From: an uncultured Kangiella sp.
Lineage (GTDB): Bacteria; Pseudomonadota; Gammaproteobacteria; Enterobacterales; Kangiellaceae
NCBI GenBank assembly: GCA_950096615.1
Contig: CATNCP010000005.1
Coordinates: 1-64,000 of the forward strand
Length of the DNA stretch: 64,000 nucleotides
Direction: 5' to 3'
A model generated the notes under the pieces. That model was not told the origin of the DNA. It made no database searches and was given only the letters and a program-made list of their open reading frames with translations. A program made the position numbers and the translations under genes. This document shows, in pieces, positions 1 through 64,000 of the stretch (position 1 is the stretch's first letter; each line of letters opens with the position of its first letter).

Positions 1-140
1 GTGCTGCGTCCTACAGACTGACCGATGATCTCATCATTTTGTTGTAGTTGCTGTGGGTCAAACCAATCCTTAGAAACCTTATCACGGTATTTTTTAATCG
101 CTACTAAGTATCGATTCTTATCAACTTGTTGAATTTTCAC
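1..140 (-). CDS. 3-deoxy-D-manno-octulosonic acid kinase-like protein, N-terminal part only
   Basis: This is the first 46 codons of a leftward gene that runs off the window. It starts at a GTG (138-140), with an in-frame TGA three codons upstream. The visible residues include WFDP and, further on, IIGQSVGRS. This resembles the start of KdkA-type Kdo kinases, where a WFDP segment is followed by a glycine/arginine motif such as GxxxGRG. KdkA phosphorylates Kdo in the inner core of lipopolysaccharide. The divergent neighbour is a family 9 heptosyltransferase-like gene, which fits an LPS-core locus. The assignment rests on a short segment, and the catalytic residues lie outside the window. Confidence 0.5.
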   Translation of the reverse strand, partial: MKIQQVDKNRYLVAIKKYRDKVSKDWFDPQQLQQNDEIIGQSVGRS

Positions 141-215
141 GCAAACTCAATCAATGACGCGGTTGGTTTATGACATACTATACATTAAAATCTGAAGTAT
201 CCATAACTTTCGAAG

Positions 216-1304
216 GTGTCACTTTTGTTAATCAACCCAGCTGAAAAGCCGCATTCGATCTGCGTTTTACGCCTTTCTGCTATTGGCGACGTGTGCCACG
301 CAGTCTCATCAGTACAGGCATTACAGCGAACTTACCCGCAAGCCAAAATTACCTGGGTGATTGGTAAAGTTGAAGAAAAGCTTATTGGTGATTTGCCGGG
401 CATTGATTTTGTGATCTTTGATAAAAGCCTGGGCTGGAAAGCATACAGGCAGCTAAAGCGTGATATGAAAGGGCGTCAGTTTGATGTTCTATTACACATG
501 CAGCTCGCTTTTCGAGCAAACCTAGCGGCATTCTTTATCCCCGCCAAGGTCAAAATTGGTTTTGAAAAAGAACGTAGTAAAGAACTCCACTCGCTATTCG
601 TTAAGCAACACATCAAGGACAGTCGCGGTACCCATGTGCTGGATGGCTTTAGGGACTTTGTTCGCGCGATTGGCGTTGATGATCATTTACCGACTTGGGA
701 TATCCCAATTCCACATCAAGCAAAAGCTTGGGGCACCAACTTTTTACCCAAGGAACCTTATGTGGTCATTTCGCCCGCGGCCAGCAAGGCTGAGCGCAAT
801 TGGCCAACGGAGCGTTACGCAGCCATTTCAGACTTCTGTCACCAACTGGGTTATCAGGTGCTACTCACAGGCGGCCCTACATCGTTTGAAAAGCAGTTAT
901 GTGCCGAGATTTCAAAAGCATCTCGCGCCTACACCATAAACCTCGCAGGTCAAACCGATCTTAAGCAACTACTACTGACATTAAAAAAAGCACAGTTGGT
1001 CATTGCTCCTGATTCTGGTCCAGCTCACATGGCTGTGACCCAAAATACACCGGTCATTGGTCTTTATGCTCACAGCAACCCTAAACGTACAGGGCCTTAC
1101 TTGTACCAACGGTTTACTGCCGACGCTTACACCGCGATTGCCACTAAAGAGTTGCACTGCGAACCAGAAGGTATTCCTTGGGGTTATCGCTTGAAAGGTG
1201 CCAATCTTATGCAACAAATTACGGTTGAGCAGGTACAAAATCTGATTGAGCAAGCCATTGAGTTTTATGGACTTGAGCAACCGCTAAGCGAGTCTCCTGA
1301 CTAG
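216..1304 (+). CDS. Glycosyltransferase family 9 (heptosyltransferase-like) protein
   Basis: A protein of 362 residues with the two-Rossmann-fold layout of ADP-heptose:LPS heptosyltransferases. Near the N-terminus is RLSAIGDVCHA, the usual R-x-S-x-x-GD motif of the family. The C-terminal half holds VISPAASKAERNWP and then IAPDSGPAHMA, the signature of the sugar-nucleotide site. It should add heptose to the LPS inner core at the cytoplasmic face of the inner membrane. The exact acceptor (WaaC, WaaF or another GT9) cannot be told from sequence. The start given is GTG at 216. A TTG at 225 has a better-placed Shine-Dalgarno (GAAGG at 212-216) and may be the real start. The divergent Kdo-kinase-like gene supports a role in LPS core synthesis. 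Confidence 0.85.
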   Translation: MSLLLINPAEKPHSICVLRLSAIGDVCHAVSSVQALQRTYPQAKITWVIGKVEEKLIGDLPGIDFVIFDKSLGWKAYRQLKRDMKGRQFDVLLHMQLAFRANLAAFFIPAKVKIGFEKERSKELHSLFVKQHIKDSRGTHVLDGFRDFVRAIGVDDHLPTWDIPIPHQAKAWGTNFLPKEPYVVISPAASKAERNWPTERYAAISDFCHQLGYQVLLTGGPTSFEKQLCAEISKASRAYTINLAGQTDLKQLLLTLKKAQLVIAPDSGPAHMAVTQNTPVIGLYAHSNPKRTGPYLYQRFTADAYTAIATKELHCEPEGIPWGYRLKGANLMQQITVEQVQNLIEQAIEFYGLEQPLSESPD

Positions 1305-1311
1305 GGCCAGT

Positions 1312-1440
1312 CTACACCGCTGCGTACAGCACCATGCCAATTAAAACGATTGCTACCAACGCTTTGCAGACATCAATAAAGATACCTTCTGCGTCATAAT
1401 CATTATCAAGTTCAGTGTTGATTTCGCTATTCTGTTTCAT
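1312..1440 (-). CDS. Small single-pass membrane protein, 42 residues
   Basis: A 42-residue reading frame begins with ATG at 1440 behind a strong Shine-Dalgarno (GGGGAAG, about 4-5 bases upstream). The N-terminal half is acidic and polar. Residues about 24-42 form one hydrophobic helix (ALVAIVLIGMVLYAAV) that ends at the stop. This is the pattern of tail-anchored or single-pass small membrane proteins. It converges on the heptosyltransferase-like gene with only seven bases between the two stops. I do not recognise the family and propose no function. The strong ribosome binding site and the clean membrane helix are the reasons for calling it. Confidence 0.5.
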   Translation of the reverse strand: MKQNSEINTELDNDYDAEGIFIDVCKALVAIVLIGMVLYAAV

Positions 1441-1653
1441 GGTTCTTCCCCTTTCGGATTGTTAGCTCACTGAAGTCACACATACTTCCCTTCAGTCCAC
1501 ATAACCATCAAACCCTATTTTTGGTGAAGGGTGTGTTTATAAATGTAAATAGCTGTGTCGAATACTGACAGTTCAAACAAAATTCAAGAACTTAGATCAT
1601 AAGAGATGTCTAGATATGTCGGCAAACACGAAGTGTCGTACTTTACGGTGTTT

Positions 1654-3249
1654 TTAAAAGCTTGCTTTCAATGTAATACTTAATTCAACACCATCAACAA
1701 AGTCAGAGTTTAGTGGCGATGCCAGATCGATATTAATAACTTTGCGCCCACTAGAGCGTGCAATAAACAATCGCAGCCCCACGCCAGCGCTAATTAAAGT
1801 GCCATCCTCTTGATTGGGGTACGGTGAATATCCACTAACTCGCCCCGCATCGATAAAAGCCGCATAACCGACGTTCAGAAGTTTGAACCAGGTTGTGCCA
1901 GGATAGTAACGCTTTTCTAAATTGAGCAAGATACTTTCTTCGCCATGCTGGTATTCCAAAGGGTAGCCTCGAAGCCCTGACTCACCCCCCAAAGAGATTG
2001 GACGATCAATGTAAGGGTTATCAGCACCACGGTAATGCAGCTTACTGTAAAGGATATGTTCTTCGCTGGAGTGATAAAAATGCTCAAGTCCCATGCCATA
2101 GTAAGAAGTGACTCCCAGCGCTCTGCCTTGCTGATCAATACTTTCGCCTTCTGAGCTGGCATTGGCAAAGAAATGGAACAAATGGTCATCATGAGGCTTG
2201 GTCACATAGCGCCCTTTCCAGAACCCCACCATGCCCTTTTCTTTGCCTAACTCGTCCGTGTTATAGCCCAATCTAAGTCGTTGGTACCAACCAAACTGCA
2301 CATCCTCTGTTCGCCCTATTAAGTATAAATTCTTGGTTTGTATAAATTCATCTTTCTGATATTCCAGACCTAGCCACACATACTCCAAGCCACGATCATA
2401 AGGCAGCGCGGTCGTTCCCATGAGTGGTTCAAAGTAATTCTCATCCTTGCTGTAACCCACGGTATATCGCAGCGAATGATCGTCGACCAAGCCTTCTGAT
2501 AAGCCGTAGGATAAATCATACTGCTCAATATCCTGCTCAAAGATATTAACCGACTCATCATTACTATAAATCGTGTCGCGTAAGCGTTGAGAGTTATAAA
2601 AAACACCAGCCGACCAAGTATCCTCTAAGGTATAGAAAGGTTTCTTGACGGAAAAAGAGTACTGCTCTCCGTCCGAGTTATTCGATAGTGCAACGGCGCT
2701 CTGGATATGGTGTTCAGTAGAAACATCAGAGGCTAAAATCAAGGTATAGCCCGAGCGGTCATCTTCCTTAAAATACTCTAAGGTGGCACGAAGACCATGT
2801 CCTAATAAATTATCGTCTTCAATACCATAAGCATATTCAGTGACACCACCTTCCCTACTTACATCAACCGTTGGGACGAGCGTCCAAGTTTCCCAAGTCT
2901 CCACCGTGACATTGATTCCCTGTCCATCTTTGGCCTCTGCCCAACTGACCTTCGCGTCCCTTAAAAAACCCTGACGCCTTAAGATACGCCCCGCTTCTTT
3001 CAGCAATCGCTTATGAACGGTTTCGCCTTGCTTGAATGGTAACAATCTTTCAATAACGTAAGGTTTAGTATCAATATGAAGCTCATCGGCTGTTTCATAG
3101 ATCCAGCCAGTGCGCTCTTCTTCACTGAAAATAGGATGAATGACGACTTTAATGTCGTTAATGCGATATCCCTGCTGATTATTAGTATTTTCCTTGCTGG
3201 CTGCTACGGCACAACAAAGCAATAATATTATTCCAATAGCTCGACGCAT
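1654..3249 (-). CDS. Omp85/BamA-family outer membrane protein with POTRA-like N-terminus
   Basis: A 531-residue protein with a cleavable signal peptide (MRRAIGIILLLCCAVAAS). A soluble region of about 120 residues follows, with POTRA-like content (INDIKVVIHPIF, then GRILRRQGFLRDAKVSW). Next comes a long stretch of alternating amphipathic strands typical of a 16-strand barrel. The loop motif RPISLGGESGLRGYP is the conserved RGY/L6 region of Omp85 proteins, and the chain ends in an aromatic residue (SITLKASF), the outer membrane beta-signal. It is shorter than BamA (about 800 residues), so it is a specialised paralogue of the surface-antigen type, not the essential assembly factor. The cargo is unknown. 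It diverges from the LpxH-like gene. Confidence 0.8.
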   Translation of the reverse strand: MRRAIGIILLLCCAVAASKENTNNQQGYRINDIKVVIHPIFSEEERTGWIYETADELHIDTKPYVIERLLPFKQGETVHKRLLKEAGRILRRQGFLRDAKVSWAEAKDGQGINVTVETWETWTLVPTVDVSREGGVTEYAYGIEDDNLLGHGLRATLEYFKEDDRSGYTLILASDVSTEHHIQSAVALSNNSDGEQYSFSVKKPFYTLEDTWSAGVFYNSQRLRDTIYSNDESVNIFEQDIEQYDLSYGLSEGLVDDHSLRYTVGYSKDENYFEPLMGTTALPYDRGLEYVWLGLEYQKDEFIQTKNLYLIGRTEDVQFGWYQRLRLGYNTDELGKEKGMVGFWKGRYVTKPHDDHLFHFFANASSEGESIDQQGRALGVTSYYGMGLEHFYHSSEEHILYSKLHYRGADNPYIDRPISLGGESGLRGYPLEYQHGEESILLNLEKRYYPGTTWFKLLNVGYAAFIDAGRVSGYSPYPNQEDGTLISAGVGLRLFIARSSGRKVINIDLASPLNSDFVDGVELSITLKASF

Positions 3250-3413
3250 AAGTTCCTTATCGTTATTGTTCGATTACATCATAATGTATATTGATTATTT
3301 TCCCAAATAACCGTCACATAGTCCTACAAATACATCAAAATGTAGGCTCTTGGTCACACAATAGTCATATTACCTTGTTAAAGTTGTTGCAACTCATTGA
3401 TGAGGTAAGACAA

Positions 3414-4235
3414 ATGACCTTGCCGTCTACCCATAAGAATAAAACGCACTTCCGCACTATCTGGATTTCTGACACTCACCTCGGCAGCAAAGGCTGTCAG
3501 GCTGAATTACTGCTCGAATTTCTCAAGCACATTGAATCCGACAAACTCTATCTGGTCGGTGACATTATCGACTGTTGGCGGTTAAGAAACCGCTGGTATT
3601 GGCCGCAACAACACAATGATGTAGTGCAAAAAATACTGCGTAAAGGACGAAAAGGATGCGACGTTATATTTATCCCTGGCAACCACGATTCTTTAATCCG
3701 TGACTTCGCCAGCATGTCACTGGGCAGTGTTAAAATCCTCGAAGACGACATACATATCACGGCGCAAGGTAAGCGACTTTTAGTGCTACACGGTGATATT
3801 TTCGATAACGTCATGCGCTTTACCCCTTGGCTCGCGACTATTGGCGATCATCTCTATGAGTTTTTGCTGAAACTCAATAGACCCATAAATAAGTTTAGAC
3901 AAAGGTTTGGCAAAGGTTATTGGTCGCTGTCAGCACACCTTAAAATGAAAGTGAAAAATGCGGTCAGCTACATTTCTCAATTCGAGGAAATTGCCTCGGA
4001 CCACGCCAAGAAACAACAAGCCGATGGTATTGTTTGTGGTCATATACACCACGCAGAAATCCGAGAGTTTCACGGAATAGAGTATTATAACGACGGTGAC
4101 TGGGTAGAAAGCTGTACTGCTCTAGCAGAAGATTTCGACGGCAACCTATCCATTCTAAACTGGCATGAGTTGCGCAAGAGCTACATTACTGAAGAAGTTT
4201 CCGATATCGAAATTGCTCACACCGGTCCGCGATAG
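3414..4235 (+). CDS. UDP-2,3-diacylglucosamine diphosphatase-like metallophosphoesterase
   Basis: A 273-residue calcineurin-type phosphoesterase. The five metal-binding blocks are visible in order: SDTHLGS, GDIIDCW, GNHDS, LHGDIFD and GHIHHA. Proteins of this length resemble LpxH and its longer paralogues (COG2908), which hydrolyse UDP-2,3-diacylglucosamine to lipid X or act on related phospho-lipids at the inner membrane. I chose the ATG at 3414 because GAGG lies at 3402-3405. The same frame is open back to 3291, but the residues added there show no domain and the region probably holds the divergent promoters. Whether it is the lipid A enzyme itself or a paralogue cannot be settled from this window. 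Confidence 0.8.
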   Translation: MTLPSTHKNKTHFRTIWISDTHLGSKGCQAELLLEFLKHIESDKLYLVGDIIDCWRLRNRWYWPQQHNDVVQKILRKGRKGCDVIFIPGNHDSLIRDFASMSLGSVKILEDDIHITAQGKRLLVLHGDIFDNVMRFTPWLATIGDHLYEFLLKLNRPINKFRQRFGKGYWSLSAHLKMKVKNAVSYISQFEEIASDHAKKQQADGIVCGHIHHAEIREFHGIEYYNDGDWVESCTALAEDFDGNLSILNWHELRKSYITEEVSDIEIAHTGPR

Positions 4236-4288
4236 AACCATAGGTTATTAAGGCTTATCCGACCAGCAGTGCAATATCTGAAATATAT

Positions 4289-4316
4289 TTGCTTAATGAA
4301 AAAACTGTGCTACTCT
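4289..4316 (+). promoter_or_regulatory. Candidate promoter for the ilv leader
   Basis: TTGCTT at 4289-4294 and TACTCT at 4311-4316 are separated by 16 bases. The -10 is preceded by TG with one intervening base (TGCTACTCT), the extended -10 pattern. This would start transcription near 4323, about 70 bases before the first leader peptide. It is a pattern match only. Confidence 0.35.
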
Positions 4317-4394
4317 CAAATCAAATGCTAAGCGCGCCTTGTGCACGCTTAAAACTTAACGACACATTTAAACGTGACATTGAACAAAAAGACT

Positions 4395-4487
4395 ATGTTT
4401 AAACAAGCCCTAAACATGCTCACTGAGAGCTTAATTGTGATTAACGTCATTGTGGTGATTTTATTACCGCAACGAGGGCGCGTGTGA
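4395..4487 (+). CDS. Branched-chain amino acid leader peptide 1
   Basis: A 30-residue reading frame whose second half is LIVINVIVVILLPQRGRV, a dense run of Leu, Ile and Val codons. This is the hallmark of ilv-type leader peptides, where ribosome stalling on scarce Leu/Ile/Val-tRNA controls transcription. It could also start at the internal ATG at 4416. No convincing Shine-Dalgarno is visible for either start. It is followed directly by a Rho-independent terminator hairpin and lies upstream of ilvC. Codons 27-29 (4473-4479, CGAGGGC) are exactly complementary to the 5' arm of that terminator, giving the antiterminator. A second, similar leader follows at 4651. Confidence 0.8.
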   Translation: MFKQALNMLTESLIVINVIVVILLPQRGRV

Positions 4488-4510
4488 GTTAAGAAGCATA
4501 ATGAATAACC

Positions 4511-4546
4511 AAGCCCTCGAACTGAAAAGTCCGGGGGCTTTTTTTT
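4511..4546 (+). terminator. Attenuator terminator 1 of the ilv leader
   Basis: The arms at 4511-4523 and 4528-4540 form a 13-bp stem with one A-C mismatch and one G-T pair around a GAAA loop. A run of eight T follows (4539-4546). Bases 4513-4519 (GCCCTCG) can pair instead with 4473-4479 (CGAGGGC) at the end of leader peptide 1, forming the alternative antiterminator. Confidence 0.85.
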
Positions 4547-4650
4547 GATTAACCTAAAGTACATTTAACGGATTGGAGGTAAGAAGAAAACTCAAAAGCA
4601 GCGAACGAAGCATAAATAAGTGCAGCAATTTTGAGTAGCTTCTTTAAATT
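4547..4650 (+). promoter_or_regulatory. Spacer between the two attenuators, with an imperfect inverted repeat
   Basis: No gene is seen here. GGAGG at 4575-4579 looks like a ribosome binding site but has no start codon at the right distance. AAGAAG with ACTCAAAA, at about 4582-4598, is mirrored by TTTTGAGT with CTTCTT at about 4629-4646. An RNA hairpin could therefore form just ahead of leader 2, possibly hiding or presenting its start. I see no clear second promoter, so leader 2 is probably transcribed as read-through from unit 1. Confidence 0.35.
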
Positions 4651-4728
4651 ATGAATTTACTAAACTCAATCATTATCGTCGTCTTAATTATTGTGGTGAT
4701 TTTATTACCGCAACGGGGGCGTTATTGA
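4651..4728 (+). CDS. Branched-chain amino acid leader peptide 2
   Basis: A 25-residue reading frame, of which 15 residues are Leu, Ile or Val. It ends VVILLPQRGRY, nearly identical in its last part to leader peptide 1 (VVILLPQRGRV). The underlying DNA is also similar in this part, so the unit arose by duplication. Codons 22-24 (4714-4720, CGGGGGC) are complementary to the 5' arm of the second terminator. The peptide start lacks a strong Shine-Dalgarno. Together with leader 1 it forms a tandem, apparently two-step, attenuation device for the ilv operon. Confidence 0.8.
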   Translation: MNLLNSIIIVVLIIVVILLPQRGRY

Positions 4729-4753
4729 GTTAAGAATTGTCAACTAACAACCG

Positions 4754-4789
4754 AAGCCCCCGCACTGAAAAGTCCGGGGGCTTTTTTTT
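4754..4789 (+). terminator. Attenuator terminator 2 of the ilv leader
   Basis: The arms at 4754-4766 and 4771-4783 pair over 13 bp with a single C-C mismatch around a GAAA loop, followed by eight T (4782-4789). The alternative antiterminator pairs 4714-4720 with 4756-4762. Compared with unit 1, the antiterminator pair has changed on both sides (CGAGGGC/GCCCTCG to CGGGGGC/GCCCCCG), a compensatory change. Confidence 0.87.
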
Positions 4790-4842
4790 GGCACGATTTT
4801 GAGACTTTAACAACACAACTTTATGAAAAGAATGGAGCAACT

Positions 4843-5859
4843 ATGAAAGTTACATACGATACAGATATCAACACAGATACATTGAACGGCAAGAAACTGG
4901 TGGTTTTAGGTTATGGCTCTCAAGGCTACGCCCACTCCAACAACCTAAAAGACAGTGGTTTTGATGTTACCGTTGCCTTACGCAAAGGTTCATCAACGTT
5001 TGAAAAACTGAAGCACAGCAACATGCCCGGGGCCGAGCTTGAAGAAGCCATAAAGGACGCGGACTTGGTTATGATGTTGCTACCGGATGAAAACCAACCG
5101 GATGTTTACAACCAATACCTCGCGCAACATCTAAAGCCCGGTGCCAGTCTTGGCTTTGCCCATGGCTTCAATATCCACTTCGACCAAATCTCTCCTCGTG
5201 ATGACATCAACGTTTTTATGGTTGCACCTAAAGGCCCAGGGCATACCGTTCGCTCAACCTATACCGAAGGAAGCGGTGTTCCCTGCTTAGTCGCAGTGCA
5301 TCAGGACGTCACCGGAGATACCAAAGAGTTAGCCTATGCCTATGCCAGTGCGATTGGCGGCGGACGTGCTGGAGTTATCGAAACCAGCTTTAAAGAAGAA
5401 ACGGAAACAGACTTGTTCGGCGAACAAGCGGTTCTTTGTGGCGGCACCGCAGCACTGGTTCAGGCCGGGTTTGAAACGCTTGTTGAAGCCGGTTACTCAC
5501 CTGAGATGGCTTATTTTGAATGCCTGCACGAATTAAAGCTCATCGTCGATCTGATGTACGAAGGTGGTATCAACACCATGCGTTACTCCATTTCAAATAC
5601 TGCGGAGTATGGCGACCTAACTCGCGGTAATCGTTTAGTGACAGATGAAACTAAAGCATCAATGAAGACCATTTTGTCTGAAATACAAAGTGGGCAATTT
5701 GCTAAAGAGTATGTCGATGATTGTCGCAACGATTACCAAACCTTGCACAAACTACGTCACTCACACTCAGAACATGAGATTGAGGTTGTCGGTGCAAAAC
5801 TGCGCGGCATGATGCCTTGGATTAAGAAGAAACCCTTGGTTGACCAAACCATAAACTAA
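4843..5859 (+). CDS. ilvC: Ketol-acid reductoisomerase, class I
   Basis: A 338-residue NADP-dependent enzyme. It isomerises and reduces acetolactate and acetohydroxybutyrate to the dihydroxy acids, the second common step of valine and isoleucine synthesis. The Rossmann motif is [11 protein letters not shown] near residue 25. The knotted C-terminal domain holds the acidic Mg-binding residues ([12 protein letters not shown], then [15 protein letters not shown]). The length is typical of the short class I form. GGAGCAACT precedes the ATG. It is the first structural gene behind the double attenuator, and acetolactate synthase follows 13 bases after its stop. Confidence 0.95.
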
Positions 5860-5872
5860 TAAAGGTGACGTT

Positions 5873-7597
5873 ATGCGTGGTGCAGACTACTTATTAAAGA
5901 CCCTTAAAGATCATCAGGTTGATACGGTGTTTGGTTACCCTGGTGGAGCCATTATGCCTGTATATGATGCTTTACTCGGCAGCGGTGTCAAACACGTTTT
6001 ATGCCGTCATGAGCAAGGTGCTGTGTTTGCTGCGGACGGCTATGCCCGCTCCAGTGGCAAACTTGGCGTTTGCATCGCAACATCGGGCCCGGGTGCGACA
6101 AATTTAATCACCGGCATTGCCAATGCCCAGATGGACTCAGTGCCGCTATTGGCTATTACTGGCCAAGTTGCTTCTAACCTGATCGGCACTGATGCCTTTC
6201 AGGAAATAGACACCTATGGTTTATCCCTGTCTATTGTAAAACACAGCTACTTGGTCACTCGCATCGAGGATTTACCGCGAATGCTTAATGAGGCGATACA
6301 GTTGGCTCAAAGTGGTCGTCCGGGCCCTGTTCTGATTGATATTGCAAAAGACGTACAAATGGCTGCTATGCCATCAACCAGTCTCGCCTACAGCCATGAG
6401 ATGCGCCCTAAAGCTTTAGCCGAGACGTCGACAAGTACACATGCTGAAGAAGTACAAGCTGCCACCACGTTATTAGCAGCTAGCAAGAAGCCGTTAATTT
6501 ATGCTGGCGGTGGTGTTAATTTGGCGAAAGCTTCTGAGCTACTGACCTCACTGGTAGAGCAGTTTAAGTTACCGACAGTAACCACCCTAAAAGGGATCGG
6601 AGCGCTCCCAAGTTCCCATGCTTATAACCTTGGCATGTTAGGAATGCACGGTACAAAAGCCGCCAATACGGCTGTTCAAGAGTGTGACCTCTTATTAGTC
6701 ACAGGCGCACGCCTGGATGATCGGGCGACTGGTGATTTAAAGCAATTTGCACCTCATGCCAAGGTAATACATATCGATTGTGATCGAGCAGAAGTCAGTA
6801 AGCTGAGATCCGCTGATATCAGTTTAGTGGGCGAGATGCCATCCATACTCACTAGTTTACAGCAGCAATTAGCTACAAAATTTTCTCATGAGACGGCTCA
6901 CGACTGGCGGTATCGGTGCTTGCAAAACAAGGAGCAATTAGCGTTTCGTTACGACGCGCCTTTCGCCACGATTTATGCCCCTGCGTTGCTCAAGAAACTC
7001 TCGGATTATTGCAGTAACCAAAAAGCCATTGTTAGCTGCGATGTTGGTCAGCACCAAATGTGGGTGGCCCAGCACATGCAGTTTAACTCTAGTAGCCACC
7101 ACCTCAGTAGTGGCGGGCTAGGCGCCATGGGTTATGGCCTGCCAGCGGCACTCGGCGCTAAATTTGCCAACCCCGAGCACACTATTATCAATGTGTCTGG
7201 AGACGGCTCCATCATGATGAATATTCAGGAACTGGCAACACTGAAGCGCTATGGCGTCGCCGTGAAGATATTGCTGTTAGATAACCAACGACTCGGCATG
7301 GTTCGCCAGTGGCAAAATTTATTCTTTGAAAAACGCTTTAGCGAAGTAGATCTATCTGACAACCCAGATTTTGTAGAAGTTGCACATGCTTTCGGTATTC
7401 GTAGCAGCAGCATTGATCGCGCGACTCAAGTTGATGCTGCACTTGAAGAGTTTTTAGCCTGCGACGAGAGTTATTTATTACACGTCTCGATCGATCCCGA
7501 TGACAACGTATGGCCACTTGTTCCGCCAGGTAAAAGTAACTCGGATTTCATCGAAGAATCTATCAGTGACACAACTTTTAAGGAGAACAGATTATGA
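5873..7597 (+). CDS. ilvG: Acetolactate synthase large subunit
   Basis: A 574-residue thiamine-diphosphate enzyme that condenses two pyruvates, or pyruvate with 2-oxobutyrate. The N-terminal PYR domain carries VFGYPGGAIMPVYDAL and the catalytic Glu in CRHEQGAVFAADGYAR. The FAD/central domain follows. The C-terminal PP domain has GDGSIMMNIQELATL and DNQRLGMVRQWQ. The pairing with a short IlvM-like small subunit suggests the IlvGM isozyme type, but IlvB/IlvI are very similar and the letter is a judgement. Its stop overlaps the next ATG by four bases (ATGA), so the two subunits are translationally coupled. Confidence 0.93.
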   Translation: MRGADYLLKTLKDHQVDTVFGYPGGAIMPVYDALLGSGVKHVLCRHEQGAVFAADGYARSSGKLGVCIATSGPGATNLITGIANAQMDSVPLLAITGQVASNLIGTDAFQEIDTYGLSLSIVKHSYLVTRIEDLPRMLNEAIQLAQSGRPGPVLIDIAKDVQMAAMPSTSLAYSHEMRPKALAETSTSTHAEEVQAATTLLAASKKPLIYAGGGVNLAKASELLTSLVEQFKLPTVTTLKGIGALPSSHAYNLGMLGMHGTKAANTAVQECDLLLVTGARLDDRATGDLKQFAPHAKVIHIDCDRAEVSKLRSADISLVGEMPSILTSLQQQLATKFSHETAHDWRYRCLQNKEQLAFRYDAPFATIYAPALLKKLSDYCSNQKAIVSCDVGQHQMWVAQHMQFNSSSHHLSSGGLGAMGYGLPAALGAKFANPEHTIINVSGDGSIMMNIQELATLKRYGVAVKILLLDNQRLGMVRQWQNLFFEKRFSEVDLSDNPDFVEVAHAFGIRSSSIDRATQVDAALEEFLACDESYLLHVSIDPDDNVWPLVPPGKSNSDFIEESISDTTFKENRL

Positions 7598-7860
7598 GCA
7601 CCAGCACTTTTAAAATCATTGTTCGACAATCCACTGGAAGCTTGGAACGTATTTTGCGCCTCGTAAGGCATCGCGGGTTTGACGTGAATTATTGTTTAGC
7701 GCGTGAAGAACTTTTGGAAAATGGTATGAGCGTCACCTTACAACTCAGTAGCGATCGCTCGACTGATAACCTTTATCATCAATTACATAAGTTGGTTGAC
7801 GTGGTCGAAGTTCATCTTGCCACGCCGTCTCGCTTGAGGAGTTGTCTGGGCAATGAGTAA
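7594..7860 (+). CDS. ilvM: Acetolactate synthase small (regulatory) subunit, IlvM type
   Basis: An 88-residue protein made of one ACT domain (FKIIVRQSTGSLERILRLVRHRGFDV, interrupted only by ordinary variation). Its length matches IlvM and is about half that of IlvN/IlvH. It binds and activates the large subunit. Its coding region overlaps the large-subunit gene by four bases and the citramalate synthase gene by eight, so the three proteins are made in a coupled series. Confidence 0.88.
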   Translation: MSTSTFKIIVRQSTGSLERILRLVRHRGFDVNYCLAREELLENGMSVTLQLSSDRSTDNLYHQLHKLVDVVEVHLATPSRLRSCLGNE

Positions 7861-9535
7861 GCAACTTTATGTTTACGACACCACGCTACGTGACGGTGCT
7901 CAATACAGAGGCATTAGCTTTTCGCTTCAAGACAAGCTCAAGATCACGCAGCTGCTGGATAATTTTGGTGTTGATTATATCGAAGGTGGATGGCCAGGCT
8001 CCAACCCTAAAGACGAGGCGTATTTTAAGCACGCTAAAAACCTCGGTCTTAAGCATGCAAAATTAGTGGCGTTTGGTTCTACACGAAAGCCCATGCTAGA
8101 GGTTGATAATGACCCGCAAATTCAGTCGTTACTTTCTGCTAATACGCCAGCAGTGGCATTGGTCAGTAAATTTTGGACGTTTCATATTGAGACAGTATTA
8201 CGGACTGACTTAACACAAAACCTCAGTATGATTTACGATAGTGTTGCCTTCTTCAAAGCTCATGGCCGTGAAGTTGTACTAGATGCTGAGCATTTTTTTG
8301 ATGGTTTTAAAGATAATCAGGACTATACATTTCAGTGCATCGAGGCAGCAGTAAGAGCTGGTGTAGACAACTTAACTTTGTGCGACACCAACGGCGGAAG
8401 TATGCCGCAAGATATTGAGTATGCTGTCAAAGCAGTCCGCAATAAGTTTCCAACACTATCCTTAGGAATCCACTGTCATAACGATTGTGAGCTGGCTGTT
8501 GCCAATAGTTTGTCAGCCGTTAAATCAGGCGTGAGCTTACTACAGGGAACGATTAACGGTTACGGCGAACGATGCGGTAATGCCAACTTAATTTCGTTAC
8601 TAGCAAACCTGTTGTTGAAGCAAAGTTTTAACCAAGAGTTTGGCCTAAATTCTGATATCACAAGTGAGCGTTTATCTGACTTGTCTAAAGAGATAGCCGA
8701 TATCGCCAACATACCACTCAAGGCTGATGCTGCGTATGTTGGTGATAATGCTTTTAGTCATAAAGGTGGTATCCACGTTGCTGCTATCGCTAAAGCCTCA
8801 CAGACTTATGAACATCTTAATCCTAGCTTAGTCGGTAACCAACGCGAGATTACTATTTCTGAGTTATCGGGCAAATCAAACGTTCAGCTTCAAGCCCAAA
8901 AGCTTGGCCTAGATGTATCGCGTAATTTTCAACAAGTACTCGACAGTATTAAGGCGTTAGAGAAGAAGGGGCTAACGCTAGAAAACGCGCCCGGATCTTT
9001 TGAAATGCTGGTACGAAAGCAGGATAAATCTTATCAGCCACACTTTACTGTGCTTAGTATGCAAGTTGGGGTCAACGATATGAACGCATCAACTCAACCC
9101 AATGCCGATACGTGTACCGCAACAGTTAAAGTTCGAGTTAAAAATAAAATTGCACATGTAGTTGAAGAGGCTTCTGGTCCGGTTGACGCGCTTAATCTAG
9201 CATTTAAAAAAGCATTAACGAGTTTTTTCCCACAGGTTCAAGCCATGCAACTGACCGACTATAAAGTATCTATTCTTGATCCTGAAAAGGCCTCAGCGGC
9301 AACCACTCGGGTGTGGATACAATCTTGCTACAAAGACTTCATTGCGAATGATCAGTGCTGGGCGACCATCGGTTGCTCCGACAATATCATAAAAGCTAGC
9401 GCACAAGCTTTAATTGATAGCTATCAATTATTTTTAATAAAACACAACCATTTATCGCAGAACTCAGCACACCAATCTGCGCAACATAGATTTTCAGATT
9501 TAGACAATGAGGTGACACACAATGGCCACAATTAA
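7853..9535 (+). CDS. cimA: (R)-citramalate synthase, CimA type
   Basis: A 560-residue member of the isopropylmalate/homocitrate/citramalate synthase family. The HMGL-like TIM barrel opens with YDTTLRDGAQYRG and VDYIEGGWPGSNPKD. The WPGSNPKD motif is characteristic of the citramalate branch (TIGR00977-like) as opposed to LeuA. Metal ligands appear in GIHCHNDCELAVANS, and GGIHVAAI closes the barrel. The C-terminal third is the LeuA-type allosteric domain (after SFEMLVRKQ). The predicted reaction is pyruvate plus acetyl-CoA to citramalate, feeding 2-oxobutyrate through LeuCDB and bypassing threonine deaminase. Its place between ilvM and ilvE supports a role in isoleucine synthesis. It overlaps both neighbours (eight and 14 bases). 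Confidence 0.88.
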   Translation: MSKQLYVYDTTLRDGAQYRGISFSLQDKLKITQLLDNFGVDYIEGGWPGSNPKDEAYFKHAKNLGLKHAKLVAFGSTRKPMLEVDNDPQIQSLLSANTPAVALVSKFWTFHIETVLRTDLTQNLSMIYDSVAFFKAHGREVVLDAEHFFDGFKDNQDYTFQCIEAAVRAGVDNLTLCDTNGGSMPQDIEYAVKAVRNKFPTLSLGIHCHNDCELAVANSLSAVKSGVSLLQGTINGYGERCGNANLISLLANLLLKQSFNQEFGLNSDITSERLSDLSKEIADIANIPLKADAAYVGDNAFSHKGGIHVAAIAKASQTYEHLNPSLVGNQREITISELSGKSNVQLQAQKLGLDVSRNFQQVLDSIKALEKKGLTLENAPGSFEMLVRKQDKSYQPHFTVLSMQVGVNDMNASTQPNADTCTATVKVRVKNKIAHVVEEASGPVDALNLAFKKALTSFFPQVQAMQLTDYKVSILDPEKASAATTRVWIQSCYKDFIANDQCWATIGCSDNIIKASAQALIDSYQLFLIKHNHLSQNSAHQSAQHRFSDLDNEVTHNGHN

Positions 9536-10472
9536 TCCACCACAACATATATGGTTCAATGGTAAAACAGTACCCTGGCAAGACGCTCAAGTTCATGTCT
9601 TAAGCCATGCGATTCACTACGGTTCTTCCGTATTTGAAGGTATCCGCTGTTACGAAACCAGCAAAGGCCCTGCTTTTTTTAGGCTAAGAGAGCACGTAGA
9701 GCGTTTGTACCTTTCGGCAAAGATATACCGTATGAATATTCCATACTCTTTTGATGAATTGCTACAAGCATGTCATGAAGTTGTCAGTAAAAATGATTTA
9801 AGCAATGCCTATCTACGTCCTGTCGCTTTTTTTGGATATGGTTCGATTGGCGTTAACCCTGAACAAAATCCAGTTGAGGTTTCTATCGCTGCCTTTCCCT
9901 GGGATTCTTATCTGGGTAATGAGTCTATTGAAAACGGCGTTGATGTTTGTATTTCCTCTTGGAATCGCGTCGCTCCTAACACGATCCCGGCAGCAGCTAA
10001 AGCTGGTGGTAATTATTTATCTTCTCAACTAATTGTCGAAGAAGCCACGCGCAAAGGTTACGTCGAAGGTATCGCGTTGGATGTTAATGGCTATATCTCA
10101 GAAGGCTCGGGGGAAAATGTATTTGTGGTTAAAGATAACACTTTATACACACCACCGTTTACGGCTTCTATCTTGCCGGGAATCACCCGTGACACGGTTA
10201 TGACGCTAGCCCGAAAAATGGGTTACGACGTTATAGAACAGAATATGACTCGAGAGGCACTGTATCTAGCGGACGAAGCCTTCATGACAGGTACAGCAGC
10301 GGAAATTGTGCCCATAAAAAGTGTTGATGACTTATTGGTCGGTTCGGGTTCTCGTGGGCCTATCACTCAACAATTGCAACACGCTTTTTTTGGCCTCTTC
10401 AAAGGCACCACTCCTGATGAGCATGGCTGGCTTGAGGTGGTTGATACTGTAAAGGACAAAGCTTATGCCTGA
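9522..10472 (+). CDS. ilvE: Branched-chain amino acid aminotransferase
   Basis: A 316-residue class IV PLP aminotransferase that makes Val, Ile and Leu from their 2-oxo acids with glutamate. It shows [19 protein letters not shown], then [14 protein letters not shown], and the PLP phosphate-binding [20 protein letters not shown] (interrupted here for length). [12 protein letters not shown] and [12 protein letters not shown] complete the signature. The length is the usual one. The start overlaps the end of the citramalate synthase gene, and its own end overlaps ilvD by eight bases. Confidence 0.94.
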
Positions 10473-12291
10473 TTATCGTTCAAAGCGCTCAACTCATGGC
10501 CGCAATATGGCCGGTGCTCGTGCCTTATGGCGAGCGACTGGCGTAAAAGATGATGACTTCGGTAAACCCATCATTGCCGTATGTAATTCATTCACTCAAT
10601 TCGTTCCAGGCCATGTTCACTTGAAAGATATGGGGCAGCTGGTCGCGCGTGAAATTGAAAAGGCTGGTGGCATAGCCAAAGAGTTTAATACCATCGCAGT
10701 TGATGATGGTATCGCCATGGGGCATGAAGGGATGCTGTACTCCCTACCGTCACGCGAAATTATTGCTGACTCTGTTGAGTACATGGCAAACGCCCATTGT
10801 GCTGATGCGTTGGTCTGTATTTCTAACTGCGACAAAATTACGCCGGGAATGTTGTTGGCAGCAATGCGCCTTAATATCCCCGCGATCTTTGTCTCGGGAG
10901 GCCCCATGGAAGCAGGCAAAACCAAGCTTTCCGCTCAATTAATCAAACTTGATCTGGTCGATGCCATGGTTGCAGCCGCCGATGACTCCATCAGCGATGA
11001 AGACAGTGAGCAAGTCGAGCGCAGCGCTTGTCCTACGTGTGGCTCATGCTCTGGAATGTTTACAGCAAATTCCATGAATTGCTTAACGGAGGCGTTGGGG
11101 CTTGCTCTACCTGGTAACGGCTCGCTATTAGCCACCCATGCTTCGCGCAAACACTTGTTCTTAAAAGCTGGGCGACAGATTGTTGAGCTCTGCAAAAGCT
11201 ATTATCAAAACGACGACCACTCGGTGCTGCCACGGAATATTGCCAACCGAAAATCATTTTTTAACGCCATGAGTCTGGATATCGCTATGGGCGGCTCTAC
11301 CAATACGGTCCTGCATCTTCTAGCTGCAGCCTATGAGGGAGAGGTCGACTTCTCGCTGCAAGATATTGATCGGTTATCGCGACAAGTTCCGAACCTCTGT
11401 AAAGTAGCGCCCGCCACCAAAAACTACCATATGGAAGATGTTCATCGTGCCGGTGGCGTTATGGCAATTCTGGGTGAGCTTAAGCGTGCAAACTTACTAA
11501 ACTCTAACCAACCGACCGTGTTGCAAAAAACCATTGGCAACGTTATTGATGAGTGGGACATCATCACCGCCAAGAGTGATGCCATAAAGAAGCTGTATCG
11601 CGCTGGGCCAGCAGGAATTCCAACTCAGCAAGCCTTTAGCCAAGATTGCCACTATGACACGCTTGACGATGATCGTGAGCATGGTTGCGTTCGGAGCATT
11701 GATAACGCCTACAGTAAAGATGGGGGCTTGGCTGTGCTTTACGGCAACCTGGCTCCTAATGGTAGCATCATTAAAACCGCGGCAGTCCCTGAGCGGTTAT
11801 TAAGCTTTACTGGACCAGCTCGCGTTTTCGAATGCCAAGACAGCGCGGTTGAAGCAATCTTAGGTAACCAGATCCAAAAAGGTGATGCCGTGATTATCCG
11901 CTACGAAGGGCCCTCTGGTGGCCCCGGTATGCAAGAAATGCTGTACCCAACCAGTTATTTAAAATCTAAAGGGCTTGATCAAGATTGCGCCTTAATCACT
12001 GATGGCCGATTCTCTGGCGGTACATCAGGCTTGTCGATAGGTCACGTATCGCCCGAAGCCGCTAGTGAAGGCATGATTGGCTTAGTTGAGGATGGCGATA
12101 TTGTTCACATAGACATTCCCAGTAGGCTTTTGGAATTGCAGGTAAAACCGTCAATATTAGAGTCGCGCCGACGTCAGCAATCAGAGAAAGCTTGGCAGCC
12201 CTACTCTAGAAATAGACACGTTTCTACCTCACTGAAAGTCTACGCCAGACATGCGTTGAGTGCCGACAAAGGCGCTGTGCGAGTAGTCTAG
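10465..12291 (+). CDS. ilvD: Dihydroxy-acid dehydratase
   Basis: A 608-residue Fe-S dehydratase of the IlvD/Edd family, catalysing the third common step of Val/Ile synthesis. Cluster and Mg motifs are visible: [34 protein letters not shown], and near the C-terminus [19 protein letters not shown]. The length is close to the 616 residues of the Escherichia coli enzyme. It is the last gene of the operon and is followed by a strong terminator at 12302. Confidence 0.95.
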
Positions 12292-12301
12292 TCTTAAGCT
12301 C

Positions 12302-12335
12302 TCCCCAGAGCACGACCTTTAGCTCTGGGGATTTT
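12302..12335 (+). terminator. Terminator after ilvD
   Basis: A perfect 10-bp stem (12302-12311 with 12322-12331, core CCCCAGAGC/GCTCTGGGG) closes a 10-base loop and is followed by TTTT. It ends the ilv operon and separates it from the unrecognised cassette. Confidence 0.75.
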
Positions 12336-12463
12336 CGCTGAGGCTGTAAGTCATATTTGCAAGTATTGACATGTCCAACAACCTGGAATAGCATTAAAAG
12401 TAACCAACGGGATTGTTGGGCAAAGGACTTTTAAACCAGTACAAGGAATACAAGGAGTATAGT

Positions 12464-13252
12464 ATGGCTGGATCAAAAGAGGCCGTTGAATTGGCCACTC
12501 ACCTACCGGAAATTGGTTTTCCGGAATTTACCACCAAGCTTGTCAGCGATGTTTTCGATTCATTGATAGCGTCTAACCTGCGTCAAACTGAAGCTTATGT
12601 TGAGCTGTTGAAGCAAACCGGAAAAACTCTCAAAGACTTCATCAATGATACTCGTGATGATATTAGCGGCGAGATGTTGCTTCAGTTCTTGGGCAAAGTT
12701 CTTGGAGCAGATAGTGACAATGAGCGTCCTGATATCAAGGTAGGAGACTCATTATCAGCACCGCAAGCTAGCGCTTTGAACGATGCACTAGAAGTAAAAG
12801 ATGCTGATATTACTAGCGACAATAAAGTTGCGGCAGCCGGGAATGTGACCGAAAATAAGTTTCAAAGCATACTCGATGCCATCGCTAACCGTCTTGCTGC
12901 GGACAAATATACCCTGCTTAAAGAAATGGTTAGACAAGGTTTATTGCGCCTCGTGGTTGAGAACGGTGAAATTGAAACTCGCCTTACCTTTAACACTTAT
13001 GGCTCGTCTTATTACCAAAATCGTTCTACCGATTACAACCGCAAAGACTTTAATTTCCGTGCTAAAGCCAAAACAGGCGGATTACTGTCAGGATGGGTTA
13101 AGGCATCAGCTTCAACGTCTTATAACAGTGTAAAAGTTTCAACCGCTACTAAAACTGACATAGACCGTTCTAGCAGCAGCGTTCAGATTTATGGTCGTGT
13201 TTATATCAACTTTAAAACTGATTACTTACCTCTAGATCAAGACGAAGGTTAG
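12464..13252 (+). CDS. Unrecognised protein, cassette gene 1 (paralogue of the next gene)
   Basis: A 262-residue protein with no family I can name. The ATG at 12464 has AAGGAG six bases upstream, so I prefer it to an upstream start at 12413. The N-terminal half is helical (FPEFTTKLVSDVFDSLIASN). An acidic linker follows at about residues 85-130, then a second helical piece (LKEMVRQGLLRLVVENGEIETRL). The C-terminus is rich in Ser, Thr, Tyr and Lys and looks like beta strands, ending YGRVYINFKTDYLPL. There is no signal peptide or membrane span. The next gene repeats the same plan, so both descend from a duplication. The first three bases after the stop lead straight into that gene. Confidence 0.8.
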   Translation: MAGSKEAVELATHLPEIGFPEFTTKLVSDVFDSLIASNLRQTEAYVELLKQTGKTLKDFINDTRDDISGEMLLQFLGKVLGADSDNERPDIKVGDSLSAPQASALNDALEVKDADITSDNKVAAAGNVTENKFQSILDAIANRLAADKYTLLKEMVRQGLLRLVVENGEIETRLTFNTYGSSYYQNRSTDYNRKDFNFRAKAKTGGLLSGWVKASASTSYNSVKVSTATKTDIDRSSSSVQIYGRVYINFKTDYLPLDQDEG

Positions 13253-13256
13253 TTAA

Positions 13257-14081
13257 ATGTCTAACGATAATTTAACTCCTATTGATATGGGTTTCGCCGA
13301 GTTCGTGGCGAAACTCATCTCTGAGGTTTTTGATGCAGTGGTAACCTCGCAAGCGGAGCAACAAGAAAAGTTACAAGAACTGCATGAATTGATGGCGTTA
13401 CCAGAAGAGCTATTCGTTGATCACTTATTACAGCAAAATTCTTTTTTGCAGCAGGTCGATGATTTACTTTATGCTCACTTCCCTACCGAAAAAGAGCAAC
13501 AACCCCACGGTATTTACGCTGGTGCACCCTACAAACCTAAAACAAGTCGTACACCAGAAAGTCCCGCTATTTTTGAGCAGCTTGGTGTTAAATTAACCAA
13601 GTCAGATTTTGATCAAAGTGACAAAGTCTTGACCGAAGAAGGTGTTTTGAAAGTTTATCGTAAAGCGGCCACCCCTTACGCCGTGCAAAAGCGAAATATT
13701 ATTTCAAAACTGATCGAGCAAGGCCTGTCCAATATTGTCGTTGATAGCGGAAAAATCAATGCCAAGCTAACTTTTAGTACGAGCATGACAGGCTCAAACG
13801 ATGATGATAGCGCTGAAGCCACACCCGAAGCGGAACTGGCCAATGTGAGTCAGCCGAGACTTAACCCAAGTCTGTTTAGTAGTAACCTATCTCGCGCACA
13901 TGTCGTAACTGGCATTCAACCGATTCAACCTATTAACCGCTACGTAGGGCTACTCAAACCTGATCTTAACAAACAGGTTAGACTTAAAGTAAAGCAAGCT
14001 AGCAATAAATCACCACAAGATGTTGAAGCTAAAAGTAATATTTTTAGCGAAGTGGAACTTCACTTTAAGACCATACGATAA
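13257..14081 (+). CDS. Unrecognised protein, cassette gene 2 (paralogue of gene 1)
   Basis: A 274-residue protein that starts four bases after gene 1 ends, with GAAGG upstream. It repeats the landmarks of gene 1: GFAEFVAKLISEVFDAVVTS matches the gene 1 N-terminal helix, IISKLIEQGLSNIVVDSGK matches LLKEMVRQGLLRLVVENGE, and both end with a strand of the type V-x-F/H-F-KT. The middle differs and carries a proline-rich segment (GAPYKPKTSRTPESP). It is soluble by composition. The function is unknown. Two diverged copies side by side suggest a hetero-oligomer. Confidence 0.8.
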   Translation: MSNDNLTPIDMGFAEFVAKLISEVFDAVVTSQAEQQEKLQELHELMALPEELFVDHLLQQNSFLQQVDDLLYAHFPTEKEQQPHGIYAGAPYKPKTSRTPESPAIFEQLGVKLTKSDFDQSDKVLTEEGVLKVYRKAATPYAVQKRNIISKLIEQGLSNIVVDSGKINAKLTFSTSMTGSNDDDSAEATPEAELANVSQPRLNPSLFSSNLSRAHVVTGIQPIQPINRYVGLLKPDLNKQVRLKVKQASNKSPQDVEAKSNIFSEVELHFKTIR

Positions 14082-14093
14082 TCGGCGATTGAT

Positions 14094-14801
14094 ATGGCTG
14101 AGTTAAATATTGATGACGTTTTGCTTCTTATCCATGGCGAGATTGCAACCGCAGTAAATAGCGCTGAAATTTATGGCCATAGTCCCGGCATAAAGTTATC
14201 GAATATTCGTGTTCGTATGGGACAAGAGAACTCTCACGAAGTTGATAGTGCAGACTCTAGCATTTCACTCAATACCCAGCGCTTCCCCCCAGCCCAAGAC
14301 GGTTGGTTGATTGATGTCAGTTATAATCCTTCCGAACAAGAGGCTCAGGATCAGAAGGTTATCCAAGGCGAAATATTACCAAGCCATGTATCATCTTTTT
14401 TTGCCAAAGCTTCTGTCGATAACATTAGCAGTGTCGGCCCCAAATACCGACAATACCTTAAAAAACTTAATATCAAAACGATTCAAGATTTGGCAGAATT
14501 TGAGCCCGATGATTTATACGTCGAACACCCTTCTCTATCCAACAGTCAGTTACGTGGCTTTCAAAGCCTGGCTCGCTTAGCACTATCCATTCCAGAGTCT
14601 TCTATTCCCGAAAGCTTACTCACCATTAGCTTTGGACAGCTCGTTGATATCATTTGGAAAAAAGCTAATGACTCTCGTCTTAGCGATATTCCACAACAAA
14701 CGCTTGATAGGATCTCTCGATGGCTACAGCAGTTAGAAGTCTGTCTAGATAATAATTACTTTAATGACCTTACCTTGAAGATTATCATCGCTCAGAAGTA
14801 A
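14094..14801 (+). CDS. Unrecognised protein with helix-hairpin-helix-like segment, cassette gene 3
   Basis: A 235-residue protein starting 12 bases after gene 2. Residues about 105-150 (VDNISSVGPKYRQYLKKLNI, then KTIQDLAEFEPDDL) have the form of a helix-hairpin-helix pair. Such pairs are seen in DUF4332-like and Rad51 N-terminal domains, where 'I-x-x-V/I-G-x-x-Y/A-x-x-L' hairpins bind DNA or proteins. The N-terminal part (IDDVLLLIHGEIATAVNSAE) is helical. There is no catalytic motif, signal peptide or membrane span. Its constant spacing to genes 1 and 2 makes it the third member of one transcription unit. A role with genes 1 and 2 is inferred from context only. Confidence 0.75.
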   Translation: MAELNIDDVLLLIHGEIATAVNSAEIYGHSPGIKLSNIRVRMGQENSHEVDSADSSISLNTQRFPPAQDGWLIDVSYNPSEQEAQDQKVIQGEILPSHVSSFFAKASVDNISSVGPKYRQYLKKLNIKTIQDLAEFEPDDLYVEHPSLSNSQLRGFQSLARLALSIPESSIPESLLTISFGQLVDIIWKKANDSRLSDIPQQTLDRISRWLQQLEVCLDNNYFNDLTLKIIIAQK

Positions 14802-15139
14802 TACTTATAACTTAACAACGGTTAGGCAAAAAAAAGCGGTTGTTAACTTAATAACAATGTGCATAAAACCATAATATGAGCAAAAATTAAAACCATATAC
14901 TGAGCTTGCAAGGGTTCAGAATGATTACAAACGCTATAACTATTACAATCATTACGACTACCTAATAGCATACTTAAAATAGCTATTATTTAAACAATTT
15001 CAGATAGTTACCCCCATAAATAGACACTATGTTCAATGGAGAGAAAAGCACTCTTTAATTCTACTGGGGCCCGAGATGATTCCAGCCAAATCTCCAGAAG
15101 ATGGCCGATGACTCCAGAGTAACTTTGCACTGGTTGGAA
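14802..15139. other. Intergenic region after the three-gene cassette
   Basis: No gene is seen in these 338 bases. TTAACAAC at 14812-14819 is mirrored at 14839-14846 around a run of eight A. On the minus strand this gives an AT-rich hairpin and a T-run, which could be a weak terminator between the two convergent transcription units. The rest is AT-rich without features I can support. Confidence 0.4.
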
Positions 15140-15583
15140 CTAAAACTTCACTAAAGATATTTTATTAAGGATCTTTGACCAATGAGTGAAGGTTTCATTT
15201 CCAAAATGAAACACAAGACCTTCAAAGGACTCTTGACCCTTCCCGTCAATATTATCATCAATCAGGATGTCACCTTTTAAGAGACCTTTGTTAGAGCAGA
15301 TAATTAATCGTTCGGTAGCTTCGAAGCCTAAGTGATTCTCTACCCATAATCGTTTTTCAGTATAACTAAGAGGGTTTCGATTAGAAGGCGCTGTCAAAAT
15401 ATAAACGTCATGCTTTTCGCTTAGCTCTTTAAAGGCGTCAATAGCACCATCTATGGGCTCAAGATTCTCAAAGAACTGCGGTAAAGATTGAGGATACGTC
15501 ACATCGGGCTGATGGCTTTTTACCTCTGCAAAGGCTTTGTCATAATCGGCTAGAACGCCATCCATATCAACATAAATAATCAT
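15140..15583 (-). CDS. 5'(3')-deoxyribonucleotidase-like HAD hydrolase
   Basis: A HAD-superfamily phosphatase of 147 residues from the ATG at 15583. The nucleophile motif is YVDMDGVLADYDKAF at the N-terminus. Motif II is YILTAPSNRN. The C-terminal motif is DILIDDN with the acidic metal ligands. This is the pattern of the NT5C (5'-nucleotidase, deoxy) family, small cytoplasmic enzymes that dephosphorylate deoxynucleotides. The same frame is open further upstream to 15652, but that would overlap most of the end of the neighbouring gene. The ATG at 15583 lies ten bases past that gene's stop, giving a tight two-gene unit. The real substrate is unproven. Confidence 0.75.
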   Translation of the reverse strand: MIIYVDMDGVLADYDKAFAEVKSHQPDVTYPQSLPQFFENLEPIDGAIDAFKELSEKHDVYILTAPSNRNPLSYTEKRLWVENHLGFEATERLIICSNKGLLKGDILIDDNIDGKGQESFEGLVFHFGNETFTHWSKILNKISLVKF

Positions 15584-15593
15584 TTCTTGCCTG

Positions 15594-15851
15594 CTACCGC
15601 TTAAGAGATAGTATTGTATCAAATCGTGGCTGCTCAGGTTGAGTATGAGCAAGTGAGCGGTAATTTAGTCTAAAGTACTCTGTCCCAGCCCGAATCAGCT
15701 GTATGGATTCTAGCCTGTCCATATCCTGAGGTATCTGAGGGTTCATTTCCGAAATCTCGCCGTTTCGATGGTCGAGGATTTGAAGCTTAAGACCGCTAGG
15801 GTGCGATAGAGTTTTGCTTTGGGGTGAGTATGTCCATTCCTTTTGATTCAT
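15594..15851 (-). CDS. Unrecognised 85-residue protein
   Basis: An 85-residue protein preceded by AGGAAT. It has no recognised domain, signal peptide or membrane span. The central part (GEISEMNPQIPQDMDRLESI) is acidic and probably helical. What makes it a real gene is a second, broken copy at 23718-23956 on the same strand. Between the two copies amino acid changes are conservative (ILDHRNGEISE versus ILNHWSGEISE; DRLESIQLIRAG versus NRLKSIQLIKAG). It starts the two-gene unit with the nucleotidase. Confidence 0.6.
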   Translation of the reverse strand: MNQKEWTYSPQSKTLSHPSGLKLQILDHRNGEISEMNPQIPQDMDRLESIQLIRAGTEYFRLNYRSLAHTQPEQPRFDTILSLKR

Positions 15852-15935
15852 TGTGAATTCCTAAATCTAACCAAGTGCTGAGAATTTTAACACAGGGTAA
15901 CGATCAAATAGTGTTAGGTATCTGAAATTACGAGA
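15687..15935 (-). repeat. Diverged long direct repeat, copy A
   Basis: This segment covers most of the 85-residue gene plus about 80 bases of its upstream flank. It aligns without large gaps to 23792-24030 on the same strand; by eye roughly three quarters of positions agree. The two copies bracket the Rhs locus. Confidence 0.7.
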
Positions 15936-16274
15936 AGTGTTTCACGAAATATTAAGTTGGCTAGGTGTTATTTGCAAAGCCTAATAAGCCTTAAATAGCT
16001 ATGCATAATGTCTCCGAAACTTCAACATGCTTTAGATATCAGCCTCTACTTATATACCTACATTATTGATAACAAGATTAAATGATTGTGCCCAATGTTT
16101 ATCAATGTATGAAGGAAGTTGAGGCGGCAAGGAAATTAAATAAATCCCTTAAAAATAAGGTCTGTATAAATCGAGTTTCTTGAATTTAATTGGTAATTGA
16201 CATAGAGTACTTCTTTGGCAAGGAGGCTGAGTCATTAGAGCTTCTTTTTATTAGTGACGATTTACGAGGGAACG
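15852..16274. other. Intergenic region upstream of the Rhs gene
   Basis: The first 80 bases belong to the direct repeat. The remainder is strongly AT-rich, with no tRNA, terminator or convincing reading frame. It should hold the divergent promoters for the 85-residue gene and the Rhs gene, but I cannot pick -35/-10 pairs with confidence. Confidence 0.4.
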
Positions 16275-19200
16275 ATGAATTTCTTTAGACTGTTATTTTG
16301 TTTATATCTTGTTTTTAACCTCCTTCTACCTATTAGCAAGGCGTCCACGCAAGAAGAATATTATACTACCTCTTGGGATAGTGAAACTTACCCCACCCTA
16401 GAGGCAGCGTTTGATGCAATAAAAGAATTCAGGCCTGTATTCAAAAACTACTCAGTTTTAGAAGAAGAAACATGGGTAGATGACACCACTAAATCCTACT
16501 TATATAGCTTAAGCGTTGAACCTCACATACTTGTTCAAGACTTTTCAACATATCGCTCTAAGACTCACGAGTTTCTTGGGGATTTTGGGTCGCTAGACGA
16601 AGTTATTGAGGCAGAACAAAATTATAGGATGGAGCAAAATAGTGGAAGCTCATGCGCTGGCATCCGCCCTACTGTTGAACCGCGTCCTGATAGAGATTGG
16701 GGGGATGGTCCATATCAGCAAGACAGTGTTCACGGCAACAGGAATGACGTTATAGTTTATGGTGATGGTAATGAGGTGCTCTACCGTGATCGCTATATTG
16801 CTCAAAATAAAGGATATCGGATGTACGGGCTAGATAAGGATAATAATTGTTCTCCTCATTCGAGCTACCAAGACATTACGATTGAGCGCGATGACCGCAT
16901 TTATCGTTGTATGGGGAATATGGAGTTACATAAGGAGGTAACCCCTGAGACAGTTTCGGTCAATAGACCGAGTACACTTCCAGAGTATGAAAACTCTGTT
17001 TGCTGGAGGAACTATCATGTCAAGATTTACGCCCACAATTTACCACCTCGTTGTGATTGCGATGAAAATTTTGGAAGTGATGAGTGTATTGCAAGAGATG
17101 TTTCATGGAGTTCTGAGTCGCAGTTTGATGATAAGGTTGGAGCAATTCTTGAGATCTCTGATGAAAATAATCAAGGAAGAAAATGCGGAAGAATCATACC
17201 AGACGAACCTTGTGGGGCACCTGAGGGGCCTATACAGAATTTAGACCAAATGGGCAATCCTATTAGCTGTGCATCGGGAAAGAAAATTCAAGCAGAAACA
17301 GATTATCAAGCGAGTGTGGGCGGGTTAAATTTTTCACGTAGTTATATTAAGGAACCTAACACCCATAGTGGAGATATTGCTAAATCGAGTTTATCAATAG
17401 ATATTCCTAATGACGTACAGATTCTCGAAAGTCAGTTTGCTTCGAGCCATTATGACAGCTGGACTGATAACATTCCTCAACTTCACGATAATGGACAGGG
17501 AGTTAAAGCATTTGTCAATAAAGGAACTCGTCGAGTTTTTAATGAAGGTGCTGCTTTCAGGGCTGAGCATGGATATTTAGTTGAGGAGTCACAAGGAACA
17601 ACCTATCATTCTATTAATGGTACTGAGTACCATTTCAATTCGGATAACTTATTAACCAAAAAAGTTTTTAGAAATGGTCAATATCAAGACTTTAGCTACC
17701 CTAGTGAGTTAAAAACGGTAATAACTGATAATTTTGGACGTAAGCTTCATATAAACTATCAAGAAGTCCAGCTGCCTAATGGAGAGTCTCTTAAAGTTAC
17801 ATCTAAAATTACCGATCCTGCTGGTGATGAATATAAGTATGAATACAACAGCTTTGGTTTATTAAAGAAAGTTATTTACCCTGATGAGACTCCAGAAAAC
17901 CAAAATGACACCCCCTATAAAGAGTACCATTACAGCCAATTATCACAGGGTGATATGGGACTTACAGGAATTACTGATGAACTAGGGAATCTTTATGCGG
18001 AGTGGGACTATGACAGCTTATCTAGAGCAAACCTGTCACAACACGCAGACGGTGCTGGAAAAGTTACAGTCACTTACTATTATCCTACAAATGGTATATA
18101 TAAAAGCAGGGTTGAGCACTATCGTAATAATTATGGCGGTAGAGAAACATTATATGAATTCAAAAAACTCAATGGTACGTTAAAGCCTGTAAAGGTAACC
18201 CCTCTATATTGTAATGGGTGTGAAGTTGGTCAAACACAGTATCAGTATGATGCAAATGGTTATTTGAGTCAGATAACGAGCCCCGAAGGCGATATCACCA
18301 AGTACAATTATAACCTTCGCGGCTTGCTGGAAAGCAAAACTGAAGCTTTCGGTACCGCAGAAGAACGTACGGTGACGACTACGTGGCATGGTAGTTATAA
18401 ATTACCATTGACCATAGATGAACCTCAACGCTTAACCACATACAGCTACGATGCCAACGGTAATCTGCTATCGCGCAGCGTTAAAGACAAGGGGACTAAT
18501 GAGACGCGCACGGTCAGCTATACCTACAACGGTTTTGGTCAGGTATTAACCGTCGATGGGCCACGTACTGACGTCAGCGATATCACGACTTATGACTACG
18601 ACACTAGCGGTAACCTAACCAAAGTCACCAATGCGCTGGGTCATGAAACCCTCATAACCAGTCACGACGCGCACGGTAAGCCACTGTCGATTACTGATCC
18701 TAACGGCACCGTGACTACGTTAACCTACCATCCGCGCGGCTGGCTCACCTCGGTCACGACCAACGGCGACACCACGACTTATGGTTACGACAAAGCAGGG
18801 CAGTTAACCTCTGTTACGATGGCCAATGGCGTGGTGCTGAACTATGAATATGATGCAGCCCATCGTCTTGTGGCGATTGAAGACGCTGCGGGCAACCGTA
18901 TCGGGTACACGCTGGATAATTACGGCAACCGTACCCGTACCGACATCAAAGATAGCACTGGCACCATTAAAAGCTACGCCCAGCAGGTTTACAACGACCT
19001 AGGCCAGCTCAAGCAAACCCTTGGCGCAAACAACCAAGCCAATGACTTTGATTACGACGCCGAAGGCAAGCCGACGCAGAGCGAAGACGCGCTGGATAAT
19101 CCGACCACGCAGCACTTCGATGCGCTCGACCGCCTGCAGAAAGTGGTCGACCCAGCGCTCGGCGAAACCGAGTTCGATTACGACAATCAAGATCGCCTAA

Positions 19201-21257
19201 CCAGTGTCACCGACGCCACCAACAAAACCACCAGCTATCAGTACAACGCCTTTGGCGATGTGCTATCCATCACCAGTCCTGATACTGGCACAACCAGCAT
19301 GACCTACGACAGTGCCGGTAACGTGTTGACCACGACCGACGCGCGCAATATTACCGCGACCTACAGCTACGATGCGCTAAACCGAGTGACCCATATCGAC
19401 TATCCAGGCACGACTGAGGACATGGTCTTCACCTACGACTCAATCGCTAACGGTAACAAAGGCGTGGGGCGTTTAACTCAAGTCACTGACAAGTCTGGCT
19501 CAACAGCCTACGAATACGATGCCAAAGGGCAGTTAGTCGCCGAAACGCGCACCATTAATGGCACCAACTTTACCACTGGTTATGTCTACGATGATGCGGG
19601 TTTAATCACGCAAATTACTTACCCTAGCGGTCGTACGGTGGATTATCAGCGCAATACGCTGGGCCAAATTACCAGCATGACCACGACCGCGTCAGGACAA
19701 ACGCAGACTATTGCCAACAACATCAGCTACTTACCGTTTGGTCCATTGGCCAACCTGACCTACGGTAACGGCAAAGTCCTCACCCAAAGCTTCGACCAAG
19801 ACTACCGCCTAACCTCGAAACACACCACAGGCTTATACCAGTTAGGCTACGGCTACACACCGCGTAACAACATCGACGCCATCACCGATGCGCTCGACAG
19901 TAGCAAGAACCAAAGCTTCAGTTACGACGTGTTGGCTCGTTTAACGGATGCCAGTGGTCAGTACGGAGTCCAAGACTATACCTTTGATGCCATCGGTAAC
20001 CGTTTGTCCAAGTCGTTTAGCTTTTCAGGAAAGCCTTCAGTATTTAAGCGATATAGCATTAGAGGATATAGCAATCTTCTGGAAAGTGACGAGCTTGTCG
20101 TTAACATAGGAACTGAAACCTATTCTTGGATGGTAACTAGCAGCATGAAGGAAAGTTGGCGCTGGCCGAAAAAGCTTGCAGAGTTAATCAGTGTGGGCTC
20201 TGATATAGCACTTTCTGGCGACGTTCAGGAACTCAATAGTGATGGTGTTTATGCACCGATAGCTTCGGGCTATAGAAATATTATTGATGTGTTCACTGAT
20301 GCAGAGGTATCAGTGAGTCTCAACGGAACAGATATTTCACACCTTGCTTTAAAGGAAGAAGCGGTAAGCATAACTCCAGAGCCTCTGGGTAACTTTGCTC
20401 ATTACGCATTTATCGGTTTCAAGACACTATCTCAAGGTGATGAGGTTAAGTTAGTCATCGATGATGAAGAGGTTTCATGGATTGTTGACGAATACTGGAA
20501 AGAGACTTGGCGCTGGCCAATGAAAACGATTCAATTGATAAAGGATAACTGGTCGAGTAGTACAGTTGAAGCTGGGGAGTCAAGTAATGGCTATCAACCA
20601 ATAGCTTCTAGTTATCGAAACAATATTACGTTTATTGATTCGATGAAGGACATTAATGTTTTTTTGAATGGTAATGAAGTCACTACTGAGGCTCTAAGGC
20701 CAATATACGTCACAATGGATAATATAGACGTGCACGAAACCGAGAATTATGTTTATGCATCTGATAGTCACAGACTGTTGTCTTTTAACAGTCAAGGCTT
20801 AACCTACGATGCCGCAGGAAATACCCTAACCAAAGGCGACCTAACTTTTACCTACAACCAGATGGGGCGTTTAGCCACGGCCAGCAAAGCGGGTATGAAC
20901 GCCAGCTACACCTACAATGCACAAGGTCAACGCGTGAAGAAAACCGTTGATGACGGCACCACAAGTGTCACCACGCTATATCACTACGACCAAGGTGGCC
21001 AGCTCATCGCAGAAACCAGCGGACAGGGGAGCCTTCTAAGAGAATACTTATACCTAGACAACATGCGTATCGCAAGCATCGACAACGGCGACCTGTATCA
21101 TGTTCATACCGACCACCTCGGTGCACCGCTCGCTTTAACCGATAGCAGCGGCACGGTTCAATGGAAAGGTTCGTATGACCCGTATGGCAACGTCACCGTC
21201 GAAGTCAACAACATCGACCAAACACAACGCTTCCCTGGCCAGCGCTACAGCGCCTAA
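16275..21257 (+). CDS. Secreted Rhs/YD-repeat polymorphic toxin, cut before its toxin tip
   Basis: A protein of 1660 residues up to an in-frame TAA. It starts at ATG 16275 behind AGGGA, giving a signal peptide (MNFFRLLFCLYLVFNLLLPI, then SKA). Residues about 30-320 are a cysteine-containing N-terminal domain. About 323-362 (NPISCASGKKIQAETDY, then GLNFSRSY) is the DUF6531 entry to the repeat cage. YD repeats of the form YDANGNL/YDKAGQL fill residues 650-1245 and 1500-1640. Residues 1247-1488 are a foreign insertion (listed separately). The end has DHLGAPLALTDSSG and FPGQRYSA, after which the conserved [19 protein letters not shown] would follow. The expected Glu codon is TAA instead. The tip, still in frame, is severed. 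Such proteins deliver C-terminal toxins to rivals. The central repeats are richer in GC than both ends. Confidence 0.9.
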   Translation: MNFFRLLFCLYLVFNLLLPISKASTQEEYYTTSWDSETYPTLEAAFDAIKEFRPVFKNYSVLEEETWVDDTTKSYLYSLSVEPHILVQDFSTYRSKTHEFLGDFGSLDEVIEAEQNYRMEQNSGSSCAGIRPTVEPRPDRDWGDGPYQQDSVHGNRNDVIVYGDGNEVLYRDRYIAQNKGYRMYGLDKDNNCSPHSSYQDITIERDDRIYRCMGNMELHKEVTPETVSVNRPSTLPEYENSVCWRNYHVKIYAHNLPPRCDCDENFGSDECIARDVSWSSESQFDDKVGAILEISDENNQGRKCGRIIPDEPCGAPEGPIQNLDQMGNPISCASGKKIQAETDYQASVGGLNFSRSYIKEPNTHSGDIAKSSLSIDIPNDVQILESQFASSHYDSWTDNIPQLHDNGQGVKAFVNKGTRRVFNEGAAFRAEHGYLVEESQGTTYHSINGTEYHFNSDNLLTKKVFRNGQYQDFSYPSELKTVITDNFGRKLHINYQEVQLPNGESLKVTSKITDPAGDEYKYEYNSFGLLKKVIYPDETPENQNDTPYKEYHYSQLSQGDMGLTGITDELGNLYAEWDYDSLSRANLSQHADGAGKVTVTYYYPTNGIYKSRVEHYRNNYGGRETLYEFKKLNGTLKPVKVTPLYCNGCEVGQTQYQYDANGYLSQITSPEGDITKYNYNLRGLLESKTEAFGTAEERTVTTTWHGSYKLPLTIDEPQRLTTYSYDANGNLLSRSVKDKGTNETRTVSYTYNGFGQVLTVDGPRTDVSDITTYDYDTSGNLTKVTNALGHETLITSHDAHGKPLSITDPNGTVTTLTYHPRGWLTSVTTNGDTTTYGYDKAGQLTSVTMANGVVLNYEYDAAHRLVAIEDAAGNRIGYTLDNYGNRTRTDIKDSTGTIKSYAQQVYNDLGQLKQTLGANNQANDFDYDAEGKPTQSEDALDNPTTQHFDALDRLQKVVDPALGETEFDYDNQDRLTSVTDATNKTTSYQYNAFGDVLSITSPDTGTTSMTYDSAGNVLTTTDARNITATYSYDALNRVTHIDYPGTTEDMVFTYDSIANGNKGVGRLTQVTDKSGSTAYEYDAKGQLVAETRTINGTNFTTGYVYDDAGLITQITYPSGRTVDYQRNTLGQITSMTTTASGQTQTIANNISYLPFGPLANLTYGNGKVLTQSFDQDYRLTSKHTTGLYQLGYGYTPRNNIDAITDALDSSKNQSFSYDVLARLTDASGQYGVQDYTFDAIGNRLSKSFSFSGKPSVFKRYSIRGYSNLLESDELVVNIGTETYSWMVTSSMKESWRWPKKLAELISVGSDIALSGDVQELNSDGVYAPIASGYRNIIDVFTDAEVSVSLNGTDISHLALKEEAVSITPEPLGNFAHYAFIGFKTLSQGDEVKLVIDDEEVSWIVDEYWKETWRWPMKTIQLIKDNWSSSTVEAGESSNGYQPIASSYRNNITFIDSMKDINVFLNGNEVTTEALRPIYVTMDNIDVHETENYVYASDSHRLLSFNSQGLTYDAAGNTLTKGDLTFTYNQMGRLATASKAGMNASYTYNAQGQRVKKTVDDGTTSVTTLYHYDQGGQLIAETSGQGSLLREYLYLDNMRIASIDNGDLYHVHTDHLGAPLALTDSSGTVQWKGSYDPYGNVTVEVNNIDQTQRFPGQRYSA
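20016..20740 (+). repeat. Foreign insertion in the Rhs gene made of two related ~100-residue units
   Basis: Between the YD repeats (GNRLSKS before, TENYVYASD after) about 240 residues lack any YD pattern. They contain two copies of one unit, at about 20085-20330 and 20437-20690. The shared landmarks are SWMV/SWIV, KESWRWPKK/KETWRWPMK, APIASGYRN/QPIASSYRN and SLNGTDI/FLNGNEV. The segment is more AT-rich than the flanking repeats. It keeps the reading frame, so it may be a functional beta-rich domain added to the outside of the cage. Confidence 0.75.
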
Positions 21258-21746
21258 ACCGGACTGCACTATAATTACTTCCGAGACTACGACCCCGAAA
21301 TAGGACGGTACTTGCAATCCGACCCGATCGGACTAAATGGTGGGATGAATACCTACGGGTATGTTGGGGGGAATCCGGTTAACTTTGTTGATATAGTAGG
21401 TTTATATGCTGAACACACTAAGAATGCTCGAAAATCTACTCTCGGGAAACATCAAAAGGGGCAAGCTAATAAGCAAATAGCTAGAGGTGGAGAGAGAGGA
21501 GACCGCAACAGAAGTGTTCCAAGAAAGCGACCTCCTGGCCACAAAGGGCCTTGGCCACCTAAGAATTCGGGGGCTGTCTCTCCTTCAATGTTAGGACGCT
21601 TATTAGGAGTATTACCTTCATTATTATGGCCGTCAGATTTAGGGTGTAGTAGCTTTGATTGCGACAATGATGGTTATGATGACCAAACTGGTATGCCTTT
21701 ATATGAAGTAGACCCTTGCCACCAACCATTTCAAGTTAAGGATTGA
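21258..21746 (+). pseudogene. Severed C-terminal tip of the Rhs toxin
   Basis: This is the in-frame continuation of the Rhs gene after the TAA at 21255-21257. It begins with [18 protein letters not shown] and [11 protein letters not shown], the normal end of the Rhs core, and so was once part of it. The following ~120 residues are the variable toxin tip: a basic Lys/Arg/Gly/Pro-rich stretch ([17 protein letters not shown], then [14 protein letters not shown]) and an acidic end ([12 protein letters not shown]). I do not recognise its activity. It could still be made by stop-codon read-through or by restarting at the TTG at 21312. Otherwise the locus is inactivated. The Sel1-repeat gene begins three bases after its stop. 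Confidence 0.75.
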
Positions 21747-21749
21747 TTG

Positions 21750-22193
21750 ATGAATAAAATAAATAAAGCACAAAATTTATATCAAACTGCATTAGAGAAA
21801 GCTAATGCTAACGAAGAAAAAAAGGAAGTTGCTGAATTGTTAGAAAAGGCTTACTCTCTAGGGTCAGCTGATGCAGCATACGCACTAGGGAGCTGGTATT
21901 TTTATGGAGAGTACTTTCAAAAGAATATTGAAAAAGCAATAACTATGCTGTTATTTGCTTCTGAGAATGGAAGCTCTGATGCTAGCTTTGAATTAGGTGT
22001 TTATTATGAGACAAAAAAAGATGTTATAAATTTAACAAAAGCATTTTATTTTTATACAAAAGCGGCTTTGCAAGGAGACTCTCAGTCTTTCTATGAAGTG
22101 GGGAGGCTCTATTATTACGGTATCGGTTGCGAAGAAAATAAAAAAATTGCTGAGATTTGGCTGAATAAGGCAAAAGAGCTTGGGATAGACTGA
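21750..22193 (+). CDS. Sel1-repeat protein, candidate immunity protein of the Rhs toxin
   Basis: A 147-residue protein built of Sel1-type helical repeats (LGSADAAYALGSWYFYGEY, then SDASFELGVYYETKK and DSQSFYEVGRLYYYGIG). It has no signal peptide and is cytoplasmic. It starts three bases after the Rhs tip ends. In polymorphic toxin loci the gene directly behind the tip usually encodes the immunity protein, and Sel1-like repeat proteins are known in that role. Preserved coding here while the toxin is cut would make sense if immunity is still needed against kin. A strong terminator follows. Confidence 0.75.
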   Translation: MNKINKAQNLYQTALEKANANEEKKEVAELLEKAYSLGSADAAYALGSWYFYGEYFQKNIEKAITMLLFASENGSSDASFELGVYYETKKDVINLTKAFYFYTKAALQGDSQSFYEVGRLYYYGIGCEENKKIAEIWLNKAKELGID

Positions 22194-22218
22194 AAATTAG
22201 CAGGTTCTGTTCTATTTT

Positions 22219-22246
22219 AGCCTCACTTTTTAGTGAGGCTTTTTTT
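22219..22246 (+). terminator. Terminator closing the Rhs-immunity unit
   Basis: A perfect 9-bp stem AGCCTCACT/AGTGAGGCT (22219-22227, 22232-22240) with a TTTT loop is followed by a run of T to 22246. It lies 25 bases after the Sel1-repeat gene. Confidence 0.85.
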
Positions 22247-22361
22247 GATTGTGACTTGGATGTTAAACGAGCATGATCTTGGATAGCTTTTCGGTTTTGA
22301 TTGGGAAATTAGTGCGGCACAGTCTGGGGATTAGCCCAGCGCCAGCACTTTCTTAATACTT

Positions 22362-22964
22362 ATGGGTTGTAGTTACAACGGAGGAAGTATTCAAACGTTT
22401 AAAATTAAAGAAAAACCGCCTAAGTATTTCTTAACTAACCTTCCTGAAAGTGAGGTTCGATATAGAGTTATGGAAGGACTTCAAGTAAAGGCGCTTAGAG
22501 ATAATAGTTACTACAAAGAATATGGGTTTAAAAGCAGTGACAACCCAGATACTATTTTATCTGTAAATGCTGAGAATAAGAGTGATCATCTTTTTGGGAA
22601 AGAATTTTTTAGACGGCCTAATAATGAAGATAAAATCTTATTGCACACAATGGGAGCCTCATTTGTTTCAGAGTGCTATATACAAAATAGCAACCCTGTC
22701 GCCTATAAAGCTAATTTTGTTATAAATATTGAGCCACATGAAAATAAATTAAAAGTCTCTGTTTCGTCTTTTGATGCAAGTATTTCTTATGGGGGTGAGT
22801 TTAACTCTCACGCCCTTGGTTGGGTGCCAAAAAATGAGTCTGTAAGTCCTGTTGTTGTAGAAAATTATAAAGTTCTAGCGATAATTGCCAATTTACTAGA
22901 TATAAATTTGAAACCACCTAAATTTTATATATCTAAAGATATTTCAGATGAAAAGCTTTGCTGA
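22362..22964 (+). CDS. Unrecognised protein, probably an N-terminally truncated lipoprotein
   Basis: A 200-residue frame starting MGCSYNGG. Upstream in the same frame the codons read SASTFLILMGC, a good lipobox-like end of a signal peptide, but a TAG at 22332-22334 blocks extension and no start codon lies between. The intact ancestor was therefore probably a lipoprotein whose signal peptide has lost its start. The rest is a mixed alpha/beta domain I do not recognise. A relict from the polymorphic toxin locus is likely. If translated from the ATG at 22362 it would be cytoplasmic. Confidence 0.5.
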   Translation: MGCSYNGGSIQTFKIKEKPPKYFLTNLPESEVRYRVMEGLQVKALRDNSYYKEYGFKSSDNPDTILSVNAENKSDHLFGKEFFRRPNNEDKILLHTMGASFVSECYIQNSNPVAYKANFVINIEPHENKLKVSVSSFDASISYGGEFNSHALGWVPKNESVSPVVVENYKVLAIIANLLDINLKPPKFYISKDISDEKLC

Positions 22965-23130
22965 CATAGCCCTAATAGCTGATAAACCATTAGTGCTTAA
23001 CAGATGGAAATGAGGCTATTAAATGCAAAAATAACCAATAATAGCTGTATTTGCATCTCTTAGGTCATGTGGTTGTCGGTAAATATGATTAGTATAAAGA
23101 GTTAAACGTACTGTTTATAGGGGCAAACAA

Positions 23131-23358
23131 CTATAAGTAAATGCCATGCTCAATAGCCAACAATAAGTTTTTTACTTCTTCGTTATCAGAGTTTATTGGC
23201 GCTTGGTTGTTGAGTTTTTTGTGTGGCGATATAAGCCATATAATAGCAGCATCTTCTGAGCCCAGCGTTTCTTTGGCCATAGAAAATAAGTCAGGTTTAA
23301 ATTCTATTTTCTCCAGCAATAGAATGTATTTTTTCAATATCGTATCTAAATCATTCAT
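23131..23358 (-). CDS. DUF2384 (MbcA/ParS/Xre-type) antitoxin-like small protein
   Basis: A 75-residue protein. Its second half (AKETLGSEDAAIIWLISPHK, then APINSDNEEVKNLLLAIEHG) matches the DUF2384 C-terminal domain pattern: a 'G-x-x-x-A-x-x-W-L-x-x-P-x-x-x-L' core ending in 'I-E/Y-x-G'. This domain is found in antitoxins of RES-type toxins. The N-terminal Xre-like DNA-binding part is missing or very short, and no RES toxin gene is nearby. It is thus an orphan, or serves another system such as immunity. GAGAG lies upstream of the ATG. Confidence 0.5.
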   Translation of the reverse strand: MNDLDTILKKYILLLEKIEFKPDLFSMAKETLGSEDAAIIWLISPHKKLNNQAPINSDNEEVKNLLLAIEHGIYL

Positions 23359-23717
23359 GGTGTCGCTCTCACTTGCCTTAAACAGAACAATTGTAAACTA
23401 TAGTTCTTTGAGTCAATAAGGTTTGCGGTATAGCTATTGGGTTAGCTTACTATGAAGTAAACCACTCTAGAGTCAAATTTACAATGTCTGTTTTGGAGGG
23501 CATGACCAAGGCTTATTTCCAGCCATGTTGTAGATATAAAAAATAGCTAATTTGGCATTTTTTTGAGAAAACTCATTAGAAATAAAAAACCTGATAATGA
23601 TACTAGGCTTTTTTAGTAAGGCTCTGCGGTACGACGAGTCCAGCTTCGATTGCCTTGTGTGGTTCACCGCAAAGACATGCTAATTATCGCATATTGATTA
23701 CTTTTTTCAAATAAACC
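23359..23717. other. Gene-poor AT-rich gap before the broken repeat copy
   Basis: These 359 bases hold no frame that resembles a protein I can support. A 62-codon open stretch on the minus strand (23479-23667) has no ribosome binding site and no recognisable content. The region looks like decayed sequence between the antitoxin-like gene and the pseudogene. Confidence 0.4.
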
Positions 23718-23956
23718 CTAGAGTGTAAGTACTGCCCCAAACTGACCACGAATATAGAGCCGTCTGTCCAGCGCACCCGACATACCCCGACCAGCCTTAA
23801 TCAGTTGGATGGATTTAAGCCTGTTCATATCCAGAGGTATTTGAGAGAGCACTTCCGAAATTTCACCGCTCCAATGATTGAGAATTTGAAGTTCTAGGCC
23901 CTAGCGTGCGCTAATATTTTATCTTGAGATGAGTACATCTATTTCTTTTGACTCAT
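23718..23956 (-). pseudogene. Broken second copy of the 85-residue gene
   Basis: From the ATG at 23956 the frame reads MSQKK and then TAG at codon six. A frameshift near 23900 restores the ancestral frame. From there GLELQILNHWSGEISE and NRLKSIQLIKAG align with the intact gene at 15594-15851, and the frame ends at TAG 23718-23720. The last 25 residues differ from the intact copy. Two lesions make it non-functional. Confidence 0.75.
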
Positions 23957-24030
23957 TGCGAGCTCCCAGAACTAGCCAAGTGTTAAGAGTTTTAGCACAG
24001 GATAACAATCAAATAACGCCAGATATCTGG
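23792..24030 (-). repeat. Diverged long direct repeat, copy B
   Basis: The partner of 15687-15935 in the same orientation. Similarity extends past the pseudogene start through GCCAAGTGTTAAGAGTTTTA and CACAGGATAAC into its former promoter and stops just before the end of the large ATPase gene at 24046. Confidence 0.7.
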
Positions 24031-24045
24031 ATTTACTCACAGTGA

Positions 24046-27000
24046 TCACACTAACTTTTTGGAAACGTCTAAAACGAAAATATCAATTAGTCCCTTTAGC
24101 TCCTGAGGTAACTTTTGTTCAATACTATTTTTTAGTTCCTGAGCGCTGGTTATACCATGGCTCTTAAGCCCCGCAACTTTCTCGTCAACACCAAACCATA
24201 TTACTAGGAATATGCCTTGCTGCTCTGCGTCTGGATGGATGGAGTAGCGTTCATGTAACTGAGCTGTAGCGGCAGTGTATAACTCATTATGCCACTGCCC
24301 CTTGACTTCTGTAACAAGGAGTCGTCTTTTGCCACGAATCATCTTAGTTACTGTGAAATCACTGCGATTTAAATTCTTAAGTTGATGCTCTAATGTCACA
24401 GAAATCCCTTGTGGCTCAAGTCTTAAGTTAAGCCTCTCCGTAATAATTTCAGTAGACTGCACCTCCCCCAAACGCTCGCCTCCCTCATAAAAGCGATCTG
24501 CGGAGTTGAACTCTCCACCTTTAATGGCCTTCTGAAAGTCTTGTAGTTCATCAATAACAAGTTGACGCAAACCTTCAACAGTAGCGACTAGATCATAGTC
24601 CAGCAGCTCTACGACTTCTTGAGGAGTAGGTGGTTCAAAGTCTCTAAGCACCTGCTTTCTACTGTGATCGGCATGGATGCTCTTCAGTTCGTTGTGTAAA
24701 TCTCTTAATCGCGGGTCAGAAATAAGCCGTTCGAGAACAGGAATAGAGTCATCAGGTGCATCTGAATTAATGGACCAGATTATTCCAGTCAAGAATCGAT
24801 ATGCATTCTCCCCCTTAGGGCTTCCTGTGCCCCAATGACTTGGAAGATCTACTTTAGGCCATTTATCGATGAAAGCATCTAAAATAGCTTCTACCTTAGT
24901 TGAAGTTAGCCGTGGCCAATATGAATACTCACTATGGTTCATACGCCCTGATCGCTGGTTTAATAAAAGCACAGTGTCTTTATCAGCTTTCAGCCATTCC
25001 CAGTAAGCTTCGGGGACGTCATTCAAGAAGTACCATGCACGCAAAAGCCAGAACGTACGCTTTCTTTCTATATCTTCATCATCGGTCCGATTCGGCCACA
25101 GAGTCATAAATTCTTGACATCGTTCAGCTATAATCTTATTCAGCTCAACACGATTACCATATTGAGCTGCTATATCGAAAAGTGAATCCAAAGAGTCCAA
25201 ACCTAATTGACTGAAGCGTCCAAGCCACTCAATTGAGAGCTTCGAACGAAGATGACTGAAGATCTCTTCGTTATTGAGAAGCCAAATCTCTGGATGACCA
25301 CACTCGGAATCTTCAAGCTGAGGTTCAACGTACTGCCGAAGAAAATTTTCTGCACTTGCACTATCTGGAAATATTAATCGGTCGACCTCAGCTTTTAATT
25401 CAGCACGGTCTTCGGCTGAAACTGCACTATAGTGCATATTAAGGTTCGTCCTTAATGCAATCAGAAGTGGGAGTTCAATATCTTCTAGTCCGCCTTTAAT
25501 GCGCATAATCTCTAGGCAAGCTGCATAAAGAATGGTTTCGACGACTAGTCCTTTTGAAGAACATTGTAATTCGGCAAGCTCGCGTAGATCTGGAATTTCG
25601 GGGGTAATGAAACTTATACAATTTTTTAGTGCATTTCTTGCAAGAGTCTCATCACCAAATTCGAGCTTGATATTTTCTGGCTTTTCAAGCACTAACTCTG
25701 CAAAACGAACAAGACAACTCCAATGCCTGCCACTCTCAACAAGCTCTCTATTTTCTTGAACATATTTGATGTTTTCCAGATGCATTTCACTTTGCTGTTT
25801 ATTGCGACGTCTCATAATGCGATTATGTTTTAAGTCCCACAAACGCCACTCTTTTTTAAACTGCTCCTTTTCATGCCGTTGGGACTTAGCCCACTCTCTC
25901 ATAAATGAGTTTTTCTGAAGAGCCTGCTCACGCATGTGGCGACGTAGACTGTCCGCTACTTGCTTATTATCACCTTGAGAGTAATGATGAGTCTGTATAA
26001 AACTACTCCATAAAGTCGGGTTATCGGAGTTAAAAGCCAAATCAACTATAAATTTGTAATCATTTGGACGAAAAAATAGGCCCGAATGGGATAAATATCC
26101 AAACTTATACATTTTAATATCACGAATTTTTTCTCTATCATTAATATTTTCAAAAGCACAAGCTATTATACCTTGCCTCAGTTCGTCGTTTTCCTGTAGC
26201 ACCTTAACTGATTTACTTTGGTCTGCACTTCTGTGCCCATCAAATTTTAGATTTTTCATCCATTTCCAAATACGTTGTGGTTCGTAAGGAAGGTTAATCA
26301 ATTCGAAATACCGATCTAGAATTGCTCCAACGATCTTACTGATACCATTTCGACAATCGCACTTGTATGGCTCTTTGTTGCAAATACACGCGAAATTTTT
26401 TGTAAACTCATCCAACAGCCATTCAGTTGTTGGATAATCTAATTTTGAGATTAAGTCCTTTATGAAGTAACGACCACCAATAACTCTTCTAACATTGTTT
26501 TTGCGCACAGGGTAGAGCTTTGCGCTAACTCGAAAAAATCCTTCAAGATATTTCCTATCAAGTGATTTTAATCCTAATGTCTGGATGATATTAGCCGCAA
26601 CCTTGAGCGAAGTTAAGCTTGCCTCAAAGATAAGGATTGACAAGTAACCTTGCTGTCCAAAGCTCATACTACTAAACAAACACTCGCTCGCTAACAATCG
26701 AGTGCTCTCACTTTCATTCGGACTTAAAACTAACTGACTTAATTCATATTCTATCTGTTCAATTGCTTGCGACCCTACTAGGAGCTCAAGGATAAGATCG
26801 CGAAGATGTCCATCACTACCAGAGGTGAGTAGATTTTTTATCTCACCTATAGTTTCCTGCGTGAAAAAGCCTGCGACACTAAATCTACGCCAGAAATCTC
26901 CCCTTCGAAAGTACGGGTCCTTATCCTCCACTTCCTTCAGACGGTTCACAAGCAATCGCTTTGAGGAATGCTCAAGTTGAGATGGATCACCGTTTGCGAG

Positions 27001-28077
27001 CACAGCATAAGGGTCCAGTTCAATTGCAGACTCTTCTATAGTCTTGCTACCCAATGAAGCTATCCAGGCAAGCACCCCCCTGAGTTCGTCTCTTACTATA
27101 GAGTTAGGAGCAATGACAGATAGACATTTTTGTATCGTCAAAGAGTCAGTAGGGTCAGCTATTTTTTTTACTAGGTAGTCCGCTGCACAGTATTCAGCAA
27201 CTATCTTGTGAACCGGCCGATGTTGATCTGCCATTTCCCCTGGTTTGAAAAGTCTAGTTGCCAAAATACTGTCAGTACCAGTTTCTGCATTAACCAATGA
27301 TGCTAATAACGGATATACCCTATCTTCTGAAGCTTCGCTCATGCAAACACCTTCAGCACCCGACAACAAAAGCTTGGCAAAAACTTCTGATGAGATAATA
27401 ACTTTCTGGGCAGTAGAAAGTACTGGAGTACTTCTAGCTACGGTAACATTAACTTCCTTAGCCAAACGTTCAACTGCTTGTTCGAAAATCGCTCGTTTGT
27501 CAGTGAAGCACCTGCCACTTTCAATATAAGCATCTGCAAACAACTTCAAAAACTGGGGGTTTGGAAGCAACGCGTTTAGGTCAAATCGACTAACTTCAGA
27601 CTGAAACGCTGTAAAGTCTTCACCCGGCACATGATGATCGAAGATTTCTCGCTGCTCTATTTCATTAAACTCATATAACCTTACAACTAGAGGTGACTGC
27701 CCGAGAAAATCTTGGAATGCGTTAGTAGAAGCATTATCCCACTCACTTGAGCGGCTTGAAATAATAACGTATGTTGGATCTGTCTTCCTAGCTTTAGCTA
27801 GAAGTCTATGTATTCCTGAATTATCTACCCTGGCCAACTCATCAAAACCGTCAATTACAAGGGGGGAATTCTCCGCATTATTTTCTACGTGCACAAACAC
27901 GTTTGCAGTTACTGCATCAGTACCTAACTTTTCAGCAAGACTCTCCATAAGAGCAGTTTTCCCACCTCCAGGTTCGGCTAAGACCACTATATAGCTAGAA
28001 GCTGCAAGTAGCTCATCTTCTGCATATACCCTGTCTGAATGCGATAGTCTCCGTGGAATGTATAAAGTCGATTTCAT
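24046..28077 (-). CDS. NACHT/STAND-like ATPase with C-terminal PD-(D/E)XK-like nuclease, candidate defence protein
   Basis: A 1343-residue protein. The N-terminal P-loop is AEPGGGKT (34-41), and Walker B is LVIDGFDEL (73-81), with two acidic residues in the GFDEL form typical of NACHT/STAND NTPases. The long middle (about 250-1200) is helical, with a cysteine cluster near 560-575 (C-x-C-x6-C-x-C) and a charged coiled coil near 725-770. The C-terminal ~105 residues show D1240 in RSDFTV and E1257-x-K1259 in TEVKGQWH, the D...ExK layout of restriction-like nucleases. No signal peptide is seen. It is the last gene of the leftward type I restriction operon. A sensing ATPase coupled to a nuclease implies abortive or DNA-degrading immunity. 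The start ATG overlaps the TAA of a small upstream frame and lacks its own Shine-Dalgarno. Confidence 0.8.
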   Translation of the reverse strand: MKSTLYIPRRLSHSDRVYAEDELLAASSYIVVLAEPGGGKTALMESLAEKLGTDAVTANVFVHVENNAENSPLVIDGFDELARVDNSGIHRLLAKARKTDPTYVIISSRSSEWDNASTNAFQDFLGQSPLVVRLYEFNEIEQREIFDHHVPGEDFTAFQSEVSRFDLNALLPNPQFLKLFADAYIESGRCFTDKRAIFEQAVERLAKEVNVTVARSTPVLSTAQKVIISSEVFAKLLLSGAEGVCMSEASEDRVYPLLASLVNAETGTDSILATRLFKPGEMADQHRPVHKIVAEYCAADYLVKKIADPTDSLTIQKCLSVIAPNSIVRDELRGVLAWIASLGSKTIEESAIELDPYAVLANGDPSQLEHSSKRLLVNRLKEVEDKDPYFRRGDFWRRFSVAGFFTQETIGEIKNLLTSGSDGHLRDLILELLVGSQAIEQIEYELSQLVLSPNESESTRLLASECLFSSMSFGQQGYLSILIFEASLTSLKVAANIIQTLGLKSLDRKYLEGFFRVSAKLYPVRKNNVRRVIGGRYFIKDLISKLDYPTTEWLLDEFTKNFACICNKEPYKCDCRNGISKIVGAILDRYFELINLPYEPQRIWKWMKNLKFDGHRSADQSKSVKVLQENDELRQGIIACAFENINDREKIRDIKMYKFGYLSHSGLFFRPNDYKFIVDLAFNSDNPTLWSSFIQTHHYSQGDNKQVADSLRRHMREQALQKNSFMREWAKSQRHEKEQFKKEWRLWDLKHNRIMRRRNKQQSEMHLENIKYVQENRELVESGRHWSCLVRFAELVLEKPENIKLEFGDETLARNALKNCISFITPEIPDLRELAELQCSSKGLVVETILYAACLEIMRIKGGLEDIELPLLIALRTNLNMHYSAVSAEDRAELKAEVDRLIFPDSASAENFLRQYVEPQLEDSECGHPEIWLLNNEEIFSHLRSKLSIEWLGRFSQLGLDSLDSLFDIAAQYGNRVELNKIIAERCQEFMTLWPNRTDDEDIERKRTFWLLRAWYFLNDVPEAYWEWLKADKDTVLLLNQRSGRMNHSEYSYWPRLTSTKVEAILDAFIDKWPKVDLPSHWGTGSPKGENAYRFLTGIIWSINSDAPDDSIPVLERLISDPRLRDLHNELKSIHADHSRKQVLRDFEPPTPQEVVELLDYDLVATVEGLRQLVIDELQDFQKAIKGGEFNSADRFYEGGERLGEVQSTEIITERLNLRLEPQGISVTLEHQLKNLNRSDFTVTKMIRGKRRLLVTEVKGQWHNELYTAATAQLHERYSIHPDAEQQGIFLVIWFGVDEKVAGLKSHGITSAQELKNSIEQKLPQELKGLIDIFVLDVSKKLV

Positions 28078-28277
28078 TAGCTAAAATTAAAATTTTGTGT
28101 ATTTAACTGGCAAAGATATTCCAGAGAACCCTTTGGTTGAAACTGATAAAGCCTATGTTTTCTAAGCGTGCTTCCATCCATCATATAAAAATCACTAATT
28201 TTAGTGGTTTGCCTTGCATTATTTCTATTTTCATCACATCTAACGACATTAGTTACTAATGGCAGATGGATTAACAC
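28077..28277 (-). CDS. Possible small coupled ORF upstream of the large ATPase
   Basis: A 66-codon frame from a GTG at 28277. Its TAA shares one base with the ATG of the ATPase gene (TAATG). The ATPase gene has no visible ribosome binding site, so coupling to this frame would explain its translation. The sequence (with MMDGSTLRKHRLYQF in the middle) has no recognisable domain and could be chance. Coding status is uncertain. Confidence 0.3.
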   Translation of the reverse strand: MLIHLPLVTNVVRCDENRNNARQTTKISDFYMMDGSTLRKHRLYQFQPKGSLEYLCQLNTQNFNFS

Positions 28278-28334
28278 TAAAAATGAAGTTTTCCTTTTTT
28301 GAAATAATTATCATACATCTGCATTTAATCTCTA

Positions 28335-29069
28335 TTAGAGCTTAAGATTATGATCAAGAACAGCTTTTACTTTTTCCCACTCAGGCATCACCTGCCCCAT
28401 CAACTTATAAAACCGTTTACTGTGGTTATGTTCAGCTAGGTGGCAGAGTTCGTGTAGTATGACGTAGTCGATGCACTCTTTTGAAGCTTTAATTAGGTGT
28501 GTATTGAGTAATAAGCGACCTTTAGGACTACAACTTCCCCATTGTTTTTTCATGGTTCGGACTGTAAATAGTGGTGGCTCACTGACCCATGGGGTTTTGC
28601 TTACGACTTTATCAAGCTGCTCTTTGAAGACTTGTTTAGCTTTGTCTTTGTACCAGTCGTCGAGCAATGCTTTCACAGTATCTGCTGATTTGTTCTTGCA
28701 ATAAACATCTAAAGTACCTCTGAAAAGCCGAACTCTGGGACTATGCTTTTTGCCTGCATGCACTTTGAGCATATAACGTCGCCCAAGATAGAAATGCGAC
28801 TCTCCGCTGATGTACTCTCTTGGACTAAACCCTTCGTTAAGCTTTTTGAACTCGTTAAGTTTGTTATTAATCCATTTACCACGCTTCTTTGCAGCTTTTA
28901 TTACATCTTTATCTGTAACAGCTTTGGCGGCGTAGACTTGCACAGTACAGTCTGAGTGCACTTTAATGCTGACTTTAGGGCTGGACTGCTGCTTATCTTT
29001 ACGCTCAAAAGCAATAGCCTCCTCACCATAATAAAAACTCAGCAACTTCTTAGTCATGGCAATACCCAT
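28335..29069 (-). CDS. YgjP-type (DUF45) M48-like metallopeptidase associated with restriction
   Basis: A 244-residue protein. The C-terminal half carries KKQWGSCSPKG and the zinc site HELCHLAEHNHSKRF, i.e. HExxH with a third His shortly after. This is the signature of the YgjP-like metallopeptidase family, members of which often sit next to hsdR in type I restriction loci. The N-terminal part (about 1-100) is beta-rich. Its start (TAATG) overlaps the hsdR stop. Its role in restriction is not known; maturation or turnover of HsdR is a guess from position. Confidence 0.82.
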   Translation of the reverse strand: MGIAMTKKLLSFYYGEEAIAFERKDKQQSSPKVSIKVHSDCTVQVYAAKAVTDKDVIKAAKKRGKWINNKLNEFKKLNEGFSPREYISGESHFYLGRRYMLKVHAGKKHSPRVRLFRGTLDVYCKNKSADTVKALLDDWYKDKAKQVFKEQLDKVVSKTPWVSEPPLFTVRTMKKQWGSCSPKGRLLLNTHLIKASKECIDYVILHELCHLAEHNHSKRFYKLMGQVMPEWEKVKAVLDHNLKL

Positions 29070-32000
29070 TAACCTTGCCCTGTCCCAACTCTTACGATAT
29101 GAATTATTGACTCAACAATCGCTTTAGCGTGCTCAAATCCTGCACCAGCACTCTTACACATCGTCATGGCATTAGGCAGCAGCAGCTTCTGAATAGCATT
29201 CTCTATATCCTGAGGATTCAGGGAGTTTTCAGCGATAGCAATATCAACCGCTTGGTCACATTCAAAAGCAAAGTCTATCCAGCTCTGTAAGTCATCTTCA
29301 TGGAGCGTAGCAAAGGTTTCAGGAAGCTCTTTCTTAAAAACCCCGAAAAAGGCTTGAGATCGCCTATGTTCCTTTAATTGCTGCGGAATATCGTCAAGAT
29401 CACGCTTATTAACCTGCTCCTCGAATTCCTTGAATAACATGTACTGCTTCATGGGATGGTCGAACTGGCTTTCGGCTTGCTCAATGACTTCTCTGAGTAA
29501 TTTGGAGAAGGCTTCTTGAGCATAAGGGTCATCACGCAAATCCTGCTCGATAGTTTTGGTAACGCGGGTTTTGATGATGTCGGTTTCGTTCCGGGTCTTA
29601 TCAACAGTCCAATCATCAACCTTTTGACCCAAACCCATCTTGCCAACTTCATAGACTCCTTCTGATTCGCGAACCTCAACCCCAACCACATGTTTATCCA
29701 ACAGTTTTCTAATGCTGTCTTCATACTCGCTATAATCAACGGTTTCGCCCAGTGAGTTCTGCACAGCCTGACGAATTTGAGTCATGGTCTTCAAGGTCTG
29801 CTTATATTCCTTGCGGTCTTCCTCAGTAAAGCTTTTATCTTCATAGAAGTCAGCTGATTGCAGCGCCACCTTCAGACAGGACGAAAACTCTCTTAAAGCG
29901 TCATAAAATTCGTCACGCACCTTCTGGTTAGTATCAACCATCTCACCATTGATTTCTTTAACCTTAGGCAAAAGCACCTGATAATATTGCTCGTTATCAC
30001 CTTTGTTTTTAACGCTGGTAAAGTAATTCCACAGATTCTTGTTGAGCTGAGGCAGTTTTCGATACTCGGTGTTCATGTGCGAGTAAAGCCCTTCAATATC
30101 GTCAATGTCATAGCCGCCTTGCGTTCTGGCCGCCAAATCCTGATATTTACCAATCGCAGTATCCAGCTCGGCCAATATTCCTCGATAGTCAATCAAATAG
30201 CCGTACTTCTTATCAGGATGCAAACGATTGACCCGGGCAATCGCCTGAATCAAGTTATGTTCCTTAAGGGGCTTGTCGATATACAGGACAGTATTTTTCG
30301 GTTCATCAAAGCCAGTCAGCAATTTATCGACCACTATAAGCAGCTTTAAATTCGGGTCTTTATCGAAACGTTTGACGACATCTTTGGTGTATCTACCTTC
30401 ATCCTGATTGCCAATATTATCGTTCCACCACTGGATCACTTCTGGCACATCATCAACATTTCTATGGCCCTGACGCATATCAGGCGCACTCATGACCACG
30501 GCACTCTCAAAAAGCCCAATCTCGTCAAAATGCTGTTTATACTTAACCGCTGATGCTTTGCTATCGCAGGCCAACTGAGCTTTTTGCCCTTCCGGAAGGT
30601 TCGCCTGAATATGGCTGGCAATATCCGATGCTATCAGTTTAATACGATCATCAGAACCGTAGACCGCGCCTTTCTTGGCATACTGACGTTTTAAGTTAGC
30701 GACCTGATCATCGCTTAACCCTTGAGTAATTCGTTTAAACCAAGCATCAATCGCACGTTCATTTACATTTAAGTCAGGGATCCGCTCCTCATACAGCAAT
30801 GGCGTCACCGCTTTATCTTCAACGGCACGTTGCATGGTATAAGCATGAATAATCGATCCAAACTTGTTAGTCGTTTTATCGTCTTTAAACAGTGGCGTGC
30901 CGGTAAATGCCACAAAGGACGCATTAGGCAGCGCCTGACGCATTCTGATGTGGTTTTCTCCATCCTGGCTACGATGTCCTTCATCAATCAATACAATAAT
31001 GTCTGGACTGTCGTTATGGCACTCAGGCAACCTTGCCGCCGAGTTAAACTTCTGAATCAGGGAAAAGATGATGCGCTGATGGCCTTGACCAATTTGCTTG
31101 GCCAACATTCGTCCTGAAGTGGCAAGAGAGTCTTTTTTGTCCTTTTTACTATCGAGTTCGCCACCTGTAGTAAAAGTTCCACTTAATTGGGTTTCCAAAT
31201 CTTTTCGATCAGTAATAACGACGATTCGACATTGCTTGAGAGTGTCATTGAGTAATAATGCCTTAGACAAAAACACCATAGTTAAGGATTTGCCAGAACC
31301 TGTGGTATGCCAGATAACGCCGCCACTTCGTGAACCATCGTTATCTTTCTGCTGAACCCGTTGCATAAGCTTTTTGGTGCCAAAGAACTGTTGATAACGA
31401 GCAACAATTTTACCAATCTTGCTATCGAACAATACGAAGTAACGACTAATCTCAAGCAAACGTTTAGGCGTTAATAAGCTGATAAGGAGTCGATCTTGCT
31501 TCGTCAAAGCCAATTCACCGCCCACAATCAGGTCTTGATACCAGTTGCAATAACGTGATTCTCGACAATCGAATATGGCATTGAAAGACTCTTGTGGCAA
31601 AGGCTTATTCTTTAACGCAGCCATCTGCTCATCGCTAAAGTCTTCTTCGCGCCAGGCTGCCCAGAATTTATAAGGGGTACCACAAGTGGCATAACGGCCA
31701 TCATTGCCGCTAATACTCAGTAGTATCTGGCTGTAAGCAAATAAATGTGGGATTTCATCAGGGTGCTGGTTACCGATAGACTGAGTAATGCCTTCTTTAA
31801 CCGTAGGCCCTTTGCTGGCATGGCCATCGGGACGCTTGGCTTCAATAACCGCTAACGGCAAGCCATTGACGAAACAAACAATATCAGGACGTCTACTTCC
31901 AACCCCGCCATTACGGGTTACGCTAAACTCGTCGGTAAACAGAAAGCTGTTGTTATCAATAGTATCCCAGTCAATGATAGAAATAGTCGGATGGGCTTTT

Positions 32001-32335
32001 TTGCCATGAATAATTTCAGTAACCGAAACCCCATATACCAAAGCGTTATAAATCTTCTCATTGGCTTTGGTGAGGCCTTCGTTTAATTGTGGTTGGAGAT
32101 TAGCAACAATCGTATTAATGCTTTGTTGGCTTAAAGAATAACGCTCTCCATGAAACTCAAACTGACGCTTTTGCAGCTGCCTGCGCAACTCCTCAACCAG
32201 CACCACCTCATTCTGGCTATTACCACGCAGCTTCAACGCCTGCTCAGGGCTAATAAACGTCCAGCCCATATTAGATAACAATGTCAGCGCTGGAATCTTA
32301 ACGCTGTATTCTTCTTGGAATCTTAATGAGCCCAT
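29069..32335 (-). CDS. hsdR: Type I restriction endonuclease subunit R
   Basis: A 1088-residue motor/nuclease subunit. The N-terminal nuclease motif is RRPDIVCFVNGLPLAVIEAK (D...ExK). The SF2 helicase motifs follow: Walker A HTTGSGKSLTM, the DEGH box in VLIDEGHRSQ, FTGTPL, and later AIARVNRLHPDK. The C-terminal helical domain completes the usual length of about 1000-1100 residues. With HsdM and HsdS it cuts unmodified foreign DNA after ATP-driven translocation. It is separated from hsdM and hsdS by an inserted KAP NTPase gene. Confidence 0.95.
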   Translation of the reverse strand: MGSLRFQEEYSVKIPALTLLSNMGWTFISPEQALKLRGNSQNEVVLVEELRRQLQKRQFEFHGERYSLSQQSINTIVANLQPQLNEGLTKANEKIYNALVYGVSVTEIIHGKKAHPTISIIDWDTIDNNSFLFTDEFSVTRNGGVGSRRPDIVCFVNGLPLAVIEAKRPDGHASKGPTVKEGITQSIGNQHPDEIPHLFAYSQILLSISGNDGRYATCGTPYKFWAAWREEDFSDEQMAALKNKPLPQESFNAIFDCRESRYCNWYQDLIVGGELALTKQDRLLISLLTPKRLLEISRYFVLFDSKIGKIVARYQQFFGTKKLMQRVQQKDNDGSRSGGVIWHTTGSGKSLTMVFLSKALLLNDTLKQCRIVVITDRKDLETQLSGTFTTGGELDSKKDKKDSLATSGRMLAKQIGQGHQRIIFSLIQKFNSAARLPECHNDSPDIIVLIDEGHRSQDGENHIRMRQALPNASFVAFTGTPLFKDDKTTNKFGSIIHAYTMQRAVEDKAVTPLLYEERIPDLNVNERAIDAWFKRITQGLSDDQVANLKRQYAKKGAVYGSDDRIKLIASDIASHIQANLPEGQKAQLACDSKASAVKYKQHFDEIGLFESAVVMSAPDMRQGHRNVDDVPEVIQWWNDNIGNQDEGRYTKDVVKRFDKDPNLKLLIVVDKLLTGFDEPKNTVLYIDKPLKEHNLIQAIARVNRLHPDKKYGYLIDYRGILAELDTAIGKYQDLAARTQGGYDIDDIEGLYSHMNTEYRKLPQLNKNLWNYFTSVKNKGDNEQYYQVLLPKVKEINGEMVDTNQKVRDEFYDALREFSSCLKVALQSADFYEDKSFTEEDRKEYKQTLKTMTQIRQAVQNSLGETVDYSEYEDSIRKLLDKHVVGVEVRESEGVYEVGKMGLGQKVDDWTVDKTRNETDIIKTRVTKTIEQDLRDDPYAQEAFSKLLREVIEQAESQFDHPMKQYMLFKEFEEQVNKRDLDDIPQQLKEHRRSQAFFGVFKKELPETFATLHEDDLQSWIDFAFECDQAVDIAIAENSLNPQDIENAIQKLLLPNAMTMCKSAGAGFEHAKAIVESIIHIVRVGTGQG

Positions 32336-32344
32336 AAAGTTAAG

Positions 32345-35300
32345 TTATCCTTGTTTATTTTCTTGCTCATCTTGCGAGCTCAAATCTACCAGTTCTTCTG
32401 AATTAATATTCAGATCAAGCTTTTCGTTGATTTCTTTGAAAAGAGTATACTGATCATGCTCATTGTCTTTTAGAGCACTTTTCACATAGTCAATAAGTCT
32501 AGCATCGTGATTATCAGGCTCTAATCTAGGAAGCTTACAATGAAGCATCCAATTTATTCGCTCATAGTTAGATTCACTTATCCATTGAGTAATTTTACTC
32601 TCTATTGCTTCTTGTGAAACATATTCAAGGCTATTCGATAGCAGTTTACTAAAAGAATCAAATAAAGCTTCAGAAATAAAGTCCTCCTCATTTTCTATGT
32701 ACTTTCGAGTAATCTGAGGAACTGTTTTACTTTCAAAATCTATAAGGTATTTTTTATAGTCTAATAATGAGCTAAACACGTCTGGCTCAAGGCTATCAAC
32801 TTCCCCATCAATAAGCTTTAACAAATATTCTTTGAAAGCTTCACTAAAACCAGCTTTAGGCTCCGATAGACATTGAAGTAAGCTATCGTGGTCTTTAATA
32901 GCATCAAACCAAGTCTCTTTACTAATATTGTTAACAATATTAGTAACTTCCTTTATTACGTTCTCATTGCCATATTCTTGGAGTATTTGTATAACTTCGC
33001 TGTAAACTATAGGTTCACCAGTTATCTCTTGTTTCACTCCTTTGAATGCCCCGTTGTCACATAATTTCTTAACTATAGCTTCAGTAACTCCGTCCTCTCC
33101 TAACTCAATTTCATCAATATATTTTATACCAAGGCTATTCTCAAAAAGCTCTTTATCTTCAATTCTTTTTATTAATTCGACAGCAAGACTATTGTTATCA
33201 TCTTTTGCAAGTAACCATAACTCATCATAAAGTTTATTTTTACTGAAGCAGTACGATAAATTATCAAAATCACTTTCAGGCATATCCCCTGACCAATAAT
33301 TTTTAACCTCTTGTGATACAAATTCAAGAGACTGAAATTTATCATCAGAGATGGCAGTAATAATCGGTAAAAAGGGATTTTCTTCTAAATCTAAGCCTGA
33401 AGATGCATTCCAGAAAGATTGCTCATTAATACAACTTTTTAGCTTTGACTTTGTATCAGAATTAACCACTTTAGATGTAAGAACCAAGTACACTAAATAG
33501 TAAGCATCTGGAGCATTGCCCTCTCTATCCTCTAAGTTTAGCCAGCTCACAAACTGTTCAAGTACACTTTCCCATTCAGAAGATTCAGGGTGATTTTCAA
33601 ATGTTTGAATAAGATGCACTAAACTATCTTCAGGTATTTTATCAGAGTTAAAGTCAATAGAGTTGGCCAGCTCGATTATCATCCCTTTAGCTGGTATCAC
33701 ACAATTAAATTTAACATTTGCAGTCTCAACCTGTTCTACCCATTTAACCCAACCAGCCAAATCAAGCTTCTCATACTCACGAACCTCTAGGGGATCATCA
33801 TATTCAACAAGAAGTGTTGACAGCGCATGCAAAGAAAGAATCAGTTTACCCTGTGAAGTATCTGTTTTTAAGCTTGAGATATACTCTTCCAATCGACGCT
33901 CTACTTCAAGTTTTACCCAAGGTGTTACAGAAGTATGCTTCTCACTCAACTCAATTAGCTGTCTAAATGCATTACAATAATCAAACTTTTCTAAATCCCA
34001 TCTATGGGTTGAATTTTTAAGAGAAATGATAGTATTTTCCACATCTGATTTTATAAGATTTGATTTATCTTTAAATGCTTCATATAGAGCACTTATGGCA
34101 TTTATTTTATACTTCTCCTCATGTTCAGAAGAAACACTCCAGTTTGACCGACTAGCTCTCCATACCACCCAAAAAGCCTTTTTATGGGCTTCAGATAACT
34201 CTGAAAGCGCTTTACCATCACCATTTTTTATCACTTTCTCAATTTCGGGTGTAAGCAACAATTGCAGCCCCTTTTCTTTTGGAACCCCAAACAACAACCC
34301 CGACAGTTCTTCAGTCAATGATGGTAGCTCATTTCCTGAAAGTAGGCTTTTTCTTACGATGCTTTCAGTAAGCTCACTTCTTAAAAGCGCATAGTTACAT
34401 ATCGCTTCAGGACTAAACTGATCTTTCCACTGCAATGCTATAGCTCCGCTCCTATTGATTACACTATGCATTTGCCTTGGTGTAGGAGAAGACTCAAGAT
34501 TGCTCATTGCCTTGATATATGCATCTATAAACCTATTTACAGCATCTTCTGGCCACCCAACTAGGGCGTTATGTACTTTATTTGTAAAGTAATCAATCCA
34601 TGCAGACATTAAAGGTGTGTGTACTTCCACAACCGTTTGGAATGTTTTATTAAGAAAAGATAGCACCTTATCGCTCGTTATTAAGCTGTTATTAGTTGCG
34701 CTCTCAAATTGCTCAGAAGCCCCATACTCATGTTCACTTTGATTTTCATCCCATAAGCTTAATATTCCCTCCTTATCATATGGCACTATAAACCAAACCT
34801 TATCTAGAAAATCGCTTTGGTCGTGACTACTACTTTTATGTCCAAAGAACGGCTGTAGTGTAGACCAAAGGGACAGTGCCTGCTCTGGAGCAACTCTATC
34901 TAAGTTATCTACAACAATAAGTATTCTTTCACATTTACTGCTATCGATTAGTATGTACTTTACAATTTTCTTGAAATACAGCTCAAACTCTATAGAGGTT
35001 CGTTCTTCATCTTCTGTGATATCTTGCGTTAGAGTGTCTTTTGACTCAGTTTCAAACAGGCTAAATATTGGTTTGCCATCATTCTTAAATAGAGAATATA
35101 TGAGCCAAACTATAGCCCATACTGGAGCCGCAATTACAGAAGCAAGGCCAATAGTAAAAATCCAGTCTATATCTTTAGCGCCTCCATCTAGTCCTATTCC
35201 TTCCAAGTTAACTTGTGATAATAATGCCAATCCAAGAGGAACAAAAAGCAGGAAAAAAGATAGCCAAGCGCCAAATACAGTCGCCCCTCTTGAGGAAGTA

Positions 35301-35683
35301 GACTCAGTTACTTTCTTTCTTTTCGTTATTACTTTCTTTAACTCTTGTAGATTTTCATGCTTTTCTTTAGGGTCATAGGCATTAATTAAGCTTTCCAGAA
35401 AGTTTCTTCTAAGTGGATCACCCTCATGAGACCAAGCATCAAATGTGAAGAAAAATGTTTTGCTGTCGTTTTTATCAAATTTCTTATTAAGGAAGTTTAT
35501 AACTGTTGACTTCCCTGAACCCCAACCTCCCTCTAACCCTATCGTATATGCTTTATCAGAGTTATTTATCAACTGATAAAGTACATCTGCAGACTTTTCA
35601 TGAGTTTTGTCAGGATACAGGTCTTCATTGGAGACCTCCTCCTGAATCACGTTAAACATAAAGCTATATTCTGGTGAGTTCAT
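32345..35683 (-). CDS. KAP-family P-loop NTPase with two membrane segments, inside the hsd operon
   Basis: A 1112-residue protein. The P-loop GLEGGWGSGKST (about residues 49-60) and the following FFFTFDAWSHEGDPLRRNFL match the KAP NTPase family. Walker B is ILIVVDNLDRVAPEQAL near residue 260. Two hydrophobic helices (FGAWLSFFLLFVPLGLALL and FTIGLASVIAAPVWAIVWLI) interrupt the NTPase domain, as in other KAP proteins, and place it at the inner membrane. The C-terminal 600 residues are helical and unrecognised. A very strong ribosome site (AAGGAGGG) precedes the ATG, nine bases after hsdS. KAP NTPases include the phage-exclusion protein PifA, so an accessory antiphage role is a reasonable inference. 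Confidence 0.85.
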   Translation of the reverse strand: MNSPEYSFMFNVIQEEVSNEDLYPDKTHEKSADVLYQLINNSDKAYTIGLEGGWGSGKSTVINFLNKKFDKNDSKTFFFTFDAWSHEGDPLRRNFLESLINAYDPKEKHENLQELKKVITKRKKVTESTSSRGATVFGAWLSFFLLFVPLGLALLSQVNLEGIGLDGGAKDIDWIFTIGLASVIAAPVWAIVWLIYSLFKNDGKPIFSLFETESKDTLTQDITEDEERTSIEFELYFKKIVKYILIDSSKCERILIVVDNLDRVAPEQALSLWSTLQPFFGHKSSSHDQSDFLDKVWFIVPYDKEGILSLWDENQSEHEYGASEQFESATNNSLITSDKVLSFLNKTFQTVVEVHTPLMSAWIDYFTNKVHNALVGWPEDAVNRFIDAYIKAMSNLESSPTPRQMHSVINRSGAIALQWKDQFSPEAICNYALLRSELTESIVRKSLLSGNELPSLTEELSGLLFGVPKEKGLQLLLTPEIEKVIKNGDGKALSELSEAHKKAFWVVWRASRSNWSVSSEHEEKYKINAISALYEAFKDKSNLIKSDVENTIISLKNSTHRWDLEKFDYCNAFRQLIELSEKHTSVTPWVKLEVERRLEEYISSLKTDTSQGKLILSLHALSTLLVEYDDPLEVREYEKLDLAGWVKWVEQVETANVKFNCVIPAKGMIIELANSIDFNSDKIPEDSLVHLIQTFENHPESSEWESVLEQFVSWLNLEDREGNAPDAYYLVYLVLTSKVVNSDTKSKLKSCINEQSFWNASSGLDLEENPFLPIITAISDDKFQSLEFVSQEVKNYWSGDMPESDFDNLSYCFSKNKLYDELWLLAKDDNNSLAVELIKRIEDKELFENSLGIKYIDEIELGEDGVTEAIVKKLCDNGAFKGVKQEITGEPIVYSEVIQILQEYGNENVIKEVTNIVNNISKETWFDAIKDHDSLLQCLSEPKAGFSEAFKEYLLKLIDGEVDSLEPDVFSSLLDYKKYLIDFESKTVPQITRKYIENEEDFISEALFDSFSKLLSNSLEYVSQEAIESKITQWISESNYERINWMLHCKLPRLEPDNHDARLIDYVKSALKDNEHDQYTLFKEINEKLDLNINSEELVDLSSQDEQENKQG

Positions 35684-35692
35684 AATCCCTCC

Positions 35693-36895
35693 TTAATGTA
35701 ATTTCACCCTTTTCTTTCCTGTTAATAACTGTTGCATAAGTGCTTTCTTTTCTTGCTTTAGCTTCTCGAGCTTATTATTTAATGATTGAGTAGTGCTATC
35801 ACAGTTGTTGAGCACTTCTGCAATTTCTTTCTGCTCCTCATAACATGGGCAATAAATACACAATCCAGCAACGTCTGATGAGTTTATAGCCGGATAATTA
35901 GTGCCAACCACAAGAGCATTTATTTGTCCGGTAATATGCGCTCCAAATAGGTAGTGATATACATAATCCCCATAGACATTACTTTTAGGCGTTAAAACTG
36001 CAAAGCCTGTAGAGGCAATAGCTCCGTCATTAACCTTTCGAACTCTAGCAAAGCCTTGTAAATTCGGCCTGACTGTTGCGAGCAAAATATCATCATCTTG
36101 AACAATGCGTCTGGCTCGACTTGGCGCATCCTTAAAACTATATTTTTCTAAGCTTCTACTAATTGCACCTGGTGAGACATCTGATAAGGATATGTAATCA
36201 AAAGTAAAGTCTGATTTGGTTTTACTTCCCAGCTTCTGTTTGTCAACCTCTAGTAGTTGTGAAAAATGGAATCTCTTAAACTCACCTGAAAACCCTTTTA
36301 GGCGTTTCTTGCCGGTGAGGAGCTGTTGCATGAGGGCTTTTTTTTGTTGTTGGCTGTTTTTTAGGAGTTTTTCGGTGGTTGTGATGGCTTTGTCCCATGT
36401 GGATAGGATTTGGGCGATTTTCTTTTGTTCTGGTAGAGGTGGGGCTGGAACTTTTAGTTTTTTAATATCTGCGATATTTATTCTTGAAACTGTTGACCCA
36501 ATAGACAAACGCCGAATATTAAATTTACACTTTTCTGTTGCCAAAAATAATGAAATAAAAAGCGGCTCTACTTTATTTCTTATAGGTCGCAACATTACCA
36601 TCCTTTGACCCATGCAAATATTTTTGCCTTCTGGTACTAAACAACTTTCTCCAGCTGGGGCTTCCCTTGTAAAAAGTACATCTCCATACTCTGGAATAGC
36701 TCTTTGAGTCCACTCTTCGAATCCAGACTTAGTGGTGTACTTCATATCATCCATAACCAACTGACCATTTCTAACATTACTTGTACGAACTACTAAATAG
36801 TCAGATTTATCAATATAGGGAGCGGTTTTATGTTCACAGTCAATTACTTTACATAGCTCTTGAACTTCTTTAGCTTCTACCTCACTGTAAGCCAT
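35693..36895 (-). CDS. hsdS: Type I restriction-modification specificity subunit S
   Basis: A 400-residue protein with two target recognition domains. After each comes a conserved helix: PPLPEQKKIAQILSTWDKAI near residue 155-175 and an EEQKEIAEVLNNCDSTT counterpart near 365. Each helix ends in the repeat KKALMQQLLTGKKR (about 185 and 385). This is the usual two-TRD layout that reads a bipartite DNA target. Its ATG lies within the last 14 bases of hsdM. The DNA for the first and second KKALMQQLLTGKK copies is related, giving a site where TRDs can be exchanged by recombination. Confidence 0.93.
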   Translation of the reverse strand: MAYSEVEAKEVQELCKVIDCEHKTAPYIDKSDYLVVRTSNVRNGQLVMDDMKYTTKSGFEEWTQRAIPEYGDVLFTREAPAGESCLVPEGKNICMGQRMVMLRPIRNKVEPLFISLFLATEKCKFNIRRLSIGSTVSRINIADIKKLKVPAPPLPEQKKIAQILSTWDKAITTTEKLLKNSQQQKKALMQQLLTGKKRLKGFSGEFKRFHFSQLLEVDKQKLGSKTKSDFTFDYISLSDVSPGAISRSLEKYSFKDAPSRARRIVQDDDILLATVRPNLQGFARVRKVNDGAIASTGFAVLTPKSNVYGDYVYHYLFGAHITGQINALVVGTNYPAINSSDVAGLCIYCPCYEEQKEIAEVLNNCDSTTQSLNNKLEKLKQEKKALMQQLLTGKKRVKLH

Positions 36896-38570
36896 ACCCT
36901 AACTCCTTTAGGTATATCTCCATTTCGCTTTCGAGTTGACTTAGTTCCTGATTGAGCTTTAGGCGTTCTTCTCTGACGGCCATGAGGTCGATTTCTTCTT
37001 CCTCTTCGAAGGTGTCAACGTAGCGTGGGATGTTGAGGTTGTAATCGTTTTCTTTAATTTCTTCATAGGTGGCGATGTAGGCGTATTTATCGACCAGGAC
37101 GCCTGCGTTGGTTTTCTGGTTGAAGCCTTCGCCGCTCATGGCTTCTTCAAATTGTTTGGTCAGGTCTTTTGAGCTGTCTGTGCCGTTGTCCATACCGATT
37201 GGGTCATGGCCATCTTCTGCGCAGAGCAGTTCGCGGTATTTGCGGTAGGTCTGAATAATTCGGCTGATGTCGTCTTCGGTTAGTTGGTTCTGGTTTTTGC
37301 CTGCTTTGAAGTGTTTGGAGGCGTCGATGAAGAGGACTTTATTGCCTTCTTTATTATCTTTGCGGTCTTTTCGGAACACTAAAATAGCGGCTGGGATACC
37401 GGTGCCATAGAATAGTTTTTCCGGTAGACCGATTACGGCATCAAGCAGGTTTTCGTCAATCAGTTGTTTACGAATTTTGCCTTCGCTGGAACCACGGAAT
37501 AGAACACCATGCGGCACCACGACACCCATACGACCGCCTTTTGAGTCTTTACTTTGCGGCTTCAGGGTTTCGATCATATGGGTGATAAATGCGTAGTCAC
37601 CTTTAGTTCTCGGTGGAATGCCGCGACGGAAGCGACCGTGTGGATCATGTTCGGCTTCGTCATGGCCCCATTTGTCCAATGAGAATGGCGGATTGGCGGT
37701 GACTATATCGAATAGCTTTAAGTTGCCGTCTTTATCCAGCAATTTAGGGCTGCGAATAGTGTCGCCCCATTCAATTTTGTGATTATCTTCGCCATGCAGG
37801 AACATGTTCATCTTAGCCAGCGACCAAGTTGAGCCAATGGCTTCCTGACCGTAGAGTTCATAACGCTTAGAGTTGTAGTGCTTTTTAATCCAGTTGCTGC
37901 ATTTCAGGAGAAGTGAGCCAGAGCCACAGGCCGGATCACAAATGCTTTCGCCTTCTTTCGGCGCCAACAGACGGGCTATCACTTCGGATACTTCTGGCGG
38001 GGTATAGAATTCACCAGCTTTTTTACCGCCCTGGGCAGCGAACTTACCGATTAAGTATTCATAGGCATTGCCAATCACATCAAGATCACCGACGCGACTT
38101 GGTTTAAGGTTCATTTCAGGATGGGAAAAGTATTCGAGTAACTGCCTCAAAGTCGTATTCTTCTGCTTGGTATCGCCGAGCTTGTCTGTGTTAAAGGAGA
38201 TATCCTGGAACACACTTTTACTCGCATCACGTAACTTATTACCGTTTTCTTCTTCAATCTTATGTAGTGCTTTATCGATACGCTCACCATTACCCATTTC
38301 ATGGCGCTGCTCATATAAAACATAAAAGCTGGTGCCTTTGGGTAATACAAAGCGCTCAGACTTCATCAACTCTTCAATAACTTCAGGATTGTCACCATAC
38401 TTCTCTTTATATTCGTCATAATGGTCCTGCCACACATCCGAAATGTACTTCAGGAACAGCATGGTCAGAATGAAATCTTTATAGGTATCGGCGGAGATAG
38501 TGCCACGGAAAGTATCGCAGATACTCCACAAGGTTTTATTTATGTTGTTTTGGTTGATTTTATCGGTCAT
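36882..38570 (-). CDS. hsdM: Type I restriction-modification DNA adenine methyltransferase
   Basis: A 562-residue N6-adenine methyltransferase subunit. The N-terminal HsdM helical domain (LWSICDTFRGTISADTYKDF) precedes the catalytic domain with SAM motif DPACGSGSLLLK and catalytic NPPFSL. A C-terminal coiled segment contacts HsdS. The length is normal. It overlaps the half-size HsdS gene before it by 11 bases and hsdS after it by 14. Confidence 0.95.
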   Translation of the reverse strand: MTDKINQNNINKTLWSICDTFRGTISADTYKDFILTMLFLKYISDVWQDHYDEYKEKYGDNPEVIEELMKSERFVLPKGTSFYVLYEQRHEMGNGERIDKALHKIEEENGNKLRDASKSVFQDISFNTDKLGDTKQKNTTLRQLLEYFSHPEMNLKPSRVGDLDVIGNAYEYLIGKFAAQGGKKAGEFYTPPEVSEVIARLLAPKEGESICDPACGSGSLLLKCSNWIKKHYNSKRYELYGQEAIGSTWSLAKMNMFLHGEDNHKIEWGDTIRSPKLLDKDGNLKLFDIVTANPPFSLDKWGHDEAEHDPHGRFRRGIPPRTKGDYAFITHMIETLKPQSKDSKGGRMGVVVPHGVLFRGSSEGKIRKQLIDENLLDAVIGLPEKLFYGTGIPAAILVFRKDRKDNKEGNKVLFIDASKHFKAGKNQNQLTEDDISRIIQTYRKYRELLCAEDGHDPIGMDNGTDSSKDLTKQFEEAMSGEGFNQKTNAGVLVDKYAYIATYEEIKENDYNLNIPRYVDTFEEEEEIDLMAVREERLKLNQELSQLESEMEIYLKELGYGLQ

Positions 38571-39177
38571 TGCTTAATGTCTCACTTTTTATTAATTGCT
38601 GCGATATTCCCTTCATCATTTGCCTACCCGCATCTATTAGACTGTGAGCCGTCAGTCTTTCATTAATCACTAAATTATTCAGCTCAACTATTTTTCTTTG
38701 TTTAGTCAGATCTGGAATAACCATTTCAAATTCTTCTAATACATTTCTTCTTATACTCTTTGTTACTGATCCCTCACATTTTATAGACCAATATGATTGA
38801 CCATTAGAGGAGTTAAAGTACCATGTAGCGAACTCAGGAAGTACGCTCTCATTTTTTAATCTAAGTACATAAAACTGTGGTGCGGCATATAACCTATTGA
38901 TATTTTCTGGGATATTCAGAGTAACTGCAATATTACGTGTGCCTCGGGCAATGAAGAGTATATCTTTATTCGAAAGCTCATGTTTACTCTTAGTATCTTT
39001 CGAAACCTCTGACTCGACAACCCCATCCCAGAGCACCCCCTTGTCTTCGCAAACATTTTTCATCTGTATAACATAACTACCAGTGTTTATAACTGGTTTG
39101 ATTTTTTTCCTAAACGGGTATCCACTTGATATATGAAATGTTTCTTTTACTGACTTTATCAACGCTTCCTTCCGCAT
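38560..39177 (-). CDS. Half-size HsdS-like protein with a single target recognition domain
   Basis: A 205-residue protein and the first gene of the operon. It contains one TRD-like domain (FHISSGYPFRKKIKPV, DILFIARGTRNIAVT, PQFYVLRLKN) and one conserved helix (IPDLTKQRKIVELNNLVINE). The end LIDAGRQMMKGISQQLI resembles the end of full-length HsdS. It is exactly half of the normal S-subunit plan. It could dimerise to read a palindromic bipartite target or combine with HsdM to form a second specificity. Its stop overlaps the hsdM start. The full HsdS two genes later makes the set unusual. Confidence 0.8.
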   Translation of the reverse strand: MRKEALIKSVKETFHISSGYPFRKKIKPVINTGSYVIQMKNVCEDKGVLWDGVVESEVSKDTKSKHELSNKDILFIARGTRNIAVTLNIPENINRLYAAPQFYVLRLKNESVLPEFATWYFNSSNGQSYWSIKCEGSVTKSIRRNVLEEFEMVIPDLTKQRKIVELNNLVINERLTAHSLIDAGRQMMKGISQQLIKSETLSNDR

Positions 39178-39199
39178 GATGCATAATTAATGATATGAC

Positions 39200-39260
39200 A
39201 TCATAGGACATACGAGGACAACTTGCAAGTATTAGTGCATCATGCTATCTGATGCATTGC
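39200..39260. promoter_or_regulatory. Divergent regulatory region between the hsd operon and the HTH gene
   Basis: The 109 bases between the two starts contain AGGACAT (about 39205) and AGGACAA (about 39214) spaced about one helical turn apart, and an inverted repeat GCATCA-7-TGATGC at 39237-39255. These are candidate operator sites for the HTH protein, giving control over both directions. This is from pattern only. Confidence 0.35.
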
Positions 39261-39286
39261 GTTTGTTATGTTTGGGAGTAATAAGT

Positions 39287-39535
39287 ATGAATCAACTAAA
39301 CCGGTTAACAACTGTAGAAAGAATAAGAAAAGAGTATGGCGAGTTGATATGCTTAAAGGAGCTGGCATACATATTTCGTTATCCGTCTGTGGATGCTGTT
39401 CGCAAATCAATACAGAGAAAAACGTTTCCAGTCCCCGTTTCCAAACTCCCTAACAGAGCAACATTGTATGCCTCTGCACAAGATGTTGCAGACTGCCTGG
39501 ATAATTTCAATAAGAAGGAGACAGCTAATGATTAA
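39287..39535 (+). CDS. Small AlpA/PrtN-like helix-turn-helix regulator
   Basis: An 82-residue protein from the ATG at 39287, with GGGAG well placed upstream. It has an HTH of the excisionase/AlpA/PrtN sort: LKELAYIFRYPSVDAVRKSI, then FPVPVSKLPNRATLYASAQDV. This sort is found in mobile-element regulators. It diverges from the restriction operon and reads toward the transposition genes, so it may control either. No other regulator lies in the element. Confidence 0.65.
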   Translation: MNQLNRLTTVERIRKEYGELICLKELAYIFRYPSVDAVRKSIQRKTFPVPVSKLPNRATLYASAQDVADCLDNFNKKETAND

Positions 39536-39558
39536 TTAAGTAAATGAGGAGGGGGAAT

Positions 39559-39578
39559 GCCTTGGGGGCAACCAAGGC
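39559..39578 (+). repeat. Inverted repeat upstream of the transposition operon
   Basis: GCCTTGG at 39559-39565 is mirrored by CCAAGGC at 39572-39578 around a six-base loop. There is no T-run behind it, so it is more likely an operator or a structural element than a terminator. Confidence 0.4.
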
Positions 39579-39657
39579 TATCGATTCGAGTATTGAGCCA
39601 CTCAGTCCTTCCTATTCTCCATATCCCATGTAAAAACACAACAACCTGAATATGTAT

Positions 39658-39676
39658 CTAGGTCTTTTTGTCCTAG
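39658..39676 (+). repeat. Inverted repeat just before the tnsAB-like gene
   Basis: CTAGG (39658-39662) and CCTAG (39672-39676) flank TCTTTTTGT, 33 bases before the start of the fused transposase gene. On the minus strand it contains CTAGGACA, close to the AGGACA boxes at 39205-39219. It could be an autoregulatory site of the transposase. Confidence 0.3.
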
Positions 39677-39709
39677 GGAGTCTGCTTTTGTCTGTTATTT
39701 GGAGGTTAA

Positions 39710-42094
39710 ATGTTAAATGATACGCAATTGAACCGTTTTATGAAGAAATTTGATTTAAGTAGTTACGCAAAAAATTATATTACTAAAACAAGAAGTACCG
39801 CTCCGCATAGACTTGTAGGAAGGTATGCAGAGGGGAATGTTTGTTCCTGGTTTTTTAGTCATAAGCTAGGTCACCTCATATCAAGCGAAAGTTCTACAGG
39901 GGAACTATACTTTATCCTAGAGTCTGAATACTCAAACGATGTGTTCGAATATTGGGATCAACCACCTCCTGTTGAAATACACAGAATGACGTCAAGGGGG
40001 CACCGCATAAGAACACGTTACACGCCAGATTTTTTAGTATTACAAAAATCTGGGGTAGTCGTTGTGGAAATCAAGTCTAAACATAAATTAGAAGAATTAA
40101 CTAAAAAAAATCCTGCAGACTGGACCTTTATTAACAGTAAATATAGCGATAACGCAGCTAAGGAAGCATTTAAGAAACTAGGGTTGAAGCACGTCGTTAT
40201 ATCTAGCGACTCTTTTAATCATGTATATGCCGCAAATCTCAAACTCCTTATCAAGTCTAGACATCAAGAGGTTGATAAGGCCGAGCAACTATCAATTTTA
40301 AAAGAATTAAGAAAATTGAGCTGGATTTCTATTCATGAATTACAACAAAAACTAAAGTTAAAATCTATAGACTCCATTGTTAGCTTAATAGGAAAAGGAA
40401 GTATATATGGACAGGTTAAAAGCAAGCTAATCACTGCCAAAAAATCATTCTTTATCTCCCCATCAAAAAAACTTCTCAATATTTACGAAAAAGAATTTGA
40501 AGATTTACAGGTAATGCACACTTCGGGGGAAACAGTTTCTAGAGAAATAATTCCATCAAAAAAAGATATTCAAGAAGCATGTCGAAAGCTAAAAATAATA
40601 GAATCAGGAACGAACAATAGCAGTGTTAGACGGTGGAAAAAACAAATAAAGGATGATGCAAAAAAAGGAATAAGAAAGTTTCAATCTTTAACGCCCAAAA
40701 CACATCTAAAAGGAAATCGAAATCATAAGATTAGTGAAGAATCACTAAAAATTCTTATCAGCTTTATAAAAAACCACTTCGCCATTCCAAGTCAACCGTC
40801 GATTAGTCGCTCTTACGAAAAATATGAGCTCCATATTGAACACGAGCACCCCCATATCCACCCTGTATCGTTAACAACATTTACTAAATACATTCACAAC
40901 CTTGACCTTAAAACGTTGCACTATAACAGGAGCGGTAAACGAGCATATAACTCAAAGAAACCACCAACTGATGTTAATGAAAGAAAGATAAAAGCTCAAC
41001 TACCTTTTGAGTACGCCGGTATAGATCATTATTTGGCAAAAACTGAAATAGTTATTTTCAATAAAAATGGTATCAAAAGGACTGCAAGACCATGGATTAC
41101 TTCAATTTTCGACGAGTACTCAGGATCAGAAATAGGTACCTGTATAACGTTTTCACATCCTAGTCGCAATTCAATTGCTTTAGCCTTACGTGATTGCGTA
41201 AGGCGATTCAACAAAGTCCCTGATGAATTAATAGCTGATCGGGGCGCAGAATTTCGTTCCAGATATGCTTTAGAACTTAGTGCATATATAGGGTTCTCAT
41301 ATTCTTTGAGACCTTCAGGTGATAGTAGGTTTGGTGGTCTCACAGAGAGGTTGTTTGGGGAATTTACAAGTTTTGTATTAGATGGCAAGAACGGTAGCTT
41401 TAAGAAAAATGTTTATTCCAGAAGTACTTCCAGATCTCACTCCCCTAAAAATCTATCGTCACTTGATATCACTGAGTTCTACGAACTTTTCATTGAATAC
41501 CTTAATTGGCGTCCTAAGCGACCAATTCACAATACATTTGAGACACCTGGGTCAATCATTGAAAAGAAAAGTAATCTTACAAGATTAGCAGGCATATATG
41601 TAAAAAATGACATCCAATTTCAAATTGCAACTGCTATTGAAGCTAAAGCATACACAGTAGATCCTGCCCGTGGAATTCATCTGGATGGTGTTCATTATTG
41701 GTCGCCCAGGCTAGCTGATATAAAAGGCAGAACTAAAAAGGTGGAAGTAAGGGTTGAGCCACAAAACCCGTATATAGTTTACGCGCTGATAAACTCTAAT
41801 TGGCATGTGTGTGAAGCTACAAAGTTACAAGAATTCAATAGTCTAAGTATTCCAGAGAAACTCTCTAAAGCAGCGACTATACGAGAGCTAAGAAAATATA
41901 TCGGAGAAATCAAAAAAGAAGCGAACAAACAAGCAATTGAATCCTTTAACCATGCTCAGATTTCATCTCTCGATACCAACCCGACACCTCAATATTCATC
42001 TCAAGAACATGAAAAATCTGCAGATCCTTTTGTTGAAGCAAATAGCCAACCAATTAAACCACTAAAGATATCCACATGGGAGGAAAAGTCATGA
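39710..42094 (+). CDS. Tn7-like TnsA-TnsB fusion transposase
   Basis: A 794-residue protein joining two normally separate subunits. Residues 1-200 are TnsA-like: a PD-(D/E)XK site with D107 in RTRYTPDFLV, then E120 and K122 in VVVEIKSKH; a winged-helix-like part follows to about 260. The TnsB-like part is a retroviral-type DDE recombinase with D439 in YAGIDHYL, D510 in ELIADRGAEFRS and E546 in GGLTERLFGEF. An HTH-rich region lies before it and a beta-barrel plus tail after it. The fusion performs both 5' and 3' strand cuts, allowing cut-and-paste transposition. Such fusions are known in some Tn7-like elements. It overlaps tnsC by four bases (ATGA). GGAGG lies before its ATG. Confidence 0.88.
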   Translation: MLNDTQLNRFMKKFDLSSYAKNYITKTRSTAPHRLVGRYAEGNVCSWFFSHKLGHLISSESSTGELYFILESEYSNDVFEYWDQPPPVEIHRMTSRGHRIRTRYTPDFLVLQKSGVVVVEIKSKHKLEELTKKNPADWTFINSKYSDNAAKEAFKKLGLKHVVISSDSFNHVYAANLKLLIKSRHQEVDKAEQLSILKELRKLSWISIHELQQKLKLKSIDSIVSLIGKGSIYGQVKSKLITAKKSFFISPSKKLLNIYEKEFEDLQVMHTSGETVSREIIPSKKDIQEACRKLKIIESGTNNSSVRRWKKQIKDDAKKGIRKFQSLTPKTHLKGNRNHKISEESLKILISFIKNHFAIPSQPSISRSYEKYELHIEHEHPHIHPVSLTTFTKYIHNLDLKTLHYNRSGKRAYNSKKPPTDVNERKIKAQLPFEYAGIDHYLAKTEIVIFNKNGIKRTARPWITSIFDEYSGSEIGTCITFSHPSRNSIALALRDCVRRFNKVPDELIADRGAEFRSRYALELSAYIGFSYSLRPSGDSRFGGLTERLFGEFTSFVLDGKNGSFKKNVYSRSTSRSHSPKNLSSLDITEFYELFIEYLNWRPKRPIHNTFETPGSIIEKKSNLTRLAGIYVKNDIQFQIATAIEAKAYTVDPARGIHLDGVHYWSPRLADIKGRTKKVEVRVEPQNPYIVYALINSNWHVCEATKLQEFNSLSIPEKLSKAATIRELRKYIGEIKKEANKQAIESFNHAQISSLDTNPTPQYSSQEHEKSADPFVEANSQPIKPLKISTWEEKS

Positions 42095-43110
42095 AAGACC
42101 AGTTACTAAATATCATAAATTCAAAGATTCATCATCACTGCTGGAGCCTAACTTATAAAAGGCTTTATACTTCATTGGCTTTTGCACAACCCTGCGATGT
42201 TTTCTGCTTAATAGGACCATCTAGGAGTGGAAAAAGCTCCGTAATGAGACAAGTCGCGCAAGAGGTAACTGATAGAGGTAATGATGAGTCTGTAGGCAAC
42301 TCTATCTCGTTAATTGCAACCAACTGTTCAACCGACGGAAGGTTTTCTACCAAGGCATTCACAATTAATGCACTAACAGCAATAAACCATCCTTTTTACT
42401 CCTTCAATATTGATAGTCTTGGAGATGACGTAATAAAACTGACAAACAGATTATCTCGAACAAATGAAACAGCCTTACGAACCGCCCTAGAAGCATCTTT
42501 AAAACACCATAAAATAAAGTACTTAATAATTGATGAAGTTCAGCATGTGCTATATTGTAAATCCAAAGGCAGTACTACCCCAAGAGCAATTCTTGACTCT
42601 TGGAAATCACTCGCACAGGAATGTAAATTAACATTAATTCTTATTGGTACCTATGAGGTTCTAAATTTAGTTTTAACCTCAACGCACCTTATTGGTAGAA
42701 CAAGCTTTATTCATATGCCTCGTTATAAGAATTCACAGGAAGAGTTACCGCATTTTAAGGAAATTCTGACTTCGTACGATCATCTTTTAGGTATTGAACA
42801 CAACCTTCTTTCTTCCAACTTAAAATTTATCTATGAACATACTTTGGGTTGTATAGGTCATTTAAATAAATGGCTAAGAAGAGCTCTTGAAGAGTCTATT
42901 GTCTTAAACAAACCGATCGATATGGAAATACTGAAATTTACCAGAAGAACAAAAAATGAATTAGACTCAATTTTGGAGGAAATTCAACTTGGAGAGCTCA
43001 TGTATCTTCAGTCAAAAAAAACAATAGGCCAAATAACCTCGAAAAATAATAATCCTTTTTCAGTAAAGCCTCAGCGTTTCCATTCAGACTCAAGACTTAA
43101 AGGTAAGTAG
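42091..43110 (+). CDS. Tn7-like TnsC AAA+ regulator
   Basis: A 339-residue ATPase. I take the ATG at 42091 (GGAGGAAA upstream, four-base overlap with the transposase stop). Walker A is IGPSRSGKSS at about residues 41-50. Walker B is YLIIDEVQHVLY near 146. LTLILIGTYEVLNL contains the sensor-1 strand. This matches TnsC/TniB proteins, which bind target DNA with TniQ and recruit the transposase. The C-terminus is basic. The TniQ gene begins one base after its stop. Confidence 0.88.
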   Translation: MKDQLLNIINSKIHHHCWSLTYKRLYTSLAFAQPCDVFCLIGPSRSGKSSVMRQVAQEVTDRGNDESVGNSISLIATNCSTDGRFSTKAFTINALTAINHPFYSFNIDSLGDDVIKLTNRLSRTNETALRTALEASLKHHKIKYLIIDEVQHVLYCKSKGSTTPRAILDSWKSLAQECKLTLILIGTYEVLNLVLTSTHLIGRTSFIHMPRYKNSQEELPHFKEILTSYDHLLGIEHNLLSSNLKFIYEHTLGCIGHLNKWLRRALEESIVLNKPIDMEILKFTRRTKNELDSILEEIQLGELMYLQSKKTIGQITSKNNNPFSVKPQRFHSDSRLKGK

Positions 43111-43111
43111 T

Positions 43112-44200
43112 ATGAAAAAATTATACGATGTAAATATAATTGGTCAATATTCTCCTAATGTTGAATCATTTTTCTCGGTCCTGCACAGGCTTTCAATCAT
43201 ACATGGAGTATCAATAACTGAACTTTTAACGTTCTCTATTCATCATGTTAATAAAAGAAAGACTGGTTATCTTCATTCATCTTATTCGCATAGATTTCAT
43301 GATTTAGCGTTGCTAGTTAGGCCAAATGACACTACTCGCAAGTTAGTTGATATTGTAAGTTTAGTAACCCAAAATAAGACTCTTCGTTCTACAACTTTCT
43401 TAGCCTTAGATGAAATATTAGATAATTCACGTAAAGCATTTATAAACAAAATCAAATGGTGCCCAATCTGCTTTTATGAATTTGAACAACTCGGGCTTGA
43501 TGGATATTATAAATTGATATGGTCATTAAAAGATGTAGAAAGTTGCTTTATCCATAATGTAAGGCTTGTAAACAAATGCCACTTTTGTAACTCATATCAA
43601 TCCACCTCTGGTAAAAGAGTACCAGCTATAAAATGCCAAAATTGTGAGTTAAGCCTATCTCTTCCTCTTAACGAAATCACTATAGATGACTCTTGGCATA
43701 TGTGTGATGAAGGTTTTCTAGATCTTGTACAAGAAATAGCCTCAAACCCAAACCTTACATATCCTAGGAAAGGTATTCAGAATTTTGTTCGATCAATTTT
43801 TCAACACTCTTTTGAGAATAATCACGAAGAAAGGCTAGCACAAATGATATGCGATGATGATTCTCTAAGGATAATATCTCAGAATAAACCTGTAACAATG
43901 ATAACTTTGAGAAGGCTTGCATATCGTCTAGGATTGCGGCTAACTTATCTTTTGAAAGGAGATACACACTATCTTCAATATTCGCTTAATCCAGACTGGG
44001 AAACTATATACTCAGATAACTTAAAACCCATACCCAAAATCAAACACAATCATCAACATATATTTAATGAGTTAGTGGAAATGAAAAATTCATCTAAGAA
44101 GTTTGATAGTTTAAAGGAAATATGTGAAGAGCTTAATGTAAGTTCCGGCTATTTATACTATAGGTTCCCGCAACTTTTAGCCGAAGTTCGGAACAAATAA
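43112..44200 (+). CDS. TniQ/TnsD-family target selector
   Basis: A 362-residue protein. The TniQ N-terminal domain (SFFSVLHRLSIIHGVSITEL) is followed by zinc-binding cysteines: C117/C120 in KWCPIC, C156/C159 in NKCHFC and C175/C178 in IKCQNC, with an intervening FIHNVRLV. The C-terminal part holds helix-turn-helix-like pieces (MITLRRLAYRLGLRLTYLL, then SLKEICEELNVSSGYLYYRF), as expected of a TnsD-type DNA-recognition tail. TnsD/TniQ proteins choose the chromosomal attachment site. The gene ends 92 bases from the 3' end of tRNA-Leu(GAG), the probable target. Confidence 0.85.
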   Translation: MKKLYDVNIIGQYSPNVESFFSVLHRLSIIHGVSITELLTFSIHHVNKRKTGYLHSSYSHRFHDLALLVRPNDTTRKLVDIVSLVTQNKTLRSTTFLALDEILDNSRKAFINKIKWCPICFYEFEQLGLDGYYKLIWSLKDVESCFIHNVRLVNKCHFCNSYQSTSGKRVPAIKCQNCELSLSLPLNEITIDDSWHMCDEGFLDLVQEIASNPNLTYPRKGIQNFVRSIFQHSFENNHEERLAQMICDDDSLRIISQNKPVTMITLRRLAYRLGLRLTYLLKGDTHYLQYSLNPDWETIYSDNLKPIPKIKHNHQHIFNELVEMKNSSKKFDSLKEICEELNVSSGYLYYRFPQLLAEVRNK

Positions 44201-44245
44201 AAAAGCTCAGGTTATGGTTTTAATTTCACCATAACCTGAGCTTTT
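44201..44245 (-). terminator. Bidirectional terminator between tniQ and tRNA-Leu
   Basis: A perfect 18-bp stem (44201-44218 with 44228-44245) closes a nine-base loop. On the minus strand it is followed by six T, so it is a strong terminator for the tpiA-secG-tRNA unit. On the plus strand the T-run is four bases. The arm includes AGCTCAGGT, the same nine bases that begin the tRNA-Leu gene (its 5' end with the preceding A). Confidence 0.88.
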
Positions 44246-44291
44246 GCTCAATTTATGCTTATATGCACAAACAACCGCTTCTATGATCTTT

Positions 44292-44377
44292 TGGTGCTCA
44301 GAGCGGGACTTGAACCCGCACGGCCTACGGCCACTACCCCCTCAAGATAGCGTGTCTACCAATTCCACCACCTGAGC
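44292..44377 (-). tRNA. tRNA-Leu, anticodon GAG
   Basis: 86 bases fold as a class II tRNA. The acceptor stem GCTCAGG pairs with TCTGAGC, and there is a D-arm with GGTAGA. The anticodon arm is CTATC-TTGAGGG-GGTAG, giving anticodon GAG for CTC/CTT codons. A long variable arm precedes the T-arm GGGTTCAAGTCCC, and the 3' ACCA is encoded. It follows secG by ten bases, as leuU follows secG in Escherichia coli. The Tn7-like genes end just beyond its 3' end. Confidence 0.95.
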
Positions 44378-44387
44378 TAAAAGTTAT

Positions 44388-44828
44388 TTATTGATTGTCG
44401 CCGTCTTTCTTGGCTTTTTCAGCATCTTCAGCTGCAGCGTCAATCGACTCTGGAATAGCTTCAGTTGTAGCTTCTTCAGAAGGAATCTCTGTGCTGATTT
44501 CTTCATTAGTCTCGGCTGGGATTTCAGCAGACTGAGCCGAAGTGCCAGACTCTTCAGTTTGAGCAGCATCATCAAGTAAGCTCGACTGAGTTGCTTTGTC
44601 ACTTGAGTTCACAGCGCCAATAGCTAACGCAATTGCGAAAAATACAATTGCTAGAATTGTCGTTGATCGAGTCAGGAAGTTACCTGAGCCCGGTGCACCA
44701 AACAACGTATTAGAGGCGCCAGAACCGAAAGAGGCTCCCATCTCTGCACCTTTACCTTGTTGGATCAATATAATACCAATCAATAGTAGCGCCACTACTA
44801 ACAGACTGATCATTAAAAATAATTCCAT
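44388..44828 (-). CDS. secG: Protein-export membrane protein SecG
   Basis: A 146-residue protein. The first ~75 residues are the conserved SecG part: MISLLVVALLLIGIILIQQGKGAEMGASFG, given here in two helices with the QGKGAEMG loop between them, then TRSTTILAIVFFAIALAI. It assists SecYE in protein translocation. The C-terminal ~70 residues are a low-complexity acidic tail rich in Glu, Ala, Thr and Ser, longer than in Escherichia coli (110 residues in total). It sits between tpiA and tRNA-Leu. Confidence 0.92.
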   Translation of the reverse strand: MELFLMISLLVVALLLIGIILIQQGKGAEMGASFGSGASNTLFGAPGSGNFLTRSTTILAIVFFAIALAIGAVNSSDKATQSSLLDDAAQTEESGTSAQSAEIPAETNEEISTEIPSEEATTEAIPESIDAAAEDAEKAKKDGDNQ

Positions 44829-44857
44829 ACTATTAACCTGCTCGTCTTATCTGCTGC

Positions 44858-45625
44858 TTAACCAGCAATTTTGCAAATTGCTATAAATTCGTCGGCTTTC
44901 AGGGAAGCACCCCCAATTAAGCCACCATCAATGTCGTTCTGCGCCAGTAGCTCTTCAGCATTTGCTGCTTTCATACTGCCGCCGTATAAAATCTGTACTT
45001 TTTCCGCAACGCTTTGATTCATCGTGGAAAGGTAGCCTCTAATCTCAGCATGCGTTTCTTGTGCCTGCTCAGGACTTGCGGTTACCCCAGTGCCAATAGC
45101 CCAAACGGGTTCATAAGCGATAACGCCTTGTCCTAACTTTTCTAAACCAGCTGATTTATCTTGATAAAAGTCTAGAACAGCGTCGATTTGGCTCTTAACT
45201 ACTTCCATAGTGGTGCCATTTTCGCGTTGTTCAAGGGTCTCACCAACACATAAAACCGGTACCAAGCCTTTTTCCAGCGCTTTAGCAAACTTTTCAGCCA
45301 CCAAGGCATTCGACTCATTATACAGACTGCGGCGCTCTGAGTGGCCAACTAAAACGTAGTTCGCTCCCAAATCTTTCAGCATGTCGCCGCTAATTTCCCC
45401 AGTGAATGCTCCCTGTTCTTGCTCAGAAAGGTTCTGCCCACCGACTGAAATCTTGCTGTCTTGAGACAGCTGAATCGTTTTGTCTATATATAATGATGGT
45501 GGACAAACCAAGACATCGCTTTGCCAATTACTGTCTAATTGACTCTTTATACCGTTAACTAAGCTCTCAATGGACGCTAAGCTACCGTGCATTTTCCAAT
45601 TTCCTGCGATCAAGGTTTTACGCAC
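44858..45625 (-). CDS. tpiA: Triosephosphate isomerase
   Basis: A 255-residue TIM-barrel enzyme interconverting dihydroxyacetone phosphate and glyceraldehyde 3-phosphate. Conserved parts are AGNWKMHGS at the N-terminus (catalytic Lys), VLVGHSERR (catalytic His), IAYEPVWAIGTG (catalytic Glu) and YGGSMKAANA with GGLIGGASL for phosphate binding. The length is standard. It is the first gene of the leftward tpiA-secG-tRNA unit. Confidence 0.96.
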   Translation of the reverse strand: MRKTLIAGNWKMHGSLASIESLVNGIKSQLDSNWQSDVLVCPPSLYIDKTIQLSQDSKISVGGQNLSEQEQGAFTGEISGDMLKDLGANYVLVGHSERRSLYNESNALVAEKFAKALEKGLVPVLCVGETLEQRENGTTMEVVKSQIDAVLDFYQDKSAGLEKLGQGVIAYEPVWAIGTGVTASPEQAQETHAEIRGYLSTMNQSVAEKVQILYGGSMKAANAEELLAQNDIDGGLIGGASLKADEFIAICKIAG

Positions 45626-46056
45626 ATCACACCTCTTTATATATGACTGTTGAGCTTGTCATTGCCGCTTTTTGCCCTTTACTTGCTAACTCATTAGTAA
45701 AGAAGAAGCGTTGGACAATAAGAAACCCACCTTTTTCTCAAAAGGGCGCAAATATTAACCGAGCCTTGGCTTTAACACAAGCATTGATGCTTAAGAATTA
45801 AGGATTTTCAGTTCAATCATGGGTTTTATCCCAAAAACCATGGATCTTACGGTGTTGATCCAAGTATAATACGCGCCGTTTGAGGTCATTGAACATTTTT
45901 TGACCTTAATGTTGAGCGATTGTAATGAAAATAGGCCATAAAACAATAGATTAGACTGGTTACAGGTGACTGTACACCAGGTTTTTTGTTTTTGGTCAGT
46001 TCAGACGTTGCAATTATTGAAGTGACAACCATCAGGTAATAGTTAAGTAGCGACCT
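45626..46056. promoter_or_regulatory. Divergent promoter region and long nqr leader
   Basis: These 431 bases carry no protein gene. A perfect -10 box TATAAT lies at 45865-45870 on the plus strand, without a convincing -35. CATGGGTTTT and AAAACCATG (about 45818-45843) form an inverted repeat just upstream that could be an operator. The leader of about 180 bases holds the terminator-like hairpin at 45956. The tpiA promoter should lie near the left edge on the minus strand. Confidence 0.45.
45956..45987 (+). terminator. Terminator-like hairpin in the nqr leader
   Basis: CTGGTTACAG (45956-45965) pairs with CTGTA-ACCAG (45970-45980, one bulged C) around a GTGA tetraloop and is followed by GTTTTTTG. 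It lies between the TATAAT box and nqrA, so it may be an attenuator or end a small RNA of about 110 bases. Confidence 0.6.
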
Positions 46057-47403
46057 ATGATTAAGATTAAAAAAGGCCTGGATCTTCCATTAGATGGAAA
46101 GCCAGAGCAAACAATCTCAACTGGTGCTACGGTCAAAACCGTCGCCATCTTAGGCGAAGATTATGTTGGCATGAAACCCACCATGCATGTGCAGGTTGGG
46201 GATCAAGTAAAAAAAGGCCAGATTATCTTCGAAGACAAGAAAACTCCCGGGGTAAAATATACAGCTCCTGCTGCAGGCACCATTTCCGCGGTTAACCGCG
46301 GGGCAAAGCGTAAACTGCTTTCCGTTGTGGTGGAGATTGCAGATCAAGAAGAAGCGGTATCTTTTAACAAGTATTCAGCGGATCAGTTAACTACGCTAGA
46401 TCGTCAAGCCATTGTTGATCAAATGGTTGAGTCTGGCATGTGGACTGGTTTGCGCACTCGCCCTTACTCTAAAGTTCCAGCCATTGATTCCACCGCTAAA
46501 ACTATCGTTATTAGCGCTATGGACACTAACCCGTTAGCGGGTGATCCAGAAGTGACCATTAAAGAATATAATGCTGACTTTAATCACGGGCTAGATATCC
46601 TCGCACAGCTAGCGGGTGAGAAGGTTTTTGTAGCAACGAAGGTTGACTCTCAGATAGAGAAGTCGACCAACGCTAAAGTTAGCTACGAATCATTCTCTGG
46701 CCCACACCCAGCAGGTCTTGTCGGAACTCACATCCACCACCTAAGCCCAGCATCTTCAGAGAATGTTGTATGGCACATGGGGTATCAGGATGTTATCGCG
46801 TTAGGCCGTTTATTTACTGATGGTGAGCTTTTCGCTGAGCGCATAATTGCAATAACGGGCGAAGAAGCTAAAAACCCTCGTCTAGTGCGCACACGTCTAG
46901 GCGCTAATGTCGATGAGTTATTAAGCAATGAAGTTAATGACAACGACAACCGCCAAATCTCAGGCTCAGTATTGAATGGTGTTAACGCTGTTGAGTCACG
47001 AGCTTTCGTTGGCCGTTACCACAATCAAATTACTGTCATCCCAGAAGGTCGTGAGAAAGAATTCTTCGGTTGGGCTATGCCAGGAAGCAACAAGTTCTCT
47101 GTAACTCGTGCCTTCATTGGACATTTATTCCCGAGCAAGAAGTTCAAAATGAACACGTCTACTGGCGGTTCGCCACGCGCAATCATGCCAATCGGCAACT
47201 ACGAACGCGTACTTCCGCTAGACATTTTACCGACACAGCTCATTCGTGCTCTAGTCAGTGGCGATACTGACACTGCGCAAGCACTTGGTTGTCTAGAACT
47301 AGATGAAGAAGATTTAGCATTGTGTACCTTCGTTTGCCCTGGCAAATACGAGCATGGCTCAATTCTCCGCGAAAATCTGACTAAGATTGAGAAGGATGGC
47401 TAA
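46057..47403 (+). CDS. nqrA: Na+-translocating NADH:quinone reductase subunit A
   Basis: A 448-residue peripheral cytoplasmic subunit of NQR. It shows the NqrA N-terminus ([16 protein letters not shown]), the [16 protein letters not shown] block and, near the end, [13 protein letters not shown]. NqrA contacts the quinone site formed with NqrB. It is the first of six genes with the standard nqrABCDEF order, and nqrB begins two bases after its stop. Confidence 0.96.
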
Positions 47404-47404
47404 G

Positions 47405-48610
47405 ATGGGTTTAAAGAATTTTATTGAAAAAATCGAGCCGCATTTTGAGAAAGGCGGCAAGTGGGAAAAGTGGTACGCGCTTTACGAAGCAGCGGCGACT
47501 ATTTTCTACACGCCGGGTCACGTTACTAAGGGCGCGACTCACGTAAGAGATAATATCGACTTAAAACGTATTATGATCATGGTGTGGTTCGCTACTTTCC
47601 CTGCCATGTTCTGGGGTATGTGGAACGTCGGTTATCAAGCACAAGCAGCACTTCAGGCAGGCATGAGCCTACCAGATATGTGGCAGGTCGACTTCTTCCA
47701 GTTCTTTGGAGGAGCCATAACGCCTGAAACCGGTATCTTTGGCCTGATGTTCTACGGTGCTTGTTTCTTTATTCCTATTTACGCCGTGACCTTTATTGTC
47801 GGTGGTTTCTGGGAAGTTTTATTCGCTACAGTGCGTGGTCATGAGATTAACGAAGGATTCTTTGTCACTTCGATTCTTTTTGCTTTAATCCTGCCGGCCA
47901 AAATTCCATTGTGGCAAGTGGCTATCGGTATTTCTTTCGGTGTGGTTGTCGCAAAAGAAATCTTCGGTGGCACAGGCAAAAACTTCATGAACCCTGCATT
48001 AGCCGGTCGTGCTTTCCTATTCTTTGCATACCCAGCAGATATCTCTGGTGAGACTGTTTGGGCTGCAGTCGATAGCTTCTCTGGTGCAACGCCTCTAGCG
48101 GCGGCGGCAGCAGGCTCTATCACTGACTACAGCATCAATGCTAACTGGTGGGACGCATTTATGGGCCGTATCCCTGGCTCTATTGGTGAAGTGTCGACTC
48201 TAATGTTAATCATTGGTGGTCTATTCATTATCTACATGCGAATCGCTTCATGGCGCATCGTTTTAGGTGTTCTACTGGGCATGATCGCAACCAGCTATAT
48301 CTTGAACGGTATCGGCAGCGAATCGAATGCGATGTTCGCGATGCCTTGGTACTGGCACCTAGTTACGGGTGGTTTCGCCTTCGGTATGTTCTTCATGGCG
48401 ACCGACCCAGTGTCTGCCGCGTTAACCAACAAAGGTAAGTGGATCTTTGGTGCCTTAATCGGCTTTATGGCTGTGATGATTCGTGTCGTCAACCCAGCGT
48501 TCCCAGAAGGTATGATGCTGGCAATCCTATTCGCTAACTTGTTTGCACCGCTTATTGACCACTTCGTGGTACAAGCGAACATCAAACGGAGGACTCGTCG
48601 TAATGTCTAA
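47405..48610 (+). CDS. nqrB: Na+-translocating NADH:quinone reductase subunit B
   Basis: A 401-residue membrane subunit with about ten hydrophobic segments. The FMN-attachment motif SFSGATPL (Thr carries covalent FMN, added by ApbE) and the family motif [18 protein letters not shown] are present. I use the ATG at 47405 (AAGGA upstream, [19 protein letters not shown]), the normal NqrB N-terminus, over a start at 47387. It binds riboflavin and forms part of the Na+ channel. Confidence 0.96.
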
Positions 48611-49364
48611 GAAAGAAAGTCCTATCAAAACTATTGTTGTCGCCGTAATTTTGAGCTTGGTGTGCTCGGTTGTTGTTTCTTTTGCAGCAATTCAGCTTAA
48701 GCCGACTCAAGAGCTCAACAAAGAACTTGACCGTAAGCGTAATATTCTTATTGCTGCGGGTTTGCTTGAACAAGGTGGTACTAAAGCTGAAATTGAGGAA
48801 TTGTTTAAGCAGGTTGAGACTCAAGTGGTTGATTTGTCGACTGGTGAGTTCGTCGAGCCACCAAAAGACTTTAACCAGCGTAAGTTTGCTAAAAACCCTG
48901 AAACTAATAAAGTTTTAGAGGGTAAAGCGGATGTTGCTAGTATTAAAAAGCGTTCGACTTTAGCCAACGTTTACCTCGTTCGTGACGGCCAAACACTCGA
49001 AACTATCATTCTTCCAGTACACGGTTATGGCCTATGGTCAACCATGTACGGCTTCTTGGCGCTACAACCTGACACCACCACAGTCGTTGGTTTCAAATAC
49101 TACGAGCATGGTGAAACGGCTGGTTTGGGCGGTGAAATTGAGAATCCAACATGGCGTGCAATCTGGCCTGGTAAAGAGGTTCTTAATGAACAAGGCGAGC
49201 CAGTGATTAAGCTAGTGAAAGGTTCTGCTCAAAACGAGCACCAAGTTGATGGCCTTTCAGGTGCAACTCTAACCAGTAACGGTGTTGAGAATACGCTTGT
49301 TTATTGGTTGGGCGAGGATGGCTTTGGCCCATTCTTAGAACGAGTAAGAGCGGGAGAAATTTAA
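48603..49364 (+). CDS. nqrC: Na+-translocating NADH:quinone reductase subunit C
   Basis: A 253-residue subunit with one N-terminal membrane helix ([20 protein letters not shown]) and a periplasmic FMN-binding domain. The covalent FMN site is [10 protein letters not shown] near residue 220. The ATG at 48603 gives the usual N-terminus ([10 protein letters not shown]) and overlaps the end of nqrB by eight bases. Confidence 0.95.
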
Positions 49365-49365
49365 G

Positions 49366-50001
49366 ATGGCATTTGATAAACAAGAAGCCAAATCGGTCTT
49401 ATTTTCACCGATTTTCAATAATAACCCGATTGCTCTACAGGTACTGGGTATCTGTTCAGCACTTGCGGTTACCAGTAAGCTGGAAACAGCTTTGGTAATG
49501 AGTTTAGCTCTTACCACGGTTGTTGCTCTATCTAACTTATTGATTAGTATGATCCGTAAGCAGATACCATCCAGTATCCGTATTATCGTACAGATGACGA
49601 TTATTGCGTCGTTGGTAATCTTGGTTGACCAAGTGTTGAAAGCTTATGCTTATGAGGTCTCTAAGCAACTTTCGGTATTCGTCGGCTTGATTATTACCAA
49701 CTGTATCGTGATGGGCCGAGCTGAAGCCTACGCCATGAAAAATGGCCCATTCATGAGCTTCTTAGACGGTCTAGGTAACGGTCTAGGTTACTCTGTGCTG
49801 TTGATTGTTGTCGGTATTATTCGTGAGCTATTTGGTTCTGGTGAATTACTGGGCTATACAATCCTGCCTTCGACAGCGAATGGTGGTTGGTACGAAACAA
49901 ACGGTATGTTGGTTCTTCCAGCAAGTTCATTCTTTATTATTGGCTTCCTAATCTGGGCACTTCGTGCTTGGAAGAAAGACCAAGTGGAGGATAAAGAATA
50001 A
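49366..50001 (+). CDS. nqrD: Na+-translocating NADH:quinone reductase subunit D
   Basis: A 211-residue integral membrane protein with six hydrophobic helices and the NqrD/RnfE family motifs [19 protein letters not shown] and [13 protein letters not shown]. With NqrE it forms the central Fe-binding, Na+-conducting part of the complex. It starts one base after nqrC ends. Its last base is the first of the nqrE ATG. Confidence 0.95.
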
Positions 50002-50609
50002 TGGAACATTATTTATCATTATTTATTCGCTCTGTTTTCGTCGAAAACATGGCATTAGCATTCCTTCTGGGAATGTGTACTTTCTTGGCGGTATCAAAGA
50101 AAGTTCAAACATCTATCGGTCTTGGTATTGCGGTGATTATCGTACAAACCATTACTGTACCAGTGAACAATTTATTGGTTCACTATTTGCTAGCAGACGG
50201 CGCTTTGGCATGGGCGGGCTTCCCAGAAGCTGACCTTAGCTTCTTAGGCTTGATTGTCTATATTGGCGTTATTGCTGCCTTGGTACAAATATTAGAGATG
50301 ACTCTCGATAAGTTCTTCCCTGCTTTGTATCAATCTCTGGGTATTTTCTTGCCGTTGATTACCGTTAACTGCGCCATCATGGGTGGTTCGCTATTCATGG
50401 TAGAGCGTGATTACAACTTCCCTGAGTCGGTCGTGTTCGGCCTTGGTTCAGGCTTTGGTTGGGCACTAGCGATCGCGGCATTGGCTGGTATTCGTGAGAA
50501 AATGAAGTATTCAGATGTTCCTGATGGTCTTCGTGGTTTAGGTATCACCTTCATCACTGTAGGACTCATGGCTATCGGCTTCATGTCGTTCTCTGGTATC
50601 AAATTGTAA
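50001..50609 (+). CDS. nqrE: Na+-translocating NADH:quinone reductase subunit E
   Basis: A 202-residue integral membrane protein, inverted homologue of NqrD. Motifs are [20 protein letters not shown] and [17 protein letters not shown], each with the cysteine that co-binds the intramembrane iron. Six membrane helices and the standard length are seen. Confidence 0.95.
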
Positions 50610-50627
50610 TTTATAAGGAAACAACTA

Positions 50628-51854
50628 ATGACTGAGATTATTCTAGGCGTTGCCTTATTTACCGTAGTGATTCTTGCGCTTGTGATGATTATTTTGTTTG
50701 CTCGCAAGCAACTGGTAGCTACTGGTGACGTTACAATTAACATCAATGACGACGCTGATAAGTCAATTACCACCGAAGCTGGCGGTAAATTGTTAGGCGC
50801 ACTAGCCAATAACGGCATCTTCGTATCATCAGCCTGTGGTGGTGGTGGTACTTGTGGTCAGTGTATCTGTAAAGTGACCGACGGTGGTGGTTCAATTCTT
50901 CCAACGGAAGAAGGCCACATCACTAAGCGTGAAGCTGCTGAAGGCTATCGTTTATCTTGTCAGGTTGCTGTCAAACAAGACATGAAAATTGAAGTACCTG
51001 AAGAAGTATTCGGTACTAAGAAGTGGGACTGTGAGGTTATCTCAAACGATAACAAAGCAACGTTCATTAAAGAGCTTGTATTGCGTATTCCTGATGGTGA
51101 AAGCGTTCCATTCCGCGCCGGTGGTTACATCCAGATTGAATGTCCTCCGTACAAGCTTAAATACAGTGAGTTTGATATTCCTGAAGAGTATCGCCCTGAC
51201 TGGGATCAATTTAAGTTGTTTGACGTAGAAGCTGAGTCTAAGGAAGAAGTGATTCGTGCTTACTCAATGGCAAACTACCCGGAAGAAGAAGGTATTATCA
51301 TGCTGAACGTGCGTATTGCTACGCCTCCGCCGCGTGATATGTCACTTCCTGCAGGCAAAATGTCATCGTATATTTGGAACCTTAAAGAAGGTGACAAAGT
51401 CACCATTTCTGGTCCTTATGGTGAGTTCTACGCTAAAGACACTAAGGCTGAAATGGTCTTTATCGGCGGTGGTGCTGGTATGGCCCCAATGCGCTCACAC
51501 ATTTTTGACCAATTACGTCGAATCAAAACTGACCGTAACATCACGTTCTGGTACGGCGCACGAAGCAAGCGTGAAATGTTCTATGAAGAAGATTTCGATA
51601 TGCTAGCTCGTGAGAATGAAAATTTTGATTGGCATGTCGCTTTATCTGATCCGCTTCCAGAAGATAACTGGGAAGGTTATACAGGTTTTATTCATAACGT
51701 ATTGTATGAAAACTACCTGAAAGACCACCCTGCTCCGGAAGATTGTGAGTTCTACATGTGTGGACCTCCAATGATGAACGCAGCATGTATTAAGATGCTT
51801 GAAGATCTTGGCGTTGAACCAGAGAACATCCTTCTCGATGACTTTGGTGGCTAA
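50628..51854 (+). CDS. nqrF: Na+-translocating NADH:quinone reductase subunit F
   Basis: A 408-residue entry subunit that oxidises NADH. One N-terminal membrane helix precedes a [2Fe-2S] domain ([16 protein letters not shown], then RLSCQVAV). The FAD domain ([13 protein letters not shown]) and an NADH-binding ferredoxin-reductase domain ([24 protein letters not shown]) follow. The length equals that of the Vibrio enzyme within one or two residues. A terminator follows at 51877. Confidence 0.96.
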
Positions 51855-51876
51855 TCAAAGCTAACTCTTCTAAAAT

Positions 51877-51903
51877 AGGCGGCCTTAAAGGTCGCCTTTT
51901 TTT
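51877..51903 (+). terminator. Terminator after nqrF
   Basis: AGGCGGCCT (51877-51885) pairs with AGGTCGCCT (51889-51897) with one G-T pair around TAA and runs into seven T. It separates the nqr operon from apbE, which lies 47 bases further on. Confidence 0.85.
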
Positions 51904-51949
51904 ATACCCGTATTTTTTCGGCCGTTATCCAGACTATAGGTTTCCCATT

Positions 51950-52954
51950 ATGCGTTTGTTGACACTTCTCATACTAGTATCTCTATGCCTTTCGTGTGCC
52001 GAAGAGGCTCATTATAGTAAAATAACCGGTAATACGATGGGAACCACATATAGTGTTATCGTTAAGTCTGGCACTGCCTCTCCTCAGGAAATATACGAAG
52101 ACATTGAGGTCGAGTTAAAAGATATTAATCAACTGATGTCGACCTATATCCCCGATAGCGAAATCAATCGTTTTAATCAGCTTCAAGATAACTCCTGCTT
52201 CAGGTTTTCCAGCAAGACATGGGAAGTACTGTTAGCTGCACAAGCAATTTATGAAGAAACTGACGGGGCTTTTGATATCACACTCGGTCCATTAATTTCT
52301 CGCTGGGGCTTCAACGCTGAAGAGTATGAAGAAAAAGTGCCAAGCTCTGAGGAAGTATCAAAGCTTATGGCTGAAGTAGGAACTGATAAATTAACCTACG
52401 ATATCCACAATCAATGTATCCACAAAAACCACCCTGGTATTACTATTAACCTTTCAGCAATCGCTAAAGGTTATGGTGTTGACCAAGTGGCTGATATTGT
52501 TGAAAAGCATGGTGTTGAAAACTATTTGGTCGAAATTGGTGGCGAGACTAAAACGAAGGGAAAGAATCCTAGCGGCTCTGTATGGCGAGTGGCAGTAGAA
52601 AAGCCTGTCAGTGTCACTCAACAAAAAATGCTCGTGGTAGGCCTTAAAGACAGCTCTATAGCCACATCAGGAGACTATCGTAATTACTTCGAGGTTAATG
52701 GCCAGCGTTTTTCACACACCATCGATCCTAAAACAGGTTACCCAGTCACCCATAAGCTTACCTCAGTCTCTGTGATTCATCCGCAGAATATGTACGCGGA
52801 TGCTTATGCAACAGCTTTAACAGTGATGGGGACTGAAGACGCCTTATCGTTCGCAGAGTCTCACAAACTTGCCGCTTTCCTGATCAGCCAAAATGGTAGC
52901 GAGCTCTCGACCAAGTCAACACAAGAGTTTCGGCAGTTTACTTTGGATAATTAA
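51950..52954 (+). CDS. apbE: FAD:protein FMN transferase
   Basis: A 334-residue ApbE. The N-terminus is a lipoprotein-like signal (MRLLTLLILVSLCLSC), placing it at the periplasmic face. Family motifs are GTTYSVIV, DGAFDITLGPL, NLSAIAKGYGVD and HTIDPKTGYPV, and the metal/FAD site lies near MYADAYATAL. It transfers FMN from FAD to the Thr residues of NqrB and NqrC. It follows the nqr operon directly, as expected, and nqrM comes next. Confidence 0.94.
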   Translation: MRLLTLLILVSLCLSCAEEAHYSKITGNTMGTTYSVIVKSGTASPQEIYEDIEVELKDINQLMSTYIPDSEINRFNQLQDNSCFRFSSKTWEVLLAAQAIYEETDGAFDITLGPLISRWGFNAEEYEEKVPSSEEVSKLMAEVGTDKLTYDIHNQCIHKNHPGITINLSAIAKGYGVDQVADIVEKHGVENYLVEIGGETKTKGKNPSGSVWRVAVEKPVSVTQQKMLVVGLKDSSIATSGDYRNYFEVNGQRFSHTIDPKTGYPVTHKLTSVSVIHPQNMYADAYATALTVMGTEDALSFAESHKLAAFLISQNGSELSTKSTQEFRQFTLDN

Positions 52955-53293
52955 AGCTGAGGCGCTCAGTCAGTTGACCGGCTGCCTTCCTTATAGAAAT
53001 GATTTTAATGTACGTTGTGATTACAATCATTACACTCTTTGTGAAAAGTATCCCGTCGTACCAATTAACGTGAAGCTTATAATAGTTCTATAGCCACATA
53101 GCTTTTTGATAGATTAATAACTCACAACCATCATGCTATACCTTCTAACTCAATGATTTAATGGCCAATCTCCCTCACGCTTCAATATATTTTTTTACCA
53201 CATTATATTGATCAATAAATAAGCTATAAACTCACTAGATACCTATGATAAAATATAGGTATTAAGTAAATATTAGTGAGTAATCTGGACACA
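52955..53293. other. Intergenic region between apbE and nqrM
   Basis: These 339 bases are AT-rich without a protein gene or strong terminator. The stretch 53200-53290 probably contains the nqrM promoter, but no clear -35/-10 pair stands out. Confidence 0.4.
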
Positions 53294-53515
53294 ATGAGCA
53301 GCACATTTTTATTAGCTTTTGCATTATTTATAGCGGTTATCGTTATTATGGCGGTAGGCTATATTTTTCAGCAGAAACGTATCAGCGGAAGCTGTGGCGG
53401 CTTGGATGCTCTTGGTATTGAAAAGGCTTGTGACTGTGATAAGCCTTGTGCTAAAAAGCGTGCTCGTTTGCGGAATAATGAGCATAGGTTGGATGTTAGC
53501 ATCATAGAAGAGTAG
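53294..53515 (+). CDS. nqrM: Na+-NQR maturation factor NqrM (DUF539)
   Basis: A 73-residue membrane protein from ATG 53294 (a GTG at 53276 would add six residues). It has one membrane helix (TFLLAFALFIAVIVIMAVGY) followed by the family cysteine pattern: GSCGGLDALGIEKACDCDKP, then CAKK. NqrM delivers iron to the NqrD/NqrE cysteines. Its place after nqrABCDEF and apbE is the usual one. Confidence 0.9.
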   Translation: MSSTFLLAFALFIAVIVIMAVGYIFQQKRISGSCGGLDALGIEKACDCDKPCAKKRARLRNNEHRLDVSIIEE

Positions 53516-53532
53516 ATCTAACTACTCTTCTA
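53505..53532. terminator. Possible terminator hairpin between nqrM and the CBS gene
   Basis: AGAAGAGTAG and CTACTCTTCT form a perfect 10-11 bp stem with a six-base loop, overlapping the nqrM stop codon. There is no clear T-run, so it would be a weak terminator or a barrier between two convergent genes. Confidence 0.4.
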
Positions 53533-53579
53533 ATATTGTTATTTCGTCGCTATTGTCTATTTCTGTACTCTGAAGCGTC

Positions 53580-53975
53580 CTATGAAAAGTGCTGAAAAGC
53601 TTTTAGAATGCTTTGTCTAGAGATCATTCCTACCAACTGACTCTTTTCAACCACTGGATACATTCTGCAGTTATCTTTCAAATATTTTTCAGCGACATCT
53701 GCAATACTGTCATCAGGATGAACAGCCCTAACATCTTTACTCATTCTGTCCATCACTCTATCACCTAAGTCTCCGTGATAAATAGCACTCAACACTGTGT
53801 GCAAACAGTCCTTCTCTGAAAGAAAGCCAACTAAACGATTATGGTCATCAAGCACTGGTGCACCTGTTAGGCGATACTCCATCATCGTTTGAGCTGCCTC
53901 AACCACATCGGTTTCAGGTTTCAAGGTAATCATGGCTGAAGTCATATAATCCCGCACTGTGACTGATTTTAGCAT
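53580..53975 (-). CDS. CBS-domain pair protein
   Basis: A 131-residue protein made of two CBS domains (VRDYMTSAMITLKPETDV with GAPVLDDHNRLVGFLSEKD; DVRAVHPDDSIADVAE with YPVVEKSQLVGMISRQS). Stand-alone CBS pairs bind adenosyl nucleotides and act as energy or ligand sensors. The partner here is unknown. The ATG at 53975 has AGGAG eight bases upstream, better than the TTG at 53981. Confidence 0.88.
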   Translation of the reverse strand: MLKSVTVRDYMTSAMITLKPETDVVEAAQTMMEYRLTGAPVLDDHNRLVGFLSEKDCLHTVLSAIYHGDLGDRVMDRMSKDVRAVHPDDSIADVAEKYLKDNCRMYPVVEKSQLVGMISRQSILKAFQHFS

Positions 53976-54042
53976 TGGCAACGCTCCTGTTATTTAGTGG
54001 CACTTTATTTTTTACTTTCTTTGATAGTAGCTTATTTGTCAG

Positions 54043-54075
54043 AAAAAACAAAGCCCGGCAAGAGCCGGGCTTTGT
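54043..54075 (-). terminator. Terminator of the OmpA-family gene
   Basis: A perfect 12-bp stem with GCCCGGC core (54048-54059, 54064-54075) and a four-base loop is followed on the minus strand by six T. It lies 27 bases after the stop codon. Confidence 0.9.
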
Positions 54076-54101
54076 CACATAATAATTATAAATAATTATT
54101 A

Positions 54102-55232
54102 TTACTTCATCGTCTCAGCGTGAGCTTCTGCACGACGGTTAAGTGCACGACCTTCAGAAGTCGAATTGTCAGCGATTGGACGCTCTTCACCATAACCTAC
54201 AGAACTTAAACGAGACTCATCGATACCAAAGTTGTTAATCAAGTAGTCTTTTACAGCGTTTGCACGACGCTCAGAAAGGCCTTGGTTGTACTGGTTAGAA
54301 CCAGTGCTATCCGTGTGACCTTGAATTTGCGCGTTCACGCTTGGGTATTGACGCAAGAACTCAGCAACTTTCGCAATCTCAGAAACCATTTCTGGTTTGA
54401 TTTGGTACTTGTCAACGTCGAAGTTCAAACGCATATCTACAACAACTTCTTCTTTAGGCTCAATCTTACAGCCTTTCTCGTCAACTTTTGCACCAGCTTC
54501 AGTACCTGGGCATGCATCTTTATAGTCAGCAACACCGTCGCCATCACTATCTAGTGCACAACCGTAAGCATCTACTGCTGCACCAGCTGGAGTACCCGGA
54601 CAACGATCATTAGCATCTAAAACGCCATCGCCGTCTGAGTCTTTAGCTTCTTTCTTAGGCTCTACTTTTGGTGCAGCACCTGAACGAACGGTATCACCAA
54701 AGAATAAACCAACATTAAAGTACAACATTTTATCGTCGCCACGCTCGCCCGAATCCATGAAGTCGTAACCTAAACGCATGAAAACGTCGTCGTTAGCAAA
54801 ATGCTGAATACCTAAACCGACTTTGTAGAACTCGTCTTCAAAGTCTGGGTGATATACGCCATACTTGTCGTCATGTTGACCGTAACCCACTTTCAAGAAA
54901 GGGTGCGTAGTTGCGCTACCCAACCAGCTAGTGTCGTTATATAAAACGTCTAAGCTATACGTAATAATGTCCGTACGATTACCAGAAGCTCTGTTAAAGG
55001 CATCATCTGTGTAAGCATACTGTCCTTCGATTTGCCAGTTCTTATTAAAAGCCCAACCCAAACCAAAGTTTCCGCCAAGTCGGTCATTTGTCAATCGCGA
55101 AGAATCTAGTTCTAAGTTATGCATACCAGCATAAGCATAAAAACCGTAACGATCTTTCACTTCACCTTCGTCTGCAAATGCTGTTGAGCCTAAAGCCAAC
55201 ATACATGCTGCTGCGATTAGTTTCTTTTTCAT
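54102..55232 (-). CDS. OmpA-family outer membrane porin with thrombospondin-3-like linker
   Basis: A 376-residue protein with a signal peptide (MKKKLIAAACMLALGSTAFA) and an eight-strand OmpA-like barrel to about residue 190. A hinge follows with two calcium-binding type 3 repeats (DSDGDGVLDANDRCPGTPAG and DSDGDGVADYKDACPGTEAG). The C-terminal peptidoglycan-binding OmpA domain has INAQIQGHTDS-like and GLSERRANAVKDYL motifs and ends in ALNRRAEAHAETMK. It anchors the outer membrane to the cell wall. A -10-like TATAAT lies 45 bases before the ATG. Confidence 0.93.
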   Translation of the reverse strand: MKKKLIAAACMLALGSTAFADEGEVKDRYGFYAYAGMHNLELDSSRLTNDRLGGNFGLGWAFNKNWQIEGQYAYTDDAFNRASGNRTDIITYSLDVLYNDTSWLGSATTHPFLKVGYGQHDDKYGVYHPDFEDEFYKVGLGIQHFANDDVFMRLGYDFMDSGERGDDKMLYFNVGLFFGDTVRSGAAPKVEPKKEAKDSDGDGVLDANDRCPGTPAGAAVDAYGCALDSDGDGVADYKDACPGTEAGAKVDEKGCKIEPKEEVVVDMRLNFDVDKYQIKPEMVSEIAKVAEFLRQYPSVNAQIQGHTDSTGSNQYNQGLSERRANAVKDYLINNFGIDESRLSSVGYGEERPIADNSTSEGRALNRRAEAHAETMK

Positions 55233-55277
55233 AATTTTGCCCTCTTCCTTATTTTCCTGTGTTTAAAGAGTAAAGCC

Positions 55278-55283
55278 ATTATA
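55278..55283 (-). promoter_or_regulatory. Candidate -10 box of the OmpA-family gene
   Basis: On the minus strand TATAAT lies 45 bases upstream of the ATG and is preceded by CATG. A good -35 hexamer at 17 bases is not obvious. Confidence 0.4.
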
Positions 55284-55341
55284 CATGAAACAATAACTTA
55301 CACTCCAAAATATACTCAACTTTGTACAATTTTACAATTTT

Positions 55342-56673
55342 CTACACTAATTCTTGGACCTGACTTGCAATCATATTTGCATAGTTTTCTGCCGTAGTTT
55401 CGTCTTTCGCTTCAACCATAACGCGTATCAATGGCTCTGTTCCTGATTTACGAATCAAGACCCGACCGGAATCACCCAGCTCTTTCTCAACATTTGCAAC
55501 CAATTCTTTTAACTCTTTCTTTGCTAGGATAACATCAGCGTTTTCTACTCGAACATTAATCAGTTCTTGCGGAAACAAGGGATGCAAATTTGAGAAGTTT
55601 GTCAAAGTTTGGCTTGTGTTCTTCAATGCTTTTAACACCTGCAACGCAGCTACTATTCCGTCCCCAGTAGAATTATAGTCTAAGCAAATTACATGACCAG
55701 AAGACTCACCACCAAGCTTCCAACCGTTTTTCTTAAGTGATTGCATAACATAACGGTCACCGACTTTTGTACGCTCAAAGTCGATTCCCTCATTCTTTAA
55801 ATCAACTTCAACTGCCATATTAGTCATCAAAGTTCCGACAATGCCACCTTGCAACTCACCGTTGCTATTTAAATACTTTGCTAAAAGCCAGATCAGCTGA
55901 TCGCCATTAACCAAGCTGCCACCACCATCAATCATCATAACTCGGTCGCCGTCGCCATCGAAGGCGATACCCAGGTCGGCTTTATGTTCTACTACAGCCT
56001 TTGATAAAGAACTTGTAGCTGTAGCGCCGCAATCTAAATTAATATTTAAACCATCTGGTTTATTACCGATAACGATTACTTCTGCACCTAATTCTTTAAA
56101 TACGTGAGGCGCTATGTGGTAAGTCGCTCCATGTGCACAATCTACCACCAGTTTCTGTCCTTTTAATGACAAATTATTAGCAAAACTGGCTTTGCAGAAT
56201 TCAATATATCTAGCAGCTGCATCCTCAATTCGAAAGGCTTTACCCAGTTGATCACTAGGTAAAGTCGTCATCGCTTTATCCATTAGAGATTCAATTTCTA
56301 GCTCGACCTCATCAGGAAACTTAGTGCCATCTGCTGAGAAAAATTTAATACCATTGTCATGATAGGGATTATGCGAAGCACTGATCACAATACCTGCATC
56401 AGCTCTAAAGGTTCGTGTTAAGTATGCAATTGCAGGGGTCGGCATCGGCCCTACTAATAAACTGTTCACACCAGCAGCAGTTAATCCCGCCTCAAGTACT
56501 GACTCGAACATATAGCCAGAGATACGCGTGTCTTTACCAATAACAACGTTGCCTTTATTACCTAAAGCTTGCCCTAGGGCCCAGCCTAGTTTCAACACAA
56601 ACTCTGGAGTGATAGGAAATTGTCCAACCGTTCCTCGAATACCGTCTGTGCCAAAATATTTTCTTTTACTCAC
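55342..56673 (-). CDS. glmM: Phosphoglucosamine mutase
   Basis: A 443-residue alpha-D-phosphohexomutase making glucosamine 1-phosphate for peptidoglycan and LPS. It shows [10 protein letters not shown] at the N-terminus, the phosphoserine loop [16 protein letters not shown], the metal loop [11 protein letters not shown], and the sugar-binding GGESSGHVI. The C-terminal phosphate loop is [12 protein letters not shown]. The length is standard. It follows folP with a 24-base gap on the same strand, the conserved gammaproteobacterial order. Confidence 0.96.
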
Positions 56674-56697
56674 GCTTCGTCCTATTTTTATTTAATG

Positions 56698-57513
56698 TTA
56701 ATTCTCAAACGCACTAATAACTTTCATCGCTTGCACGGTTTCTTTAACGTCGTGCACCCGCAAAATTCTTGCTCCTTTCAAAGCTGCATAAGTTGCAGCA
56801 ACAACGCTACCAATTAAGCGCTCTGGAACTTCTTGATCTAGAATCTGACCGATCATCGTTTTTCTAGAAACACCGACCAGCACTGGGCAATCTAAACCAT
56901 GGAATCGCTCTAACTGACGCATTAACCTTGTATTATGCTCCAAACTTTTTCCAAAGCCAAAACCAGGGTCGATGATAATTTTATTCCTGCCAATCCCATG
57001 CTTTTCGCATTCTGCGATCCGCTTTCTTAACATATCCTGAACTTCATTCACAACATCATCATATTGTGGATTCTGTTGCATAGTCCGTGGTTGTCCTTTC
57101 ATGTGCATTAGACAAACATATACATCGCTTCCAGCAACGGCCTCTAAAGCCCCTTTTTCCTGCAGCGATCGTACGTCATTAATCAAGTCAACATTATGCT
57201 CTAAAGCTCGAGACATCACCTCAGGTTTACTGGTATCAACTGATACTATTGCACCCAAGGCTTTGGCCGCTTTAATCAACGGTATAACTCGTTTTAGTTC
57301 ATCTTCTACCGAGACTTCTGTGGCCCCTGGTCGAGTGGATTCACCACCGATATCAATAATATCCGCCCCAGCCTCTAGCATTTGCTCTATTCGCTTCTTG
57401 GCATCGCCCTTTTCAAAATAGCGGCCGCCATCTGAAAAAGAGTCGGGAGTAGTATTTAATATCCCCATCACTAAAGGGCGAGGTCGATTAATTAATGGCT
57501 CTAATTTCGACAT
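56698..57513 (-). CDS. folP: Dihydropteroate synthase
   Basis: A 271-residue TIM-barrel enzyme joining pterin pyrophosphate to p-aminobenzoate in folate synthesis. It has MGILNTTPDSFSDGGRYF (pterin and Mg site), GADIIDIGGESTRPGA, MHMKGQPRTMQ, IDPGFGFGKS and ending RVHDVKETVQAM. These are the sulfonamide-target motifs. Length and context (ftsH-folP-glmM) are normal. Confidence 0.96.
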   Translation of the reverse strand: MSKLEPLINRPRPLVMGILNTTPDSFSDGGRYFEKGDAKKRIEQMLEAGADIIDIGGESTRPGATEVSVEDELKRVIPLIKAAKALGAIVSVDTSKPEVMSRALEHNVDLINDVRSLQEKGALEAVAGSDVYVCLMHMKGQPRTMQQNPQYDDVVNEVQDMLRKRIAECEKHGIGRNKIIIDPGFGFGKSLEHNTRLMRQLERFHGLDCPVLVGVSRKTMIGQILDQEVPERLIGSVVAATYAALKGARILRVHDVKETVQAMKVISAFEN

Positions 57514-57542
57514 ACAGCTTAGACTTCCTAAAAATTAGTATC

Positions 57543-57565
57543 AAAAAAGGGCCCCGCAGGACCCT
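57543..57565 (-). terminator. Terminator between ftsH and folP
   Basis: On the minus strand AGGGTCC pairs with GGGCCCT (one G-T pair) around a four-base loop and is followed by six T. It starts five bases after the ftsH stop and lies 30 bases before folP, so folP-glmM probably have their own promoter or rely on partial read-through. Confidence 0.75.
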
Positions 57566-57570
57566 GTTTC

Positions 57571-59511
57571 TTAATCGTCAGACTGACGCTCAGAAGGCTT
57601 ATCCTCAGGCTCTTGTGATGGAGCTTGTTTATTAACTTCGCTCTCACCGCTAGCATCATCAGCGCTGGCTTTCTCAGACCAGTCAGCCGGTGGTTGAGGC
57701 TCCTCTCCTTTCATAATGTCATCAATCTGTTTGGCGTCTATCGTTTCATATTTCATTAACGCCTTAGCCATGGCATGTAACTTATCCATATCTTCATTTA
57801 AGATGGTCTTCGCACGCTCGTAGTTACGCTCGATAATATCGCGAATCTCTGAGTCGATCATGCGCGCTGTATCGTCTGAAATGTTTTTATGCTGCGTTAC
57901 CGAACGGCCTAAGAACACCTCATCTTCATCTTCGGCATAAGACATAGGCCCTAATTTTTCCGACAAGCCCCACTTAGTCACCATGTTTCTTGCGATATCT
58001 GTTGCACGCTCGATATCATTCGAAGCACCAGTAGTTACTTTATCAGCACCATTGAGTAGTTCTTCTGCAATACGTCCGCCGAATAATGAAGATAGCTGGC
58101 TTTCCAACGCTTCTTTCGACAGAGAGTACTTATCTTGTTCTGGCAAATACATCGTGACACCTAACGCACGACCCCGTGGAATAATACTAACTTTATACAC
58201 TGGGTCATGGCTTGGAACACGCAAGCCAACAATGGCATGGCCCGCTTCGTGATATGCCGTGTTAAGCTTTTCTTCCTCGGTCATCACCATTGAGCGGCGC
58301 TCAGCACCCATTAAAATCTTATCTTTCGCTTTTTCGAACTGCTCCATTCCTACGGTGCGTTTATTGTCGCGCGCAGCAAATAAAGCCGCCTCATTGACTA
58401 AGTTCGCTAAGTCAGCGCCAGAGAAGCCTGGTGTACCACGAGCAATTAAGCTTGGCTCAACGTCGTCTCCCACTGGGATCTTACGCATATGAACCTTAAT
58501 GATTTGTTCACGACCTTTAATGTCTGGTAAGCCGACAATAACCTGACGGTCAAAACGGCCTGGACGTAATAGCGCCGGGTCGAGCACATCTGGACGGTTT
58601 GTTGCAGCGATAACGATCACGCCTTCACCACCTTCAAAACCATCCATCTCAACCAATAGTTGGTTCAAGGTTTGCTCACGCTCATCATGACCGCCGCCAA
58701 GACCAGCGCCACGATGGCGACCGACCGCATCGATCTCATCAATAAAGATAATGCATGGAGCGTGCTTTTTAGCTTGCTCAAACATATCACGCACACGTGA
58801 TGCACCGACACCCACAAACATTTCCACGAAGTCTGAACCAGAAATGGTGAAGAATGGTACTTTTGCTTCGCCTGCAATAGCTCGTGCCAATAAAGTTTTA
58901 CCCGTACCCGGAGGACCTACCATCAAAACACCGCGCGGAATCTTACCGCCCAAGCGCTGGAATTTACGCGGGTCGCGCAAGAAATCGACTAATTCGCCGA
59001 CCTCTTCTTTCGCTTCTTCGACACCGGCCACATCAGCAAAAGTTGTTTTAACCTGATCTTCACTCAGCATGCGAGCTTTACTTTTACCAAACGATAAAGC
59101 ACCGCCGCCTTTGCCGCCTCCTTGCATTTGACGCATGAAATAAATCCATACGGCGATCAGCAACAGAATCGGGCCAAAGCTTAGTAAGAAGGTACCAAAG
59201 CCACCGCCTTCACGCTTTTTACCTGAATATTGGACTTTGTTATCCAGCAGAATTTCGTTGAGCTTCCCATGTCCGCCGTCTGGAATTTCCGCTCTAATAT
59301 TACGGTTCGAACCAGTTTCTCGGCCAGAAACTACGATATCGTTAGGGTTAATGACGACATCATCAACTTCCTTTGCCTCAATTTTCTCAACAAATTCAGA
59401 AAAAGGAATTTTACTATCGTCGAGCTGCTTCTCTTGAATGGCATCAATAACAACGAAGAGAATAACCGCCGCTATAACCCAAAATAGTATGTTTTTTACT
59501 AAATCGCTCAA
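57571..59511 (-). CDS. ftsH: ATP-dependent zinc metalloprotease FtsH
   Basis: A 646-residue inner-membrane AAA+ protease. Two membrane helices ([18 protein letters not shown] and [18 protein letters not shown]) flank a periplasmic domain. The AAA domain has [29 protein letters not shown] and [17 protein letters not shown]. The protease domain has the zinc site HEAGHAIV. The C-terminal tail is acidic and low-complexity. It degrades LpxC, sigma-32 and damaged membrane proteins in relatives. It follows rlmE on the same strand as in Escherichia coli. Confidence 0.97.
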
Positions 59512-59691
59512 AATTCGAACCTCAAATTATGACAGCTTCCTGTCTTTACTTTTTGACTCAGTATTATGCCACGCTTGCGTCTATTGATAAGCCCAATGGC
59601 TGAATAAAACTGGCTTTTCTGCGCCAGTATCGTAACAAAACGTAACACATTCCATCATTGTTAATGGCTGGAAAGCCTTAAATAAATAGCT

Positions 59692-60312
59692 TTAACCTTT
59701 ATAGCCCTGTCCTACAACGTACACTTCACGGGATCGAGCCCTTGATGCGTCTGGCTTGCGGATCATGACTTTATCAAAGCTTTGCCTACATTGGCGAATA
59801 TATTCGTCAAAACCTTCGCCTTGGAATACTTTGACCACATAGCTCGCGCCTTTCGCTGACACTTCTCTGGCCAATTCCAGAGCTAACTCAGCCAAATACA
59901 TACCTTTAGGCTGATCAATCGCATCCATTCCACTCATATTGGGGGCCATATCAGATAATACAAGGGTTGCTTTGTGGTCACCAATCATATCAAGTAATTG
60001 ATTCAGCACTGATTCTTCTCTGAAATCACCTTGAATAAAATCGACATCAGGCAAAGGGTCCATAGGCAGTATGTCTAAGGCAAAAATTTTACCTTTCGAG
60101 CCTATTTTATAGGCTGCATATTGCGACCAACCGCCTGGCGCTGCGCCGAGATCGACAATCGTGCACCCAGGCTTCACTAACTGATACTTTTGGTCGAGCT
60201 CTTCAAGCTTATACACGGCACGAGAACGATAGCCATCTTTCTGTGACTTTTTTACATAAGGATCGTCAAAATGTTCCTTCATCCAGCGCTGGCTGCTTTT
60301 TGTACGAGACAT
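59692..60312 (-). CDS. rlmE: 23S rRNA (uridine-2'-O)-methyltransferase
   Basis: A 206-residue FtsJ/RrmJ-family enzyme that methylates U2552 of 23S rRNA. It has the K-D-K-E fold residues around [16 protein letters not shown], the SAM loop [14 protein letters not shown], and [11 protein letters not shown]. The C-terminal [13 protein letters not shown] contains the catalytic Lys. It diverges from yhbY with a 92-base gap that should carry both promoters. Confidence 0.95.
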
Positions 60313-60404
60313 GCCTTAGAAATCACTTGTATTCATTAAAATAGGTCTCTATTGTACCGTTTTTAAGGTAAAATAACTGCAATTCTCACTATTAAGTTCA
60401 TCAA

Positions 60405-60716
60405 ATGTCTCAATCTAAACAAACTTCATTAAGCAAGACACAAATTAAGTTCTTACGCAGTAAGGCACATAACCTAAAACCCGTCGTCATGATTGGTGAT
60501 AAAGGCCTAACGGAAAATGTGCTTGAAGAAATTCACTTAGCGTTAAACCACCATGAACTGATTAAAATTAAGGTTCGTGCTGAAGAACGTGACGACAAGA
60601 AAGCCATTATTGACGAGATCATTAAGAAGACAAAAGGACAAGAAGTCCAAGTAATTGGGCACATATTAGCCTTGTATCGTCGCTCAGAAGATGTAAAAAT
60701 CATCTTACCAAAATAA
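60405..60716 (+). CDS. yhbY: YhbY-type CRM-domain RNA-binding protein
   Basis: A 103-residue protein with one CRM domain (LSKTQIKFLRSKAHNLKPVV, then MIGDKGLTENVLEEI and ALNHHELIKIKV). YhbY binds the large ribosomal subunit precursor and helps its assembly. The place opposite rlmE is the conserved gammaproteobacterial arrangement. The response regulator gene follows 16 bases later and may share its transcript. Confidence 0.92.
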   Translation: MSQSKQTSLSKTQIKFLRSKAHNLKPVVMIGDKGLTENVLEEIHLALNHHELIKIKVRAEERDDKKAIIDEIIKKTKGQEVQVIGHILALYRRSEDVKIILPK

Positions 60717-60732
60717 TTAGCAAGGAATATCA

Positions 60733-61425
60733 ATGGCTTACAGCGTCCTTTTAGTAGAAGACCATGCTGAGTTAGCGGCAACTACTGGCGAGTTTCTTGA
60801 ACTCTGCGGTTATATTGTTGATTATGCCAGCGATGGTCCTACTGGGCTCAGCCTTGCTCTCAATAATAGTTACGACGCTTTAATTCTTGATATTATGCTG
60901 CCAGGTTTAAACGGCTATGAGATTTGCCGTAAAGTTCGCCAAGAAGCCGAGTCTGATATTCCGGTTCTGATGCTCACCGCAAGGGATCAACTCAGTGACA
61001 AATTAGAGGGGTTTGATACAGGAGCCGACGACTACTTGATTAAGCCTTTTGACTTCGAAGAACTGGATGCTCGCTTAAAGTCTATCATCAAGCGTCATAA
61101 AGGCGACTTTAGTAGCAAGACACTGAAAATTCATGATCTAGAGCTCGACCCTAAAACCATGAAAGTCACCCGCGCTAACAAAGAATTAAAGCTGTCGCCG
61201 ACGGGCTTACAGATTTTGAAAATGTTAATGCGACGCTCCCCAGAACTAGTATCACGCGAAGACATTGAGCGCGAACTATGGGGCGACTTAGTCCCCGACA
61301 GTGATGTTTTAAGAAGTCACTTGTACAACCTTCGCAAAGTTATCGATAAGCCCTTCGATTGTGCGCTCTTAGAAACAGTCCCTAGCTTAGGCTTGAAAAT
61401 CGTTCCACCTGAAAACGCTGATTAA
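60733..61425 (+). CDS. OmpR/PhoB-family response regulator
   Basis: A 230-residue two-component regulator. The receiver domain has the acidic pair in LLVEDHAEL, the phospho-acceptor in LILDIMLPGLNG, and Lys in LIKPFDFEEL. The C-terminal winged helix shows KLSPTGLQILKMLMRRSPE and SDVLRSHLYNLRKVI. The regulated genes are unknown. Its stop codon overlaps that of the convergent histidine kinase by four bases, an unusual layout for cognate partners. Confidence 0.93.
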   Translation: MAYSVLLVEDHAELAATTGEFLELCGYIVDYASDGPTGLSLALNNSYDALILDIMLPGLNGYEICRKVRQEAESDIPVLMLTARDQLSDKLEGFDTGADDYLIKPFDFEELDARLKSIIKRHKGDFSSKTLKIHDLELDPKTMKVTRANKELKLSPTGLQILKMLMRRSPELVSREDIERELWGDLVPDSDVLRSHLYNLRKVIDKPFDCALLETVPSLGLKIVPPENAD

Positions 61426-62714
61426 ACCTCTTTCTTGGGGATGGTTAAGGTTGCTTTTGTGCCTTGACCTTGCTCACTTTCTATCACTAGTTTCCAGCCA
61501 AGCTGCTCACAGATCCGGTAAACGATCGAAAGGCCCAAACCAAACCCTTTCACTTTAATACTTTCACGGTTTTCTCGATAAAAAGGTTCATGCACTCGCT
61601 TCAGCGCCGCTGGATGAATACCACAGCCCGTATCTTCAATAATAATATCCCGATCTTTAATTTTAAGTTTTATCGATCCTTGGTCAGTATAATTAAAAGC
61701 ATTGCTGATCAGGTTGTTGATGCAAATGCAAAAGAGTCTCTCAGGAATAACTTCCTGAATATTATTCTCAAAGACTTTTGATACATCTAGATCTTTATCA
61801 GAATTAATCTTCTGTATTTGGAACAGCTGCTCTTCGACCAAGTCATTTAAAGATATGGGAGCGCTGGTTTCTTCTGGCGTTTGATCTCTAGAAAGAAGTA
61901 ACAATGCTTCCAGCAAGTCCTCCATTTCTTTGATCATCGGATGCATGCGCTTTACGACAGCCTGCTGGCGATTATCAAGATCTTGGCGTTCTAGTAATGC
62001 CAGAGAGCCTTTCAATACCGCCAAAGGCGTTCGTAGTTCATGGCTGGCATAGCGGGTAAAGTTCTTCTCTCTATCAACATACTCTTCAACTTTTCTAGCA
62101 TATTGCTTAAAGGCATTCAGCAGCACATTTACTTCTGCATCGGCATTTTGTTCAATGTCTGAAAAATCGATTTCAAACCCTTCATCCGCATCAACCATTT
62201 CCATCTTACGAGAAAGTTTGATCACTGGTGATACAGCACGCTTAGCCATATAGTAACTAATCCATGCTGGCAGATAGATGATTAACAGAACTAACGCTAG
62301 CGGAGTAATACCAAAGAAAAGCGCTAGCTTCGCTACCTGCCCTTCTTCAAACACTAAATACAATTTACGGCCATAACGCTCCGATACGTGAACTAAAGGC
62401 CGTTTCTCGCGAGTTTCGAGACGCTGATAACCAATAGGAAGTTTTGCGATATCCTCAGGAACCGGCTCAGAGTGCGAGCTTCTTTCCATATAGCCGGTTA
62501 AATTAAGCGTTCTAGGTAGATTACTGGTAGGATTCTCTTTGTAGTGCTTCCAGTAAAAGTCGGCTTCTCCTTCGAGCGCCTGTTTAATTAATACTTTTTC
62601 AACTACTTTTGCCGCGCCATAAACACTGAGCAGAGTAACACCACTAATCAGTACTAGCTGGATTAGCATTGCTCTGACTAACTTGTGATGTATTTTCTTC
62701 TGCTTTCGTGCCAT
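61422..62714 (-). CDS. Sensor histidine kinase
   Basis: A 430-residue membrane kinase. An N-terminal helix (MLIQLVLISGVTLLSVYGAA) and a second (LALFFGITPLALVLLIIYLP) flank a periplasmic sensor of about 110 residues. HAMP-like linker, dimerisation domain with RYASHELRTPLAVLKGSL (phospho-acceptor His), and HATPase domain with NNLISNAFNYTDQG, EDTGCGIHP and GFGLGLSIVYRI follow. It is probably the partner of the convergent response regulator. Its start lies one base from the end of the methyltransferase gene, so it is transcribed with the lipid-modification genes upstream. Confidence 0.93.
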   Translation of the reverse strand: MARKQKKIHHKLVRAMLIQLVLISGVTLLSVYGAAKVVEKVLIKQALEGEADFYWKHYKENPTSNLPRTLNLTGYMERSSHSEPVPEDIAKLPIGYQRLETREKRPLVHVSERYGRKLYLVFEEGQVAKLALFFGITPLALVLLIIYLPAWISYYMAKRAVSPVIKLSRKMEMVDADEGFEIDFSDIEQNADAEVNVLLNAFKQYARKVEEYVDREKNFTRYASHELRTPLAVLKGSLALLERQDLDNRQQAVVKRMHPMIKEMEDLLEALLLLSRDQTPEETSAPISLNDLVEEQLFQIQKINSDKDLDVSKVFENNIQEVIPERLFCICINNLISNAFNYTDQGSIKLKIKDRDIIIEDTGCGIHPAALKRVHEPFYRENRESIKVKGFGLGLSIVYRICEQLGWKLVIESEQGQGTKATLTIPKKEV

Positions 62715-63758
62715 CTATTTTTGCGCCGATTTACTAAACCGATAATGAGCAATTAACCATTCATTCCCTTGGTTTAAACCAAAAAGTTCAGCACAAGACA
62801 TGAAGAATATTCTCCATCGCTGCAACCAAATCTTGGCTTCTTTCTCACCATACACCTTTTCAAAAACCGATAAAATAGATTCTTTGTGTTTATCTGTATT
62901 TTCCAGCCAAGCGTTTGATGTTTTCTCATAGTGCTGCCCACTCAGCAGCCAGCGCTTCTCTAAGTTCAATTCGCCTTGAAAATGTAGAAAAGTGTCAGCT
63001 GCAGGCATTTGTCCGCCGCTGAAGAAATATTTCCCCATCCAGTTATCTTCCCCTTCCTCTTCAAAGGGGTACATCAAATAACGATGACAAAAGACATGCA
63101 AAAATACCTTCCCTTCATCATTAAGCCAGTTGGTTACTCGTTGGAACAGTTGCTGATAATTTCTGACGTGCTCAAACATTTCGATTGAGACGATACGATC
63201 AAATGATTTTTCCGTACTGAAGTTATTAATATCAACAGTAATAACGTCGATATTACTTAATCCACGTTCTTTTGCCTTACTATCAATATATTGCTTTTGT
63301 GAGCTTGAATTCGATAAAGTCGTGATGTGGCTATTGGGAAATTTCTTAGCCAGATACAATGTCAAAGAACCCCACCCACAACCAAGCTCAAGAATGTTTT
63401 GTCCATCTTCAAACTCGCCTCGCTCCACATAAAGTGCCAGCATCTTATCTTCGGCGGTTGATAGATCTTTCGTATTGTCATCCCACAAGCAACCGCTATA
63501 CTTCAGGTGTTCACCGAGAGCTAGTAGATAGAAATCAGCAGGAACCTCATAATGTTGTTCATTAGCCTTATCAGTTTTAACGGCAATATCGCTACGCCTT
63601 AACTCTTGTAGAAAACGATCATACTGCTCACTTTGAGCTTCTATATCATTAATGTGTTCTTCTTCAAGTCTCTGTTTACACAGTTTCCTAATACCCGCTC
63701 GAATCACTGAATCCGGCAAATTCCCAGACTCCATCATATTAATAATTGTCTTAATCAA
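62715..63758 (-). CDS. Cyclopropane-fatty-acyl-phospholipid synthase-like methyltransferase
   Basis: A 347-residue SAM-dependent methyltransferase of the CFA/mycolic acid synthase family. It has HYEVPADFYLLALGEHLKYS near residue 65 (the phospholipid-site HYD/HYE motif), the SAM loop ILELGCGWGSLTLYLAKKFP, and DRIVSIEMFEHVRNYQ. It is shorter than Escherichia coli Cfa (382) and lacks part of the N-terminal lipid domain. The TTG start at 63758 has AGGAG eight bases upstream; ATGs exist a few codons inside. It may modify unsaturated acyl chains, or another lipid, at the inner membrane. A DUF1295 gene lies just upstream and a kinase gene just downstream on the same strand. Confidence 0.87.
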   Translation of the reverse strand: MIKTIINMMESGNLPDSVIRAGIRKLCKQRLEEEHINDIEAQSEQYDRFLQELRRSDIAVKTDKANEQHYEVPADFYLLALGEHLKYSGCLWDDNTKDLSTAEDKMLALYVERGEFEDGQNILELGCGWGSLTLYLAKKFPNSHITTLSNSSSQKQYIDSKAKERGLSNIDVITVDINNFSTEKSFDRIVSIEMFEHVRNYQQLFQRVTNWLNDEGKVFLHVFCHRYLMYPFEEEGEDNWMGKYFFSGGQMPAADTFLHFQGELNLEKRWLLSGQHYEKTSNAWLENTDKHKESILSVFEKVYGEKEAKIWLQRWRIFFMSCAELFGLNQGNEWLIAHYRFSKSAQK

Positions 63759-63769
63759 GCTTCTCTCTC

Positions 63770-64000
63770 CTAACTGTGTTTGCCCGTCTTTGGGCCAATA
63801 AAAAATTTGTTGGTACGCTTCTGGTATTCTCTGTAAGCGTTACCTTTCGATCTTAAATTTTGTTGTTCATTGAATGGTATGCCGGTTAGTTTCAATAAAA
63901 AAACTAACATAATCATCGGGTAAATCCACATTAGCCACTGAAGCTCTGTGCCTATGGTCAATAGTGGATAGGCGAACCAGTGAGTCCATTCGAAGAAGTA
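63770..64000 (-). CDS. DUF1295 (steroid reductase-like) membrane protein, C-terminal part only
   Basis: The last 76 codons of a leftward gene that enters from the right edge. It contains YFFEWTHWFAYPLL, two hydrophobic stretches, then LTGIPFNEQQNLRSKGNAYR and EYQKRTNKFF, the usual C-terminal pattern of DUF1295 proteins. These are isoprenylcysteine/steroid-reductase-like membrane enzymes often found in one operon with CFA-synthase-like genes. Its stop lies 11 bases before the methyltransferase start. Confidence 0.8.
   Translation of the reverse strand, partial: YFFEWTHWFAYPLLTIGTELQWLMWIYPMIMLVFLLKLTGIPFNEQQNLRSKGNAYREYQKRTNKFFIGPKTGKHS

Follow-up and report, generated by a model that had tools for sequence, protein, structure and literature searches.

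The ilvC-led branched-chain amino acid (BCAA) operon of an uncultured Kangiella sp., a marine bacterium, is preceded by two leader-peptide units, arranged one behind the other, in the window (the whole 64,000-nucleotide stretch of DNA analyzed). Serial double attenuation of the operon, with both units responding to the same signal, is in our judgment the best explanation of this arrangement and a probable one. The evidence comes from the anatomy of the units, their conservation with compensatory changes, the control codons that the two leaders share, and the presence of a second pair at hisG.

Anatomy of the leader units and the operon downstream

The original prediction placed two serial leader/attenuator units before ilvC at positions 4395 to 4789, and its coordinates and letters were found to agree with the sequence to the base, including the exact pairings of CGAGGGC (4473 to 4479) with GCCCTCG (4513 to 4519) and of CGGGGGC (4714 to 4720) with GCCCCCG (4756 to 4762). 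All features described here are on the forward strand. Unit 1 is composed of (i) leader peptide 1 (4395 to 4487; 30 aa, MFKQALNMLTESLIVINVIVVILLPQRGRV), which has the C-terminal end VVILLPQRGRV and a frame that is found here in 9/9 genomes; (ii) the P1 hairpin (4450 to 4472; UUGUGGUGAU / AUUACCGCAA), made of control codons; (iii) antiterminator strand 2 (CGAGGGC); and (iv) a predicted intrinsic terminator (terminator 1, 4511 to 4546; −17.8 kcal/mol), the 5′ arm of which (GCCCTCG) doubles as antiterminator strand 3. Unit 2 is composed of leader peptide 2 (4651 to 4728; 25 aa, MNLLNSIIIVVLIIVVILLPQRGRY) with the C-terminal end VVILLPQRGRY, a P1 hairpin (4691 to 4713) formed by the Ile/Val/Leu codons themselves, strand 2 (CGGGGGC), and predicted intrinsic terminator 2 (4754 to 4789; −20.9 kcal/mol), with GCCCCCG as the arm that doubles as strand 3. 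Antiterminator strand 2 begins directly after P1 in both units, and both terminators have an ACU-GAAA-AGU tip. The units are direct repeats of one another, with blocks of 47 nt (89%) and 37 nt (95%) at an offset of 241 to 243 nt. Leu, Ile, and Val make up 14 of the 30 residues of leader 1 and 15 of the 25 residues of leader 2 (P = 2.6 × 10−3 and 5.1 × 10−5, respectively) versus 22% of those encoded by seven neighboring genes. When folded, the leader RNA was found to be more stable than shuffled sequences (z −4.4, 0/100 as good). An Rfam scan over both units identified no family at its gathering score; the top-scoring families under that threshold were His_leader and Rev39_5p_UTR, with the window units reaching 25.8 and 24.3 bits and locus L012 36.5 bits of the 49 bits set for His_leader (RF00514). 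Judged by these sequence features, both units look like real ribosome-mediated attenuators.

The pair is followed by tightly spaced genes in the order ilvC (4843 to 5859; KARI_N and KARI_C domains), an ilvG-like gene for the acetolactate synthase large subunit (5873 to 7597; three TPP enzyme domains), an ilvM-like gene for the small subunit (7594 to 7860; 88 aa, named from position and size only), a cimA-like citramalate synthase gene (7853 to 9535; HMGL-like, HCS_D2, and LeuA_dimer domains), an ilvE-like aminotransferase gene (9522 to 10472; Aminotran_4), and ilvD (10465 to 12291; ILVD_EDD_N and ILV_EDD_C). The name of the cimA-like gene was deduced from domains and context, and its product scores below the leuA_bact cut-off. 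Its presence in the operon fits the lack of threonine dehydratase that the available part of a comparative study describes for all Kangiella genomes studied (PMC6000758). IlvC of the relative G007 is 97% identical to that of the window.

Conservation of the pair and of its helices

The genus was represented by 20 Kangiella genomes, 18 of them at least 90% complete, with the window genome as G000. ilvC was detected in 9/20 and is absent from 9 of the 18 that are at least 90% complete; all nine ilvC-bearing genomes carry the serial BCAA pair. The leader frames of both units are kept in these genomes (9/9 Kangiella genomes, 18/18 units): a putative ATG leader frame with 13 to 18 I/V/L residues is present in every unit (P = 5.1 × 10−5 to 3.7 × 10−3 per unit), as is a terminator stem with a U-run, the stem cells being 99.5% paired.

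The helices were found to be conserved with compensatory change. Over the 18 genus units, P1 and the terminator are 97.0% paired versus at most 54.9% when slid, and three of their pairs have a two-sided change, a number reached by 4/500 shuffles; the number of pair types in these helices was not above that of shuffles (260/500). The antiterminator has 92.1% of its cells paired versus at most 61.9% when slid. It has one pair with a two-sided change, in 5 units, and since 435/500 shuffles reach that pair count, the antiterminator is supported instead by the percentage paired and the cell count (0/500 each). The covariation between units of one genome that had been claimed is limited to a single base pair (A-U versus G-C). 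Across the 18 units of nine species, 5 have A-U and 13 have G-C at this pair; the five A-U units may have a common origin in one event. In these five, that U forms a U.G wobble in the terminator, so that the antiterminator pairing was preserved at the expense of the terminator. At the level of the order, a two-sided change was found in 18/22 pairs of P1 and the terminator among 35 units, in an alignment fitted to that structure, and the 7-pair main stem of P1 has 94.5% of its cells paired; within the genus, unit 1 of G009 has a U-A to A-U swap in P1. Two further ideas on the relationship of the units were set aside. Orthogonality of the antiterminators (A-U versus G-C) as insulation from cross-pairing was dropped, as it holds in 5/9 genomes: the own pairings beat both cross pairings in G000, G001, G005, G007, and G009 and not in G004, G008, G015, and G018, a strand pairing equally well or better with the other unit in 4/9 genomes. 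Concerted evolution or gene conversion between units is not claimed; the deep branches of the unit tree are poorly resolved, and mean likeness was 0.71 and 0.75 for same-position units versus 0.68 for units 1 and 2 of different genomes.

The conservation of unit 1 also bears on the possibility that a single unit regulates (probably unit 2), the other being vestigial or no more than an insulating terminator. In 8/9 genomes the weaker terminator is that of unit 1, and G016, which has no ilvC match, keeps one BCAA unit (L123) 5′ of ilvM-like and ilvE-like frames, apparently as a remnant of the operon; both points would suit a single working unit. However, the leader frame, P1, antiterminator, and terminator of unit 1 are kept in 9/9 genomes with changes that preserve the pairing, and we regard this alternative as unlikely.

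Outside the genus, a single unit was identified before ilvC in G024 (same family) and in G049 and G094 (same order). Two models were used in the search, R1, built from the 18 genus units, and the broader R2. R1 matched in 116/198 relatives. R2 matched in 235/394 genomes of the order, some of the matches being his leaders and 11 of the 235 genomes being Kangiella, and in 12/369 genomes of the class, two of which (G000 and one more) belong to the order. By sequence, the unit appears to be homologous across the order and of the ilvG type. The next gene was found by eye to encode the acetolactate synthase large subunit at 18/21 loci read, the remaining three being L128 (the ilvC case of G094), L123 of G016, and L138. 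R2 had no match at E 0.01 on 80 named ilvC loci of other bacteria, and an ilvG-type unit 5′ of ilvC is therefore not general. No serial pair of full units on one strand was found among the 224 R2-matching genomes of the order outside Kangiella, with one match in G622 unlocated, in a strictly filtered search whose model had been trained on Kangiella units and single units and which a diverged partner could escape. Twenty-three of these 224 genomes had at least two R2 matches; 17 were re-searched, and the other six were placed from earlier matches. The assertion that a tandem arrangement is unusual thus holds among the relatives searched (9/9 Kangiella; no pair in 224 others). In G039 (L185, about 551 to 800), a single BCAA leader is followed by two serial intrinsic terminators before an ilvG-like gene, an arrangement that would be a double lock of another kind.

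Similar control codons and a proposed serial mode of action

The codons at which stalling would leave the antiterminator strand free were pooled over nine species, and the I/V/L counts were found to be alike, at 45/37/27 in unit 1 and 47/40/21 in unit 2. This result does not support the suggestion that unit 2 answers other amino acids. Sensing of different amino acids by the two units, with a two-input logic as in mgtCBR, would be in keeping with the somewhat greater number of pooled Leu codons in unit 1 (27 versus 21) and with leaders of unequal length, that of unit 2 being shorter and denser; we give this reading a low probability, as pooled Ile and Val are near equal (45/37 versus 47/40) and ATT GTG GTG ATT TTA TTA is common to 14/18 units. 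In a stall model with an assumed ribosome footprint, the antiterminator strand is predicted to stay free with the A site at any codon as far as Ile 4458 (unit 1) or Ile 4699 (unit 2); the Leu codon that follows gave 0.65 and 0.59, respectively, and the strand was covered from the last Leu codon onward. These limits suggest that Ile and Val would be the main signals. When the full-length RNA was folded, the model always favored the terminator over the antiterminator, and the switch must therefore be kinetic; in classical attenuation the choice between the structures is likewise made in time.

The peptide end itself was also considered as the signal. Nascent-peptide arrest by the C-terminal VVILLPQRGR, instead of codon starvation, would account for this end being the best-conserved part of the leader within the genus, yet at the RNA level the same stretch forms P1 and the antiterminator strand. 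Moreover, unit 2 of G004 has its peptide end out of frame (LLTATGVYA) with CCGCAACGGGGG kept, such that the RNA and not the peptide end seems to be constrained, and PQGG is found in G008 and G009 unit 2; arrest is on this evidence very improbable. Equally slight is the chance that the terminated leaders work mainly in trans, as peptides or small RNAs, and only secondarily by attenuation. Trans-acting leader RNAs occur in rhizobia, and termination in either unit would release a short RNA whose 3′ stem is strong (−17.8 and −20.9 kcal/mol), while the conservation of the codon runs fits control in cis.

Whether the units would lie on one transcript was assessed from the spacer between the U-tract of terminator 1 and the second ATG, which measures 16 to 32 nt in three species (G015, G008, and G004) and 100 to 183 nt in the other six. 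The 16- to 32-nt spacers are too short for a second promoter, and the units there should therefore be serial on one transcript. Upstream of unit 1, a tentative promoter-like stretch was noted at 4288 to 4316 (TTTGCTT ... TGTGCTACTCT). A related pattern is present 56 to 118 nt 5′ of the unit 1 ATG in 6/9 genomes and in 0/9 inter-unit stretches, with G000 itself having no match. A general sigma-70 scan of 4200 to 4900 found no site, and the evidence for the proposed first promoter is therefore weak as well. Two promoters with one attenuator each, for which the 100- to 183-nt spacers of six species would provide room, are improbable in light of the short spacers of the other three, the distribution of the promoter-like pattern, and the lack of a sigma-70-like site in the region scanned.

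The long spacer of the window was found to contain an orphan Shine-Dalgarno GGAGG (4575 to 4579) with no start codon within reach, followed by an inter-unit stem (4581 to 4644) in which AAGAAG (4581 to 4586) pairs with CTTCTT (4639 to 4644) and ACTCAAAA (4590 to 4597) with TTTTGAGT (4629 to 4636). The stem would place the orphan Shine-Dalgarno at a distance of about 7 nt from the leader 2 AUG (4651). The long-spacer species (6/6) all have an orphan GGAG or GAGG, 68 to 151 nt 5′ of the AUG of the second BCAA leader, and in each of them the sequence that follows it is able to pair with the sequence immediately 5′ of this AUG; three of the six are close relatives, and one (G007) has an uncompensated mismatch. 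Shuffles as good as the observed pairing numbered 0, 1, 1, 8, 4, and 4 of 200 in the six species (0/200 in G000). The stem is predicted, yet the fold energy is ordinary (z −0.57 and −1.71). The modeled stem may thus bring the orphan Shine-Dalgarno to the AUG of leader 2 in six species; stem-bridged ribosome-binding sites occur in T4-like phages. In L006 (G001), the inter-unit stem has about 80 extra bases in its loop and two intact arms. More generally, the Shine-Dalgarno sequences 5′ of the BCAA leaders are weak or displaced.

The state without translation was examined by folding, with results that shift with the amount of upstream sequence folded. For the antiterminator of G000 unit 1, the value was 0.19 under one setting, compared with 5.8 expected paired nt under another. 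Strand 2 of G001 unit 1 and of G009 unit 2 favored upstream partners; the row for G008 unit 2 was left out (strand 2 misplaced). P1 of G000 stops directly before strand 2 and so does not sequester it. In unit 1, an upstream GCCC may instead provide the protector pairing in place of P1, on which the two folding settings agree in part. Early in leader 1, GCCCU (4407 to 4411) can pair with AGGGC (4475 to 4479) of the antiterminator strand. Five species retain CAAGCCCT or AAAGCCCT, which the other four lack.

Based on the above, we propose that the operon is controlled by two ribosome-mediated transcription attenuators in series on one transcript, which would sense the charging of the same tRNAs (those for Ile and Val; Leu less clearly). 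In a fed cell, the ribosome would reach the leader stop codon and cover the antiterminator strand, such that the terminator forms and RNA polymerase leaves; in a starved cell, the ribosome would stall at the Ile/Val codons and leave the strand free to pair with the emerging 5′ arm of the terminator, resulting in read-through. The polymerase would have to pass both units, and full expression would be expected only if both leaders stall (an AND gate). The leak in the fed state would be the product of two leak rates and the fold range would be roughly squared, with the first unit usually the weaker lock. The earlier suggestion of multiplied repression accordingly stands as the best reading of a serial pair with the same signal, while the multiplication itself is inferred.

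A second pair at hisG and known systems

Weak R2 matches in the ilvC-less Kangiella genomes led to two His-codon leaders, with a terminator each, before hisG. This gene is present in 19/20 genus genomes (G002, 55% complete, is without it), and the His leader pair precedes it in 19/19 (L183, L184, L189 to L206, and L210), with 18 genomes identified by script and the first leader of G017, MKLFSTNKHHSNHHDFFMGLV, read by eye. The his model R3 had two adjacent matches in these 19 Kangiella genomes, where matches are expected by construction, as R3 was built from 28 Kangiella units (15/19 genomes) and 11 units of relatives; among the 109 genomes searched, an adjacent pair was found in 0/37 other matching genomes outside Kangiella. 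By the same script, 11/11 relatives outside the genus have one His leader and one terminator adjoining hisG, with a further stem flagged in 4/11 (the His-codon hairpin itself in three, far upstream in one). The His-codon hairpin and terminator of the 39 his units are 96.5% paired versus at most 57.3% when slid. In 19/19 genomes the own antiterminator duplex of unit 2 is the stronger of the two, and it beats shuffles in 19/19 (at most 5/200), whereas the unit 1 antiterminator clearly beats shuffles (at most 5/200) in only 5/19, and the unit 1 strand pairs better with the unit 2 arm in 5/19 (G004, G008, G011, G013, and G016). Terminator 1 is the weaker in 16/19. The his pair, as read from these alignments and folds, is clear in its leaders and terminators; its unit 1 antiterminator is not established. 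At L204, L196, and L210, the Kangiella his units had no His_leader match at E 0.1.

Other amino acid operons of Kangiella were also surveyed. At thr (8 loci examined of 20), one leader and one terminator were found in 7 and none in G009; the seven (L219 to L225), each in a different Kangiella genome and upstream of thrA-like genes, each have a single leader in which Thr codons occur in runs, together with one terminator. None of the 20 leuA loci had a Leu-rich ATG frame with a terminator after it. Two TTG frames with LLL are present at leuA of G009, with no terminator after them, and stems located 168 to 192 nt upstream in 16/20 loci were not counted as attenuators. At the 12 of 30 trpE/pabB-like loci examined, no leader with Trp and an accompanying terminator was found; one TTG frame each was noted in G003 and G014.

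E. coli ilvGMEDA is under leader-peptide attenuation, and attenuators of this kind are described for ilvG, ilvI, leuA, and hisG of Shewanella (as presented in the available part of PMC2659441 for the latter). The gammaproteobacterial ilvG/hisG attenuators share with the Kangiella units a product-rich leader, a hairpin of the codon run (anti-antiterminator), an antiterminator, and an intrinsic terminator; they differ in that each operon of the relatives examined has a single unit, compared with two in series in Kangiella, where moreover the BCAA pair precedes an ilvC-led operon with a cimA-like gene. Salmonella mgtCBR likewise has two serial leader ORFs and attenuation in one operon, but mgtM and mgtP are described as answering ATP and proline, additively, and its stem-loops as unlike intrinsic terminators (PMC3641672, in the part available), in contrast to the same amino acids and the two predicted intrinsic terminators of Kangiella; with their similar I/V/L make-up, the BCAA units do not appear to be a two-signal pair of the mgtCBR type. 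In mefA/msrD, two ribosome-mediated attenuators are found in one operon, termed a double-lock system against basal expression by its authors; unlike in Kangiella, the system is macrolide-induced, and the second attenuator controls msrD alone, according to the sections available (PMC10314930). Tandem riboswitches are similar as serial RNA switches that act as logic gates (PMC5912903; B. clausii metE, PMC3641672) but are described in these sources as binding the metabolite directly, without leader translation. In ermB, two leader peptides precede one gene, where the attenuation described is translational and drug-induced (PMC8274638). Of these, mgtCBR and mefA/msrD are the closest precedents, with ermB another near case. 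An amino acid biosynthetic operon with two same-signal leader-peptide attenuators was not found among the matches listed in the open-licence literature, and an earlier mention is possible.

Amino acid attenuators are known as single switches (trp, his). A genus with doubled attenuators at two operons, whose examined relatives have single ones, offers a natural experiment on the second lock, from which lower leak, a steeper response, or both might be gained. Single attenuators are described in theory as hyper-sensitive (PMC1183508), and this theory, as far as the available text sets it out, could be extended to the double attenuator and tested on it. Of five Kangiella strains, the branched-chain gene cluster is reported for K. 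geojedonensis KCTC 23420 only, and double attenuation fits the protein/peptide diet of Kangiella and the lack of BCAA synthesis in 4/5 strains, as given in the part of the report available (PMC6000758). The his and ilv pairs together suggest that costly amino acid synthesis is under a double lock of unusual tightness. We tentatively suggest, with the balance tilting slightly against the proposal in its entirety, that serial same-signal attenuation is a genus-level design of Kangiella at the unrelated his and ilv operons and not at thr, that it would square the repression ratio in these peptide-feeders, and that six species may bridge the Shine-Dalgarno, across 68 to 151 nt, to the AUG of leader 2 by a conserved stem.
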